NCBI GenBank assembly: GCA_003576845.1
Contig: QEVJ01000025.1
Span: 1 to 50,540, forward strand
DNA: 50,540 nucleotides
Direction: 5' to 3'
Origin: Planctomycetota bacterium
GTDB lineage: Bacteria > Planctomycetota > Planctomycetia > Pirellulales > PLA5
How positions within the stretch are numbered: position 1 is the stretch's first letter; every line of letters begins with the position of its first letter. The notes below the pieces were generated by a model. That model was not told the DNA's origin. It searched no databases and worked only from the letters and a program-made list of their open reading frames with translations. Shown piece after piece: positions 1-50,540 of the stretch. The position numbers and the translations under genes were made by a program.

Positions 1-60
1 AGGGGCGCGGGTTGGGCTTATGATGAGCGTTGGGGCTTGGCGGGCAGGCGTCGTGGGCAA

Positions 61-80
61 TTGGCAGTGGGCAGTGGGTA
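61..80. repeat. GTGGGCAGTG-type short repeat, copy 1
   Basis: A G/T-rich stretch built from CAGTGGGCAGTGGG lies just before the kinase start. Related stretches occur near 2149 and, inverted, near 12329. It looks like a dispersed intergenic repeat. No function can be read from it. Confidence 0.5.
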
Positions 81-89
81 GTGCGTGGG

Positions 90-2105
90 ATGAGCGGCGA
101 CGAACATTCATCGACCGATGCGCGGGCCGGCGGGGTTGGGGAGCCGGCGTTTGAGGCGGTGGTCGATCGGTTCGATCTGGCGTGGCGTGGCGGGCGGCCG
201 CCGCGGATTGCGGATTTCTTGCCGGAGGTGGCGGCGGCATCGGGCGCGGCGGGCGAGCAGGCGCGTGCGGAGCGGCGGGCGTTGTTGTGCGAGCTCGTCA
301 AGGTCGACATGGAATATCGCTGGCGGCCGAAGACGGACCCGGTGCGGTCTTCGGCGCTGGACGTGGAGGCGGTGGCGGCGGACTCGGCGGAGCACGCGGC
401 GTTGCGGCGGCGGTTGGACGATTATCTGGCCGAGTTTCCGGAGCTGCGCGAGGCGGGCGGAGTACGCGGGGCGGCGCCCTTGGACCTTGTGGCGGAGGAG
501 TATCTCGTGCGGCGGCGGTGGGGCGATCGGCCGAGCCATGCCGAGTTCCTCGCGCGGTATGCTTCGCAGGCGACGGACGTGGCGGCGACGCTCGCGGACG
601 TCGATCGGCAACTCGTCGACGCGGGGGACGATTCGGTGGAGGTGCGCGGCGATTTGGGAACGCTGGTCGATTCCGTGGCGCTCGACCGGGGGCACGCGAC
701 GCTGCACGACGACAAGACGCCGACCTGGGGCGAGCACCGCGAAGGGAGCGCGGCGGACGTGGGGCAAGGCGGGTCGCGGGCGGATTCGGGATTTGGGTCG
801 GGTGTCGGATCGCGCGGCGGATCGCAGACGGATTCGCGCGCCGACTCGGGCGGGTTCGCGACGCCGATGCCGGACGATCGGCCGCCGGTGGCGCGGTTCG
901 TGGCGCGGCTGCGGGAGAGTCACATTTTGCGCGACGCGGAGTGCGACGAGATCGCGGCGGAGGCGGAGCGGTTCGGCGATGGGGACGACGTGAAGGGTTT
1001 TGCGGCGTCGCTGGTGGCCGGCGGGCGGCTGACCGACTATCAGGCGGACTCGCTGCTGCGGGGCGACGGGCGGCGGCTGGTGCTCGGCGAGTACATCGTG
1101 CTGTCGAAGATCGGCGAAGGGGGCATGGGCGCGGTGTATCGGGCGCGGCACCGGCGGATGGATCGCGTCGTGGCGCTTAAGGTGTTGTCGCGATCGAGCA
1201 CGCGGAGCAAGGAGGCGCTGGCGCGGTTTCTGCGCGAGGCGCGGACGGCGGGGCGGCTTTCGCATCCGAACATCGTGCTCGCGCTCGACGCGAGCGAGGA
1301 TTCGGGCCGGCACTATTTGGTGATGGAATACGTCGACGGCGTGAACGTGCGGCAGATCGTCAAGAGGCGCGGGCCGATGACGGCGGCGGAGGCGCTGGCG
1401 ATCGCGCGGCAAGTCGCGACGGGGCTGGCGGCGGCGCACGCGGCGAACATCATTCACCGCGACATCAAGCCGGATAACATTCTGGTGAACGGCTTGGGCG
1501 TGGCGAAGGTGCTCGACTTGGGCCTGGCGCGGCTCAACGAGGAGACGCCGCGCGAGTTCGTGACTTTGACGGGCACGGGGAGCATCGTGGGCACGCCGGA
1601 ATTCATGGCGCCGGAGCAGGCGGCCGACCCGCGGCACGTCGATCTGCGGGCGGACGTGTATGGGCTCGGCTGCACGCTGTATTACATGCTGACGGGCAAG
1701 CCGCCGTATGAGGCGGAGGGTGTGTTCGAGAAGCTGATTGCGCATCGCGATCGGCCGGTGCCGTCGGTGCGGGTCGTGCGAAGCGATGTGCCGCGGTCGG
1801 TGGATCGGCTGCTGGCGCGGATGATGGCCAAGGATCCGGTGGAACGGCCACAGTCGATGGGCGACGCGATCGAGGGGATCGATGCTGTGCTTGCGGATTT
1901 GCGGAGGCGCGAGGACCTGATCGCACGCGAGGGCGAATCGGCAAACGAAGTCGCGAGCGTGTCTATCGAAGACGGGGGACTTGCCGCGGAAGATTCCGCG
2001 TACCCGGAAGCAGCACGGCGGCGATGGCGCGATTGGGTCGTGCTTGGGACGCTGGCGGTTTGTATCGCGATGCTGATCGTGAGGCTCGTGTTGATCGCGC
2101 GATAG
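90..2105 (+). CDS. Membrane-anchored Hanks-type Ser/Thr protein kinase
   Basis: Predicted PknB-like kinase of 671 residues that phosphorylates proteins on Ser/Thr at the inner face of the membrane. The kinase domain spans about residues 335-605: glycine loop IGEGGMGAVY (about 341), catalytic lysine in VALKVL (about K364), HRDIKPDN (D458), a DLG in place of DFG (D476), and GTPEFMAPEQ. A single hydrophobic segment (about 645-668) ends the protein, so there is no extracellular sensor domain. The first 330 residues hold a helical N-terminal part and a Gly/Ser/Asp-rich linker (about 225-285). I chose ATG 90 over an upstream in-frame TTG at 30 because the added residues would be encoded by an intergenic repeat. 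It converges with the methyltransferase gene downstream. The family is expanded in planctomycetes; the substrate is unknown. Confidence 0.9.
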   Translation: MSGDEHSSTDARAGGVGEPAFEAVVDRFDLAWRGGRPPRIADFLPEVAAASGAAGEQARAERRALLCELVKVDMEYRWRPKTDPVRSSALDVEAVAADSAEHAALRRRLDDYLAEFPELREAGGVRGAAPLDLVAEEYLVRRRWGDRPSHAEFLARYASQATDVAATLADVDRQLVDAGDDSVEVRGDLGTLVDSVALDRGHATLHDDKTPTWGEHREGSAADVGQGGSRADSGFGSGVGSRGGSQTDSRADSGGFATPMPDDRPPVARFVARLRESHILRDAECDEIAAEAERFGDGDDVKGFAASLVAGGRLTDYQADSLLRGDGRRLVLGEYIVLSKIGEGGMGAVYRARHRRMDRVVALKVLSRSSTRSKEALARFLREARTAGRLSHPNIVLALDASEDSGRHYLVMEYVDGVNVRQIVKRRGPMTAAEALAIARQVATGLAAAHAANIIHRDIKPDNILVNGLGVAKVLDLGLARLNEETPREFVTLTGTGSIVGTPEFMAPEQAADPRHVDLRADVYGLGCTLYYMLTGKPPYEAEGVFEKLIAHRDRPVPSVRVVRSDVPRSVDRLLARMMAKDPVERPQSMGDAIEGIDAVLADLRRREDLIAREGESANEVASVSIEDGGLAAEDSAYPEAARRRWRDWVVLGTLAVCIAMLIVRLVLIAR

Positions 2106-2148
2106 AGACGCGCCGCGGCCTGCGGCCGTAACCAAAGTTCGGGACGAG

Positions 2149-2171
2149 TGGTCAGTGGACAGTGGGCGGTG
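2149..2171. repeat. GTGGGCAGTG-type short repeat, copy 2
   Basis: GTGGTCAGTGGACAGTGGGC and following bases lie between the convergent kinase and methyltransferase genes. The reverse complement of this motif recurs at 12329-12348. Confidence 0.5.
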
Positions 2172-2249
2172 CAGAAAGCGGCGGGTCTCAATTCGTTCGA
2201 CGCACTCCACGAATGCACGACGAATCCGGCCTACGAATACGGCGGGTTT

Positions 2250-3119
2250 TTAGCTGGCTTCCATGTAGAGCGACACGCTGGGGCGGGTGTTGTCGAAGTA
2301 GCGGGTGTTTCGCAGGACGGCGCAGTAGCTTTGGGCGTAGCCGGAGCGGCGGATGTCGGTGAACCGGGCGGCGGCGAGGAGGCGGGCGAGTTTGTCGGCG
2401 TTCCACCAGTTGATGTGGTTGCCCGGGTGACGCTTCTGGATTTCGACGGGGCAGCGGGCCGTGCAGTGATTGAGGGCTTCGTCGTAAGGGAGGGAATCGA
2501 AGAGCCGCGCGAGTTCGTCGTCGTTGATGCGCTGGGGCGCGCCGTCGACGTGGAGCGTGCTGACGGCGGCGGCGAAATGCCAGAGGAACACTTGCGCGGT
2601 CGAGGCCTGGTTCATCGGGATGCGAAGGCCGATTCTCTGGTACTGCGCGGGATCGCTGTAGCGCTCGATCCAGTCGAAGTAGCGGCGATCGCCGCGCCGC
2701 CAGGCGGCATAGCCCAGGTCGATGTTCGGCATGGTAAGGCGAAAGACCCCGCCGGGCTTGAGGGCGCGGCGGGCTTCGCGGAAGAGGTTCTCGGCGGCCG
2801 CGTCGGTGATGTGCTCGATCGTGTGGCTCGTGTAGACGACTTCGGCGACGCCGGATTCGATGGGCAGGGGCTCGATCGCGAGCGCGTCCCAGGCGAGGTC
2901 GAGGCCGCCGGTTTGGGAGTCTTGGTACCAGGCCGACGGATGGTCGACGTTGGTCCAGGCCGGATGGCGAAAGCTGCCCGCGCCGACGTTGTAGAAGCGG
3001 CGATTGGCGATGGATTCGCGGGAGTAAAGCTGTTCGTAAACGGGCAAGTCGCTCGTGGGCGGTTGCTTGCGGCGAACGTCGTAGCCGAGCGAATTGGCGA
3101 GTTTGCGGAGCAGCTTCAA
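2250..3119 (-). CDS. SAM-dependent methyltransferase (class I, type 11-like)
   Basis: About 289 residues. The N-terminus contains FYNVGAGSFRHPAWTNVD, the usual nucleotide-binding glycine motif with an acidic residue after it. Further on come EVVYTSHTIEHI and a segment with LKPGGVFRLTMPNID, the pattern of class I methyltransferases of the Methyltransf_11 type that act on small molecules, lipids or sugars. The substrate cannot be deduced. No ATG fits the start; I chose TTG 3119 (LKLLRKLANSLGYD) because the codons upstream read through low-complexity intergenic repeat sequence. It lies downstream of, and on the same strand as, the giant dockerin gene, separated by a hairpin, so it may be a separate unit or weak read-through. 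Function class is fairly sure, start is not. Confidence 0.8.
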   Translation of the reverse strand: MKLLRKLANSLGYDVRRKQPPTSDLPVYEQLYSRESIANRRFYNVGAGSFRHPAWTNVDHPSAWYQDSQTGGLDLAWDALAIEPLPIESGVAEVVYTSHTIEHITDAAAENLFREARRALKPGGVFRLTMPNIDLGYAAWRRGDRRYFDWIERYSDPAQYQRIGLRIPMNQASTAQVFLWHFAAAVSTLHVDGAPQRINDDELARLFDSLPYDEALNHCTARCPVEIQKRHPGNHINWWNADKLARLLAAARFTDIRRSGYAQSYCAVLRNTRYFDNTRPSVSLYMEAS

Positions 3120-3194
3120 GGGGATACCGTGGGGGGCCGGGACGCGGGCGCGGGGAGCGGGGCGCGGGGCGCGGTTTGGTGTGGTGGGCGGATT

Positions 3195-3218
3195 GCCCCC
3201 GGTGTATTCACCGGGGGC
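3195..3218. terminator. Perfect 10-bp stem hairpin after the dockerin gene
   Basis: GCCCCCGGTG and CACCGGGGGC form a perfect 10-bp stem with a TATT loop. The right arm (CCGGGGGCTAAATG) is repeated directly 18 bp further on, overlapping the dockerin stop codon. No T-tract follows, so it may be a repeat element acting as an mRNA 3' end rather than a classical intrinsic terminator. Confidence 0.5.
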
Positions 3219-3235
3219 TAAATGATTGCCGGGGG

Positions 3236-6200
3236 CTAAATGGCGGCGGGTCGAGTGGCGCGGCGGGCTCGGATTGCGGATAGTTCGATCGAGCTCGCCA
3301 GGTCGTGGATTTCGTTGACGGCGGCGTCGACGCTGGCGGAGTCGAGACGGGCGCGGGCGGCGGCTCGCAGCGACGCGGCTTCGCGACGGGCCGGCGTGCG
3401 ACGGCTTGTGACGCTTGCCATTACCGCGGCGGGCGCCGCGGGCGAACCGCCACTGCCGAAGCCAAGATTCCGCTGAAGTGCGGCGAGGTCGGCGAGACCG
3501 ACGCCGTTTGCGCCGTCGAAATTGCCGGCGGCCCAACCACCCGAGCCGCCGTAATTCGCCGCGAGCGTGGCCGTATCGGCGCGGTCGACGTCGCCGTCGA
3601 GATCGGCATCGCCGTATTGCGTGCCGAGGATCGACGCGACGAGGACGGTCACGTCGGCCTGATTGACGGTCCCGTTGCCGTCGAGGTCGATCCTCGGGTT
3701 GCTCGACGGGCCGAACGCGGCGTAGAGCGCGTCGATGTCGACCGCGTCGATCGCGCCGCTTTCGTTCACGTCGCCGCGGAGCCAGGAGAACGACAGCGTC
3801 TGGTTGCCGTTGGCCTGGAGCGGGTTCGACGCGAGGTCGGTGACGCCGATGGTGGAAAGCGACGCGGTGTAGGCGCCGCTGGGGAGAATGCCGCCGCCGA
3901 AGCCGGGGAACGTGAACGTCGCCGTGTTGGTCGCCGAGTTGTACGACAGGGCGATGCTCGCCGTCGGGACCGTTTGGCTCGTCGTATTGTTCGTGAGCGT
4001 GAGGTCGGCGGGGTCGATGAGGACTTCCTCGCTGAACGTGAATTCGAGGCTCTGCGGAGCGGCGTCAAGGTTAACGTCGTTCGCCGTGACCTGCGGCGGG
4101 GTCGAATCGCCCGTGGAGTAGCTGATGGTGAGCTTGGGCCGGCTGGCGAGCGTGCCATACTCGCTTGTGCGCATTTCAAGGCCATCGGTCGCCGCGTCGT
4201 TGGCGATAATCACGCCGTTGTTCGTCGCCGGGTTGTCGATCCACGATTGCACGAGGGCGATGCCGGCGGCGTTGAGCGCGATCGTCTTGATGCCGGTCGT
4301 GTTCGACGTGTCGAGGACGCCGACGAGGGCGCCGCGGTCCGTGGCGCCGGCCGCTCCGGGCGATTGCCACGCTAGGCCCGTGCGATAGTTGTTGAAGGTG
4401 ACTTGCGACTCGACCCAATCCTTGAGCAAGGCGTAGAGGTTGTAGGGCGTGACGCTGGAATCGCTGACGTCGATGGCAATCGTGGCGCTTTCGACGACGG
4501 CGCCGGCGGGAATGTCCGTGAGGGTCCAACGAAGGACGGACCATTCGTCCTGGCCGCCAGAGTCGCTGTCGGCGTCCATGCGGGCGTTGCTGCCCTCGTT
4601 CGTGTTCGGGTTGCTTCCGCGGAGCCAGGCGTCTTGAGCGCCGGTGTAAGCCGGCGTCGGGAAGACGCCGTCTTGGAACATGACCGTCACGGTGTTCGTG
4701 ATCGTTACGCTGTCCGGCGTGCTGCGGGCGCCTTCGAGGTCGGCGAAGTTGACTGCGGAGACTTCGTATTGATAGGTGTTTCCGACGGAGACCGTATTGT
4801 CGCTGAAGCTCGTGGTGGGCGACGTGCCGACGAGCGCGTTGCCGCGGTAGATGCGGTACTCGGCGACGCCCGTTTCGGCGTCGCTGGCCGCGTTCCACGT
4901 AAGGTCGACGCGGCTGGTGGTCACGGCGACGGCATTGAGGTTCGTCGGGGCGCTGGGCGGCGTGAAGTCGAGGGCTTCGACTGCGTCGAGGATCAGGCCG
5001 AGGACGATGTCGCTGCTGCCGGCATCGATCTGGTGGACTTCGACCGCGAGAACATTGTCGCCGACGAGGAGATTTGCCGGACTCAGGATGATCGGCGTCA
5101 GGAACGCGTCGGCTTCTTCGGTCGTGCTGGCGAACGTGTCGAAGTTGATCGGGCCGGATTGGGGCATGTTGTAGCGATAAAGCTGCTGCCCATTGAGCCA
5201 GAAGACCGCTCCGTCGTCGACGAGGCCCGAGAGGCGCAAGACGACGTCGCCCGGATCGCCGGCGAAGTTGAAGTGCTTGCGGAAGTAGAACGTGGTCGTG
5301 TTGGGGGCGACGCCGTCGGCGTTGAGGTTGAGCTGGGTATTGAGCACCGCCGGAGCCGGCAGCGTGCTCGATTCGACGCCAAGGACCGACTGCCCTTGCG
5401 GCCAGGCGGCGTCGTTGAAGGCGACGTCCTTCCACGTCGTGCCGAGGTTCGAGCCCGATTGGTCGTAGCGCCACGTGTCGGTGAGCGTGACGAGCGGGAA
5501 GACGTCGGGCAGCGTCGGGTCGGGATTGCTCGCGCCGGGCGTGGGCGGATCGATAGGTCCGACGATCGTGCCGCCGTCGGGCGTGCGGCCTTCGGAAATG
5601 CCGGCGGATTGCGGGCCGTAGGAAATCGCGTCGATGGTTGTCGAAGCGGCTGCAGCGTTGAGGGCGATCGAGCCGCCGCCGGCGTCGAGCTCGAAATTGA
5701 CGTGGTCGAATCCGGCGGCCGTGTTGTTGTCGGCGACGAACACGGCGTAGCCGCTGCCCGAGACGAACGAGAGCGGACGGATTGGGAACTTGCTCGCGTC
5801 GCCGGCCGGGTCGTTCGTCAAATGCAGGCCGCCGATGTCGACCGGCAGCGGGCTGGGGTTGTAGAGCTCGATGACGTCGGCCGGATTCGTCGCGTCGGGC
5901 GCAGCGAGCCATTCGTTGAGCTTCACGCCGCTCGGCTGAGCCGTGTTGATCGCCACGTTGGCCGCGCCGAGCGTCGGCTGGGCGAGGCGGAACTGGCCGC
6001 CGATGCGGGCGATGGTCGTGTTGTCGAGTTGCCGGCCGAACGCGATCGAGTCGATCAAGCCGCCGCCGTTGGCGACCGAATCGAAGAGCAACACTTCGTC
6101 GCCGGCTTCGTCGAGCGTGAAGCCGATGTGCGTTTCGGTCGGCGAGCCGAGGGCCTGGTCGGCGAACAGGATGAGCCGCTCTCCGGGATTGAGAATCGTG

Positions 6201-9200
6201 CCCGCGCCGAAGATGTACTTGTCGGGATCGGCCGGGTCGTTGGTAATCGACATGCCGGAGAGGTCGACAGCGACCGCGCCGCCGGCGTTGACCAGCTCGA
6301 TGCGGTCGGAGGAGGCGCCGCCGTTGTTAATGGCCTGAACTTCGTCGATGCGGAGCAGGGCGTCGGGGCTGTCGATGGTGAACGTGGCCGAGACGGTCGG
6401 GAAGAGGCGGCCGACGGTTTCGCCGTTGCTGCCAGCGTTGATGCCCGCAGAGCCGCGAATCAAGTGCATGAAGGGACCGAAGACGGGAACGCCGGTGAGG
6501 TTGCCGGTCCCGGCATCGTAGTCCGAATCGTTCGTCATCGAATAGGTGATGTCGATTCTGTCTGCGGGCAGCACGGGCCGCGGCGGGGGGCCGTTGTAGT
6601 TGCGGATGTTGTCCTGATTGTCGTGGACGACGTTGTTTACGGCGGTGATCTGGCCCGTGTATTCGCCGTTGCTGCCGTTGTAGCCGTCGCCGTAGCGGAT
6701 GCCGGCGTTGACGGCGGAATCGGACGACGGGTCGCCGACGAGAACGTTGTCGACGCGGACGGCAACGCTGTTGGCAATCGAGAGCTGCGGGCCGCCGTAG
6801 CCGGCTTCGTAGCCTTGATTCGTGCCGGTGACGACGGTGTCGACGACGTTGGCCCAATTGCTGGCGCTCGACGCGAGGCCTTCGTGCGTGCAGCCTTCGA
6901 GCCACGACGAAACGATGTTCAGCCGCGCGCCGTTGTGATCGAGGCAGTCGTCCTTGGTGTCGATGATGTAGCTATTCTGGACGAGAGACGGCTCGCCGGA
7001 ATTGTGAAAACCGAGGAAGTATTGCCCGTCGTTGTCGTCGTTGGCGAACACGCCGTCGTCGTTGGGAAGGTCCTTGATCCAGCTATTGGTGATCTTGAGG
7101 ACCGTGTTGTTGACCTGTCCGCCGGTGTCGCTGTGCGAAATGACGCTCCAGTCGAAGTTGATGCGGGCGTTGGTCGTCGCGCCGAGGCCCTTGCCCGTGT
7201 TGTTGATGATGAAGCAGTTGTCGCAGTCGATCGTTCCTCCGACGGCCTTGAGCAACGGCTGGCTGTCGGAATGCTCGAATCCGCGGGTTGGATCGTCGCC
7301 TCCCTGGGTGAAGAACGTGTAGGCGAAGTCGCCGGTGGCGGAAGCCGTGCGGATTTCAATGCCGCCCCAGTCGTTGGCCGGGTCGATGGCGTTGAACATC
7401 ACCGGATCGGCGGCGGTGCCGTTGCTGGTAATTGCACCGCCGACTTGGACGTTGACTTCGCTGTCGAGCATCACGCGCGTGCCAGGCATGATCGTGAGCG
7501 AGCTGCCGGCCGGGATCGTGAGGTTGCCGGTGATGTGGTGTTCGGCCGTGTTGTCCCAGACGGTGTTGCCGGAGAGCGTGCCCGAATGCGTTTGCACGGG
7601 ATAGGCGGCGTCGAGGACGTCGATGGCCTTGCCGGCGGAGCCCGTGGCGAGCGAACCGCCGAAGACGAGGTTGAAATCGGCGGCGGCGGTGACGAGCGGC
7701 GCGAGCGAGCCGACGCCTTTCTTGACGCGGAAGTTCGGGTCGCTCAGTTGCGCGGCGTTGGCAAAGTTGGCGGGCGTGGTGAGGAGCGTATTGACGTTGC
7801 CGAGCGCGTCGCGGACGCGGACGATCATCGGCAGCGCTTCGCCCGTGCGGATGCGCGACGGGGCGATGACTTCCGCGTGTTTTTCGCCGAACGCGGGCGT
7901 CTGGCCTGCGAACCATTCGCCGGCGTCGTTCATGCCGAGGACTTCGATCGTGTGGTCGCCGTTGTCGAGATCGGAGAGCGTAAGCGGCATGCTGACGGGC
8001 GTGGTCGCGCCGAACGGGCCGCCGTCGAGCGCATAGCGGTAGTGCGTGATGCCGGGACCGGCGACGGTGAAGACCTGATCGCGGTCCGTCGACGGCCCAA
8101 GGGGAACGCCGCCGATCGTCGGTCCGGCGTTGACGTAGGCGCCCATGTCGATCCCGTTGGGGCCCGTCCCAGTGGCCGGCGAACCGGGAAGGAGGCGATA
8201 GTTGCGATTGGCGGCGTCGACGAACATCGGGTTGGCGTCGATGTTGTCCGTGCCGTAGCTGTGTGCGAGGGCGGTGGAGCCGTCGCTGTAATTTTGCAAT
8301 TGGTTCGGAAGGAGCGAACGGTTTACTGTGAGTTGCGTTTCAAATCCCGCTTCCTTAGTGAGATTCTTGAACAGCGAGGCGTTGCTGGAAAAGATGTTGC
8401 CGTCGAGGGCGGCGCCGACGGCGGGACCGTTGTTGGCGGTGCCGCCGATTTCGTTGAATTGGATGGCCGCCAGCGTGGCGTCGACGAAGACGTTGTTCTC
8501 GATCGTTGCGAAGGCATCTTCTTTGAGCAGGATGTGGTGGTCGTTGTTGAAGAAGATGTTGCGGACGACGGTGATTTGCGTGCGGTTCGTTTCGCCGGAC
8601 TGCGGCAGGCCGGTGGCAATCGCGTTCGACGTGGTGGCGCGCGAGGTGTTCAAGTGAAAGTTCATGAACAGATTGCCCTCGATATGGGCATCCGTTCCGT
8701 CGAGATCGAGGCCGTCGTCGCCGCCGCCCATAAACACGTTGTTGAGAATCTGCATGACCGGGCCGGGGCGGTCTGCGCCGAGAATGTCGATCACGTCGCC
8801 GCCGTTGTCGCTGTTGGCGAACGTGTTGCCCTCGATGATCAGGTACTCGTCTCCGTTGATGTATTCGCCGTGAATGATCTCGCTGCCGCTGGTCGAGACG
8901 GGGAAACTGGAGTTGCGAACGATGACCGACGGCTCTTCGAGTTCGAGAATCGTGCCCGTCGTGCCGGTCCAGGTGAGGCTGTCGAGGAACAGGCGGGACG
9001 AGACGACGTGGATCGACTCGCCCTGGCCGTCGCCTTCGGTGAAGTCGGCGAAGGTGATGCGGCTGTCGGCGAGCGTGTTCGAGAATGAGAGACCGTCCCA
9101 GTCGCTGGCTGCACCTGCGGCCCGTTGAAAGGCGATGCGATCGAAGGCCGTGCCCTCGGCGACGAGGCGACCGTTAACGGTGATCCCCGTGCCGGCGCTG

Positions 9201-9460
9201 AAATTCATCACGACGCCGGGTTCGATCTTGAGCGTGGCGGCGGCTTGCACGGTGACGTCGCCGACGACGTTATAGGGCGAATTGGCTTTTGTCCAAACGG
9301 TGTTGGCGGCGATCGCACCGGAGACGTCGGTGAGCGCGAGGCGGGCTTCGAGCGTTTCGAGCGCGAGCCGCCCCCGGTTGCGGCGGCGGGCGGAGGCGCG
9401 GCGACGAGTGGGAAGCGATGGGGTCAGTGGCGAATTGCGACGGAAAAAATTGGCCGCCAT
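3236..9460 (-). CDS. Giant secreted beta-helix protein with C-terminal dockerin
   Basis: 2,074 residues. ATG 9460 gives a basic N-terminus followed by RLALETLEARLALTD, the planctomycete extracellular (Planc_extracel) motif. Then come two Asn/Gly-rich right-handed beta-helix regions (about 60-480 and 680-1000), two lamin-tail-like domains (from about 1034, RIDEVQAINNGG, and about 1177, KLNEWLAAPDA), a jelly-roll-like segment (about 1330-1485), a fibronectin type III domain (about 1502-1590), a DNRLRE/CBM96-like domain starting DAWLRGSNPNTNEG (about 1607-1783), an Ig-like Big domain, and type I dockerin repeats (RGDVNESGAIDAVDID, DLDGNGTVNQADV, DADLDGDVDRADT; about 1893-1993). A charged Arg/Ala-rich tail follows. 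Predicted role is a cell-surface or matrix protein anchored by Ca-dependent dockerin contacts; no catalytic site was recognised. The gene is read divergently from the small coiled-coil gene at 9934. Confidence 0.9.
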   Translation of the reverse strand: MAANFFRRNSPLTPSLPTRRRASARRRNRGRLALETLEARLALTDVSGAIAANTVWTKANSPYNVVGDVTVQAAATLKIEPGVVMNFSAGTGITVNGRLVAEGTAFDRIAFQRAAGAASDWDGLSFSNTLADSRITFADFTEGDGQGESIHVVSSRLFLDSLTWTGTTGTILELEEPSVIVRNSSFPVSTSGSEIIHGEYINGDEYLIIEGNTFANSDNGGDVIDILGADRPGPVMQILNNVFMGGGDDGLDLDGTDAHIEGNLFMNFHLNTSRATTSNAIATGLPQSGETNRTQITVVRNIFFNNDHHILLKEDAFATIENNVFVDATLAAIQFNEIGGTANNGPAVGAALDGNIFSSNASLFKNLTKEAGFETQLTVNRSLLPNQLQNYSDGSTALAHSYGTDNIDANPMFVDAANRNYRLLPGSPATGTGPNGIDMGAYVNAGPTIGGVPLGPSTDRDQVFTVAGPGITHYRYALDGGPFGATTPVSMPLTLSDLDNGDHTIEVLGMNDAGEWFAGQTPAFGEKHAEVIAPSRIRTGEALPMIVRVRDALGNVNTLLTTPANFANAAQLSDPNFRVKKGVGSLAPLVTAAADFNLVFGGSLATGSAGKAIDVLDAAYPVQTHSGTLSGNTVWDNTAEHHITGNLTIPAGSSLTIMPGTRVMLDSEVNVQVGGAITSNGTAADPVMFNAIDPANDWGGIEIRTASATGDFAYTFFTQGGDDPTRGFEHSDSQPLLKAVGGTIDCDNCFIINNTGKGLGATTNARINFDWSVISHSDTGGQVNNTVLKITNSWIKDLPNDDGVFANDDNDGQYFLGFHNSGEPSLVQNSYIIDTKDDCLDHNGARLNIVSSWLEGCTHEGLASSASNWANVVDTVVTGTNQGYEAGYGGPQLSIANSVAVRVDNVLVGDPSSDSAVNAGIRYGDGYNGSNGEYTGQITAVNNVVHDNQDNIRNYNGPPPRPVLPADRIDITYSMTNDSDYDAGTGNLTGVPVFGPFMHLIRGSAGINAGSNGETVGRLFPTVSATFTIDSPDALLRIDEVQAINNGGASSDRIELVNAGGAVAVDLSGMSITNDPADPDKYIFGAGTILNPGERLILFADQALGSPTETHIGFTLDEAGDEVLLFDSVANGGGLIDSIAFGRQLDNTTIARIGGQFRLAQPTLGAANVAINTAQPSGVKLNEWLAAPDATNPADVIELYNPSPLPVDIGGLHLTNDPAGDASKFPIRPLSFVSGSGYAVFVADNNTAAGFDHVNFELDAGGGSIALNAAAASTTIDAISYGPQSAGISEGRTPDGGTIVGPIDPPTPGASNPDPTLPDVFPLVTLTDTWRYDQSGSNLGTTWKDVAFNDAAWPQGQSVLGVESSTLPAPAVLNTQLNLNADGVAPNTTTFYFRKHFNFAGDPGDVVLRLSGLVDDGAVFWLNGQQLYRYNMPQSGPINFDTFASTTEEADAFLTPIILSPANLLVGDNVLAVEVHQIDAGSSDIVLGLILDAVEALDFTPPSAPTNLNAVAVTTSRVDLTWNAASDAETGVAEYRIYRGNALVGTSPTTSFSDNTVSVGNTYQYEVSAVNFADLEGARSTPDSVTITNTVTVMFQDGVFPTPAYTGAQDAWLRGSNPNTNEGSNARMDADSDSGGQDEWSVLRWTLTDIPAGAVVESATIAIDVSDSSVTPYNLYALLKDWVESQVTFNNYRTGLAWQSPGAAGATDRGALVGVLDTSNTTGIKTIALNAAGIALVQSWIDNPATNNGVIIANDAATDGLEMRTSEYGTLASRPKLTISYSTGDSTPPQVTANDVNLDAAPQSLEFTFSEEVLIDPADLTLTNNTTSQTVPTASIALSYNSATNTATFTFPGFGGGILPSGAYTASLSTIGVTDLASNPLQANGNQTLSFSWLRGDVNESGAIDAVDIDALYAAFGPSSNPRIDLDGNGTVNQADVTVLVASILGTQYGDADLDGDVDRADTATLAANYGGSGGWAAGNFDGANGVGLADLAALQRNLGFGSGGSPAAPAAVMASVTSRRTPARREAASLRAAARARLDSASVDAAVNEIHDLASSIELSAIRARRATRPAAI

Positions 9461-9933
9461 GGGGTAGGTTCTCAAAGTGGGGGTGCGTCGGAGGCTCGGC
9501 GCGGCGCGGCGAGGAATAATCCGAAAAATCGGCAAAGCTACTATTCTAATGTGCCCGCGGGAGAATGTCCTCTTGCCGGGGGCGTTAAATCTCGCGCCAA
9601 CTTCGCTGATTACCGCTCGCGGTGTCCAAACGGGGACATTGAACCGGTCAGCGGCCGCGGCGTTACGAAAAAATTGGCGGGAAACAGATTTCTCGCGCGG
9701 GGGCTTTCCGAAAGCTGGACATCGCATAAGAAATTAGAGGGGGTTCATGGAAAACCGGCTTGTTTCGTGGTAAAACAGACGTTTGGAAGTCGGCCTTGGG
9801 GCCGGCGGATTTGGGATGGATGGGCTGCTAGGACAGCCGTCGTTCTGCCCGCGGCTTGGCCTGGCCGGAATCCGCCGCCCGGGCGCGGCAAATTGGGTGA
9901 TGGCACGTAAGGCTTTGGGAGACGAACAGGATA
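9461..9933. other. Divergent intergenic region, no gene seen
   Basis: 473 bases between the divergent dockerin and coiled-coil genes. The part near 9540-9580 is relatively AT-rich and holds a possible promoter for the dockerin gene. No RNA gene or convincing small coding region was recognised. Confidence 0.6.
9543..9571 (-). promoter_or_regulatory. Possible sigma70-type promoter of the dockerin gene
   Basis: On the minus strand AGGACA (9571-9566) and TAGAAT (9548-9543) are spaced by 17 bases, matching TTGACA in 4 of 6 and TATAAT in 5 of 6 positions. It sits about 80 bases before the start at 9460. Confidence 0.35.
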
Positions 9934-10263
9934 ATGGAAGGTCTTTCGCGAACTTTGACGCAGGAGCGGGCGATCCTCGTGGCGAAGCAGGGCGATCCCA
10001 AGTCGCCGGCGCCGGGGACTTTATTGGCGCGTCAGAAGATTCTGCACGTCGAACTGGAAGCCGCCCATAAGCGGGAGCAGATCGTTGCCGCCGGTTTGGG
10101 TTCGACCACGGCGACTGCGATGCTCACGCAGCGGCATCCCGACCAGATTCGGCGGGATATTCGCCGGATCGAGAACGAGCTCATCCGCGTGCAGAGCCGG
10201 CTCCGCGAAATCGACGCGGAAGCGGCGGCGGATGCGGAAAAGGCGGAGGAGGACGAGGAGTAG
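9934..10263 (+). CDS. Small coiled-coil hypothetical protein
   Basis: 109 residues, no recognised family. Two long charged helices can be read: about residues 33-52 (ARQKILHVELEAAHKREQIV) and 70-105 (Arg/Glu-rich, ending in an acidic EKAEEDEE tail). The pattern suggests a cytoplasmic dimeric coiled-coil protein. No signal peptide or membrane segment. ATG 9934 is preceded by a weak purine stretch (AACAGGATA). It converges with rpiB, leaving about 50 bases between the stops. Reading-frame bias matches its neighbours, so I consider it real, but no function can be given. Confidence 0.65.
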   Translation: MEGLSRTLTQERAILVAKQGDPKSPAPGTLLARQKILHVELEAAHKREQIVAAGLGSTTATAMLTQRHPDQIRRDIRRIENELIRVQSRLREIDAEAAADAEKAEEDEE

Positions 10264-10315
10264 GCGATGGCGCGGTTGGGAGACCGTGCCACAACCGACC
10301 GTGGTGCAATGCGCG

Positions 10316-10771
10316 CTATTCGCCGCGGCAGGCTTTGCCTTCGATCTCGTCGATCTTTTGCACGCGGCGGGCGTGGCGGCCGGCCTCGAACTCGGTCGTA
10401 AGCCAAATCTCGACCATCCGGTCGATCAGCTTCTCGCCGAGCATGTCGGCCGAAAGGCACAGGACGTTCAGATCATTGTGCCGCCGGCTCATTTCCGCCG
10501 TCAGGTCGTCGTGGCAAGGCGCCGCGCGCACGCCGGGAAACTTGTTCGCGGCAATGGCCATGCCGATGCCGCTGCCGCAGATGAGGATGCCGCGGTCGCA
10601 TTCGCGCTTGCTCACGCGGCGGGCGACATCGCCGGCGATGTCGGGATAATCGACCGCGTCGATGCTGTGCGTGCCGACGTCTTCGACCTCATGTCCTAGG
10701 CGTTTGAGCAAATCGACGACCTTGCCCTTGACCGTGAAGCCGCGGTGGTCGCTGCCGATGGCGATTTTCAT
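10316..10771 (-). CDS. rpiB: Ribose-5-phosphate isomerase B
   Basis: 151 residues, normal length for RpiB/LacAB enzymes. It interconverts ribulose 5-phosphate and ribose 5-phosphate in the non-oxidative pentose phosphate pathway. Visible signatures are KIAIGSDHRGF at the N-terminus, the anion-hole/catalytic-cysteine segment ILICGSGIGMAIAANK, and RHNDLNVLCLSADMLG. ATG 10771 is preferred over a TTG nine bases upstream because RpiB proteins begin close to the KIAIGSDH strand. It lies downstream of the threonylcarbamoyl-AMP synthase/phosphatase fusion gene on the same strand with about 140 bases between. The same order (ywlC-ywlE-rpiB) is known in Bacillus, which supports a conserved cluster. Confidence 0.95.
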   Translation of the reverse strand: MKIAIGSDHRGFTVKGKVVDLLKRLGHEVEDVGTHSIDAVDYPDIAGDVARRVSKRECDRGILICGSGIGMAIAANKFPGVRAAPCHDDLTAEMSRRHNDLNVLCLSADMLGEKLIDRMVEIWLTTEFEAGRHARRVQKIDEIEGKACRGE

Positions 10772-10913
10772 GGCCGACAATTCTCCGAAAAGCTGCCTTG
10801 CCGTCGCCGATGAGCGCTACGGCAGAGTCTATTTTAGCGCGGTTCGCGTGCGATTCCTATTGGCGGAAACTACGAGCGGGCCGGCCGCGTCGATCGTCGA
10901 AAGATCCTGCCAC

Positions 10914-12035
10914 CTATAAGGAGAGGTCTTCGACGCGAGCGGCAATCGCGGCGTCGAGCTGCTGGGCGCACCTTTCATACACGTCGGCCGAGGCCCCGAT
11001 CGGATCGGCGATGTCGAAGTCGTCCGGCGAAAGGAGCTTGGCGCGGGTCGCGGCGTCGGGCCATTGGGCCTCGATCGCCGAAAGGTGCGAGCGAGTCATT
11101 GCAAAAATGATATCGGCCTGCCGGGCGAGTTGGGCGGAGAGCGGCTGGCTTTCGTGGCGGGAAAGGTCGAGTCCGCGACGAGCGAGCACGGCGACCGCTT
11201 CCGGCGCCGCCTGAGAACCCATCACCGCCGCAATCCCCGCGGACATCACCACGACGCCGTGCTCTTCGAGCTCTTCGTCGCGGCAGCCGACCTTCTCGGC
11301 GATTCGATGGCGGAACAGGACCTCGGCCATTGGGCTGCGGCAGGTGTTCCCCGTGCATACGACGACGATCAGCAAGCTGGCCAGGCGGCGGAGGTTCTTC
11401 TCGGAGACGACGCCTTCGCGGAGGACGCGCAGCTGATTCCCTTCGACGCGGACGACCGACGACGCCTGGCCGTAGCGGCAGGGACCGTCGTCGATGACCA
11501 TCTGGATGTCGTCGCCGAGCGCGGCGATGACCTGCTCGGCGGTGGTCGCGTCCGGCTCGCCGCGACGGTTCGCGCTCGTCAGGGCGAGCGGTCCGGCGAG
11601 CATCCGCAAAACGTCGAGGATGAACCCGTGGGCGGGAACGCGCAACCCGATCGTGCCCCCGGGAACGATGGCCGCGCGGACGGAAGGGGGAAGCTGCTCG
11701 GCGAGGCTCAGCGGACTCGTGCACGGAGCGACGAGGGTAAGCGGGCCGGGCCAACAACGGCGGGCAAGACGCTCGGCCAAGGGCGAAAGGTCTGGGGCGT
11801 AATCGCGGGCATCGTCGAGACTTTTTACCGCCAGAGCCAGCGGTTGGCCCGAAGGACGACCTTTGAGCGCCAGCAAACGCTCGACGCCGCGGACATCGAG
11901 CGCCGACGCCGCGACGCCATAGACCGTTTCGGTTGGGAAGGCGACGATCCGCCCTTCGGCCAGGGCTTGGACGGCACGGTGCACCACGTCTCGCGAATCG
12001 TCGACGTTACGAATGTCGATGACGACCGGCGGCAT
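10914..12035 (-). CDS. Threonylcarbamoyl-AMP synthase fused to low-molecular-weight phosphatase
   Basis: 373 residues, two domains. Residues 1 to about 210 are a TsaC/Sua5/YrdC domain (FPTETVYGVAASA, LKGRPSGQPLALAV, ALTSANRRGEPDA), which makes L-threonylcarbamoyl-AMP for the t6A37 modification of ANN-decoding tRNAs. Residues about 222-373 are a low-molecular-weight phosphatase with the P-loop VCTGNTCRSPMAE (C227, R233) and the general-acid motif ADPIGASADVY (D344). Thr231 in the P-loop matches the residue that gives B. subtilis YwlE its phosphoarginine preference, where tyrosine phosphatases usually carry Ile. Bacillus encodes these functions separately as adjacent ywlC and ywlE next to rpiB, as here. 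The start is ATG 12035, and a good promoter lies about 130 bases upstream. Domain calls are firm; arginine-phosphatase specificity is an inference. Confidence 0.93.
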   Translation of the reverse strand: MPPVVIDIRNVDDSRDVVHRAVQALAEGRIVAFPTETVYGVAASALDVRGVERLLALKGRPSGQPLALAVKSLDDARDYAPDLSPLAERLARRCWPGPLTLVAPCTSPLSLAEQLPPSVRAAIVPGGTIGLRVPAHGFILDVLRMLAGPLALTSANRRGEPDATTAEQVIAALGDDIQMVIDDGPCRYGQASSVVRVEGNQLRVLREGVVSEKNLRRLASLLIVVVCTGNTCRSPMAEVLFRHRIAEKVGCRDEELEEHGVVVMSAGIAAVMGSQAAPEAVAVLARRGLDLSRHESQPLSAQLARQADIIFAMTRSHLSAIEAQWPDAATRAKLLSPDDFDIADPIGASADVYERCAQQLDAAIAARVEDLSL

Positions 12036-12167
12036 GAGTGGGACAGCTTGACGCTGCGAACGCGAGCGAAAGGCGATAGGCCGCGGCTACGGACGTGGGG
12101 CAGGGCGGGATGCGAGGTGTGTTTCGCCCAGGGTGCGCGGCGGACACGATGAGTGACGTAATGCCTT

Positions 12168-12195
12168 ACTATAAGGGACGTTACGCGCGGGTCAA
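12168..12195 (-). promoter_or_regulatory. Possible sigma70-type promoter of the synthase/phosphatase-rpiB unit
   Basis: Minus strand TTGACC (12195-12190) and TATAGT (12173-12168) with a 16-base spacer, each matching consensus in 5 of 6 positions. The leader to the start at 12035 would be about 125 bases. Confidence 0.5.
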
Positions 12196-12328
12196 GGGCC
12201 ACCAAGCGGTTGAATCCCGCCACGCCAAACGCCCGAATGCCGCGGGTTCGTCCCGGCAACCGTCCATAATTGCCGCGACGCTGCGGATTGAAGGTCGGCC
12301 GACATTGCTGTAGGAGTTAAGGAGGCGT

Positions 12329-12348
12329 ACTGTCCACTGCCCACTTAC
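12329..12348. repeat. GTGGGCAGTG-type short repeat, copy 3 (inverted)
   Basis: TACTGTCCACTGCCCACTTA is the reverse complement of the core seen at 2149-2171. It lies about 30 bases before the HD-domain gene. Confidence 0.5.
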
Positions 12349-12376
12349 AGCCCGCGCTCGATTCCCACGTGCCGCC

Positions 12377-13804
12377 ATGCGCGACTTGCACCGCGAAAGC
12401 TTGAGCCACGACCCGATCCACGGGTATATCCCCTTCACGGCCGACCGGGGACTCGAGCCGGGCGAGGTCGCCGAGCGAACGGTGATCGACCATCCGTGGG
12501 TCCAGCGGCTCAGACAGATACACCAGTTGCAAACCGCCTGGTGGGTTTATCCGACGGCCGAGCATACGCGGTTTCAGCACGTGCTGGGCGTGATGCACTT
12601 GGGCAGTCGGGCGGTGGCGGCGCTGTACGACAGTTTGAAGCAAGTTTGCCCCGACGTGCCCAGCCGGGGTTATGTCGAATCGCTCGTGCGAATGGCCGGG
12701 TTGTTGCACGACGTGGGGCACGGGCCGTTCGGACACTTCTTCGACGACCAGTACCTGGCCGACTACGGGCTGAACCACGAGTCGCTGGGAAGCGCGATCA
12801 TTCGCGGTCCGCTCGCGGAACTAATTCGCGGCATTCGGCGGAACCCGAACGGCCGTCTGGAGCCGCACGAAACGCTCGACCCGGTCCAGATCGCGGTGCT
12901 CATCAAGCGGCCGACTCACGCCCATGACGCGGCACGAAGGGACGGCGAACGAGCCGTCAACCCTCCGCGTTGGCTGCAACTCCTGCAAAGTTTGTTCAGC
13001 GGCATCTACACGATCGACAACATGGATTTCGTCCTTCGCGACGCGTACATGTCCGGGTATAGCGGGCGGGCGTTCGATCTCGATCGGTTGCTCAATTACA
13101 GCTTCTTCACCGCCGAGGGATTGGCGATCCACCAGCGGGCCGTCGACGCCCTCGTGCGATTCGTCGGCGTCCGCGCGGAGTTGTTTCGATCGGTTTATTT
13201 TCACCGGACCGTGCGGGCGATCGACCTGTCGCTCAAGGACCTGTTCCGCGAGAGCAAGCAGTTCTTGTTTCCCGGCAATCCGCTGGAAAACCTCGACGCG
13301 TACCTGCGATTCACGGATTGGTCGCTGCTCGTCGACGTAGCGTCGTGGAAGGATTCGCCAGACGAGCGGAAGCGGGCGCTGGGCGTCGCCTGGCAGCGGT
13401 TTTTGCGGCGCGAGATTCCTTGGAAGATGGTCTGCCAGCGGAATCTCGTTTTTGCCGCGAGCGACTCGGAGCGGGGCAGCCTATTCGCGGACGCCGAGCT
13501 GCTCGAACGGGCGTTGCGCAAGGAACTGCCGGCGTCGGTTCGCGACGCGCCCCTGCGGATCGACATCGCCCGGCACGTGCATCGGCCCGACACGCGCGGT
13601 CCGACGGCAGGCTTGAACTACCTGTACGATCCGACGGCGCAACGGGCCCGCCCGCTTTCGACGGACTCGCTTTACCGGCAATTGCCGATCGCGCATCGGA
13701 TTTGCCGCATCTACGCCGAGTCGCTCGACGATACCGATGCGCTCTGTGCGGCTCTGGATCGTCTCCTCGGTCCCGGCGGCAGCGACGATTTGACGAACAT
13801 GTAG
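12377..13804 (+). CDS. HD-superfamily phosphohydrolase (COG1078/SAMHD1-like)
   Basis: 475 residues. The metal-binding HD signature is complete: His in EHTRFQHVLGVMHLG (about H68), the HD doublet in GLLHDVGHGPFGHFF (H111, D112) and a later Asp in TIDNMDFVLRDAYMSG. The arrangement is that of the dGTPase/SAMHD1-like branch, whose members hydrolyse dNTPs or related nucleotides, but single-domain COG1078 proteins are mostly uncharacterised, so the substrate is open. No signal peptide or membrane segment. ATG 12377 is used because HDPIHGYI, typical of the family N-terminus, follows closely. The next gene (proline catabolism) begins about 100 bases downstream on the same strand; a functional link is not evident. 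Confidence 0.88.
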   Translation: MRDLHRESLSHDPIHGYIPFTADRGLEPGEVAERTVIDHPWVQRLRQIHQLQTAWWVYPTAEHTRFQHVLGVMHLGSRAVAALYDSLKQVCPDVPSRGYVESLVRMAGLLHDVGHGPFGHFFDDQYLADYGLNHESLGSAIIRGPLAELIRGIRRNPNGRLEPHETLDPVQIAVLIKRPTHAHDAARRDGERAVNPPRWLQLLQSLFSGIYTIDNMDFVLRDAYMSGYSGRAFDLDRLLNYSFFTAEGLAIHQRAVDALVRFVGVRAELFRSVYFHRTVRAIDLSLKDLFRESKQFLFPGNPLENLDAYLRFTDWSLLVDVASWKDSPDERKRALGVAWQRFLRREIPWKMVCQRNLVFAASDSERGSLFADAELLERALRKELPASVRDAPLRIDIARHVHRPDTRGPTAGLNYLYDPTAQRARPLSTDSLYRQLPIAHRICRIYAESLDDTDALCAALDRLLGPGGSDDLTNM

Positions 13805-13902
13805 CGGCCAAGGTGGCGAGAATGCGTCACGCGCGGATTGCGTGCCGCGGCGCAAGGTGTTTCAATCGTCTGTTGCTCTTCTTACCTTCGCCGACGGCTG
13901 CC

Positions 13903-16900
13903 ATGGACGACTTCACCGATCGCGACCTTGCGGCGATTGCGGGCACGACGCTCGAAGTCGGCCGGGAGATTTTCGACCGCCTGCCGCGCCGCCAGCCCAC
14001 CATTCTCGAGCGCCAGTGGTGGGACGATCGGATCATGGATTGGGCGATGCGCGACGAGTCGGTGAAGGTGCAGATGTTCCGGTTCGTCGACGTGCTGCCG
14101 ATGCTCTCGACGAGTACGGACGTGGTGCAGCACTTGCAGGAGTATTTCGACGAAGTGCGGACGGCACTCCCGTCGGCGGTGCGGTTGGGGATGGCGATGG
14201 CGAAGCCGGGGTCGGTGTTGGGCCGGGCCGTGGCGCTTGCGGCGCGGCGGAATGCGTCGTCGCAAGCGCGGCGGTTCATCGCGGGCACGGACGCCGCCGA
14301 AGTGCTCAAGGCGGCCAAGCGCGAACGGCGGCTGCGACGCGCGTTCACGCTCGACGTGCTCGGCGAAGCAGTGACGAACGACGTGGAAGCGGATCGGTAC
14401 CTCGAAGCGTACAAAAGCCTGATCGAAGACGTGGCCCCGACGGTGAATTCCTGGCCCGAGGAACCGCAAGTCGATCGCGCCGGCATGGAGCCGATTCCGC
14501 GGACGAACGTGTCGATCAAGCTCTCGGCGCTCGATAGCCATTTCGACCCGATCGACCCGGAAGGCGCGACGCGGCGCGTGGGCGAGCGGTTGCGGCTGTT
14601 GCTCCGCGTGGCTCGCGAGCACGGGGCGTTCGTCAACGTCGACATGGAGTCGTACGGCGTCAAGGACCTGACGCTGCACGTGTTCAAGTCGGTGCTCATG
14701 GAAGAGGAGTTTTGCCGCACGCGCGACGTGGGAATCGTGATTCAGTGTTACTTGAAGGACGCCGAGCGCGATCTGGCAGGTTTGCGCGAGTGGGCCGCGC
14801 GGCGAGGAACGCCGGTTTGGGTGCGGCTCGTCAAAGGAGCGTATTGGGACTACGAAACGACGCTGGCCGAGGCGTCGGGCTGGCCCGTGCCCGTGTTTAC
14901 GCAAAAGTGGCGGAGCGACGCGAATTTCGAGCGGCAAACGCGGTTCGTGATGCGAAATCACGAGTATTTGCGGCCGGCGCTGGGGAGCCACAACATTCGG
15001 TCGCTCGCGCACGGCATTGCGACGGCCCGGCATTTGGGTTTGCCGCCCGGGTCGTTCGAGATTCAGATGCTCTATGGCATGGCGGACGCCGAGAAACAGG
15101 CGTTCGTCGATATGGGGCATCGGCTGCGCGTATACATGCCCTACGGCGAGCTGATTCCCGGCATGGCCTATTTGGTCCGCCGGTTGCTCGAAAACACGTC
15201 GAACGATTCGTTCCTGCGGGCGAGCTTTGCCGAACAACTTCCGGTCGAAGAACTGCTCGCCGATCCATTGGCCGGCGCGACGCACTTGCCGCCGAGCGGG
15301 GCGGGACTCGATACCGATGAGGATTCCACGATGAGCGCATCGACCGTGAAGTTCGTCTCGCCCGCGGCGGCTTCGGCGAGTTCGGCGACGTTTCGCAACG
15401 AGCCGCCGACCGATTTCGCGATCGCCAAGAATCGCGAGGCGATGCAGCACGCGCTGGCGGAGATTCGCACGCATCTCGGCCGGCACTATCCGCTATGGAT
15501 CGGCGTCGGGCCGATCGAGACGCTCGGCAAGCTCACGTCGACGAATCCGTCGCGCAAGAGCCAGGTGATCGGCACGACCGGTTCGGCGACGGCCGAGCAC
15601 GTGGCGGTCGCCGTAAAGGCGGCGAAGGCGGCGCTGCCCGGGTGGCTAGCGCTCGGCGCCGCGGGGCGCGCGAAGTTCCTGCGCGACGCGGCGGCGGCGA
15701 TGCGCCGGCGGAGATTCGATCTGGCGGCGTGGATCGTGCTCGAAGCGGGCAAGCCGTGGCGCGAAGCGGACGCCGACGTGGCAGAAGCGATCGACTTTCT
15801 GGAATACTACGCCGCCGGGGCGATTGCGCTCGAACAGGCGCACGGCGTCGACGTGGCGGGCGAGGAGAACCGCTTCGAGTATCTACCGCGGGGCGTGGTC
15901 GGCGTGATCGCGCCGTGGAACTTTCCGCTCGCCATTCTCACCGGCATGACCTCGGCGGCGCTGGCGACCGGCAACACGGTCGTGATGAAGCCGGCCGAGC
16001 AGACCCCGGTCGTCGCCGCAAAGCTGATGGCGATCTTCGCGGAAACCGACTTGCCGGCCGGCGTGCTGAACTACGTGCCCGGCGAAGGTCACGTGGCGGG
16101 GGCGGCGCTGGTCGAGCATCCGGACGTAGCGCTCGTCGCGTTTACCGGTTCGCGCGAGGTCGGTCTGGCGATCAACGCCCGTGCGGCCGAGGTTTCGGCG
16201 CGCGGCGCGGCGCAGGTCAAGCGCGTCATCGCCGAGATGGGCGGGAAGAACGCGATCGTCGTCGACGCCGACGCGGATTTGGACGAAGCGGTCGTCGCCG
16301 TGGCGAAAAGCGCGTTCGGCTACAGTGGGCAGAAGTGCTCAGCCTGCTCGCGGTGCATCGTGCTTGCGCCGGTGTACGATCAGTTTCTCGCCCGGCTCGT
16401 AGAGACCACGCGGAGCATGGTGTTTGGTTCGGCGGAAGAGCCGGCGACGCAGGTCGGGCCGGTGATCGACGAAGAGGCGCTCGCCCGCGTGCACCGCTAT
16501 ATCGAGATCGGCAAGGGCGAAGGGCGGTTGGCGCTTGCGGCCGAGGCGGGGCCGCTCTCCGTGCAAGGGAACTTCGTCGGGCCGCACATCTTTGCCGACG
16601 TTTCGCCGACGGCCCGCATCGCGCAAGAGGAAATCTTTGGTCCGGTGCTCGCGGTGATTCGGGCCGCGAACCTCGACGAGGCGATCCGCATCGCCAACGA
16701 CACGGACTATGCGCTAACGGGCGGAATCTTCTCGCGCAGCCCGGCGAATCTCGACCGCGCGCGGCGGGAGATGCTGGTGGGCAATTTGTATCTCAACCGC
16801 GGCATCACGGGGGCGCTCGTATGCCGGCAGCCGTTCGGCGGGTTCAAGATGTCCGGCATCGGCAGCAAGGCGGGGGGCGCGGATTATCTCATGCAGTTCG

Positions 16901-16974
16901 TCGTGCCGCGGACGATTACGGAGAATACGATGCGGCGCGGTTTCGCGCCGCGGACCGGCGAGGCGGCGGATTGA
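13903..16974 (+). CDS. putA: Bifunctional proline dehydrogenase / P5C dehydrogenase
   Basis: 1,023 residues. The N-terminal half is a flavin-dependent proline dehydrogenase barrel (WVRLVKGAYWDYE near 306, RLRVYMPYGELIPGMAYLVR, RRLLENTSND). The C-terminal half is an aldehyde dehydrogenase that oxidises glutamate semialdehyde to glutamate with NAD: GVIAPWNFPLAI, AFTGSREVG, catalytic Glu in IAEMGGKNA (E778), nucleophile in GYSGQKCSAC (C812), QEEIFGPVLAV. Together they convert proline to glutamate with substrate channelling. There is no N-terminal ribbon-helix-helix DNA-binding domain, so this is not an autoregulating trifunctional PutA. ATG 13903 (MDDFTDRDLAAIAG) is the first plausible start after the preceding gene ends. 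A palindromic repeat lies just after the stop. Confidence 0.95.
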   Translation: MDDFTDRDLAAIAGTTLEVGREIFDRLPRRQPTILERQWWDDRIMDWAMRDESVKVQMFRFVDVLPMLSTSTDVVQHLQEYFDEVRTALPSAVRLGMAMAKPGSVLGRAVALAARRNASSQARRFIAGTDAAEVLKAAKRERRLRRAFTLDVLGEAVTNDVEADRYLEAYKSLIEDVAPTVNSWPEEPQVDRAGMEPIPRTNVSIKLSALDSHFDPIDPEGATRRVGERLRLLLRVAREHGAFVNVDMESYGVKDLTLHVFKSVLMEEEFCRTRDVGIVIQCYLKDAERDLAGLREWAARRGTPVWVRLVKGAYWDYETTLAEASGWPVPVFTQKWRSDANFERQTRFVMRNHEYLRPALGSHNIRSLAHGIATARHLGLPPGSFEIQMLYGMADAEKQAFVDMGHRLRVYMPYGELIPGMAYLVRRLLENTSNDSFLRASFAEQLPVEELLADPLAGATHLPPSGAGLDTDEDSTMSASTVKFVSPAAASASSATFRNEPPTDFAIAKNREAMQHALAEIRTHLGRHYPLWIGVGPIETLGKLTSTNPSRKSQVIGTTGSATAEHVAVAVKAAKAALPGWLALGAAGRAKFLRDAAAAMRRRRFDLAAWIVLEAGKPWREADADVAEAIDFLEYYAAGAIALEQAHGVDVAGEENRFEYLPRGVVGVIAPWNFPLAILTGMTSAALATGNTVVMKPAEQTPVVAAKLMAIFAETDLPAGVLNYVPGEGHVAGAALVEHPDVALVAFTGSREVGLAINARAAEVSARGAAQVKRVIAEMGGKNAIVVDADADLDEAVVAVAKSAFGYSGQKCSACSRCIVLAPVYDQFLARLVETTRSMVFGSAEEPATQVGPVIDEEALARVHRYIEIGKGEGRLALAAEAGPLSVQGNFVGPHIFADVSPTARIAQEEIFGPVLAVIRAANLDEAIRIANDTDYALTGGIFSRSPANLDRARREMLVGNLYLNRGITGALVCRQPFGGFKMSGIGSKAGGADYLMQFVVPRTITENTMRRGFAPRTGEAAD

Positions 16975-16992
16975 AGTAATCTTCGTCCGCCG

Positions 16993-17075
16993 ATGAACCG
17001 CAAAGACGCAGAGGGGTGATGGGCAGAGCCAATTCAAGAAGATTTCCGCTGCGTCTTTGCACCTATGCGGTTCAT
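16993..17075. repeat. Palindromic repeat, GAACCGCAAAGACGCAG family
   Basis: ATGAACCGCAAAGACGCAG (16993-17011) is mirrored by a right arm at 17049-17075 that carries an 8-base insertion. It sits between the convergent putA and PP2C genes and could end transcription from both sides. A related half-site lies at 30420-30447. Confidence 0.7.
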
Positions 17076-17133
17076 TGGGAAGCTGGTTGCGGCGAATGGC
17101 TGTCTGCGCTCTCGCTATCGCATCCGCTTCGCC

Positions 17134-18387
17134 TCACTTGCTCTGGTGCCGCAGCTCGTTCATTAGAAAACTGATCGCGCGGCAGTAGGCTTTGACGGCG
17201 GTCGTGTAGTTCTTTTCGGAGGTGGCGGCTTCGGCGTCGTGGATGTCGGCCTCGAACCGGCTCCAATCGACCGACCACCGCTGTTCGTTGGCGGCGTCGC
17301 GGAGTTGGACCGCGAGCTTGGAGAGGTCGGCGACCATCCGGCTGTTGGCGGTGCATTGCCGCGACGTGTGCGGGCCTTTGCCGTAGCGGCCCTGAGCGGT
17401 CGTGCGACGCGACGGCGACGCGGGCATGGGTTTGGCGAGCAGCGCAAATAAACCGAAGAGCACCGTTCCGGCCGCGCCGCCGAGTAACAGCGGCAGCGAT
17501 GCCTGGGCGATGAGCGCGCCGCACGTGGCCGCGGCGGAAGCGGCCGCGAGCATCCAGAACAAGTTCCGAAACGTTCCTCCCGAGGCGCCGTCGCCGCGGA
17601 CCTCGACTTCGTTTTGCTTGCCGACGTACTCGCTGCCGTTGATTTTGGCGATGAGGACGGTGATGTTGTCCGGCCCGCCGCGGAGATTCGCCAGATCGAC
17701 CAGCACGCGGGCGGCTTCTTCCGGCGGCAAGCACTCGAGGATCACGCCGATCTCGTCGTCCTTGACTTCGCCGGTGAGCCCGTCGCTGCACAATAGGAAC
17801 GTGTCGCCGACTTCGAGCGGGAAGGGGCCTTCGAGATCGACCTCGACGCTCGGGTTCGGGCCAAGCGAGCGGGTGATGATGTTCTTGGGCAGGTGGATCG
17901 TATCGGCGTCTTGAAAGTCGCCGGCCGCTTGCAGTTCCCACACGAGGCTGTGGTCGAACGAGAGCTGTTCGAGCTTGCCCTTGCGAAGGCGATACACGCG
18001 GCTGTCGCCGACGTGGGCGACGACGGCGCCTTCGGGCAGGAGGGCCAAGGCCGAGCAGGTCGTGCCCATGCCCTTGAATTCGAGGTTCGATTCGCCGCGT
18101 TCGTGGATTTGGGCGTTGAGTTCGCGGACGGATGCCCGCAGGGCTTCGGCGGGGGGCAATTGCCGCTCTTTGAAGTATTTGAGCGGGATTCCGTCGGCGG
18201 CCATCTTGCTGGCGAGTTCGCCGGCCGCGTGCGCGCCCATGCCGTCGGCGACGAGAAACAAGTGTCCGCGCTCGCGCCACTCGCCGTTGTCGCCGGCGAT
18301 GACGACCGCGTGGTTGTCTTGATTGCTCGACCGCCGCATGCCGACGTCGGTTACGGCAGCGTGTTGTAGGGCGTTGTTGGCGGCCAC
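17134..18387 (-). CDS. PP2C-family Ser/Thr protein phosphatase with C-terminal membrane segments
   Basis: 417 residues. The N-terminal 240 residues are a metal-dependent PPM phosphatase domain: TDVGMRRSSNQD, FLVADGMGAHAAGELAS, GTTCSALAL, VAHVGDSRVYRLR, TFLLCSDGLTGEV, GGPDNITVLIA. It removes phosphate from Ser/Thr and would oppose Hanks-type kinases. Two adjacent hydrophobic stretches follow (about 258-300), then a C-terminal helical region of about 110 residues ending in KAYCRAISFLMNELRHQ, which recalls a degenerate TPR-like hairpin. I used GTG 18387 because the conserved N-terminal strand of the domain begins within ten residues; the first ATG (codon 17) would cut into it. A kinase lies in the same window but 15 kb away. 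Confidence 0.9.
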   Translation of the reverse strand: MAANNALQHAAVTDVGMRRSSNQDNHAVVIAGDNGEWRERGHLFLVADGMGAHAAGELASKMAADGIPLKYFKERQLPPAEALRASVRELNAQIHERGESNLEFKGMGTTCSALALLPEGAVVAHVGDSRVYRLRKGKLEQLSFDHSLVWELQAAGDFQDADTIHLPKNIITRSLGPNPSVEVDLEGPFPLEVGDTFLLCSDGLTGEVKDDEIGVILECLPPEEAARVLVDLANLRGGPDNITVLIAKINGSEYVGKQNEVEVRGDGASGGTFRNLFWMLAAASAAATCGALIAQASLPLLLGGAAGTVLFGLFALLAKPMPASPSRRTTAQGRYGKGPHTSRQCTANSRMVADLSKLAVQLRDAANEQRWSVDWSRFEADIHDAEAATSEKNYTTAVKAYCRAISFLMNELRHQSK

Positions 18388-18615
18388 GCTCGGTTCCGCG
18401 AAAGCGACGGGAGGCTGGGCTGGATATTGAGTGAATTGCCGAGTTCGTGCGAATGCCGACCGGAACTGTATTCTAACGCGCGGCGCGGCGGCATCCTACC
18501 CAGGGTGGATTGGACGGGGACATCATAGCCGCTTCCGCCGACCTTCGACGAAGCCGAGAGGGCAACCCCCGGCTATCGGCCCGTGGAATACGGATCGGAA
18601 GACCGGCGACTTCCG

Positions 18616-19575
18616 CTACGGGTTCGTGAGTTCGGTGAGGAGAGTTTGCCAGGCGGCACGTTCGCGCTCGGGGGCAAATCGCGGGGCCAGCTTGCGGCAA
18701 GCGGCGACGAGGCCGTCGTAGAACCGCTCGTCCGCTTCCGCCCGCCAAAGCAGCGCGGCCAATCCGGCCGTATCGCCCAGCTCGAAAAAGCCCGGATAAT
18801 CGGCGTCGAGCATGCCGACGTTGCCGGAAACGCGGCTGGCGAGGACGGGCGTGCCGAGGGCGATGGCTTCGGCGATGACGTTCGCGCCCCCTTCGAGCTT
18901 GGAACTGACGACCGTGAGCCGGCTTTCGGCGAGCCGGCGTAATGCTTGTGCCCGGGGTACGTCGCCGAGCCAGCGATAGCGCGGATTGCGGCGCTCTTCC
19001 GCCCGAGCGCGTCGTTCCATACCCGCGGTCAACGCGGCGCCAAGCTGCAAGATGCGCACGCGCGATTCCGCCGGAAGCTGTCTAGCGGCGAGCGCCGTGC
19101 GGAACGGGTCTTTCACGGTCCGCAGGTGGCCGAGCACCGTCACGTCGAATGTGGCCGACTTCGGCCGCCGCATCGCTCGCGGCGCTTGCGGGCACGATTG
19201 GTAGATCACGCGCGCCTTGCCGCGCTCGCCTTCGGGAAGAAAGCGCACGCCGTCCGCCTGGAGCAGCACGATGCGGCTTGCCAGGCGAAGCGACTCGGCC
19301 GCCTTGCGCGAGCGGGGCAGGTCGGCGTACAGGTCCGTGCCCGTGAGGACGACCACGAGCGGCGCGTCGGGAAAGGCGTGGCGAAACCGCCGCACCGAGT
19401 CGTGGCTCTTGCGGGCGTGCAGCGCGATGAGCAGGTCGCACGCTTGGCCCGCGAAGCGTTCGCCGACGGCCACGCGATGCCCGAGCGAGCGCAGGATGGC
19501 GGCATAGCGGTCGGCCGTGACGCGGTTTCCCTTGCGCGAACCGCGCGGCGCGGGCGTGACGATCAGAATTCGCAT
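18616..19575 (-). CDS. senB: SenB-like glycosyltransferase (selenosugar synthase family)
   Basis: 319 residues, the usual SenB length. The sequence follows the TIGR04348 glycosyltransferase family later shown to be SenB of selenoneine biosynthesis: [20 protein letters not shown] at the N-terminus, [46 protein letters not shown], and [19 protein letters not shown] with the glycosyltransferase family 4 glutamate motif. Known SenB enzymes join UDP-GlcNAc and selenophosphate to form selenoglucose-type sugars. The usual partners senA (EgtB-like) and senC (SelD-like) are not within the window, so the cluster is either split or the enzyme serves another route. ATG 19575 is chosen because family members begin at this strand. 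The assignment is from recognised motifs, not from a search. Confidence 0.8.
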
Positions 19576-19614
19576 GTGCCGGCAGCGCGTTGTCAACGTT
19601 TAGAAGGCCAGAAT

Positions 19615-19709
19615 GGGTGGCACTGGTGGCTTGCCCACCAGTGGGCGCCGCCGCTGGACTTCATGTTCTCTCGCGCCTCTCACTGGTGGACAAGCCACCA
19701 GTACCACCC
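19615..19709. repeat. CACTGsTGG palindromic element, copy A
   Basis: Left part (19615-19643) contains CACTGGTGG-CTTGC-CCACCAGTG and the right part (19681-19709) mirrors it with CACTGGTGG-ACAAG-CCACCAGT. Each half is itself palindromic. It lies between the SenB-like start and the propeller gene stop. Three related copies occur at 22717, 29119 and 39061. Confidence 0.75.
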
Positions 19710-19714
19710 GGCCG

Positions 19715-21007
19715 CTAACGCTCGATCGCATAGAGCCGCTTCTTGCCGCGAAGGTAGATTTTGCCGTCGCTTACGGCGGGCGAGGCGACCGTTTCGTCGT
19801 CGAGCTGATTTTCGGCCAGTTTCTCGAACCGCTGCGTCGCCGGGACGACGGTCACGAGCCCGCGGGTGTTGAGGAAGTAAACGCGGCCGTCGGCGGCGAG
19901 CGGCGACGCTTTGTACTCGCCCTTGAGCCGCCGCTCCCATTTGATCGCGCCGACGTTCGCGTCGAAGCAGCGGGCGATGCCGTCGTCGGTCACCGTGAAC
20001 AGCAGGTTCTCCCACACGACCGGGCAGCACGAATCGCTCGTGCCGCGGCGCTGTTCCCAGGCGACGCTGGTGCGGGCGAGCTCGCCTTCGCCGCCGATTT
20101 TTACCGCCAGCATCGCCCCGCGCATGCCGATCGTCGCGTACACCTTGCCGTCGCCGACGGTCGGGCCGGTCACGGTGCGGCCGCCGACGAGTCGGGGAAG
20201 CCGCCAAATTTCGCGGCCGTTGCCGGGGTCGTAAGCGGTGAGCTCGTTCGCGCCCATCACGACCATCCGCGTGTTCTCGCCCTCGGTGTAGAAGGCGGGC
20301 GTGGTGTAGGCGTCGCATTCTTCGCTCTTGGCGGCCGTCTTGCGCTCGACGTGCCAGCGGACGCGGCCCGTCGTCAAGTCGTGGGCGACGACGTAGCTCT
20401 TGGCCGGTTCGGCCGCGTGCTCGGGAATGTCGGCGAGCGAGTCCTGCATACAGACGGAGATGACCAAGTTCCGGTAGATCACCGGGCTATTGGCGTGGCC
20501 CCACCAGATCGTGTACTTGCCGTAATCGTCGGCCAGGTTCCGCGACCAAAGCTGCTTGCCGTCGTAGTCGTACGCGGCGAGCAGGCCGTTGCCGAAGTGG
20601 CACACGACCGTCTTGCCGTCGGCGACGGGCGACGGGCTGGCGAGGTTGTGGATGTCGTGAAACTTCTGCGCCCCGCGGCCTGGAACGTTGCGCGGCGTTT
20701 CGCCCGTGCCGACTTCTTGCTTCCACGCGATGGCCCCGTTCTTGGGATCGACGCGAAGCAGCAACAGCTTATCGGCGTCTTGCGACGTGACGAACATCGC
20801 GCCGGCGGAAAGGATCGGCGTGCTCGTTCCCCAGCCCGGCAGTTCGGCCTTCCAGGCGATGCCGGCCCGATCGTTCCAAGCGAGCGGCAGGGCTTTCTCG
20901 GCGCTCACGCTGTTGCCGGCGGGGCCGCGCCACTGGGGCCAGTCGTCGGCACGCATCGAATCGGATGCAGCCAAGAGTGCGACTATCGTCAGGAAGCGCG
21001 ACAGCAT
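19715..21007 (-). CDS. PQQ-like beta-propeller repeat protein, exported
   Basis: 430 residues with a signal peptide (MLSRFLTIVALLAASDSMRA). The mature part starts DWPQWRGPAGN, the hallmark of planctomycete PQQ-like WD propeller proteins, and repeats blade motifs such as GAIAWKQEVGTG, GKQLWSRNLADD, GRVRWHVERK and GAIKWERRLKGE. These proteins fold as an eight-bladed quinoprotein-like propeller, but residues for PQQ binding were not recognised, so it may be a scaffold such as BamB rather than an enzyme. The start ATG 21007 lies five bases after the upstream gene's stop, and its ribosome-binding site (AAGGAATAGG) overlaps that stop, so the two are translationally coupled. Likely third gene of the operon 22566 to 19715. 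Confidence 0.88.
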   Translation of the reverse strand: MLSRFLTIVALLAASDSMRADDWPQWRGPAGNSVSAEKALPLAWNDRAGIAWKAELPGWGTSTPILSAGAMFVTSQDADKLLLLRVDPKNGAIAWKQEVGTGETPRNVPGRGAQKFHDIHNLASPSPVADGKTVVCHFGNGLLAAYDYDGKQLWSRNLADDYGKYTIWWGHANSPVIYRNLVISVCMQDSLADIPEHAAEPAKSYVVAHDLTTGRVRWHVERKTAAKSEECDAYTTPAFYTEGENTRMVVMGANELTAYDPGNGREIWRLPRLVGGRTVTGPTVGDGKVYATIGMRGAMLAVKIGGEGELARTSVAWEQRRGTSDSCCPVVWENLLFTVTDDGIARCFDANVGAIKWERRLKGEYKASPLAADGRVYFLNTRGLVTVVPATQRFEKLAENQLDDETVASPAVSDGKIYLRGKKRLYAIER

Positions 21008-21011
21008 CGTC

Positions 21012-21722
21012 CTATTCCTTCTCGCCTGATTCGCGTACGTCGCTCTTGTCCGAAGACGACGGCGTGTCTGCCTTGAGCGGGAATTCAAGCGCGGCAGCGA
21101 CGGAATAGAGCGCCGGTCGAAACTCTTCTCGCGTTCCTTTAAGCGTTGTCAATTCCAACGTGTATAGCCGGCCCTCGACACACGTTTCCAACACGAGGCG
21201 TTCGTAAGATTTACCACCTAGTCGAACCGCATAGGCATACTCGACGCCTTGAAAGGCACGAAGTGAAACGGGCCTCACCTTAAACGAACGTTTCGTTTGT
21301 CTTTCCTTCGGGAGTTCCTTGTTTCGCATTCGGACGAATTCGGCCAAGATCGACTCGCGGGAGATGCTTAGCCTGTCGAATCCTTCATACTCGCGTACCT
21401 TGAACTGAATGCCCGGAAGGCGTTTAAGGCCTGGTCCGGACATGCGGGCGATATTCTTATTCAAGTCGTTGCCGCGATTCTCTTCGTTTGCCGACTCCTT
21501 CCAGCCTTTGGGCATTCGTATCTCTATCCGGCCGTCGTCGAACGCGCCTAGCTTGCCCTCCATCTCGACGAAACGGACGGCATTGGACGACGAGCTCGTT
21601 CGTTCAGGTTCTTGGGAATCTTTCTCACCGCTTCTCCCATCGTCATTCGGCGGCTGCTGCGCATGACCGTCGAGACATAGCCCACACACGGAGAAAAGCA
21701 GTAGGACATGCAACTTCGACAT
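21012..21722 (-). CDS. Secreted hypothetical protein, paralogue of the upstream lipoprotein
   Basis: 236 residues with a signal peptide (MSKLHVLLLFSVCGLCLDGHA). After a low-complexity linker the body matches the next upstream gene residue for residue over long stretches: GKLGAFDDGRIEIRMPKGWK, NKNIARMSG, RLPGIQFKVREYEGF, VEYAYAVRLGGKSYERLVLE, GRLYTLELTTLKGTREEFRP. The two are therefore tandem paralogues in the envelope. This copy lacks a clear lipobox (Cys at VCGLC is not in lipobox context) so it is probably free in the periplasm. No known family was recognised. It overlaps functionally with the propeller gene through a coupled start. ATG 21722 was chosen for the signal peptide. Confidence 0.8.
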   Translation of the reverse strand: MSKLHVLLLFSVCGLCLDGHAQQPPNDDGRSGEKDSQEPERTSSSSNAVRFVEMEGKLGAFDDGRIEIRMPKGWKESANEENRGNDLNKNIARMSGPGLKRLPGIQFKVREYEGFDRLSISRESILAEFVRMRNKELPKERQTKRSFKVRPVSLRAFQGVEYAYAVRLGGKSYERLVLETCVEGRLYTLELTTLKGTREEFRPALYSVAAALEFPLKADTPSSSDKSDVRESGEKE

Positions 21723-21804
21723 GGCAAACCTCCTGGAAACGTCGAAACGCACTTCGTGATTCGCAAATTGGTCGACCGTCCGGAGTCGAACCGAACACGA
21801 TCGC

Positions 21805-22566
21805 TCACTCGCCGGCTTTTTCCGCGGCGTCATCCGTCGTCGCCTTGTCGCCGTTCTTGTCGCCTTCGGAAACTTCGTCGGACGTCTCCTCCTCGGCGTC
21901 GTCCTCGGCGGCACTGCCGCGGCCGCGCGTTGGTTTGTTGACCATTTTCGGGAACTTGAGTCCCGTGGCAACGGCGTAAAGCTGGGGCCGCGACTCTTCG
22001 CGGAGCAGGTTGAGCGTCGTGAGTTCGAGCGTGTAGAGTCGGCCGTCGACGACGGTCTCGAGCGTCAAGCGTTCGTAGGATTTGCCGCCGATCTTCAGCT
22101 TGTAGGCGTACTCGGCGCCGTTGAACCCACCGAGAGAACGCTGCTTGACGTCGAACTTGCCTTTTGAGTTTCGCTCTTTGGGCAGTTCCGCGGCCCGCTT
22201 GCGAACGAACTTGCGGAGGTCCGGCGGGCCGAGCGTTTTGAAGTCGCCGTATTCGCGGACTTTGATCAGAATGCCCGGAATCCGCTGGCTGCCTTCGCCG
22301 GACATGCGGGCGAGATTCTTGTCGAGGTCCTTCGTCGAGTTTTCCTCGTTGAGCGAGTCCTTCCAGCCCTTGGGAAGCGGGACCTCGATCCGCCCTTCGT
22401 CGAACGTGCCAAGCTTGCCGGCGAGCGGGGCAATCTTCGGTTCTTGGCTCTTCTTGGCGGCTTTCTTGTCGCCCGGGTCCTCGTCGGCGTCGGAATTCGT
22501 GCCGCAGCCGGCGACGAGGAGCGAAAGGACGAACGATCCGGCCAGCAGGTAGACGACGCGCCGCAT
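21805..22566 (-). CDS. Lipoprotein of unknown function, first of a tandem paralogue pair
   Basis: 253 residues. MRRVVYLLAGSFVLSLLVAGC is a lipoprotein signal peptide with lipobox LVAGC. An acidic/lysine-rich linker precedes the shared domain (GKLGTFDEGRIEVPLPKGWK, DKNLARMSGEG, YAYKLKIGGKSYERLTLE, GRLYTLELTTLNLLREESRP), and the C-terminus is a highly acidic Glu/Asp tail. The domain has the look of a compact beta-rich periplasmic fold in which GKSYERL and LYTLEL are conserved between the copies. The 82-base gap to the second copy and the coupled third gene suggest one operon with the PQQ-like protein. Function unknown. Confidence 0.82.
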   Translation of the reverse strand: MRRVVYLLAGSFVLSLLVAGCGTNSDADEDPGDKKAAKKSQEPKIAPLAGKLGTFDEGRIEVPLPKGWKDSLNEENSTKDLDKNLARMSGEGSQRIPGILIKVREYGDFKTLGPPDLRKFVRKRAAELPKERNSKGKFDVKQRSLGGFNGAEYAYKLKIGGKSYERLTLETVVDGRLYTLELTTLNLLREESRPQLYAVATGLKFPKMVNKPTRGRGSAAEDDAEEETSDEVSEGDKNGDKATTDDAAEKAGE

Positions 22567-22716
22567 GGTGAGGCACTCCCGGAGATTTGGCCGCGCATTC
22601 GTGCCGGCGCGGCGGCGAAGAAGGTCGGACGGACGAACCGCGAATAGCGCCTCCGTGGCGTGATTTCCTCCTTGCCGTTATACCGCGCCCGGCGACGGTT
22701 GTTTCGCGCCGCGGGC

Positions 22717-22802
<86 letters not shown>

Positions 22803-22816
22803 CGTGCTGTTCTCCA

Positions 22817-23134
22817 CTACGCCTCTTCGACGACCTCGATCGCCTCTTTGACTGGCTTGATGAAGTGGGGCGATTTGCCGCTGGCGTTGAGTTCGGCGGC
22901 TTTCTTCTCGGCCTGCTTCCGGTCGCTGTATTCATAGAGTGCGACGCGCTTGAGCGACTGGTTGAACACGCCCCAGAAGGCCTTGAGCCGGACTTCGCCG
23001 GTTTTCTTCTTCGCCCGGCTCTTGCGGGGGGCCTTTTCTTTGGCCGCGACCTTCTTGGGCTTGGCCTCGCCGCGTTCGGCGGCGGCATCCGCCTGCTCTC
23101 GCAACTCACGACGGTTTACGATCTTACGTGCCAT
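22817..23134 (-). CDS. Small basic protein of unknown function
   Basis: 105 residues. The N-terminal half is very Lys/Arg/Ala-rich (KPKKVAAKEKAPRKSRAKKK), probably disordered and able to bind nucleic acid. The C-terminal half is compact (LKAFWGVFNQSLKRVALYEY, then SDRKQAEKKAAELN and SPHFIKPVKEAIEVVEEA), alternating strands and a helix. I know of similar small conserved proteins in planctomycetes but no function. ATG 23134 is the only sensible start. Its upstream region carries a 28-base inverted repeat, and a possible promoter lies about 250 bases upstream. Confidence 0.75.
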   Translation of the reverse strand: MARKIVNRRELREQADAAAERGEAKPKKVAAKEKAPRKSRAKKKTGEVRLKAFWGVFNQSLKRVALYEYSDRKQAEKKAAELNASGKSPHFIKPVKEAIEVVEEA

Positions 23135-23160
23135 GGTCGCTCCGATCAGAAGGGCCTAAC

Positions 23161-23256
23161 AGCCTGTTGAAAAAGGGGACAGACCCTCGGGAAAGTAAGT
23201 TTTTCGCCGCAGACGGCGACGTGCCTGAGAGGGTCAGTCCCCTTTTTCAACAGGCT
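23161..23256. repeat. 28-bp inverted repeat with GTTGAAAAAGGGGAC core
   Basis: AGCCTGTTGAAAAAGGGGAC and eight more bases (23161-23188) are mirrored at 23229-23256 with one mismatch in 28. The 40-base loop includes a smaller GC-rich hairpin. The form is that of a non-autonomous palindromic element in the leader of the small basic protein gene. Confidence 0.85.
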
Positions 23257-23377
23257 TCTAAGCCGCGTGGCGGTCGACGTTCGCGGATGCCCTTCGCCGC
23301 GAAGCGTCGCTGGCGGAACGGGTCCGCGATCCACCCCGGAAGGCCACGCGAAATGGGGGTGAACCGAATAAACTGTC

Positions 23378-23406
23378 ATTATAGTCGGCCGAGCCGCCAT
23401 TGCCCA
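23378..23406 (-). promoter_or_regulatory. Possible promoter upstream of the small basic protein gene
   Basis: Minus strand TGGGCA (23406-23401) and a perfect TATAAT (23383-23378) with 17 bases between. Transcription would pass through the inverted repeat before reaching the start at 23134. Confidence 0.35.
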
Positions 23407-23441
23407 GCGGCCCCTTGCCGAAAGTGCACACCCGTGCTTGT

Positions 23442-23520
23442 AGCGGAAGTCGCAAGGCTTCCGATGCTCGGCGTCAGTCGTCGGAACATCGGAACGCCGG
23501 AAGTCTTGGCGCCTTCCGCT
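23442..23520. repeat. Imperfect palindrome with AGCGGAAG ends
   Basis: AGCGGAAGTCGCAAGGCTTC at 23442 is loosely mirrored by the stretch ending CGCCTTCCGCT at 23520. It abuts the stop of the 218-residue membrane protein gene. Confidence 0.5.
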
Positions 23521-23524
23521 CCGT

Positions 23525-24181
23525 TCAATTCCGCCGAATTTCACCGGCGAGCCGAACCTCGTCGCCGGTTAACTCCAGGTGCGTCAAGTCGACGCTGCGG
23601 CCCTGCTTCGTCGTCGGCATCGCGATCAACGCGACCGCCTGCCCATCTTCCTCGACCCAGCGGACCGCCAGTTCCGCGGCCCGGGCGGCTTCGGAGAGCA
23701 CTGCCTTTACCCGCCCGGTCGGCAGCGGCAGCGAGCCGGCGCGGGCGTCAACGATCCGCAGCCCGAGCGCGTCGCGATCGGCCAAAAACGGCTCGCATTC
23801 GAGCGACAGCACCGCGTCGGCCGGCGAACCTTCGTAGCGGCAGAACAGCGTAATCGTCTTGTCGCCGATGTCGACGCGGGGGTCGTGGATTTCGCCGGGC
23901 AGCACGTCGCGGAACTGCTTTTCCAAATCGACGGCGAAGTAGCCGTTGATCTGCTCGGCCGTGAACGCGGCCTTCCATTTGCCCGGCCGCTTCGCCTGAT
24001 TCAGCAGCCGCTGCGTGCGGTTGAACATTTCCGTGCTGGCTTCGGTTTGCAGGGCGCGGTCGCCCGCGAGGAGCTCCGTGTAGCGGGCGGGTACGTATTG
24101 TGCCGCCCGATAACCCCAGATGAGCGCGATGGCGGCAATTAGCGCGGCGGCAGCGGCGGGATACAAAATGAGTTTGAGCAT
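23525..24181 (-). CDS. Single-pass membrane hypothetical protein
   Basis: 218 residues. An N-terminal hydrophobic helix (LILYPAAAAALIAAIALIWG) anchors a mostly beta-rich outer domain. Segments such as FTAEQINGYFAVDLEKQF and VRLAGEIRRN recall the layout of YpmS-like/DUF2140 proteins (anchor, then a lipid-binding-like sheet domain), but the resemblance is weak and I would not name it. ATG 24181 is chosen because it places the membrane helix at the N-terminus; longer in-frame starts would add about 75 residues of unlikely sequence. It is divergent from the DUF3754 gene. Confidence 0.72.
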   Translation of the reverse strand: MLKLILYPAAAAALIAAIALIWGYRAAQYVPARYTELLAGDRALQTEASTEMFNRTQRLLNQAKRPGKWKAAFTAEQINGYFAVDLEKQFRDVLPGEIHDPRVDIGDKTITLFCRYEGSPADAVLSLECEPFLADRDALGLRIVDARAGSLPLPTGRVKAVLSEAARAAELAVRWVEEDGQAVALIAMPTTKQGRSVDLTHLELTGDEVRLAGEIRRN

Positions 24182-24414
24182 AGGCCGCCGCTTTGCCGAC
24201 CAGAATCCGCGTTTGGTGAACCAACTGGCTCCGGCCGCACGACCGCCGATGCACCGCGGGAATTCTACGCGGCGGCACGAAGCGAGGAAATCGCGATCCT
24301 GACGGTCCACCGGAACTTCCCATCTTCTCCCGTCCCGCCATTCGCCGGCCACGGTTAGAATGGGCGGGTCGCGTTCGCCCGCCATCGCCGCATGATTCGC
24401 CGCGTACACCCGCC

Positions 24415-25710
24415 ATGCAGAACCCGCAGCCAGCCCCCGGCGCCGCGCGCGAAGCGTCCGAGCCTTCCACCGCCGCCCCGCGCAGAGAGCAATTCATTCC
24501 GCTCTCGAAGAGCGAGCTGCTCGCCCGGCTATTCGATGCGGGGAAGATCGCCGACGCCGATCGGGCGCGGTTCGAGTCGTTCGGGCAGATCCTTTCGGCG
24601 TTGATTCACCACGAGTACCACGCCCGGCTCGAAAAGCTCAAGCAGGCCTATTGGCAGTTCGATCCCGACGGCGAGTCGCCGCGCGCCACCCGCGCGCCGT
24701 CGGCCGAGCGCGACGCGGCGTGCCACGCGCTGTTTGCCCAGATCGTCGCGCTCTTCGAGCGGGCGAATTACCGCCGGTTGACGCGGGCCGAACTCGACGA
24801 AGCCCTCGCTTCGATGAGCGAAATCGGCGTGCGGCTCGACGTGGAGCTGGCCGCGTTTCAGCGGCTCGAAGTGTTCGTGCGCGGCGACACGACGGCACGC
24901 CGCACCCGGCGCTACCTGCGAAGTCTCTACCGCCGGCGCGAGATCGACGTGCCGACGTACGATCGGCTGGTCGTCGCGTTTCACCCGCACGAAAGCCGCC
25001 GCATCGGCGAGCAGGCCAAGAGCGAACACGTCTATCTCAAGATGTTCAAGAACATCCCGAAGATGGACCTGGAAATGCTCCTGCCCGGCACGCGTGTGCG
25101 GATGTCGCTGTTGGATCAGGGGCGGATTCTGCTGCCGGCCGTCTCCGGCGTGGCGCTCACGGTCTATAAGGTGCTGCAAGGCGCGCTTGTCCTCGCATTC
25201 GCCGGGCTGTACGGAATGCTGGCGCTGCTCGGCGTCGTCGGCGGCACGATCGGCTACGGCGTCCGCTCGTTCGTCGGCTACTTGCGGACCAAAGACAAGC
25301 ACCAACTGTATCTGACGCGCAGTTTGTACTTTCAAAACCTCGACAACAACCTCGGCGTGCTGTTCCGCGTGCTCGACGAAGCCGAAGACCAGGACTTTCG
25401 CGAGGCGATGTTGGCGTATTTCCTGCTGTGGCGACGCGGGCAAAGCGAGAACCGCGACATCCGCGATTCCGCCGCCTCGACGCTCAAAGAACTCGACGCG
25501 GAAGCGGAAGCGTTCTTGCGCGGCGCGACGCAATGCGACGTCGACTTCGAGATAGCCGACGCCCTGGCGAAGCTCCAGCGCTGGCAACTCGCCGCAAAGC
25601 TCGCAGACGACCGCTGGCGCGCCAAGCCGCTCGGCGAGGCGATCGACCTGCTCGACGAACGCTGGGACGAAGCGTATCGGCTGCGCGAGAACGGCTTGAG
25701 ACGCGAGTGA
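24415..25710 (+). CDS. DUF3754 (TMEM143-type) membrane protein
   Basis: 431 residues. The central block KMFKNIPKMDLEMLLPGTRV followed by MSLLDQGRILLP is diagnostic of the DUF3754 family that includes mitochondrial TMEM143. Two hydrophobic helices follow (about residues 243-285), then a conserved YLTRSLYFQNLDNNLGVLF segment. The N-terminal 150 residues are predicted helical and the C-terminus forms a charged helical domain. The molecular function of the family is not known. ATG 24415 gives a Pro/Ala-rich N-terminus before IPLSKSELLARL, where homology begins. It faces the amidinotransferase-fold gene with about 20 bases between the stops. Confidence 0.85.
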   Translation: MQNPQPAPGAAREASEPSTAAPRREQFIPLSKSELLARLFDAGKIADADRARFESFGQILSALIHHEYHARLEKLKQAYWQFDPDGESPRATRAPSAERDAACHALFAQIVALFERANYRRLTRAELDEALASMSEIGVRLDVELAAFQRLEVFVRGDTTARRTRRYLRSLYRRREIDVPTYDRLVVAFHPHESRRIGEQAKSEHVYLKMFKNIPKMDLEMLLPGTRVRMSLLDQGRILLPAVSGVALTVYKVLQGALVLAFAGLYGMLALLGVVGGTIGYGVRSFVGYLRTKDKHQLYLTRSLYFQNLDNNLGVLFRVLDEAEDQDFREAMLAYFLLWRRGQSENRDIRDSAASTLKELDAEAEAFLRGATQCDVDFEIADALAKLQRWQLAAKLADDRWRAKPLGEAIDLLDERWDEAYRLRENGLRRE

Positions 25711-25732
25711 TCTCGCGCCCAGCCCCGCGCCC

Positions 25733-26593
25733 CTAGCCCCGCGCCCCTGCGTCCTTCCAACTCGCCGCTTCTTCGCCGTCGAGCCGCAGCGTGAGGCACT
25801 TCGCGCTGCCGCCCGATTTGACGAACTCGGAAAGCGGCGTTTCCCGCGTCGCGAACCCGCGGGCGTTGAGCGCGGCGTGCAACTTCGGGCAACCGACGTT
25901 CGTCACGACGGTCTGGCCGACGACCACCGCGTTGCAGGCAAAGCTCCGCGCTTCGTCCTCGGCCACTTCGATCAACTCGGGCACGACTTCCCACATCGCC
26001 CGTAGCGCGTAGGCGTCGAACGCCCCCGGATAATAGATCGCCGCGCCCGGCGCGAGCGGGCAGAAGCACGTGTCGAGGTGATAGTAATACGGATCGACGA
26101 GTTCCAGCGGAATCACCCGCACGCCGAGCATCGCGCCGATCTGTTGGTGTCCGCGGGCGTCGCTGCGGATGCGGTATCCGGCCAGCAGCGTGTCGCCGCA
26201 GAACAAGGCATCGCCGGCGCCTTCGAAGTACACGCCTTCCGGCGGCCGGACGACGCGAAAGCCGTGCGCCGCAAGCCAGGCTTCGTCGTGCGGTTCCTCG
26301 CCTTGCCGCTGCGGATGGCGAAACCGCGCGAGCACCGCCAGATCGCGATAGACGAGCGCCGCGTTGGCCGTGAACACGAGGTCGGGCAAGCCTTCGACGG
26401 CCGCGAGCGTTTGGACCCGCACGCCGACGTCTTCCAGAATCGCTTTGAGCGCGAGCCATTGTTGTTTCGCCAGCGCCAAATCGCTCGGCCGCGACCGGCT
26501 CATCCACGGATTGATCTCGTATTCGATCCCGAAGTAGTCCGGCGGACACATCAGAATCGTCGGCGACGTAAGTGGTAACATCGACGAATTCAT
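25733..26593 (-). CDS. Amidinotransferase-fold hydrolase (DDAH/arginine deiminase superfamily)
   Basis: 286 residues. It opens with ILMCPPDYFGIEYEINPWM, typical of stand-alone DDAH-like proteins. Catalytic positions of the guanidine-modifying superfamily are present: Asp in EGLPDLVFTANAALV (D71), EG-x-GD in YFEGAGDALF, His in YYYHLDTCF (H172) and the C-terminal nucleophile in KSGGSAKCLTLRL. Members hydrolyse or transfer the amidino group of arginine, citrulline or methylarginines; which one cannot be said. The start ATG 26593 overlaps the stop of the small upstream gene by four bases (ATGA), so translation is coupled. An in-frame ATG four codons downstream is also possible. Confidence 0.88.
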   Translation of the reverse strand: MNSSMLPLTSPTILMCPPDYFGIEYEINPWMSRSRPSDLALAKQQWLALKAILEDVGVRVQTLAAVEGLPDLVFTANAALVYRDLAVLARFRHPQRQGEEPHDEAWLAAHGFRVVRPPEGVYFEGAGDALFCGDTLLAGYRIRSDARGHQQIGAMLGVRVIPLELVDPYYYHLDTCFCPLAPGAAIYYPGAFDAYALRAMWEVVPELIEVAEDEARSFACNAVVVGQTVVTNVGCPKLHAALNARGFATRETPLSEFVKSGGSAKCLTLRLDGEEAASWKDAGARG

Positions 26594-26829
26594 TCCACAA
26601 ACCGCCCGATTCGCCAGGAGTAACTACACCCTTTGGGCGCGTTCAAGGCATTCATTCTGACAACTTCAGCCTCAGCCATCTCTTGCTTGCTGAACACCTT
26701 TGTGACAGTGCATTCCGTAACAATTACTCCACCTTCTCTCTCATACGAGTCAGCGCGCAACACCACGAATACGTGCGCGAAGCGCGCGTTGGGCCGATTT
26801 ACGGGCGTGTCGTCGTTAGCGGTCTGCAT
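26590..26829 (-). CDS. Small protein coupled to the amidinotransferase-fold gene
   Basis: 79 residues, no family recognised. The pattern is strand-rich then helical: ARFAHVFVVLRADSYERE, VIVTECTVTKVFSKQEMAEA, EVVRMNALN, and an aromatic end (CSYSWRIGRFVE). Base composition here is visibly less GC-rich than in neighbours. Its stop overlaps the next start as ATGA, which argues that it is a real gene co-translated with the enzyme. ATG 26829 is preferred to a TTG four codons upstream. It could be a regulatory or partner subunit, but this is only inferred from coupling. Confidence 0.6.
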   Translation of the reverse strand: MQTANDDTPVNRPNARFAHVFVVLRADSYEREGGVIVTECTVTKVFSKQEMAEAEVVRMNALNAPKGCSYSWRIGRFVE

Positions 26830-26936
26830 TTTCAAACGCAACCGGATGGTGGGGTTTCTCGAAGAAGACTCGGCCGGAGTATGGGACTCCGCTCGCGGCG
26901 CAAAAACGACCGTATTGCCACGACGCGATCGAATCC

Positions 26937-28352
26937 CTACGCGACGATCTCGCGGATCACGTGGCCGGAAACGTCGGTGAGGCGGAAATCGCGGCCGGCG
27001 TAGCGGAACGTGAGCTTTTCGTGGTCGAAGCCCAACACGTGCAGCATCGTGGCGTGCAGGTCGTGGACGCTGGCCGGGTTTTCGACGGCCTTGAAGCCGA
27101 ACTCGTCCGTCGCGCCGTACACGGTGCCGCCCTTTACGCCGCCGCCGGCCAGCCAGACGCTGAAACCGTAGTGGTTATGGTCGCGGCCGAGCTTCGACTT
27201 GCCGTCGCCGCCGAGTTCGACGCTCGGCGTGCGGCCGAACTCGCCGCCCCAGACGACGAGCGTGTCCTCGAACATCCCGCGGCGCTTGAGGTCGGTGAGC
27301 AACGCGGCGATCGGCCCGTCGATTTGTTCCGCGAGCTTGCGATGGTTGCCCTCGATGTTGTCGTGGTTGTCCCACGGTTGGCCCGCGCCGTGCCAAAGCT
27401 GGACGTAGCGGACGCCGCGCTCGAGCAGCCGCCGGGCGATGAGCGTCTGCCGGCCGTGTACGCCGTCGCCGTAGAGCGCCCGCGTCTCGGCCGTTTCGCG
27501 GGCGAGGTCGAAGGCTTCGGCCGCTTCGGTCTGCATGCGAAAGGCCAGCTCGAACGTCTGAATGCGGGCGTCGAGCCGCGCGTCGAGTCGGCCGGCGCGA
27601 TGCTCGGCGTTGAGTTCGGCGAGCAGATCGAGTTGTCGCCGCTGCGTGGCCGTCGTGGCGTGCGGGTGGGCGATGTTGGCGATCAGCTTGGCGAGTTCCT
27701 GATGCTGCGAGTCGATGTACGTTCCCTGGAACGCGCCGGGCAAAAAGCCCGCCTGCCAGTTCTCCGTGTCCTTGATCGGCAATCCGCCGGGGCACATCGC
27801 GATGAACCCCGGCAGGTTCTGGTTCTCCGTGCCGAGACCGTAAAGCACCCACGCGCCGACGCTCGGCCGAGCTTGGACGGAGTCGCCGCAATTCATCAGC
27901 ATCAGCGACGGCTCGTGATTGGGCACCTGGGCGTACATCGAGCGGATGACCGCGATGTCGTCGATGTGAGCCGCGGTTCGCGCGAAGATGTCGCTGACCT
28001 CGATGCCGCACTTGCCGTAGGGCTGGAACTTGAACGGCGAGGGAAACGCCGCGCCCGTCTTGCGCTCGGTGCGGAGCGTCTCGGGCAGCGGTTGCCCGGC
28101 GTATTTGGCCAGGGCCGGCTTGGGGTCGAACGTGTCGACGTGCGAAGGCCCGCCATTTGCGAAGAAATGAATGACCCGCTTGGCCTTGCCGGGAAAGTGC
28201 GGGGCGCGTGGACTCAGCGGCGCGTTGGCGGCCGAAGCAAGCTCTCCCGACTCGGCGAACAAGGCCGCCAAACCCAAGGCGCCGAAGCCCATGCCGCTGC
28301 GCACGAGCATTTCGCGCCGACTTAGGGGCGCGCTCAATAACCGACCGCTCAT
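26937..28352 (-). CDS. DUF1501 protein (sulfatase-like), Tat-exported
   Basis: 471 residues. The N-terminus carries a twin-arginine signal (SRREMLVRSGMGFGALGLAA). The body has the DUF1501 landmarks: KRVIHFFANGGPSHVDTFDP, RSMYAQVPNHEPSLMLMNCG, RPSVGAWVLYGLG, LLERGVRYVQLWHGAG, LVVWGGEFGRTPSVE, RDHNHYGFSVWLAGGGVKGG. The fold is related to alkaline phosphatase/sulfatase enzymes; the substrate is unknown. DUF1501 genes usually sit beside a DUF1549/DUF1553 cytochrome-like gene, which is missing here. ATG 28352 has a good upstream GGGAGAGCGG ribosome-binding site. The ClpP-like gene lies about 60 bases upstream on the same strand. Confidence 0.92.
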   Translation of the reverse strand: MSGRLLSAPLSRREMLVRSGMGFGALGLAALFAESGELASAANAPLSPRAPHFPGKAKRVIHFFANGGPSHVDTFDPKPALAKYAGQPLPETLRTERKTGAAFPSPFKFQPYGKCGIEVSDIFARTAAHIDDIAVIRSMYAQVPNHEPSLMLMNCGDSVQARPSVGAWVLYGLGTENQNLPGFIAMCPGGLPIKDTENWQAGFLPGAFQGTYIDSQHQELAKLIANIAHPHATTATQRRQLDLLAELNAEHRAGRLDARLDARIQTFELAFRMQTEAAEAFDLARETAETRALYGDGVHGRQTLIARRLLERGVRYVQLWHGAGQPWDNHDNIEGNHRKLAEQIDGPIAALLTDLKRRGMFEDTLVVWGGEFGRTPSVELGGDGKSKLGRDHNHYGFSVWLAGGGVKGGTVYGATDEFGFKAVENPASVHDLHATMLHVLGFDHEKLTFRYAGRDFRLTDVSGHVIREIVA

Positions 28353-28416
28353 GATCCGCTCTCCCGTAACGCCGGGACCGATCCCTGTCGAGACGGATAT
28401 CAAGATACCACACCGC

Positions 28417-28989
28417 CTACGCGCGTGCACGAATCCGTTTGCGCGTGGCGGCACCGTTGGTTTCGACGAACGGCAGCGACTTGAGGTCGATGAGCTCGGC
28501 CAAACCCGCCGCGGCAAGTTCGCGGCCGCCGACGTAACGGCCCGGGTGAATCCACTTGTTGATATCGTCCTGGGCCATGCCGAACATTTCGGCCAGGAGC
28601 ACGTCCATGTCGCGTTCGAGCTGGCCGAAGTGCCTGGCCCATTCGGCCGCTTCGGACAGGCCGACGTGCTCTTCGCTCTGCCACTTCATCGGATGGAACA
28701 AGAGCACGCTGTACGGCGTGACGTACCGCTTGACGCAGGCGGCGAACGGCCAAAGCGCGGCGGACGAGCACTCGCCCGTCACCACGCCGGTCGCCCGCAG
28801 GTTGCGGAGCTTGATGAGCGTGAGCAAGGAGATGGCGCAGTACGGGCTGCCGCCGGGCGAGTCGATGTAGAGCGTGCAGCGCCCGCCGGGCGGAACGCCG
28901 AGCAACTTCTCGGTCAGATCGCCCTCGTTGTCGGTCAAATCGCCGACAAGCGCGATTTCGAGCGGGCCGTCAGGTGCGCGGTCTTCCAT
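28417..28989 (-). CDS. ClpP-like protein with incomplete catalytic triad
   Basis: 190 residues, close to ClpP length. ClpP/crotonase fold features are present: oxyanion segment LYIDSPGGSPYCAISL (about 40-55), nucleophile region GECSSAALWPFAAC (Ser about 76) and the His region YSVLLFHPM (H99). The place of the triad Asp (RDxF in ClpP) reads HPGRYVGGRELAAAGLAELID, so the Asp seems to be replaced by Gly near 150. It may be a weak protease, a regulatory subunit of a mixed ClpP ring, or a non-proteolytic homologue. The N-terminus is short and lacks a signal peptide. ATG 28989 was chosen because the fold starts at once after it. Confidence 0.85.
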   Translation of the reverse strand: MEDRAPDGPLEIALVGDLTDNEGDLTEKLLGVPPGGRCTLYIDSPGGSPYCAISLLTLIKLRNLRATGVVTGECSSAALWPFAACVKRYVTPYSVLLFHPMKWQSEEHVGLSEAAEWARHFGQLERDMDVLLAEMFGMAQDDINKWIHPGRYVGGRELAAAGLAELIDLKSLPFVETNGAATRKRIRARA

Positions 28990-29118
28990 GCGAGTCGTTC
29001 CCCAAAGGTGAATAGCAGCGACGGCCAATCGTAATGGCCGGCGAGAAGCATGTCGAGACGGCGCGGAAGGGAGCGGCGATGCCCGGCGCAGCGGCAACTC
29101 ATCATACCGGGGTCGGGC

Positions 29119-29202
<84 letters not shown>

Positions 29203-29433
29203 TCCAGATTCCGTCCCGGTTTCCAACGCCGCCGCCGCTACCTTCAAGGTATAACCTTGGAAAACCCGCGGAGCAAGGAAAAATCACGCCGCCGCGGTTT
29301 GGGCCGACCGACGGGCGCGCACGAGGTTGCGCGTCCCGTAACGATTCGGGTTGGCCGCTACAATCGTCACATCCCCCGTGCTTACGATCGACGCTCGTGC
29401 CGGAGCGTGACTTTTCCGGCTATATGGCCCAAC

Positions 29434-29439
29434 TATAAT
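29434..29439 (+). promoter_or_regulatory. Possible -10 box of the zinc-ribbon/GYF gene
   Basis: A perfect TATAAT lies 84 bases before the start at 29523. No convincing -35 box lies at the right distance, so this is tentative. Confidence 0.3.
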
Positions 29440-29522
29440 AGAGGTCTGGCGACTTGCGCGACGCGGGCCGCTCGCCGCGACATTTCGGAACAGAGGCATT
29501 TCTCGCGCGCGAGGCAAGCGAG

Positions 29523-30356
29523 ATGGGCATTCGGTTTCAGTGCCCCAACGGGCATAAGATCAACGTCAAGGCCTTTCTGGCCGGCAAGCGGGCACGCTGT
29601 CCCGATTGCGGCGCGAAGGTCGTCGTGCCGTTCGAGTCGCAGGTAACGCCGACGCTTGCGGCCATGCCGGCCTCCGCGCCGGCCGCGACCGAAGCGGCGA
29701 CGAGTTCGGCCGCGGCGAACGGACAGAACGGCGCTGCGAACGGCGCGCCGGCGACGAAACGACCTGCGGCGAGTCCGGTCACGGCGGCGGCGACTGCCCC
29801 GGTTGTAACCGTGGCGACGGCCGCGCCGGTTTCCGCGCATGCGCCGCGCACCGCCGTATCTCCTACGTTCAACGCGAATCTGGCGGCCGCAGCAGCAGTG
29901 GTTTCTGCGCCGATTTCACCGGCAGCCGTCGCGATGCCTGCGGCGGTGATTAGCGACCCGATCGCGGAAGCGCCGCAGGCGGTCTGGTACGTTCGCCCGC
30001 GCACCGGCGGGCAATACGGTCCGGCCCCAGGCGAGATTTTCCGGCAATGGATCGTCCAGCGCCGCGTGACGGCCGATTCGCTCGTGTGGCGCGACGGCTG
30101 GACCGATTGGCGGTTGGCCGGCGAGGTGCTGCCGCAACTAGCGACGCGCACTCCGCCTGCGTTTGCGGCCGCTCCGGGCATGGCGGCGCCGGCGGCCGCG
30201 GCGAATGCGTCTCCCGAAGCGGCCAACGCCCCCGCAGCCCGCTACATCCGCTCGCGGCGGTCCAAGTCGTCGACGATCGCGGCCATCTGCGTGCTCGGCG
30301 TCGTCGCGTTCGCCCTCGTCGGCGTGCTGATCTTCATCCTCACGCGCCAGCCATAG
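29523..30356 (+). CDS. Zinc-ribbon and GYF_2-domain membrane protein
   Basis: 277 residues. A zinc ribbon opens the protein (RFQCPNGHKINVKAFLAGKR then ARCPDCGAKV; CPxGH and CPDCG pairs). A long Ala/Pro/Thr-rich linker follows (about 40-150), then a GYF_2 domain (VWYVRPRTGGQYGP, SLVWRDGWTDWRLAGEVLP), and a C-terminal transmembrane helix (IAAICVLGVVAFALVGVLIF). Such tail-anchored adaptor proteins are common in planctomycetes; GYF_2 domains are thought to bind peptides. No enzyme activity is expected. ATG 29523 is followed by the ribbon at once. Confidence 0.82.
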   Translation: MGIRFQCPNGHKINVKAFLAGKRARCPDCGAKVVVPFESQVTPTLAAMPASAPAATEAATSSAAANGQNGAANGAPATKRPAASPVTAAATAPVVTVATAAPVSAHAPRTAVSPTFNANLAAAAAVVSAPISPAAVAMPAAVISDPIAEAPQAVWYVRPRTGGQYGPAPGEIFRQWIVQRRVTADSLVWRDGWTDWRLAGEVLPQLATRTPPAFAAAPGMAAPAAAANASPEAANAPAARYIRSRRSKSSTIAAICVLGVVAFALVGVLIFILTRQP

Positions 30357-30419
30357 CGTGTAGGACCCGAAACGCAGAGCGGCGAAGGTGGTTATGAAAC
30401 CCGTTTCTGGCGACGTTTT

Positions 30420-30447
30420 CTCCGCGTCTCTGCGTCTCGGCGGTTCA
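30420..30447. repeat. Half-site of the GAACCGCAAAGACGCAG repeat family
   Basis: CTCCGCGTCTCTGCGTCTCG and eight more bases match, in reverse complement, the arm at 16993-17011 in outline (GAACCGCC-GAGACGCAGAG). Only a weak partner arm is seen at about 30370. It lies between the convergent GYF and transglutaminase-esterase genes. Confidence 0.5.
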
Positions 30448-30474
30448 TTTGTCCCTCCTGCGTCGCCAGCGCGC

Positions 30475-32868
30475 TCACTTCCGCTGCGGCATCTGGACTT
30501 CCACTTCCGCCGAGAATACGGCTTTGGGATCGCCTCGTTCGGCGAGCGTCTTGGCGATCGTCGCAACTGTCCGCTCCACGCGGCCGCTGAATAGCGTTTC
30601 GCCCTGCGACTTGATCGCGATCGGCTCGTCGAGCATGCACATCGGGTCGCACAATCGAATCGTCAGCGCGGGCACGTCGCACTTGGCGATGTCGATCGTC
30701 TGGCCGTCGAGCGTGGCGACGACTTCAGCCCGCGAGGGAACTTTACTCGGATCGACGGCAAGCCAATAGAACCGCGAGCCGACCACGTCGTCTTGCTTCC
30801 AGACGATTTTCTTGGGCAGCAGGTTGCGGCGGAAGTCGGCCATCCACGCCAGCGCTTCCGCGTCTTGGCGATCCATCCAGTGCCCCTTACCTTCGTGCAG
30901 TTTGACCAGGTGCGGATAGCCCTCGGGATCGGCCTTGTGCAGTTCGTCGAGCTTGTTGCCCCACTCCGCGGCGACCTTGTTGCGGTTGTAGGCGGCATCG
31001 AGCGCGCCGACGTGAATCGCGAACGGCAGATTCCGCAGCCCCAGCGGCGACGTTTCGTTGGGATGGCCCGCCATCATCGCGGCCGCGGCGAACCGGTCGG
31101 CCATCCGCGGCGCGAGTTGAAACACGCCATCGCCGCCGGCCGAGTAGCCCATGATGTACACGCGGTCGGGATCGACGTCCTCGAACGCGACGAAGTTCTC
31201 GATGAGCCGATCGAACAGCGGGTCGATGTGCCCTTCGTGCCAGAGGTTCCACGTGTCGGTCGGCGCTCGCGGCGCGCAGTACACGCCTTCCTTCGGTTCG
31301 TAGAGCCGCTTCTGGTTTTCCCACTGCGAATCGTTCACGCGCTTGGGCGCCCCGCCGCCGCCGTGCATCGAAATGAACAGGCTGCGTCCCTTCGCGGGTT
31401 TGTCGCCGAAAGCCTTGTAGAAGAACGGCATTTTCTTGCCGCCGTGCGCAAGCTCGCGGGCTTTCATCTCGGCGGCCCGATCGGCGCGGATGCGAGCGGC
31501 GCGGTCCTTACACAGCAGGTCGGCCGCCACCGCCGCCTCTTCACACGTTAGCGGCTTTTTGTAGAACGGCTGCTCGTCGAGTTTCGGACGCTCGGCCGCG
31601 GGCGTCGCCAGGTACTTTTGGAGCGCGGCGATCGTTTCCGTGGCGACTCCCGGCGGTTCTTCCGGCTTCGCCGGCCGCTCGGCGACGATCCAGGTAATCG
31701 GGCCGTTCTTGACGTCGCCCGCGCGAAATCCTTCCTTCCAGCTTGCCGACCCGACCTCGATCTCGGCCGCGTACTTTTCGCCGGTCTTGAGAATCGCCGT
31801 CGCGTGGTCGTTGGCGTCGAACCGCTCGTCGTTCGTCGTGCCCTCGAAAACGAGCTTGCCTTCGGCGTCGAAAAGCTTGAGTTTGGCACGCTGCCGCTCG
31901 CCGCCGCGGCGGTCGAGCAGGCGAAACATGACGCGCTGCGAGCCTTCCGGCGCCTTCGCAGCGCGGTTGAGATACCGGTCGGTGACGTTCACGGCGTGGA
32001 CGTAGTCGATATCGCGATCCCACACGAGCGGAAACTTCTGCGGCGTCCGGCGATAGCTGACCGCATAAATCGCATGCAGCGGATGCTCGCGATCGGCCGT
32101 CGACGCGCGGCCGATGAACCACGCGCTGTCGAGCTTCGTGCCGTCCGGTTCCGCCGCGCCGGTGAAATGCCAGCCGTCGTCCCAGACTTCTACCCACGAG
32201 TGATTGCCGCTCTTGTCGGACCACAGCGGCGTGCCCACGAACCTCGCCGGAACCCCGACGGCGCGGCAAGCGTCGATGAGCAGCACGGACAGGCCGGTGC
32301 ACGACGCCAGGCCCGATTCGATCGACTCGTACGGCGCCTGATCGGCTCGGCGGCGCTGGGTCGAATAGCGGACCTTGAGCAGCGGAAAGATTTTTTGGTT
32401 GAGCAGCGCTGCCGCCTCGCCCGGCGTCTTGGCGTCTTTCACCAGCGGCGCGAACCGCTCGTAAAAATCTTTCCGCCAGTTGTCGCGGCGCTCGTTGATG
32501 TTCGCATACGGCAACACGTCGTTGAAGAACACGTCCTCTGGCAGTTTGTCCTTCCATGGCGCGGCGTCGCGGGCGGCATGCGCCAGCTTTACGTTTTCCA
32601 GCAGAAACTCGGCGGAGAGCTCCTTCAAGTCGCGCCCCGGCATGTGCTCGACCAGGAACCGCATTCCCGGTTGTTGTTCACCGGGAGCGGAGTCGAGTGC
32701 CTTTTGGATCTGCTCGCGGTTTTCGCTGGCGCGGGCAAGAGCCGACTCGATGGCAGCGATGTTCTCCAAGGTTGTCGCCGTCGCATCAGGCTCGGCGGCG
32801 CGAACAAACACAGCCGATGCGGCGAACAGCGATGCAACCAGTAGACCGCGGCCAATCGTCGAGAGCAT
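30475..32868 (-). CDS. Exported transglutaminase-like / alpha-beta hydrolase esterase fusion
   Basis: 797 residues with a signal peptide (LLVASLFAASAVFVRAAE). The first part is a transglutaminase-like core: GLASCTGLSVLLIDACRAVG (Cys about 190), VGVPARFVGTPLW, NHSWVEVWDDGWHFTGAAEP (His and Asp). A Gly-rich beta domain follows. The second part (about 480-700) is an alpha/beta hydrolase of the esterase/phospholipase type: oxyanion ISMHGGGGAP, nucleophile YIMGYSAGGDGVF (Ser about 575) and the His segment HEGKGHWMDRQDA. A C-terminal beta domain closes the protein. It probably acts on peptides and esters in the periplasm or outside. The domain pair in one chain suggests one substrate with both isopeptide/peptide and ester bonds, but this is inference. 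Confidence 0.88.
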   Translation of the reverse strand: MLSTIGRGLLVASLFAASAVFVRAAEPDATATTLENIAAIESALARASENREQIQKALDSAPGEQQPGMRFLVEHMPGRDLKELSAEFLLENVKLAHAARDAAPWKDKLPEDVFFNDVLPYANINERRDNWRKDFYERFAPLVKDAKTPGEAAALLNQKIFPLLKVRYSTQRRRADQAPYESIESGLASCTGLSVLLIDACRAVGVPARFVGTPLWSDKSGNHSWVEVWDDGWHFTGAAEPDGTKLDSAWFIGRASTADREHPLHAIYAVSYRRTPQKFPLVWDRDIDYVHAVNVTDRYLNRAAKAPEGSQRVMFRLLDRRGGERQRAKLKLFDAEGKLVFEGTTNDERFDANDHATAILKTGEKYAAEIEVGSASWKEGFRAGDVKNGPITWIVAERPAKPEEPPGVATETIAALQKYLATPAAERPKLDEQPFYKKPLTCEEAAVAADLLCKDRAARIRADRAAEMKARELAHGGKKMPFFYKAFGDKPAKGRSLFISMHGGGGAPKRVNDSQWENQKRLYEPKEGVYCAPRAPTDTWNLWHEGHIDPLFDRLIENFVAFEDVDPDRVYIMGYSAGGDGVFQLAPRMADRFAAAAMMAGHPNETSPLGLRNLPFAIHVGALDAAYNRNKVAAEWGNKLDELHKADPEGYPHLVKLHEGKGHWMDRQDAEALAWMADFRRNLLPKKIVWKQDDVVGSRFYWLAVDPSKVPSRAEVVATLDGQTIDIAKCDVPALTIRLCDPMCMLDEPIAIKSQGETLFSGRVERTVATIAKTLAERGDPKAVFSAEVEVQMPQRK

Positions 32869-32932
32869 GTCGAGCGTGTCCTGCGAGAATTCGAGAAGCG
32901 GGAGCCGGTCCGATGGCCGAACCGAAACGCCG

Positions 32933-32961
32933 ATTATAATTTGCCGCGATGGCCGTTTCAC
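32933..32961 (-). promoter_or_regulatory. Possible promoter of the transglutaminase-esterase gene
   Basis: Minus strand GTGAAA (32961-32956) and perfect TATAAT (32938-32933) spaced by 17 bases, about 65 bases before the start at 32868. The ATTATAAT core also reads as TATAAT on the plus strand. Confidence 0.45.
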
Positions 32962-33112
32962 GAGGGTATTGCCCAATCGCCGAGGCAGCGGGCGCCGCCT
33001 CGACCGGCACTTGTATCCGCGAACCCAAACCGCGAGAATCGCATCTTTGCATCGCCGGGAACATAAATCGCTTTAACCTCCATCCACCGTCCGTAGGAGG
33101 CGGCATGTCGAG

Positions 33113-34720
33113 TTGACACGACGCACACCCACCAGGCTCTCGCTTCTGTTTCTGGCGGCCGCGGCGATGTTCGCGGCATTCTCGCCGCTTTCCGCGCAAG
33201 AGCTCGACCCAGCTCTGGCCGATCGCGTCCGGGCCCGCCTCGCCGACGGCGCGATCCACTGGGGCGGCGATGACGAAGGGGGCGCGCCCTACCAGTTCCG
33301 CGACGCGAACGATCCCAACAAGGTCGTCGGCTTCGAAGTCGACGTGATGGACGCCGTCGCCCGCAGTCTCTCCAAACGTCTCGGGACGCCGATTCGCGCC
33401 GAATTCGCCAAGTACGAATGGGTCTCGCTGCCGCAGGGCCTGGCCAAGGGCGATTTCGACGTCATTGCCAGCGGGATGGAGATGACCGCCGAAAACCGCG
33501 AGAAGATGCGGTTCTCGCGGCCGTATTACGTTTATTCGCAACAGCTCGTCGTGCGGGCGGACGAAACGCGCATCAGCGCGCTGGTCGACTGCCGTCCACT
33601 CGCGGTGGGCACGCTGTCGCAGTCGGCCGCCGAGCGCATTCTGCAAGAATACGGCATCACCCGCATCCAATCGTTCGAGGGCCAGACCGAGCCGTACCGC
33701 GACTTGGAACTCGGCCGCATCGACGCGGTGCTGCTCGACCGGCCGATCGCCGTGTATTACGCGGGCGCGAACCCACGGCTCAAGTTCGTCGGAGAGCGAA
33801 TCGGACAAGGCTACTACGGCTTGGGAATGCGGCACGAAGACGCGGACCTTGCCGCGGCGCTCGACGCCGCGCTCGGCGACACGATGACCTCCGGCGAATT
33901 GCAGCGCATCTTCCGCAAATGGAAGCTCTGGAACGAGGATCAGGCGGCGCTTGCCTCGCGGCCCAATCCGGCCGAACTCGCGGGCCTGGGCTTCGACGCC
34001 GAGGGAAAACCGCTCGACGCCCAAGCCACGGGCGACGACCGCACGGCCGGCGACATCGCGAGCGAATCCGCGAAAGCCTGGACGTTCGATCGCTACGCGC
34101 CGCTGCTCGTTCGCGCGGCCGGAATGACCGTGTTTCTCTCGGTCGCGAGCATGGCGCTGGCGATGACCCTGGGGCTGGTGATTTGCGTGCTGCGGCTCTA
34201 CGGGTTCGCGCCGCTGCGGTGCGCGGCGCTGGCATACGTCGAATTCTTCCGCGGCATTCCGCTGTTGCTCTTGCTCACGTTTCTGTATTTCGGTTTGCCG
34301 GAACTCGGCGTCGACATCGGCGCGATCACGGCGGCGATTCTCGGCTTCGGCCTCAACTACGCCGCCTATGAAGCGGAGATTTATCGCAGCGCGATCGAAT
34401 CGGTCCCGCGCGGGCAATGGGAAGCCGGGCGGGCCCTCGGCATGTCCGAGCCGCTCACGTTTCGCCGCGTGGTTTTTCCTCAAGCCTTTCGCACCGCGCT
34501 CGGGCCGATGACAAACGACTTCGTCGCCATGTTCAAGGACACGAGCCTGGTGAGCGTGATCGCGGTGCGCGAGTTGACGAAGGAGTATCAGATTCTCGCC
34601 CGGTCGAGCCTCAAGTACGTCGAGCTCGGCCTGTTGACGGCGGCGCTTTATCTGGCGATGTCGGTGCCGCTGGGTTACTTGTCGCGGTATCTCGAAAAGC
34701 GCTGGGGGGCGGGCCGATGA
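33113..34720 (+). CDS. Amino-acid ABC transporter: binding protein fused to permease
   Basis: 535 residues. Signal peptide (LSLLFLAAAAMFAAFSPLSA), then a family 3 solute-binding domain (about 45-285: VGFEVDVMDAVARSL, FDVIASGMEMTAENREKMRF, RPYYVYSQQLVVRAD, GYYGLGMRHEDADLA), then a His/Glu/Gln-type permease (about 340-530) with several membrane helices and the EAA loop EAGRALGMSEPLTFRRVVFP. It imports a polar amino acid with the ATPase encoded next. Fused binding protein-permeases are known (for example GlnP of lactic acid bacteria). The start TTG 33113 is unusual: the Shine-Dalgarno TAGGAGG (33094-33100) is 12 bases upstream and a three-codon ATG reading frame (33105) lies between, ending in a TGA that overlaps the TTG. 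Confidence 0.92.
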   Translation: MTRRTPTRLSLLFLAAAAMFAAFSPLSAQELDPALADRVRARLADGAIHWGGDDEGGAPYQFRDANDPNKVVGFEVDVMDAVARSLSKRLGTPIRAEFAKYEWVSLPQGLAKGDFDVIASGMEMTAENREKMRFSRPYYVYSQQLVVRADETRISALVDCRPLAVGTLSQSAAERILQEYGITRIQSFEGQTEPYRDLELGRIDAVLLDRPIAVYYAGANPRLKFVGERIGQGYYGLGMRHEDADLAAALDAALGDTMTSGELQRIFRKWKLWNEDQAALASRPNPAELAGLGFDAEGKPLDAQATGDDRTAGDIASESAKAWTFDRYAPLLVRAAGMTVFLSVASMALAMTLGLVICVLRLYGFAPLRCAALAYVEFFRGIPLLLLLTFLYFGLPELGVDIGAITAAILGFGLNYAAYEAEIYRSAIESVPRGQWEAGRALGMSEPLTFRRVVFPQAFRTALGPMTNDFVAMFKDTSLVSVIAVRELTKEYQILARSSLKYVELGLLTAALYLAMSVPLGYLSRYLEKRWGAGR

Positions 34721-35475
34721 GCGAAACCGATTCCTTCATTGCCTTCGACAACGTCCGCAAGGCGTTCGGCGAGCGAGTGGTGCTCGACGGCGTGACGCTC
34801 TCGATTCGCGCCGGCGAAACGGTCGCCCTGCTCGGTCCCAGTGGCGGCGGCAAGTCGACGTTGCTGCGGACCGTGAACGCACTGTGCGATTTCGACGCCG
34901 GCGCGATTTGCGTCGGGCCGCACGTACTCGAGAGCCGCGGCAACGGCAACCAGACGGAAGCGGTCCGGCAGATTCGCCGGCTCGTCGGGATGGTGTTTCA
35001 AGACTTCCAACTCTTCCCGCACCTGACCGCGCTCGAAAACATCGTCGAGGCGCCGATGCACGTCGCCGGCAAGCCGCGCGCGGCGGCGGTCGAGACGGCC
35101 CGGCGGCTTTTGGAACGGGTCGGGCTGGCGGATCGCGAAAACGCCTACCCAAGCCAGCTTTCCGGCGGGCAGAAGCAGCGCGTGGCGATCGCCCGGACGC
35201 TGGCCATGGAGCCGACGTGCCTGTTGTGCGACGAGATTACGAGCGCTCTGGACCCGGAACTCAAGCACGAGGTGCTAGAGGTCCTGGACGACCTGCGGCG
35301 CGACGGCATGACGCTGATTCTGGTCACGCACGAGATCGGGTTCGCCCGGCGGGCGGCGGATCGGGTGGTGGTTCTGTGCGGCGGCCGGATTCTCGAAGAA
35401 GGCCCGCCGAGCCAGGTCCTCGATGCCCCGCGGCACGAGCGGACGCGGCAGTTTTTGGAGCGGACGCTGGCCTAG
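34717..35475 (+). CDS. Polar amino-acid ABC transporter ATP-binding protein
   Basis: 252 residues, normal for GlnQ/HisP-type subunits. Walker A GPSGGGKST, Q-loop VFQDFQLFPHLTALEN, ABC signature YPSQLSGGQKQRVAIARTLA, Walker B with CLLCDEITSALDPE, and the switch histidine in LVTHEIGFARRAADRV. The start ATG overlaps the permease stop as ATGA, so the two genes are coupled into one importer. It energises uptake from the cytoplasmic side. Substrate among polar amino acids is not set by the sequence. Confidence 0.95.
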   Translation: MSETDSFIAFDNVRKAFGERVVLDGVTLSIRAGETVALLGPSGGGKSTLLRTVNALCDFDAGAICVGPHVLESRGNGNQTEAVRQIRRLVGMVFQDFQLFPHLTALENIVEAPMHVAGKPRAAAVETARRLLERVGLADRENAYPSQLSGGQKQRVAIARTLAMEPTCLLCDEITSALDPELKHEVLEVLDDLRRDGMTLILVTHEIGFARRAADRVVVLCGGRILEEGPPSQVLDAPRHERTRQFLERTLA

Positions 35476-35788
35476 CCGCTTATCTTCACAGGCGCGGCCA
35501 TCACGAAGTGTTGTCAGAGTTTCCGTACAGTATTCCGTTCAGCAAAACGCCCGCGCTGCCCACTGCTCACGCTCCGCTCAAACTCTCACCGCCCGCGGCG
35601 ATTGCCCGAAAAACCGTATTCGCTCCAAATCACAGAACCTTGGCAGTCGGACCAGAAATTTGCTTGACCGCCAAAACCGGCGGGCTAACAATTCGGATAG
35701 TTGACTGCACCTTCGAAATTAGCCCCACCGCGGCGTGTCTCTCTGGACCTTGCCTGCGCCGCCGTTTACTCTCTCCGGCCGTCGATCT
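35476..35788. other. Intergenic region, no gene seen
   Basis: 313 bases between the ATPase gene and the CobB/CbiA-like gene. It holds ACAGTATTCCGTT, also seen at about 40634, and a degenerate GCCCACTGC repeat. An in-frame GTG at 35735 could extend the next gene by 18 codons. No other coding region or RNA was recognised. Confidence 0.5.
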
Positions 35789-37123
35789 ATGCCTGCGCTG
35801 CCTCGCTTTGCCGTTGGCGCCGTCCAGCCCTATGCCGATGCCCTGCCCATGTTGTGGGCGCTCGGCGAAGTGTGCGAGCGACGCGGATATCACATTCAGA
35901 ATTACCTCTCGCGAAGTTGTCTCGTCGCGCGGCACGGCGGCACGCCGCACGCCACGAGTGCCCGGCACCTCGACAGTTGGTTGATGTGCCCGGAAGTATG
36001 TCGCGAAATCTTCGTCCATGGTTCGCGCGCCTGCGATTTGGCGATCGTGGAGGGGCAATTCGACGCCGCCCGCGATGCGCTAGACGGCGGCGGCGGAAGC
36101 TTGGACCAATTGTGCGATTGGCTCGACTTGCCGCGGGTGGTCGTGCTCGACGTGGCGTGTCTCGACGCTTGCCGTTTGCCCGAGCGGCCGCAGGCGGATG
36201 CCCTGCTGCTCGACCGTGTGGGGGGCAGCGAAGAATTCGCCCGCTTGCAGACGCGGCTCGAATCGCTGTGGGGAATCCCCGTCGTCGGCGGTTTGGAACG
36301 CTTGGACGAGTGCCGCGCGGCGATCCGCCGGCTCGCCAGCGGCGAGGTCCCTCCGCGCAGGCTCACGCGCTCGCTCGGCGATTCGCTCGCTCGCGGATTG
36401 CGGCTCGAAAAGCTGTTGTCTCTGGCGACGCATCGGCCGTTTCCGCCAGTGACGGCGAACCGGCTTTCGACCGGCCAGCGGCTCGCGGAAGTGTCCATCG
36501 CCGTGGCGTACGACGAAATCTTCAATTGCTATTTTCCGGACTCGCTCGACCTGTTGGAGCTCCAAGGGGCGAACGTAAGCACGTTCTCTCCGCTGCACGA
36601 CGAGAGCATTCCCGACGGAACCGATGTCGTCTACCTGGGCTGTGGCCATCCCGAAAACGCGGACGGCCGGCTGGGGGCGAACCACAGCATGAGAACCTCG
36701 CTGTGCGAGCACATGATCTCCGGCGGCCGCGTGTATGCCGAAGGCGGCGGGCTAGCCTACTTGTGCGAATCCATCGAACTTCCCGACGGGCGCGACGTCG
36801 CGATGATGGGCCTTTTGCCCGCCATTGCGCGGCTTCGCGCCGATGTTCCTCCGCCCGGGCCGGTGGAAGTCACGCTGTCGCAAGGCAACTGGCTCGGCGA
36901 AGGCTGGTCGCAGCTTCGCGGGTATTTGAACCGGCGCTGGGAAGTGCTCCCGACCGGCCACCTGACGCGCTACGCCGCCGAAGAAGGCCACGAGCTCGAC
37001 TTGGTCGGCACGGCCCAAACGGTCGGCAGCCGCATTCATCTGAACTTCGCCGCGCAGCCCGAGTTCTTGAAAGCGTTCTTCGCGCCGCATCCGCCGAGCG
37101 TGGCCCTGTCGGCGCTGAGTTGA
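35789..37123 (+). CDS. Degenerate CobB/CbiA-type (cobyrinate a,c-diamide synthase) paralogue
   Basis: 444 residues and the two-domain plan of CobB/CbiA: an N-terminal NTPase-like domain with HLDSWLMCPEVCREIF and DLAIVEGQFDAA, and a C-terminal class I glutamine amidotransferase domain (IAVAYDEIFNCYFPDSLDLL, FSPLHDESIPDGTDVVYLGC, GGRVYAEGGGLAYLCES, SRIHLNF). The P-loop (GxGKT) is absent from the N-terminus (FAVGAVQPYADALPMLW), and the nucleophilic Cys of YAECGG is a Gly (G319). Neither ATP-driven amidation nor glutamine hydrolysis should work as in true CobB, so it is a pseudoenzyme or has a new role. No cobalamin genes are nearby. ATG 35789 is preferred to GTG 35735. Confidence 0.82.
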   Translation: MPALPRFAVGAVQPYADALPMLWALGEVCERRGYHIQNYLSRSCLVARHGGTPHATSARHLDSWLMCPEVCREIFVHGSRACDLAIVEGQFDAARDALDGGGGSLDQLCDWLDLPRVVVLDVACLDACRLPERPQADALLLDRVGGSEEFARLQTRLESLWGIPVVGGLERLDECRAAIRRLASGEVPPRRLTRSLGDSLARGLRLEKLLSLATHRPFPPVTANRLSTGQRLAEVSIAVAYDEIFNCYFPDSLDLLELQGANVSTFSPLHDESIPDGTDVVYLGCGHPENADGRLGANHSMRTSLCEHMISGGRVYAEGGGLAYLCESIELPDGRDVAMMGLLPAIARLRADVPPPGPVEVTLSQGNWLGEGWSQLRGYLNRRWEVLPTGHLTRYAAEEGHELDLVGTAQTVGSRIHLNFAAQPEFLKAFFAPHPPSVALSALS

Positions 37124-37130
37124 ATACGGA

Positions 37131-37272
37131 GAGGTTGGAGGTTGGAGGTTGGGGTTGGAGATTGGAGATTGGAGGTTGGGGTTGGAGAAAGCCGCTCCGT
37201 TGTTTACTAACCTCGAATCACTAACCTCTAACCTCTAACCTCTAACCTCTAATCTCTAACCTCCAATCTCCA
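37131..37272. repeat. Heptamer repeat array with inverted halves, downstream of hisB
   Basis: GGTTGGAGGTTGGAG-type units (37131-37188) are followed by the opposite strand of the same units, CTAACCTCTAACCTCTAACC (37207-37272). The unit is 7 bp, roughly TCTAACC/TCCAATC. The two halves could fold into a long hairpin. It lies between the convergent CobB-like gene and hisB and ends directly at the hisB stop. Confidence 0.8.
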
Positions 37273-37273
37273 C

Positions 37274-37873
37274 CTACCCGCCAAGCGTCCCCTTCGTGCT
37301 CGGCACGCCGGTCATCCGCGGATCGGCTTCGACGGCCATCCTCAATGCCCGCGCGGTCGCTTTGAAGATGCCTTCGCTGATGTGGTGGCTGTTGCGTCCG
37401 TGATGCAGCACGACGTGCAGGTTGGCGAGCGCATTCGCCGCCGCAGCTTGCCAGAAGTCTTCGACGAGCTCGCTGTCGAAGTCGCCGATCTTGGCCGACG
37501 GAAACGCCGCTTCGAACACGAACGAAAACCGCCCGCCGAGATCGACGGCGCTCGTCACCAGCGTTTCGTCCATCGGCAGCGTGAAATGCCCGTAGCGGCG
37601 AATGCCGGACTTGTCGCCGAGGGCCTGTCGCAGCGCCTGGCCGAAGCAGATTCCGACGTCTTCCACCGTGTGGTGCTGGTCGACGTGCAGATCGCCTTTT
37701 GCACACACCGTCAGATCGAACGCCGCATGCTTGGCGAGCAGCGTCAGCATGTGATCGAAAAACCCGACGCCGGTCGCAATCTGCGCGTTGCCCGATCCAT
37801 CGAGGTCGAGCGCGAGCTCGATCTCGGTTTCGTTCGTTCGGCGTTGGATCGTGGCCGTGCGCGACATGTTCAT
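37274..37873 (-). CDS. hisB: Imidazoleglycerol-phosphate dehydratase
   Basis: 199 residues, normal for monofunctional HisB. It dehydrates imidazole glycerol phosphate to imidazole acetol phosphate in histidine synthesis; the next step is done by HisC, encoded upstream. Metal-binding His motifs are clear: [62 protein letters not shown] 37873 starts [18 protein letters not shown]; the ATG two codons later is an alternative. The gene is bracketed on both sides by 7-bp repeat arrays. It belongs to the same unit as hisC but is separated from it by about 130 bases of repeats. Confidence 0.96.
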
Positions 37874-37876
37874 TTT

Positions 37877-38018
37877 CGAGAGGTTGGAGGTTGGGGGTTA
37901 GAGGTTAGAGGTTAGAGGTTGGGAAATGCAGCGGGATCTCTCGCCCTAACCTCCAATCTCTAACCTCCAATCTCTAACCTCCAATCTCTAACCTCCAATC
38001 TCTAACCTCCAACCTCCA
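37877..38018. repeat. Heptamer repeat array with inverted halves between hisC and hisB
   Basis: GGTTAGAGGTTAGAGGTTGG-type units (37877-37922) are followed by inverted units TCTAACCTCCAATC (37945-38018). The right edge runs into hisC: the last codons and the TAG stop (38002-38004) lie within the array. Confidence 0.8.
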
Positions 38019-39060
38019 GCCCGTGCTCCAACACGGCCACGCAAGCGTCGACTTGCTCGTCCGTGCCGACGGAAATCCGCAGTCCCTCGCCCCAATCCGC
38101 ATACTGCATGTATCGGACGAGGATGCGATTGGCTTTGAGATGCTCGTAGAGCGGTTTTACCGGTTGTGAGGGATGGGTGTTCCAGACGAAGTTCGCCTGC
38201 GATTCAACCGCGTTAAACCCTAGCCCGCGCATCGCGGCGGTGAGCCGGTCGCGCGTGGCGAGAATCTTGCGGCGATTGTCGGCGAGCCACGCCTGGTCGT
38301 CGATGGCCGCGGTCGCCGCCGCGATCGAAATGCTGTCGCAGTTGTACGAGTCTTTGACCTTTTCGAGTTCGCGGACGATCTGCGGCCGCGCGACGATGAA
38401 CCCGAACCGCAATCCAGCGAGTGCATACGACTTGCTCAGCGTCCGCGAAACCATCACCTTGTCGCTCTGCTTGACGAGGTCGATGCAGTTCGCGTCGGCG
38501 AAGTCGGCATACGCCTCGTCGACCAACAGCGGACACGGCAATCGCTCGGCGAGTTCCAGCACGCGGCTCGGCGGCAGAACCGTGCCCGACGGGCTGTTGG
38601 GATTCGGCAAGAACGCCAGCCGCAACCGCGCGCGCGGCCCGGCGAAGTCGTCGCCCAGCGACCAATTCGCGTCGAAGCGGACTTCTTCGGCGTTGGCGCC
38701 CTGAATCTGGGCGAGCGTCTTGTAGAGGATGTAGCTCGGATACGGCAGCCGCAGCCAGTCGCCCGCTCCGACGAACGCCCGCGTGACGATCGTCAAAATA
38801 TCGTCGCTGCCGTTGCCGCAGAGAATCCAATCCGGCTCGACGCCAAGCACTTCGGCCGCCCGGCGGCGAAAGGCATTTGCCAACGGGTCGGGATAGCGCG
38901 CCAAGCCTTGGGCGACGGCCGCCTCGATCGCCCGCGGAACCGCCGGAGAGCACGGATACGGATTCTCGTTCGTGTTCAGCTTGATGAACTTGCCGGCCTG
39001 CGGTTGTTCGCCGGGCACGTAGCCCGACATGGCGGCGATTTCGGGACGGACGTAGGTCAT
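38002..39060 (-). CDS. hisC: Histidinol-phosphate aminotransferase
   Basis: 352 residues, a fold-type I PLP aminotransferase that converts imidazole acetol phosphate to histidinol phosphate. Features: KLNTNENPYPCSPAVPRAIE, ARYPDPLANAFRRRAAE, LCGNGSDDILTIV, FLPNPNSPSGTVLP, LVDEAYADFAD, and the PLP lysine in VSRTLSKSYALAGLRFGFI. The ATG at 39060 directly touches a palindromic element, so the ribosome-binding region is formed by the element (no strong Shine-Dalgarno). The last residues (LEVGG and stop) are encoded by a 7-bp repeat array, so the gene has repeats at both ends. hisB follows on the same strand. Confidence 0.95.
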   Translation of the reverse strand: MTYVRPEIAAMSGYVPGEQPQAGKFIKLNTNENPYPCSPAVPRAIEAAVAQGLARYPDPLANAFRRRAAEVLGVEPDWILCGNGSDDILTIVTRAFVGAGDWLRLPYPSYILYKTLAQIQGANAEEVRFDANWSLGDDFAGPRARLRLAFLPNPNSPSGTVLPPSRVLELAERLPCPLLVDEAYADFADANCIDLVKQSDKVMVSRTLSKSYALAGLRFGFIVARPQIVRELEKVKDSYNCDSISIAAATAAIDDQAWLADNRRKILATRDRLTAAMRGLGFNAVESQANFVWNTHPSQPVKPLYEHLKANRILVRYMQYADWGEGLRISVGTDEQVDACVAVLEHGLEVGG

Positions 39061-39165
39061 GTTGGGAAGCGGGGTGCCACTGCTGGCTTGTCCAGCAGTG
39101 AGAATTGCCGATTGAGGTCGCGTCGCGAATCGCACTGCTGGACAAGCCAGCAGTGGCACCCAACC
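39061..39165. repeat. CACTGsTGG palindromic element, copy D
   Basis: The most complete copy. Left arm 39061-39100 with GTTGGG and GGTGCCACTGCTGGCTTG; right arm 39133-39165 with CACTGCTGGACAAGCCAGC and GGCACCCAAC. Outer ends pair (GTTGGG/CCCAAC). It abuts the hisC start codon. Confidence 0.85.
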
Positions 39166-39378
39166 CCAAAAGCAAAAGTTGACGATGCTATAATTCGGAT
39201 CGCCGCGCGTCTAGCGAAAACACGCTGAAATGCCGCCGCTCCATGTCATTCTAACGCAATCGCGGCGGCGCTTCTACGATCGGCCGCACAGCGCGACGCC
39301 GCGCGGTTCTCCTTGACGCTCGGACACAGGCATCGGATGATGAGGTTCGGGGGGAATTTCTTGCCCGCGAGGATCGAG
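39166..39378. other. Rest of the divergent hisC / DUF1571 intergenic region
   Basis: With the palindromic element it forms a 318-base gap. It contains a TATAAT at 39189 without a good -35 box, and in-frame upstream starts for the DUF1571 gene (ATG 39337 and 39340). No separate gene was seen. Confidence 0.45.
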
Positions 39379-40521
39379 ATGTTATCGTCCGACGGCAGAC
39401 TATCGCAGCGACGCGCCGGAGTCGCGCTGGCGATCGCGCTCGTAACCTTGGGTTGCGCTCCCCGGGCCGACGCCGTGGCCGACCAAACGCCCGGCGACGC
39501 TGGAACAGCCAAGTCCGTCGATGCCGAGGAGTTGGCCGCGTGGCGGGAAACGGTTGCGAGGCTCCGCGGAGAAATGGCCGAAGTCGCCGGGCAATCGTCG
39601 GGCGCTTCGCTGGAAACGCAGGCCCGACTGCGGAAGCTTGCGGACGAACTCGCCGCGCTCGAAAAACGCATCGCCGAGCGCGAGCGCAGTGCGGCCGCGG
39701 CCGTCGAAGCGAACAAGCCGGCGGTCAGAACCTCAGAGCGCGACGATCGGGTAGCCCCGGCCCATCTCCTGGAAACCGAAGGCAACCCGCTGCCGAACCA
39801 CAAATTCGCCCCGGCCGTGAAACGGGCAAGAGCTGCCCTGGCCGACATGGAGTCGATCAAGGACTATTCGGCCGTCCTGGTCAAGCAGATTCGCCTCGAC
39901 AGCAAGCTGTACGACATGGAGTTCATGCACGCCAAGATTCGGCACGAGCCGTTCAGCGTCTACTTGCGGTTTCTTGCGCCGCAGCACATGCGCGACCGCG
40001 AGGTGATTTACATCGAAGGCGAGAACAACGGCAACCTGCTCGCCCACGAGTCGCCCAATCGCAAGGGCCTCGTCGGACTGTTGTCGCAGACGCCGCTGGT
40101 GGGCACGACCTCGCTGGCCCCGAACAGCCCGCTGGCGATGGTCGGTAACCGCTATCCGATCACCAAGATCGGCATCGTCAATCTGACGCGCGACCTGATC
40201 CAAGTCGGCGAGCGCGACATGCGCCACGGCGACGCGGACGCGAAGTTTTATCCCAACGCCAAAGTCGACGACCGCGAATGCGAGGCGTGGGTGTTCGTGC
40301 ACCCCGAGAAGCGCGAGCCGTTCACGTTCCACCGTGCCGAAGTGTTCATCGACAAGAAGCTGAACGTGCCGATCCGCTACGTCGCCTACGATTGGCCGGA
40401 GAAGCCCGGCGAAACCCCGCCGCTCATCGAGTCGTACACCTACACGCGGTTGAAGCTGAACGTCGGGCTTACGGACGAAGACTTCGACACGAAAAATCCG
40501 AAGTACAAGTTTCCACAGTAG
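39379..40521 (+). CDS. DUF1571 family exported protein
   Basis: About 380 residues. A signal peptide (RRAGVALAIALVTLGCAPRA) ends in LGC, possibly a lipobox though the residue at -3 is a Thr. A coiled-coil stretch follows (about 40-100), then the DUF1571 domain: AALADMESIKDYSAVLVKQI, MEFMHAKIRHEPFSVYLRFL, REVIYIEGENNGNLLAHE, GVLTDEDF-like end with YTYTRLKLNVGLTDEDFD. The domain resembles outer-membrane lipoprotein carrier folds (LolA-like) and is widespread in planctomycetes without known function. I prefer ATG 39379, with GAGG upstream, to ATG 39337, which would add 14 residues before the signal. Confidence 0.85.
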   Translation: MLSSDGRLSQRRAGVALAIALVTLGCAPRADAVADQTPGDAGTAKSVDAEELAAWRETVARLRGEMAEVAGQSSGASLETQARLRKLADELAALEKRIAERERSAAAAVEANKPAVRTSERDDRVAPAHLLETEGNPLPNHKFAPAVKRARAALADMESIKDYSAVLVKQIRLDSKLYDMEFMHAKIRHEPFSVYLRFLAPQHMRDREVIYIEGENNGNLLAHESPNRKGLVGLLSQTPLVGTTSLAPNSPLAMVGNRYPITKIGIVNLTRDLIQVGERDMRHGDADAKFYPNAKVDDRECEAWVFVHPEKREPFTFHRAEVFIDKKLNVPIRYVAYDWPEKPGETPPLIESYTYTRLKLNVGLTDEDFDTKNPKYKFPQ

Positions 40522-40549
40522 GCCCGCGCAGAGTTGCGTCGATTGCTTG

Positions 40550-40729
40550 AACACAGAGGGCACGGAGGTTGTGCACGGAGAAACACGGAGGAAATGCAAG
40601 TGATGATCGATGAGTGATGAGTAAACCGGTCGCACAGTATTCCGTTTATCGCTCATCACTCATCGTTCCTCGCTCATCACTTGTTACTCTGTGTTCCTCT
40701 GTGCACAACCTCTGTGTCCTCTGTGTTTA
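40550..40729. repeat. Long imperfect palindrome with about 80-nt arms
   Basis: The left arm starts ACACAGAGGGCACGGAGGTT and later holds GATGAGTGATGAG. The right arm, in reverse complement, reads ACACAGAGGACACAGAGGTT and also ends in GATGAGTGATGAG. Only a short centre near 40630-40645 separates them. It fills the gap between the codirectional DUF1571 and rsmA genes and could form a large RNA hairpin. Confidence 0.8.
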
Positions 40730-40757
40730 ATGAACCCCGCCCCTACTCGGAGCGTTC

Positions 40758-41666
40758 ATGCCGAGAGCCGCCGAAACACGTCAGAGCATCTCCTACCTCA
40801 CGCGGCGGTTCAAGGAAGTCGGCATCGAGCCGAACGCGCGGCACGGGCAGAACTTCCTGGTCGATCTCAACCTGCTGCGGCTCCTGGCCGACAGCGCGGA
40901 ATTGACCCGCGACGACGTCGTCCTCGAAATCGGCACCGGCACCGGCTCGCTCACCGCGCTGCTCGCTGCGCGGGCCGCGGCCGTGGTCACGGTCGAAGTC
41001 GACCGCCGCATGTACTCTCTCGCGAGCGAGGAATTGATCGATTATCCGAACGTGACGATGCTGCTCCAGGACGCGCTGGCGAACAAGAACACCCTGCATC
41101 CCGCCGTACTCGCTGCCGTCCGCCGCGAACTCGACGCCGGGCCGAATCGCCGGTTCAAGCTGGTTGCGAATCTGCCGTATAACATCGCCACGCCGATCGT
41201 CACGAATTTGCTCGCCGAGGAGCACCCGCCGGAGTCGATGACCGTCACCGTGCAAAAGGAAGTCGCCGACCGGATGCTGGCGGCGCCCGGCACGAAGGAT
41301 TACGGAGCGCTGAGCATTTGGGTGCAGAGCCAATGTCGGGTGGAGATCCTTCGCGTCCTTCCGCCGCAGGTGTTCTGGCCGAAGCCGAAGGTCCATTCCG
41401 CGTTCGTGAAGCTCGCGTTCGATCCGGCGCTGCGGGCGCGAATCGCGGACCTGGCCTTCTTTCACCAGTTCGTTCGCGCGATGTTCCTGCATCGCCGCAA
41501 ACTGCTCCGGGGCGTGCTGGTGAGCGCATACAAGGAACAACTCGGCAAGTCGGGCGTCGACGTGCTGCTGGCCCGAGTTGGACTGCCTGAGACCGCCCGC
41601 GCCGAAGAGTTGGACGTTGCCGCGATGTTGAAGCTCAGCGAGGCGGTGCGGGCGGCGATCGGCTGA
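40758..41666 (+). CDS. rsmA: 16S rRNA (adenine1518/1519-N6) dimethyltransferase
   Basis: 302 residues. RsmA/KsgA dimethylates two adjacent adenines in the helix 45 loop of 16S rRNA during late 30S assembly. Signatures: ARHGQNFLVDLNLLRLLAD, SAM-binding VVLEIGTGTGSLTALL, acidic TVEVDRRMYSLA, catalytic KLVANLPYNIATPIV, and VFWPKPKVHSAFVKL. The C-terminal helical domain is present. ATG 40758 follows a stretch of repeat sequence. It stands alone on its strand; the downstream neighbours are convergent. Confidence 0.96.
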   Translation: MPRAAETRQSISYLTRRFKEVGIEPNARHGQNFLVDLNLLRLLADSAELTRDDVVLEIGTGTGSLTALLAARAAAVVTVEVDRRMYSLASEELIDYPNVTMLLQDALANKNTLHPAVLAAVRRELDAGPNRRFKLVANLPYNIATPIVTNLLAEEHPPESMTVTVQKEVADRMLAAPGTKDYGALSIWVQSQCRVEILRVLPPQVFWPKPKVHSAFVKLAFDPALRARIADLAFFHQFVRAMFLHRRKLLRGVLVSAYKEQLGKSGVDVLLARVGLPETARAEELDVAAMLKLSEAVRAAIG

Positions 41667-41769
41667 CGGCAGCCTTGCCGGGGCGGAGTCCTGATTTGGA
41701 TGCTACGGATTAAGTCGAGCGCACGCCAATGCCCCCCTCGCAATGGCACTAACTTAGGGCATAAAGCCC

Positions 41770-42738
41770 CTAGCTTTTTTCTGATGGTGGAAGCGCTGGT
41801 TCATCCGGTGGCTTTGCCTTGCCTTCTGCTTTGGGTTCGCCGCTTTCTGTCGTGTAGTAACTTTCTTCAGCCTGCATTCGTTCGCGCACGACCGCAAGCT
41901 CCGGGTCGGGCGAATTGTATCGGGCATCACCACAGCCGTCGATGAATGGGCGTCGCAGGCCGCGCGTGTTGTCGAGAAAGCCTCCCAAATAATCCTTCAG
42001 GTCGTCGGATCGAAAGTCGCGTTTGACACCAAGAAGCTTCTCGACCAAAACCGGCTCACCGTCTCGCATGTCCACCCAGAGGATTGGGTACGGCTCATCG
42101 AAGATCGCGCCCTTGAGCGGGGTAAGTTCGGCCAGGTGAATATGGAAGTGCCTGCGATCGAGCCGATGTGCGTCCACTCCATCGAGCAACAGCAGTGCAA
42201 GATCGGCTGAAATTGCCAAGCGGCGTTCGTCGGCATATCTCGCCACGCGAAACCCCAAGTCCATTGCCGGGCCAACGAAATCCAACAGCATCCCCGAACG
42301 AGGCAAGGGGATGTGGACTTCCTGATTTGTTACGGGAAACCCAGCAATCCAAGCTGCGGCCTTGAGCTTCAATGGGATTTCCTTTTTTCGCCAGAAGCGA
42401 TCGGGAAACTCCCGAGCCGCCGTTTTCAGCGCGCACAGATGAGATATCGCGTCGCCGACCTGGCGGATTTCTACGCAGAACAGGATTTCGTCGCCAACGA
42501 ACTTCCACTGTTCGAAGCGGCTGTCGCACGCCGGGCAATTGGCAGGAAGCGAGTCGTACGCAAATTGAAGAACGGTGGGAAAGGCCTCGAAGAACTCGCG
42601 AAACGTGGGCACCCACTCCGGAGCTTGTCCAGACTTGGCGACTCTGTCGACTTTGTACTTTGTTGATCCGACTAGGTCTACGCTCGCGAAGAGCCTCAGC
42701 TTCCAACGGTACTCATCCAATTGCTTCTTTTCGGACAC
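41770..42738 (-). CDS. Class III nucleotide-cyclase-like protein
   Basis: About 322 residues. Class III cyclase features: metal Asp in RLFASVDLVGSTKYK (D21), second metal Asp in QWKFVGDEILFCVE (D83) with Lys four residues before it (K79, the adenine-reading lysine position), and LLDFVGPAMDLGFRVARYAD, which aligns with the Y-D-x-x-G-x-x-V-N-x-A-x-R motif of adenylate cyclases. Here Asp153 matches the adenine-reading Asp, Arg164 the transition-state Arg, but the Asn is Asp160. A CxxC (NCPACD) sits in a long insertion (about 31-78). The C-terminal 120 residues were not recognised. No membrane segment. GTG 42738 has GAGG six bases upstream and overlaps the peptidase gene by 26 bases; GTG 42750 is an alternative. 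GC content is visibly lower than in core genes. Product could be cAMP or another cyclic nucleotide; activity is unproven. Confidence 0.72.
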   Translation of the reverse strand: MSEKKQLDEYRWKLRLFASVDLVGSTKYKVDRVAKSGQAPEWVPTFREFFEAFPTVLQFAYDSLPANCPACDSRFEQWKFVGDEILFCVEIRQVGDAISHLCALKTAAREFPDRFWRKKEIPLKLKAAAWIAGFPVTNQEVHIPLPRSGMLLDFVGPAMDLGFRVARYADERRLAISADLALLLLDGVDAHRLDRRHFHIHLAELTPLKGAIFDEPYPILWVDMRDGEPVLVEKLLGVKRDFRSDDLKDYLGGFLDNTRGLRRPFIDGCGDARYNSPDPELAVVRERMQAEESYYTTESGEPKAEGKAKPPDEPALPPSEKS

Positions 42739-43243
42739 GGGCGGCCTCACACGACACTTTGAACTTGGCGGCGATCCGCGTCAGGTCGTCCGTCTCCTTG
42801 AGCGCAGCTAAGAACTCAACCTTCGGCATCAGCAGGCTAGCAGCAAACCAGTTGGCCTCCCATTCGATTCGTGTTGATCCCTGCCGGTAGGCGACGATCG
42901 GAACTTCGCCCATGTTCGAATGCAAAAAGAAATGGCCAAGCTCGTGGCAAATCGTAAACCGATCTCGAAGGGGGCTGGTGTATCTGGGGAGGATTATGTC
43001 GAAATCGTACTCGCGATGCACGTAAATCGAGCCAGTTTCCTCGACCCAATCGCTCATGTCCAAGATTTTGCAGCGTCCGCCCAGTTGCGCCACCACTTCG
43101 GTCGGATCGTCGCCCGTCGCGAATTTCGTAATCCCCGCCACCTTTCTCGCATATTTTTCAACGTCCTCCTTCGTCATATTTGACGGGGGAATACTGCTTC
43201 CCTCTTTGTATTTCACGCCCTTGCGGGCAAATCGCGATATCAT
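42713..43243 (-). CDS. ImmA/IrrE-type zinc metallopeptidase
   Basis: 176 residues, M78-like. Active site RFTICHELGHFFLHSN (HEXXH at 100-104) and the third ligand in RIEWEANWFAASLLMPK (E129), with the family C-terminus LTRIAAKFKVSCEAARVRKE. ImmA of Bacillus cleaves the ImmR repressor and IrrE/PprI of Deinococcus cleaves DdrO under stress. There is no HTH domain in this protein and no Xre-type repressor gene next to it; instead its 3' end overlaps the cyclase-like gene, so the cyclase or an unlinked regulator may be its target. ATG 43243. Lower GC content than core genes suggests an acquired block. It is divergent from the helicase gene. Confidence 0.88.
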   Translation of the reverse strand: MISRFARKGVKYKEGSSIPPSNMTKEDVEKYARKVAGITKFATGDDPTEVVAQLGGRCKILDMSDWVEETGSIYVHREYDFDIILPRYTSPLRDRFTICHELGHFFLHSNMGEVPIVAYRQGSTRIEWEANWFAASLLMPKVEFLAALKETDDLTRIAAKFKVSCEAARVRKEAIG

Positions 43244-43485
43244 GCTTTGAGAGAAGTCCGTTCCAATCGGGCGTCCCGAGTGCGCACACGTTCACCTCCC
43301 CAATGGTATTGACGACCGACCAAGGCTGCAAGTGTCTTTTTTGGTTTGACCCCAAGAATAACGACTCGTGAGGCCACTGCCGTTGCCTGACCGGAGGTTG
43401 CTTGCGGCGATCCACTCGCGACCGTATATTCGGCCACATTCTCGCTCCGTCCCAGGGATTCTTGCCGTTCAAGGAGGTCTTCGCG

Positions 43486-46224
43486 ATGGTCACGAAGGTC
43501 GTTGCGCGCGGTTCGCAGTCGGGTAGGAAGCCGAACAAGTCGAAGCCCAGCGGCGTGTTGACGCTCAAGGATCGTTTGTCGCGGCTGACTTACGCCCAGG
43601 CCGTGCAAATGCTCGGCAACCAGGGTACGCGGCTGCTGCAGCAGGGCGGCAAGTGGAACGTCGAGGATTGGGACGACCAGGTCTACCTTCGCGGCGATCT
43701 GTTTCGGCTCAAGCTCGCGCCGAAGACCGTCGTGACGATCACCGCGATGGCCGATGCGAAAGCGCGGCTGCACTGGCGGTGCACTGCCTGCGAAACGTTG
43801 TGCGAACACGTCGGCGCCGCGTTCGCGCTGATTCTCGACGAGAAGCTATCCCTCGGCCTGGCCGCGGCGCCCGCCGAGCGCGTGCAGATGGAATTGCTCA
43901 CCGAAGAGCAACTGTTCGCCGAAGCGCTCCGGCAACGCGAAGAGCGAGCGAAGGCGGAGCGGATGCGCATTCGTCCAGTCGACGCCAGCGACAAGGCCCC
44001 CTGGGGCGACTATCTCTTGACCAGCGCGGCGAGCGGCAAGACCTACCGCGTCGCGCTGCGCGGGTCGGAGCCGGGAACGTCGTATTGCTCCTGCCCGGAC
44101 TTCCGCACCAACACGCTGGGCACGTGCAAGCACATCCTGCACCTGCTCGGCAAACTCAAGCGGAAGTTTCCCGCGCCCGCGTTTGATCGCCCTTACACGC
44201 GCCGCGAGACGGCCGTGTTCCTCAAGTACGGCGAGGAGGTCGAGCTGTCCGTTGCCGCTCCCGAGAAGGTCGAGCCGCAAGTCGCGAAGGTCATCGGCCC
44301 CTTGCGGGCCAGCGGCGTCAAGGACGTGCAGGATCTCGTCCGCCGCATCGCCCAGCTCGAACATGCCGGCCACGACGTGACGATCTATCCCGACGCCGAG
44401 GAGTACATCCAGCAGCAACTCCACCGCGAGCGGATTCAGCATCTGGTGGCCGAGATTCGCAAGAACCCGGCCGAGCATCCGCTGCGGCGCGAACTGCTCA
44501 AAGTCGAACTTCTGCCGTACCAACTTGACGGCATCGCGTTCGCTGCGGCCGCGGGCCGGGCGATTCTGGCCGACGACATGGGTTTGGGCAAAACCATCCA
44601 AGGCGTCGGCCTTGCCGAGTTGCTCGCCCGCGAGGCCGGCATTCGCCGCGTGCTGGTCGTCTGCCCCGCGTCGCTCAAGTCACAGTGGCGGAACGAAATC
44701 ACCCGCTTCTCGGACCGTTCCTGTCAACTGATCACCGGCAGCACGGCCTCGCGTTCGGGCCAGTATCAGAACGACGCGATGTTCACCGTCTGCAACTACG
44801 AGCAGGTGCTCCGCGACATTCAGTTCGTCGAGCAGACGCCGTGGGACTTGATCGTTCTCGACGAGGGCCAACGGATCAAGAATTGGGAAGCCAAAACGAG
44901 CCGCGTCATCAAGGGCCTCAAGTCGCGGTTCGCGCTGGTTCTGTCCGGCACGCCGATGGAGAACCGCTTGGACGAGTTGTACTCCGTCGTGCAATTCGTC
45001 GACGACCGCCGGCTCGGCCCGGGCTTTCGCTTCTTCCACCGCCACCGCATGGTGGACGAAAAGGGTAAAGTGCTCGGCTATAAGAACCTGGCCGAACTGC
45101 GCGAGCGGCTCGCGCCGATCCTGCTCCGCCGGACGCGCGATTCCGTACTCCAACAACTTCCGCCGCGCACGGTCGAGATCGTCCGCATCACGCCGACCGA
45201 CGAACAGTTGGAACTGCACCGCACGCACATGCAGATCGTTTCGACGATCGTCCGTAAGAAGTTCATCAGCGAAATGGACCTATTGCGGCTGCAAAAGGCG
45301 CTGCTCATGTGCCGGATGTCGGCCGACAGCACGGTGCTCGTGAACAAGGAGCGGCCGGGCTTCTCGAGTAAGCTCGAACAACTCGACGAAATGATCGACC
45401 GCCTGTTCGCCGAGCCGGCGCGCAAGGCGGTTCTGTTCTCCGAGTGGACGACGATGCTCGACTTGATCGAGCCGCTGCTGAAGAAGCGCAAGCTGGGCTA
45501 CGTGCGGCTCGATGGCTCGGTCCCGCAAGCGAAGCGCCAGCAGCTCGTCCACGAATTTCAGAACCACGAGTCGTGCCGGCTGTTCTTGACGACCAATGCA
45601 GGATCGACCGGCTTGAACCTCCAGGCCGCCGACACGGTCATCAACGTCGATTTGCCGTGGAATCCCGCCGTGCTCGAACAGCGGATCGCCCGGGCACATC
45701 GCATGGGCCAGAAACGACCCGTGCAGGTGTTCGTGCTCGTCACCGAGGGCACGATCGAAGAGGGCTTGCTCACGACGCTCGCGCAGAAGAAGGAACTGGC
45801 GCAGGCCGCGATCGATTTCGACTCCGAGATCGACCAGGTCGATCTGCAAAGCGGCATGTCGGAGTTGAAGAACCGTTTGGAAGTGTTGCTGGGGGCCGTG
45901 GCGGAAGCGCCGGTCGATGTGTCGCAACAACGCGAGCGCGAGTTGGAGGCCGAACGGTTGCAGCGCCGCGAGAAGGTCGCGGCGGCGGGCGGACAACTGC
46001 TCTCGGCCGCGTTTCAACTCCTGGGCGAGTTGCTGCCCGGCGTCGAGACGCCACAGACGCAAGCAGTGGCGGCGTCGCTCAAGGAGCGGCTGGCCGATTG
46101 CGTAGAGACCAACGGCGAGGGACAGTCTCAGCTCACGATCACGCTGCCCGACGGCAATGCGCTCGATCAACTCGCGACGTCGCTGGCCCGACTGCTTTCG
46201 CTTCGCCCGGCGGAAGGCGGTTAG
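43486..46224 (+). CDS. SWIM zinc-finger SNF2-family helicase
   Basis: 912 residues. Two SWIM-like zinc fingers precede the motor: one in WRCTACETLCEHVGAAF (about 96-112) and one in SYCSCPDFRTNTLGTCKHI (about 200-220). The SNF2 ATPase follows: PYQLDGIAFA, Walker A ADDMGLGKTIQ (about 363), motif II LDEGQRIKN (D459; DEGQ instead of the usual DEAH/DEAQ), LSGTPMENRLDELY, and helicase C motifs FSEWTTMLDL, NAGSTGLNLQAADTVI, QRIARAHRMGQKRPVQ. It should translocate on duplex DNA and remodel protein-DNA complexes. ATG 43486 has a strong AAGGAGG at 43471-43477. It is divergent from the peptidase/cyclase pair with about 240 bases between. Confidence 0.92.
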   Translation: MVTKVVARGSQSGRKPNKSKPSGVLTLKDRLSRLTYAQAVQMLGNQGTRLLQQGGKWNVEDWDDQVYLRGDLFRLKLAPKTVVTITAMADAKARLHWRCTACETLCEHVGAAFALILDEKLSLGLAAAPAERVQMELLTEEQLFAEALRQREERAKAERMRIRPVDASDKAPWGDYLLTSAASGKTYRVALRGSEPGTSYCSCPDFRTNTLGTCKHILHLLGKLKRKFPAPAFDRPYTRRETAVFLKYGEEVELSVAAPEKVEPQVAKVIGPLRASGVKDVQDLVRRIAQLEHAGHDVTIYPDAEEYIQQQLHRERIQHLVAEIRKNPAEHPLRRELLKVELLPYQLDGIAFAAAAGRAILADDMGLGKTIQGVGLAELLAREAGIRRVLVVCPASLKSQWRNEITRFSDRSCQLITGSTASRSGQYQNDAMFTVCNYEQVLRDIQFVEQTPWDLIVLDEGQRIKNWEAKTSRVIKGLKSRFALVLSGTPMENRLDELYSVVQFVDDRRLGPGFRFFHRHRMVDEKGKVLGYKNLAELRERLAPILLRRTRDSVLQQLPPRTVEIVRITPTDEQLELHRTHMQIVSTIVRKKFISEMDLLRLQKALLMCRMSADSTVLVNKERPGFSSKLEQLDEMIDRLFAEPARKAVLFSEWTTMLDLIEPLLKKRKLGYVRLDGSVPQAKRQQLVHEFQNHESCRLFLTTNAGSTGLNLQAADTVINVDLPWNPAVLEQRIARAHRMGQKRPVQVFVLVTEGTIEEGLLTTLAQKKELAQAAIDFDSEIDQVDLQSGMSELKNRLEVLLGAVAEAPVDVSQQRERELEAERLQRREKVAAAGGQLLSAAFQLLGELLPGVETPQTQAVAASLKERLADCVETNGEGQSQLTITLPDGNALDQLATSLARLLSLRPAEGG

Positions 46225-46770
46225 TGCGAGCGGTGGTTAGAGACGATCCGCGAGTTAACGCTTGTTTTACAAGCTGTAGGAGGCGAATCCTTTCGCCGAC
46301 GGAGCCGCTTGCCGACGCTTCGGCGAAAGGATTCGCCTCCTACAGAGCACAGCTACAGAGTACAGGTCGGGCAACGTCGCGCGAACCTTCTGCACACGGA
46401 CCGCGTAACGTAAGACTGATACCGGCCGCCGCCGCGACGCTAGGGAAAAATGTGGCATTCGGACCACGATGGCCCTGTGTCCCAAACGCCTCGCGATGCG
46501 GTTTGGCAACTTCTCGCGCGGAAGGCTCCGCGCTCGACGGGCTCGATTTGTCGGGCCATTGGGATTCTCGTTCGCGCAGGGACCGCGCGTCGTGAGCGTC
46601 AACCTATAGTTGCGCACGGTTTCGGCATTGACCCTGCCGTGCCGCTCACGTTCTAACTCACGTCCATCGTTCACTCGAACCGCTTCGCCGCACTTCGCGC
46701 ACGCGCCTTTCGAGCCCGGCTCCTCGCCGCTCGAATTGGCCCATGCGCCTCGTGTCGCCGCGCCCACGGC
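46225..46770. other. Intergenic region with a perfect inverted repeat
   Basis: 546 bases between the helicase and subtilase genes, both on the plus strand. Apart from the inverted repeat at 46274-46345 I saw no RNA gene or convincing reading frame. Confidence 0.55.
46274..46345. repeat. Perfect 26-bp inverted repeat (CTGTAGGAGGCGAATCC)
   Basis: The 26-base left arm (46274-46299, CTGTAGGAGGCGAATCCTTT...) and right arm (46320-46345) are exact reverse complements, with a 20-base loop. It lies 50 bases after the helicase stop, so it may end transcription. The CTGTAGGAG start recalls REP elements of other bacteria. Confidence 0.88.
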
Positions 46771-49203
46771 ATGTCCTCGCCTGCACGATTCAACTTGCAT
46801 TCGCCGCGTGGGCCGCGCCGCCTGTCGATCGAAGCGGTCGAGCCGCGGCTGTTGTTCGCCGTCGATCTCGAACCGGCGTGCGACGTAGCCGGCGAGCCGT
46901 TGTCGTTCGCGGGCGAGCCGCTGCTCGAAGCCGCCGGCGCAAGCTCGCTTGGAAACTTCTCGGCAAGCGCCGCCCTCGACGCCCGCGGACTCACCGGCGC
47001 CGGCCAGACCGTCGTCGTCATCGACAGCGGCATCGCCTGGGACCACGTCGCGTTCGGCGGCGGCATTGGGCCGGGCAAGCACATCGTCGGCGGCTGGGAC
47101 TTCGCCGAGAACGACGCCGATCCCTACGACGACGGCCCGATGGGCACGCACGGCACCCACGTCGCCGGGATTCTCGGTAGTCTCGACCCGCGCTATCCAG
47201 GTCTCGCGCCGGGTGCGCATATCGCGGCGCTCCGCGTATTCGACGACCAGGGCCAAGGGGACTTTCCGCGCATCGAAGCTGCTCTACGCTGGGTCCACGA
47301 CAACCGGCTGTCGTTCGCCAATCCGATCACGACGGTCAATCTGTCGCTCGGCGCGCGGTGGAATGCCGACGGCGCTCCGCAGTGGGCGATCATCGAAGAT
47401 GAGCTGGCCCAGCTCGAAGCCGACGGAATTTTCATCGCCGTCGCCGCCGGAAACTCGTTCGCCAAGTTCGAGCAGCAGGTCGGAGTCGCCTATCCTGCGG
47501 CCAGCAGCCACGTCGTGCCCGTCGCGTCGGTCGATGCCGACGGGTCGCTGAGCAATTTCAGCCAGCGTAGCGACCGCGTGCTGGCCGCGCCCGGCCGAAA
47601 CGTGATGAGCGCCGTGCCCGACTACGCCGGCAACTTCAACTATCGGGCCGATGATTTTCTAGTGCTCTCGGGCACGAGCATGGCTGCGCCGCACGTCGCG
47701 GCCGCGAGCATGTTGGTCCGCGAGGCGTTCGGCCGCGCGGGCCGCAGCGTCGTGACGCAAGCCGACATTTACGAAGTCCTGCGCACGAACGCCGATACGA
47801 TTTACGATCCGATCACCGGGCAAAGCTATCGCGTGCTCAACGTCGCCCGCGCGCTCGATGCCGTTCTGGCGGACGTTGGCGGAGCGCCGCCGACTTCCCA
47901 GCCGCCGGCGGAACCGGCGCCACAGCCGCTGCCAATGCCGTCGGTTCCGCCGCCCGAGGCCGACGTCGCCGATTGGGGCCGCATCGACTCGACCGTATTC
48001 CAAGGCCAATCGTTCGTCGCCGATGCGCAGCGAAACGTGCTCGCGGCCAACTCGGGAATTCTCACGATCGAGGTCATTGCATCGACGGGACAGCCCGGCT
48101 CGGCCGCGCTGTACGACGCGAGCGGTAACCTACTCGCGACCGCGACGCCGACCGCCGGTGGTCTGCGCCTCGACGCTGAGGTCGCGGCGGGAAGGGCGTA
48201 TCGCATTCACTTCGCCGGCGTCGGCTCGAGCGTCGACGTGCGCCTGACGAACCTCGTACGAATCCACGACTCGGGCGTGTATGTATTTGGCACGCCGAAC
48301 GACGACGATTTCGCGTTCGCCGCGGGCACGACGCACGAAATCGCCGCCAACGGCACGCGCTACGAAATTGCCCCTTCGGCCGCCCGCCGCGTTTACTTGT
48401 TCGGCGGCGCGGGGCACGACCGAGTGTCGCTTGCCGGAACCTCGGGCTACGACGCCGCGGCGCTGCGGCCGGGCAAGGTCAGTCTGCGCACATCGAACGT
48501 GCTCGTGCTCGCACGCGATATCGAATCTGCGACGATCGACGGCCGCGCCGGGCAGGACGTCGCTTTTTTCGCGGACTCCCGGGCGAACGAGAGCTTCACC
48601 GCCTGGGGCGACCGGGCCGAACTCGTCGGCGCCGATTCGCGGTTGCTGGCGCTCGGTTTCGAGAGTATCCGCGCTCGTTCGTTCGGCGGCCAGGACTCGG
48701 CCGCGCTACACGCGGCGAGCGCCACGGATCGGATTGCCTACGTCGGCGCGTCGACCCGCTTGATCGGCGCGAATCTGCTCCGCGAGGTGACGGGGTTTCA
48801 ATCCGTCGCGACGTTCGGGGCGGCGCCGCTCGTTCCGCTGGTAACGAGCGAACGCGACGCGGGCGTCGGTGCGGGCATCGTCGAGGTCTCGCCGAGCAAT
48901 TCGATCCGGCCTTCCGCGCCGGCACACGACGACCTCTTCCGGCGAATCGGCAGGCAAGCGGCCGCTCCCGCGGGCGAAGCGGCCGCTCGTGTCTTGGAAT
49001 CGGCGAACCGCGAGGCGGCAGGACAGGCGGCATTCGCCCGTCTGGCCAACGACGGCATCGACTTTGCAGACCGCGGCGTCGCTCGCTGGACTCGGCTAGC
49101 GGTTAGCGTCCATCGGGAGGTGCTTCCGCCTGACGCCGGCGCAAACGCACCGGCAGTTACGGCAGCGGTCGATGCGGTACATGCGGAATCGCCGCCGCAA
49201 TAG
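46771..49203 (+). CDS. Secreted subtilisin-family (S8) protease with long C-terminal region
   Basis: 810 residues. The N-terminus has the planctomycete extracellular motif PRRLSIEAVEPRLLFAVD. The peptidase domain (about 70-365) has the full triad: Asp in VVVIDSGIAWDH (D85), His in GTHGTHVAGILG (H127) and Ser in LSGTSMAAPHVAAAS (S303), plus the oxyanion Asn in VAAGNSF. A Pro-rich linker follows, then a PPC-like beta domain (about 405-490, including TIEVIASTGQPGSAALYDAS), then about 250 residues of short beta repeats (VYVFGTPNDDDFAFAAG, VYLFGGAGHDRVSLAG, TIDGRAGQDVAFFADS) that recall Ca-binding beta-roll or helix proteins. The end is helical. It likely degrades proteins outside the cell or matures surface proteins. 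ATG 46771. Confidence 0.92.
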   Translation: MSSPARFNLHSPRGPRRLSIEAVEPRLLFAVDLEPACDVAGEPLSFAGEPLLEAAGASSLGNFSASAALDARGLTGAGQTVVVIDSGIAWDHVAFGGGIGPGKHIVGGWDFAENDADPYDDGPMGTHGTHVAGILGSLDPRYPGLAPGAHIAALRVFDDQGQGDFPRIEAALRWVHDNRLSFANPITTVNLSLGARWNADGAPQWAIIEDELAQLEADGIFIAVAAGNSFAKFEQQVGVAYPAASSHVVPVASVDADGSLSNFSQRSDRVLAAPGRNVMSAVPDYAGNFNYRADDFLVLSGTSMAAPHVAAASMLVREAFGRAGRSVVTQADIYEVLRTNADTIYDPITGQSYRVLNVARALDAVLADVGGAPPTSQPPAEPAPQPLPMPSVPPPEADVADWGRIDSTVFQGQSFVADAQRNVLAANSGILTIEVIASTGQPGSAALYDASGNLLATATPTAGGLRLDAEVAAGRAYRIHFAGVGSSVDVRLTNLVRIHDSGVYVFGTPNDDDFAFAAGTTHEIAANGTRYEIAPSAARRVYLFGGAGHDRVSLAGTSGYDAAALRPGKVSLRTSNVLVLARDIESATIDGRAGQDVAFFADSRANESFTAWGDRAELVGADSRLLALGFESIRARSFGGQDSAALHAASATDRIAYVGASTRLIGANLLREVTGFQSVATFGAAPLVPLVTSERDAGVGAGIVEVSPSNSIRPSAPAHDDLFRRIGRQAAAPAGEAAARVLESANREAAGQAAFARLANDGIDFADRGVARWTRLAVSVHREVLPPDAGANAPAVTAAVDAVHAESPPQ

Positions 49204-49246
49204 CGACGGCGCGCCACACCGCGACGCCCCTCGCCATCGCGGTTGG

Positions 49247-50540
49247 TTAGCGCGAGGCCGACAGCGCCGTTTGCCGCAGCGCTTCGTCGATCGCGGTGGG
49301 AACGCGCGTGGAAATGCTAGACGCCGTTCGCGGTTCGGCGAACGGGCCGGCGTTGCTCGCGGTGAGCGGGCAGACGTAGCCTTTGATCCCGCCGCGCGTC
49401 TCCTCGCACGGCGCCACGCTTCCGGCCAGCGCGACGCCAAAGGCGTTCCAAAGCTGCTCGTTCGTCATCCCCGGCGCGGGCGAACCCACGGCGGTTTCCG
49501 CGGTCGTCGCCGGCGGCACGAAATCCGCGCGCTGCTCGAGATAATAAACGCGGAAATCGTCGCCGCGAACGCGGTTGAAGTTCCGCACGATCACCAGGTC
49601 GGACGCAAGCAAGTTGCGACTGGAAAGACTCCGCTCGGCCGCGAACTCCATTTCGATGTCGAGTTGTTCGGAAGGCTTATTCGGCATATTGGACGTGTCG
49701 AGGGGCCGGAACAGCGTGTCGACGATTTCGATCGCCTTGCCCGCATACAGCGACTGGAACTGCTTTAGCGTTGGAATGACGATATTCGCGGCGTTCGCCA
49801 GGGACACATTCTCGATCCGCGTCGGCGCGGCGGGCACGCCGGAGGCGATACGGGAACTGGAAGCTTCGGGCGCCCGGATGCCGACCGCGTGGTTTGCAAT
49901 CCGTGTATTCGCGATCCGCACGTCGCTCGTTTCGTAGGAGCGCAGAAGGATTCCGTACGTCGGTCGGGCATGATAGCGCCAAGCCGCCGTGCCCAGGGCA
50001 TAGTTGCTGCCGAGCAGCACGCTGTCCAAGATCGTCAGTCCGCGCAAGCGATATCCTTCGATCGCCGCGTTGTCGGTGTGCCAGACGCGCAGCCCGCGCA
50101 CGACGAGGTCCGACGGGAAGTCAGTAAAGCCAGTCGGCGACGCGAGCCACAGTCCGCCGCGACCCCGGCCGTAAACTTCGACGTTTTTGATCGCCCCCGG
50201 CGGGTTGTGATCGCGCGTGACCGACTGACCCGGCTCGCTGACGAGCGCGCCGCGAAATGCGGGCAAGGGCAAGTTGTCGCTGAAACCGCCATTGATGGCC
50301 ACGCCCGCGAACGAAGCATTGACGACGACGTTTTCGCGAAGCGTATTCCCCGCGCGTCGCATCCAAAAGCCGACGCCGCTGCGGCCGGTGTCGCCGATCC
50401 TCAGGTCGTCCTGCGACTCGTCGTTCGTGCCGCGAATCCGCCCGGCGAAGTTACGGTAGAAGTCGTTGTCGATTTCGGAGCCATCCTCGGTGACGTAACC
50501 GCCGCCTTGCATCTTGTAGGCGACATTGTCCTGAATCAGC
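49247..50540 (-). CDS. Partial CEMIP/G8-like right-handed beta-helix protein (3' part)
   Basis: The frame is open through the right edge, so the start lies outside the window; about 430 C-terminal residues are visible. The segment DNVAYKMQGGGYVTEDGSEI is the pattern of G8/PbH1 proteins related to CEMIP and TMEM2, and is followed by beta-helix rungs (IKNVEVYGRGRGGLWLASPT, GLRVWHTDNAAIEGYRLRGL, SDVRIANTRIANHAVGIRAP). The C-terminus includes one Cys pair (PCEETRGGIKGYVCPL). CEMIP-type proteins bind or cut hyaluronan; in bacteria the substrate is unknown. It converges with the subtilase gene, leaving 43 bases between stops. Confidence 0.78.
   Translation of the reverse strand, partial: LIQDNVAYKMQGGGYVTEDGSEIDNDFYRNFAGRIRGTNDESQDDLRIGDTGRSGVGFWMRRAGNTLRENVVVNASFAGVAINGGFSDNLPLPAFRGALVSEPGQSVTRDHNPPGAIKNVEVYGRGRGGLWLASPTGFTDFPSDLVVRGLRVWHTDNAAIEGYRLRGLTILDSVLLGSNYALGTAAWRYHARPTYGILLRSYETSDVRIANTRIANHAVGIRAPEASSSRIASGVPAAPTRIENVSLANAANIVIPTLKQFQSLYAGKAIEIVDTLFRPLDTSNMPNKPSEQLDIEMEFAAERSLSSRNLLASDLVIVRNFNRVRGDDFRVYYLEQRADFVPPATTAETAVGSPAPGMTNEQLWNAFGVALAGSVAPCEETRGGIKGYVCPLTASNAGPFAEPRTASSISTRVPTAIDEALRQTALSASR

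Follow-up and report, generated by a model that had tools for sequence, protein, structure and literature searches.

Pycsar systems consist of the cyclase PycC together with PycTM or PycTIR, and their product is cCMP or cUMP. A catalytic asparagine is present in most, although not all, class III cyclases. One of the base-selecting positions of PycC enzymes (Y50/F60/F100) precedes metal aspartate 1 by two residues, as seen in AnPycC and EaPycC (PMC11224242). The targets known for M78 peptidases are either products of adjacent genes or dedicated repressors, as described for ImmA-ImmR, CapP-CapH, and PprI-DdrO (PMC2701414, PMC10904395); for PprI, a GAF-like C-terminal domain is required for activation by ssDNA (PMC10904395), and a cyclase partner of an M78 protein is not reported in PMC2701414. 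Literature searches yielded no description of an M78-cyclase pair, which the main 2021 Pycsar paper may nevertheless mention, and the module characterized here is apparently undescribed.

Gene organization of the locus

The window, i.e., the whole stretch of 50,540 nucleotides analyzed, corresponds to contig 204 in a genome of 7.05 Mb. On its minus strand, the gene of a small M78 peptidase overlaps that of a class III cyclase-like protein (Table 1), both open reading frames being as the original prediction had described them. The overlap of 38 nt assumes that the cyclase starts with the GTG at 42750; it would be 26 nt with the in-frame GTG at 42738 and 8 nt with the TTG at 42720. The pair is flanked by rsmA and an SNF2 gene, and no Xre-type repressor gene is found between these flanks, in agreement with the predicted lack of a repressor partner. 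Its GC content of 55.6% (GC3 around 0.64) is lower than that of the rsmA and SNF2 neighbours (65 and 64%, GC3 0.84), also as predicted. Neither PycTM nor PycTIR is situated next to the pair, and PycTM was not found in its own genome. This genome contains six more M78 matches (L002-L007), none of which is adjoined by a cyclase of the same family.

Table 1. Features of the M78-cyclase pair in the window (plain coordinates) and of related loci (named by locus).
Feature	Position	Strand	Remarks
M78 (ImmA/IrrE/CapP-like) zinc metallopeptidase gene	42713..43243	-	176 aa; Pfam PF06114, PADLOC capP, AF2, VIA
Class III nucleotide cyclase-like gene	41770..42750	-	326 aa, GTG start; AF2, Foldseek, VIA
Overlap of both genes, 38 nt (presumed translational coupling)	42713..42750	-	ORF positions; gap/overlap distribution in homologues
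M78: HELGH zinc-binding motif, residues 100-104	42932..42946	-	sequence
M78: E127, likely third zinc ligand (EWEANWFA)	42863..42865	-	invariant in alignments A2 and A7
Cyclase: catalytic domain, residues 12-232	42055..42717	-	range aligned to AC/GC structures
Cyclase: D25, metal aspartate 1 (SVDLVGST)	42676..42678	-	68/68
Cyclase: K83-x-x-G-D87, adenine-type Lys and metal aspartate 2	42490..42504	-	68/68
Cyclase: D157, adenine-type Asp (DFVGP)	42280..42282	-	68/68
Cyclase: D164 (for usual catalytic Asn) and R168 (transition-state Arg)	42247..42261	-	68/68 each; role by homology to adenylyl cyclase
Cyclase: K213 of LKG motif	42112..42114	-	K 61, R 6, D 1 of 68
Cyclase: family-specific C-terminal tail, residues 233-326, conserved RPFI motif	41773..42054	-	outside AC/GC-aligned region
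HE-less M78 copies	L083:4417-4947; L092:4397-4936		beside intact cyclases
PycTM-M78-cyclase, Methylococcales	L075, L086, L169		one strand
PycTM-M78-cyclase, firmicute-type prophage	L113		order as in Methylococcales
PycTM as next gene, phiC2/phiCD27 and about twenty near-identical prophage contigs			convergent
Cyclase-PycTM, alphaproteobacterium	L189		without M78

The M78 peptidase

The upstream protein matches Peptidase_M78 in Pfam (E 1.4e-21), its best PADLOC model is CapP (E 1.9e-24), and CapP is likewise its nearest solved structure, both by profile (E 1.8e-18) and by fold (7t5t). The AF2 model built from 56 homologues (pLDDT 95.5) aligns with 7t5t at VIA Z 13.9 over 143 residues, the alignment covering CapP residues 6-181 only. 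It thus exhibits the M78 fold with HEXXH and a downstream Glu that defines the ImmA/IrrE/CapP peptidases. The C-terminus of the peptidase corresponds to residue 181 of CapP and residue 176 of PprI; the protein is regarded as a bare M78 domain because it stops where PprI continues into its GAF-like region. A C-terminal sensor domain after the M78/HTH part, as in PprI and CapP, is missing, and no nucleotide-binding domain was found with Pfam.

Concerning the active site, HEXXH is retained in 71 of 73 paired M78 homologues. The HE is lost in one copy each from Dokdonella (L083, AQMLGH) and Novosphingobium (L092, AKQLGH), and the cyclases beside these copies keep all key residues; the two dead copies could represent recent decay. 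N-terminal extensions of actinobacterial M78 reading frames were rejected as real protein, as they look like open frame without conserved protein sequence.

The cyclase

The downstream protein has no match in Pfam, NCBIfam or PADLOC, and a sequence search of the PDB gave nothing useful, such that it was placed by fold search only. Among the 68 members aligned, one matched Guanylate_cyc of Pfam (E 0.04) and none the PycC-named PADLOC models at E 0.1, although PycC models are possibly absent from that library, in which those for PycTM are present. The AF2 model (68 sequences, pLDDT 91.3) retrieves class III cyclases in Foldseek from E 3.9e-9 (CyaC, 1wc5), and it superposes on the mammalian AC domain 1cs4_B with VIA Z 16.7 and an rmsd of 2.6 over 186 residues; values for CyaB, CyaC, and Rv1900c are similar, in all cases over cyclase residues 12 to 232 approximately. 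The original prediction had made itself dependent on a superposition with class III cyclases, and the model does fit adenylyl and guanylyl cyclases. The PycC structures 6YII and 7R65 do not appear among the matches that the fold search listed, from which no conclusion follows in either direction.

The residues D25, K83, D87, D157, D164, and R168 are identical in all 68 homologues. According to what is established for class III cyclases, D25 and D87 are the metal aspartates, the adenine-type pair consists of K83 and D157, and R168 is the transition-state arginine; the metal aspartates and the Lys/Asp pair had been named at the outset. The family thus possesses the catalytic fold, the two metal aspartates, and the arginine of class III cyclases, with Asp164 throughout in the place of the catalytic Asn. 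The PycC base-selecting position two residues before metal aspartate 1 is occupied by an invariant serine, Ser23. A purine product is predicted because of this serine and the adenine-type K83/D157; judging by the Lys/Asp pair, the product is probably cAMP or another purine nucleotide. When the family is taken more broadly, the Lys/Asp pair is not found throughout, since the cyclase of phage phiC2 exhibits R and E at the two positions.

The C-terminal tail is longer in M78-linked cyclases (median 118 aa) than in those without M78 (66 aa), a difference that is confounded by descent. Two cyclases, L113:4941-6356 and L114:4821-6404 (phage phiC2), carry a C-terminal NUDIX-like domain (NUDIX_4 E 4.8e-7 for L113), which has an apparently degenerate NUDIX box and matches the PADLOC candidate PDC-S07. 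A Sphingomonas cyclase (L052:4965-6236) apparently ends in a tudor-like domain; the PcrA/UvrD tudor match was obtained for one of the 68 members and assigned to this one from its tail sequence.

Occurrence and pairing in bacteria and phages

Cyclase homologues were gathered from plasmids, genomes, viral contigs, and phages, resulting in 99 distinct cyclases. For 67 of them the immediate upstream neighbour is an M78 gene in the same orientation, and these are distributed over at least eight phyla (Planctomycetota, Verrucomicrobiota, Pseudomonadota, Spirochaetota, Actinomycetota, Fibrobacterota, Cloacimonadota, Aminicenantes) and phages (Leptospira phage LE1, Clostridioides phages phiC2 and phiCD27). 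Nearly all of these gene pairs overlap or are separated by at most around 120 nt, and mostly they overlap or lie within around 20 nt. As the same two genes recur in this order and on one strand, the pairing goes beyond chance; adjacency in other genomes had been the second point on which the original prediction was to be judged. The protease-cyclase module is real and conserved. A third gene conserved in all loci was not found.

On a tree of 98 cyclases spanning phyla, the M78 label changes only four times, which means that the pairing is ancient and stable. Two clades of Caulobacterales/Sphingomonadales, in which the cyclase is intact, and two single rows lack M78. The nearest relatives of the window's cyclase on this tree are from planctomycetes. 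The partners co-diverge: pairwise distances of M78 proteins and cyclases are correlated with a Mantel r of 0.72, a value that none of 2000 permutations reached. Chromosomal genes for a SpoIIE-type phosphatase and an MFS-HEAT protein form a conserved cluster with M78-less cyclases of Caulobacterales/Sphingomonadales (L021, L045, L087, and others). The pair on a Mycolicibacterium plasmid is immediately preceded by a second M78 gene (L014:2617-3192) and followed by genes for TcmP and Gp37/Gp68.

The module is rare and patchy, being found in around 1% of planctomycete, gammaproteobacterial, and actinobacterial genomes: it was counted in 3 of 392 genomes of the window's phylum, 3 of 369 gammaproteobacteria, 4 of 346 actinobacteria, and 14 of 337 alphaproteobacteria, each count including the search centre itself. 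In the congener G1605 no cyclase was found. Since this genome retains rsmA with the upstream side and SNF2 with the downstream side, on separate contigs, the stretch between rsmA and SNF2 is the variable part. Another genome of the same order (G1609) possesses the pair, again with M78 directly upstream. Carriage by plasmids and phages, low GC content, and absence from the congener identify the pair as a mobile unit. A neighbourhood rich in defence genes, proposed originally as a check, is not apparent as a consistent signal among 136 genes flanking the relatives; matches were obtained to 120 PADLOC families, which with few exceptions hit one or two of these genes each and are thus not informative, and HTH_3 is found in only six.

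PycTM genes beside the cyclase

The same 136 flanking genes include two matches to PycTM (PF18967). Altogether, PycTM adjoins relatives of the cyclase in four lineages (Table 1), which are a small minority. One member per lineage was checked with Pfam and lies above the curated cut-off of PF18967; in the three lineages with M78, the assignment is corroborated by PycTM models of PADLOC, with best E values of 1e-21 to 1e-31. PycTM is uncommon, with six copies above the cut-off in 49 genomes searched, two of them at the module, and its adjacency to the cyclase is therefore not expected by chance. The four strong copies away from the module were not counted as evidence; two of them (L118, L119) lie in two sphingomonads beside an aminotransferase-like gene resembling serine palmitoyltransferase, with no cyclase seen nearby. 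The alphaproteobacterial locus contains a divergent cyclase relative of 594 aa (L189:117-2457) with PycTM directly downstream, which is near to the classical Pycsar layout.

The original prediction, according to which the pair fits neither an M78-repressor layout nor that of Pycsar, holds for both layouts; it overstated the remoteness from Pycsar, given the PycTM neighbours in four lineages. Most M78-cyclase loci, including that of the window, have no PycTM or other recognized cyclic-nucleotide effector adjoining.

Possible function of the pair

The two genes probably constitute an undescribed cyclic-nucleotide alarm system, and the module most likely represents a Pycsar-like variant in which a CapP-like protease is the partner. 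As the best explanation, to which we give not quite an even chance, we suggest a mobile Pycsar-like cassette in which the cyclase makes the signal and M78 is a dedicated regulator, the cassette being probably directed against phages or triggered by stress. The downstream gene would encode a homodimeric cyclase that forms a cyclic mononucleotide, with cAMP or a different purine nucleotide as the probable product, and the upstream peptidase would be its translationally coupled partner. By analogy with CapP, PprI, and ImmA, the peptidase may sense a trigger and act on the cyclase, most likely on the family-specific tail, thereby releasing or restraining it; the model follows the M78 proteins with known targets in assigning the action to the product of the neighbouring gene. 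The nucleotide would act via a PycTM-type membrane effector where one is encoded next door, and elsewhere, as in the window's own genome, via a receptor encoded at another place or by direct toxicity. A defence function is plausible in view of the family links, the carriage by phages, prophages, and plasmids, and the patchy distribution.

The dead M78 copies, the M78-less clades, and the loci with both M78 and PycTM suggest that the cyclase is the indispensable component and M78 an accessory one, a regulatory role of M78 being more likely than that of sole effector. In two lineages M78 and PycTM share one gene run on one strand, and M78 is therefore not just a replacement for another effector in these cases. 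Of the two roles that the original prediction had allowed for the protease, effector or switch, the former is weakened by these three observations.

Nevertheless, the main rival assigns precisely this role to M78: the cyclic nucleotide would activate the protease, host proteins would be cleaved, and growth would stop, as in a Pycsar system with a protease effector. The format of an enzyme plus a partner with M78 in the effector's place is consistent with it, loci with PycTM only (L189), with M78 only, or with both resemble exchangeable effectors, and the reading stays alive because most loci are without an identifiable effector. We consider it unlikely, however, as the bare M78 domain of around 176 aa ends before the CapP C-terminal sensor region and no nucleotide-binding domain was found in it, as the HE is lost in two loci with intact cyclase, as M78 and PycTM occur within one operon, and as two clades keep the cyclase without M78.

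A toxin-antitoxin-like pair, in which runaway nucleotide production by the cyclase is harmful and M78 checks it by binding or degradation, is rather improbable: two cyclase clades live without M78, and the adjacent PycTM genes suggest an effector on which the nucleotide acts, even though a small, overlapping, mobile two-gene unit, the resemblance of M78 to RmrA-type and other M78 proteins of toxin-antitoxin loci (PMC2701414), and the retention of catalytically dead M78, which would suit binding, are in its favour. Ordinary regulation by a cAMP-type circuit unconnected to defence, as the apparently vertical chromosomal M78-less cyclases of Caulobacterales/Sphingomonadales (one clade beside a SpoIIE-type phosphatase) might suggest, is very improbable given the PycTM adjacency and the rare, patchy, plasmid- and phage-borne paired form.

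Returning to the regulated Pycsar-like cassette, the module would unite two parts of bacterial immunity so far seen apart: M78 proteases serve as switches that start a defence response, and class III cyclases signal alarm by way of a nucleotide. It raises the questions of whether the protease controls or answers to the cyclic mononucleotide and whether cAMP itself is a defence signal. Direct control between a cyclic mononucleotide and a soluble metalloprotease, in either direction, is possible if somewhat doubtful; it would make this either the first protease-effector Pycsar-type system or the first M78-gated cyclase, with probably cAMP rather than cCMP or cUMP as the immune signal. The findings suggest that Pycsar-like systems extend more widely than current models detect, including Clostridioides and Leptospira phages. 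The module is directly testable, being simple, widespread, and composed of two genes, and its cyclase family is unnamed in databases.

Comparison with known systems

In contrast to CBASS, the enzyme of the pair is a class III cyclase and not a cGAS/DncV-like nucleotidyltransferase. With the class III adenylyl cyclases (CyaC, Rv1900c, mammalian AC) it shares the fold, the metal aspartates, the Lys/Asp pair, the Arg, and the Lys, whereas Asp for the catalytic Asn, Ser two residues before metal aspartate 1, and an own C-terminal tail set it apart from them. Equally to ImmA-ImmR, Xre-COG2856, and RosmerTA-like toxin-antitoxin loci, a small M78 protein is part of a mobile two-gene unit; its partner is, however, a cyclase instead of an Xre repressor or a PIN/RelE toxin. 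Concerning CapP-CapH, which regulates CBASS, and PprI/IrrE-DdrO, CapP is the closest M78 protein by both sequence and fold, whereas a repressor partner of the Xre, CapH or DdrO type is absent from the pair and the small M78 protein lacks the C-terminal region that forms the GAF-like domain of PprI for ssDNA activation (PMC10904395).

From Pycsar, the pair differs by a cyclase without PADLOC match, by its M78 partner, and by the absence of PycTM from its own genome, as well as by the adenine-type Lys four residues before metal aspartate 2 together with Asp157 and by Ser in a position occupied by Y or F in BcPycC, AnPycC, and EaPycC (PMC11224242). Common to both are a class III cyclase with both metal aspartates, mobility, and, in the four lineages mentioned, PycTM beside the cyclase.
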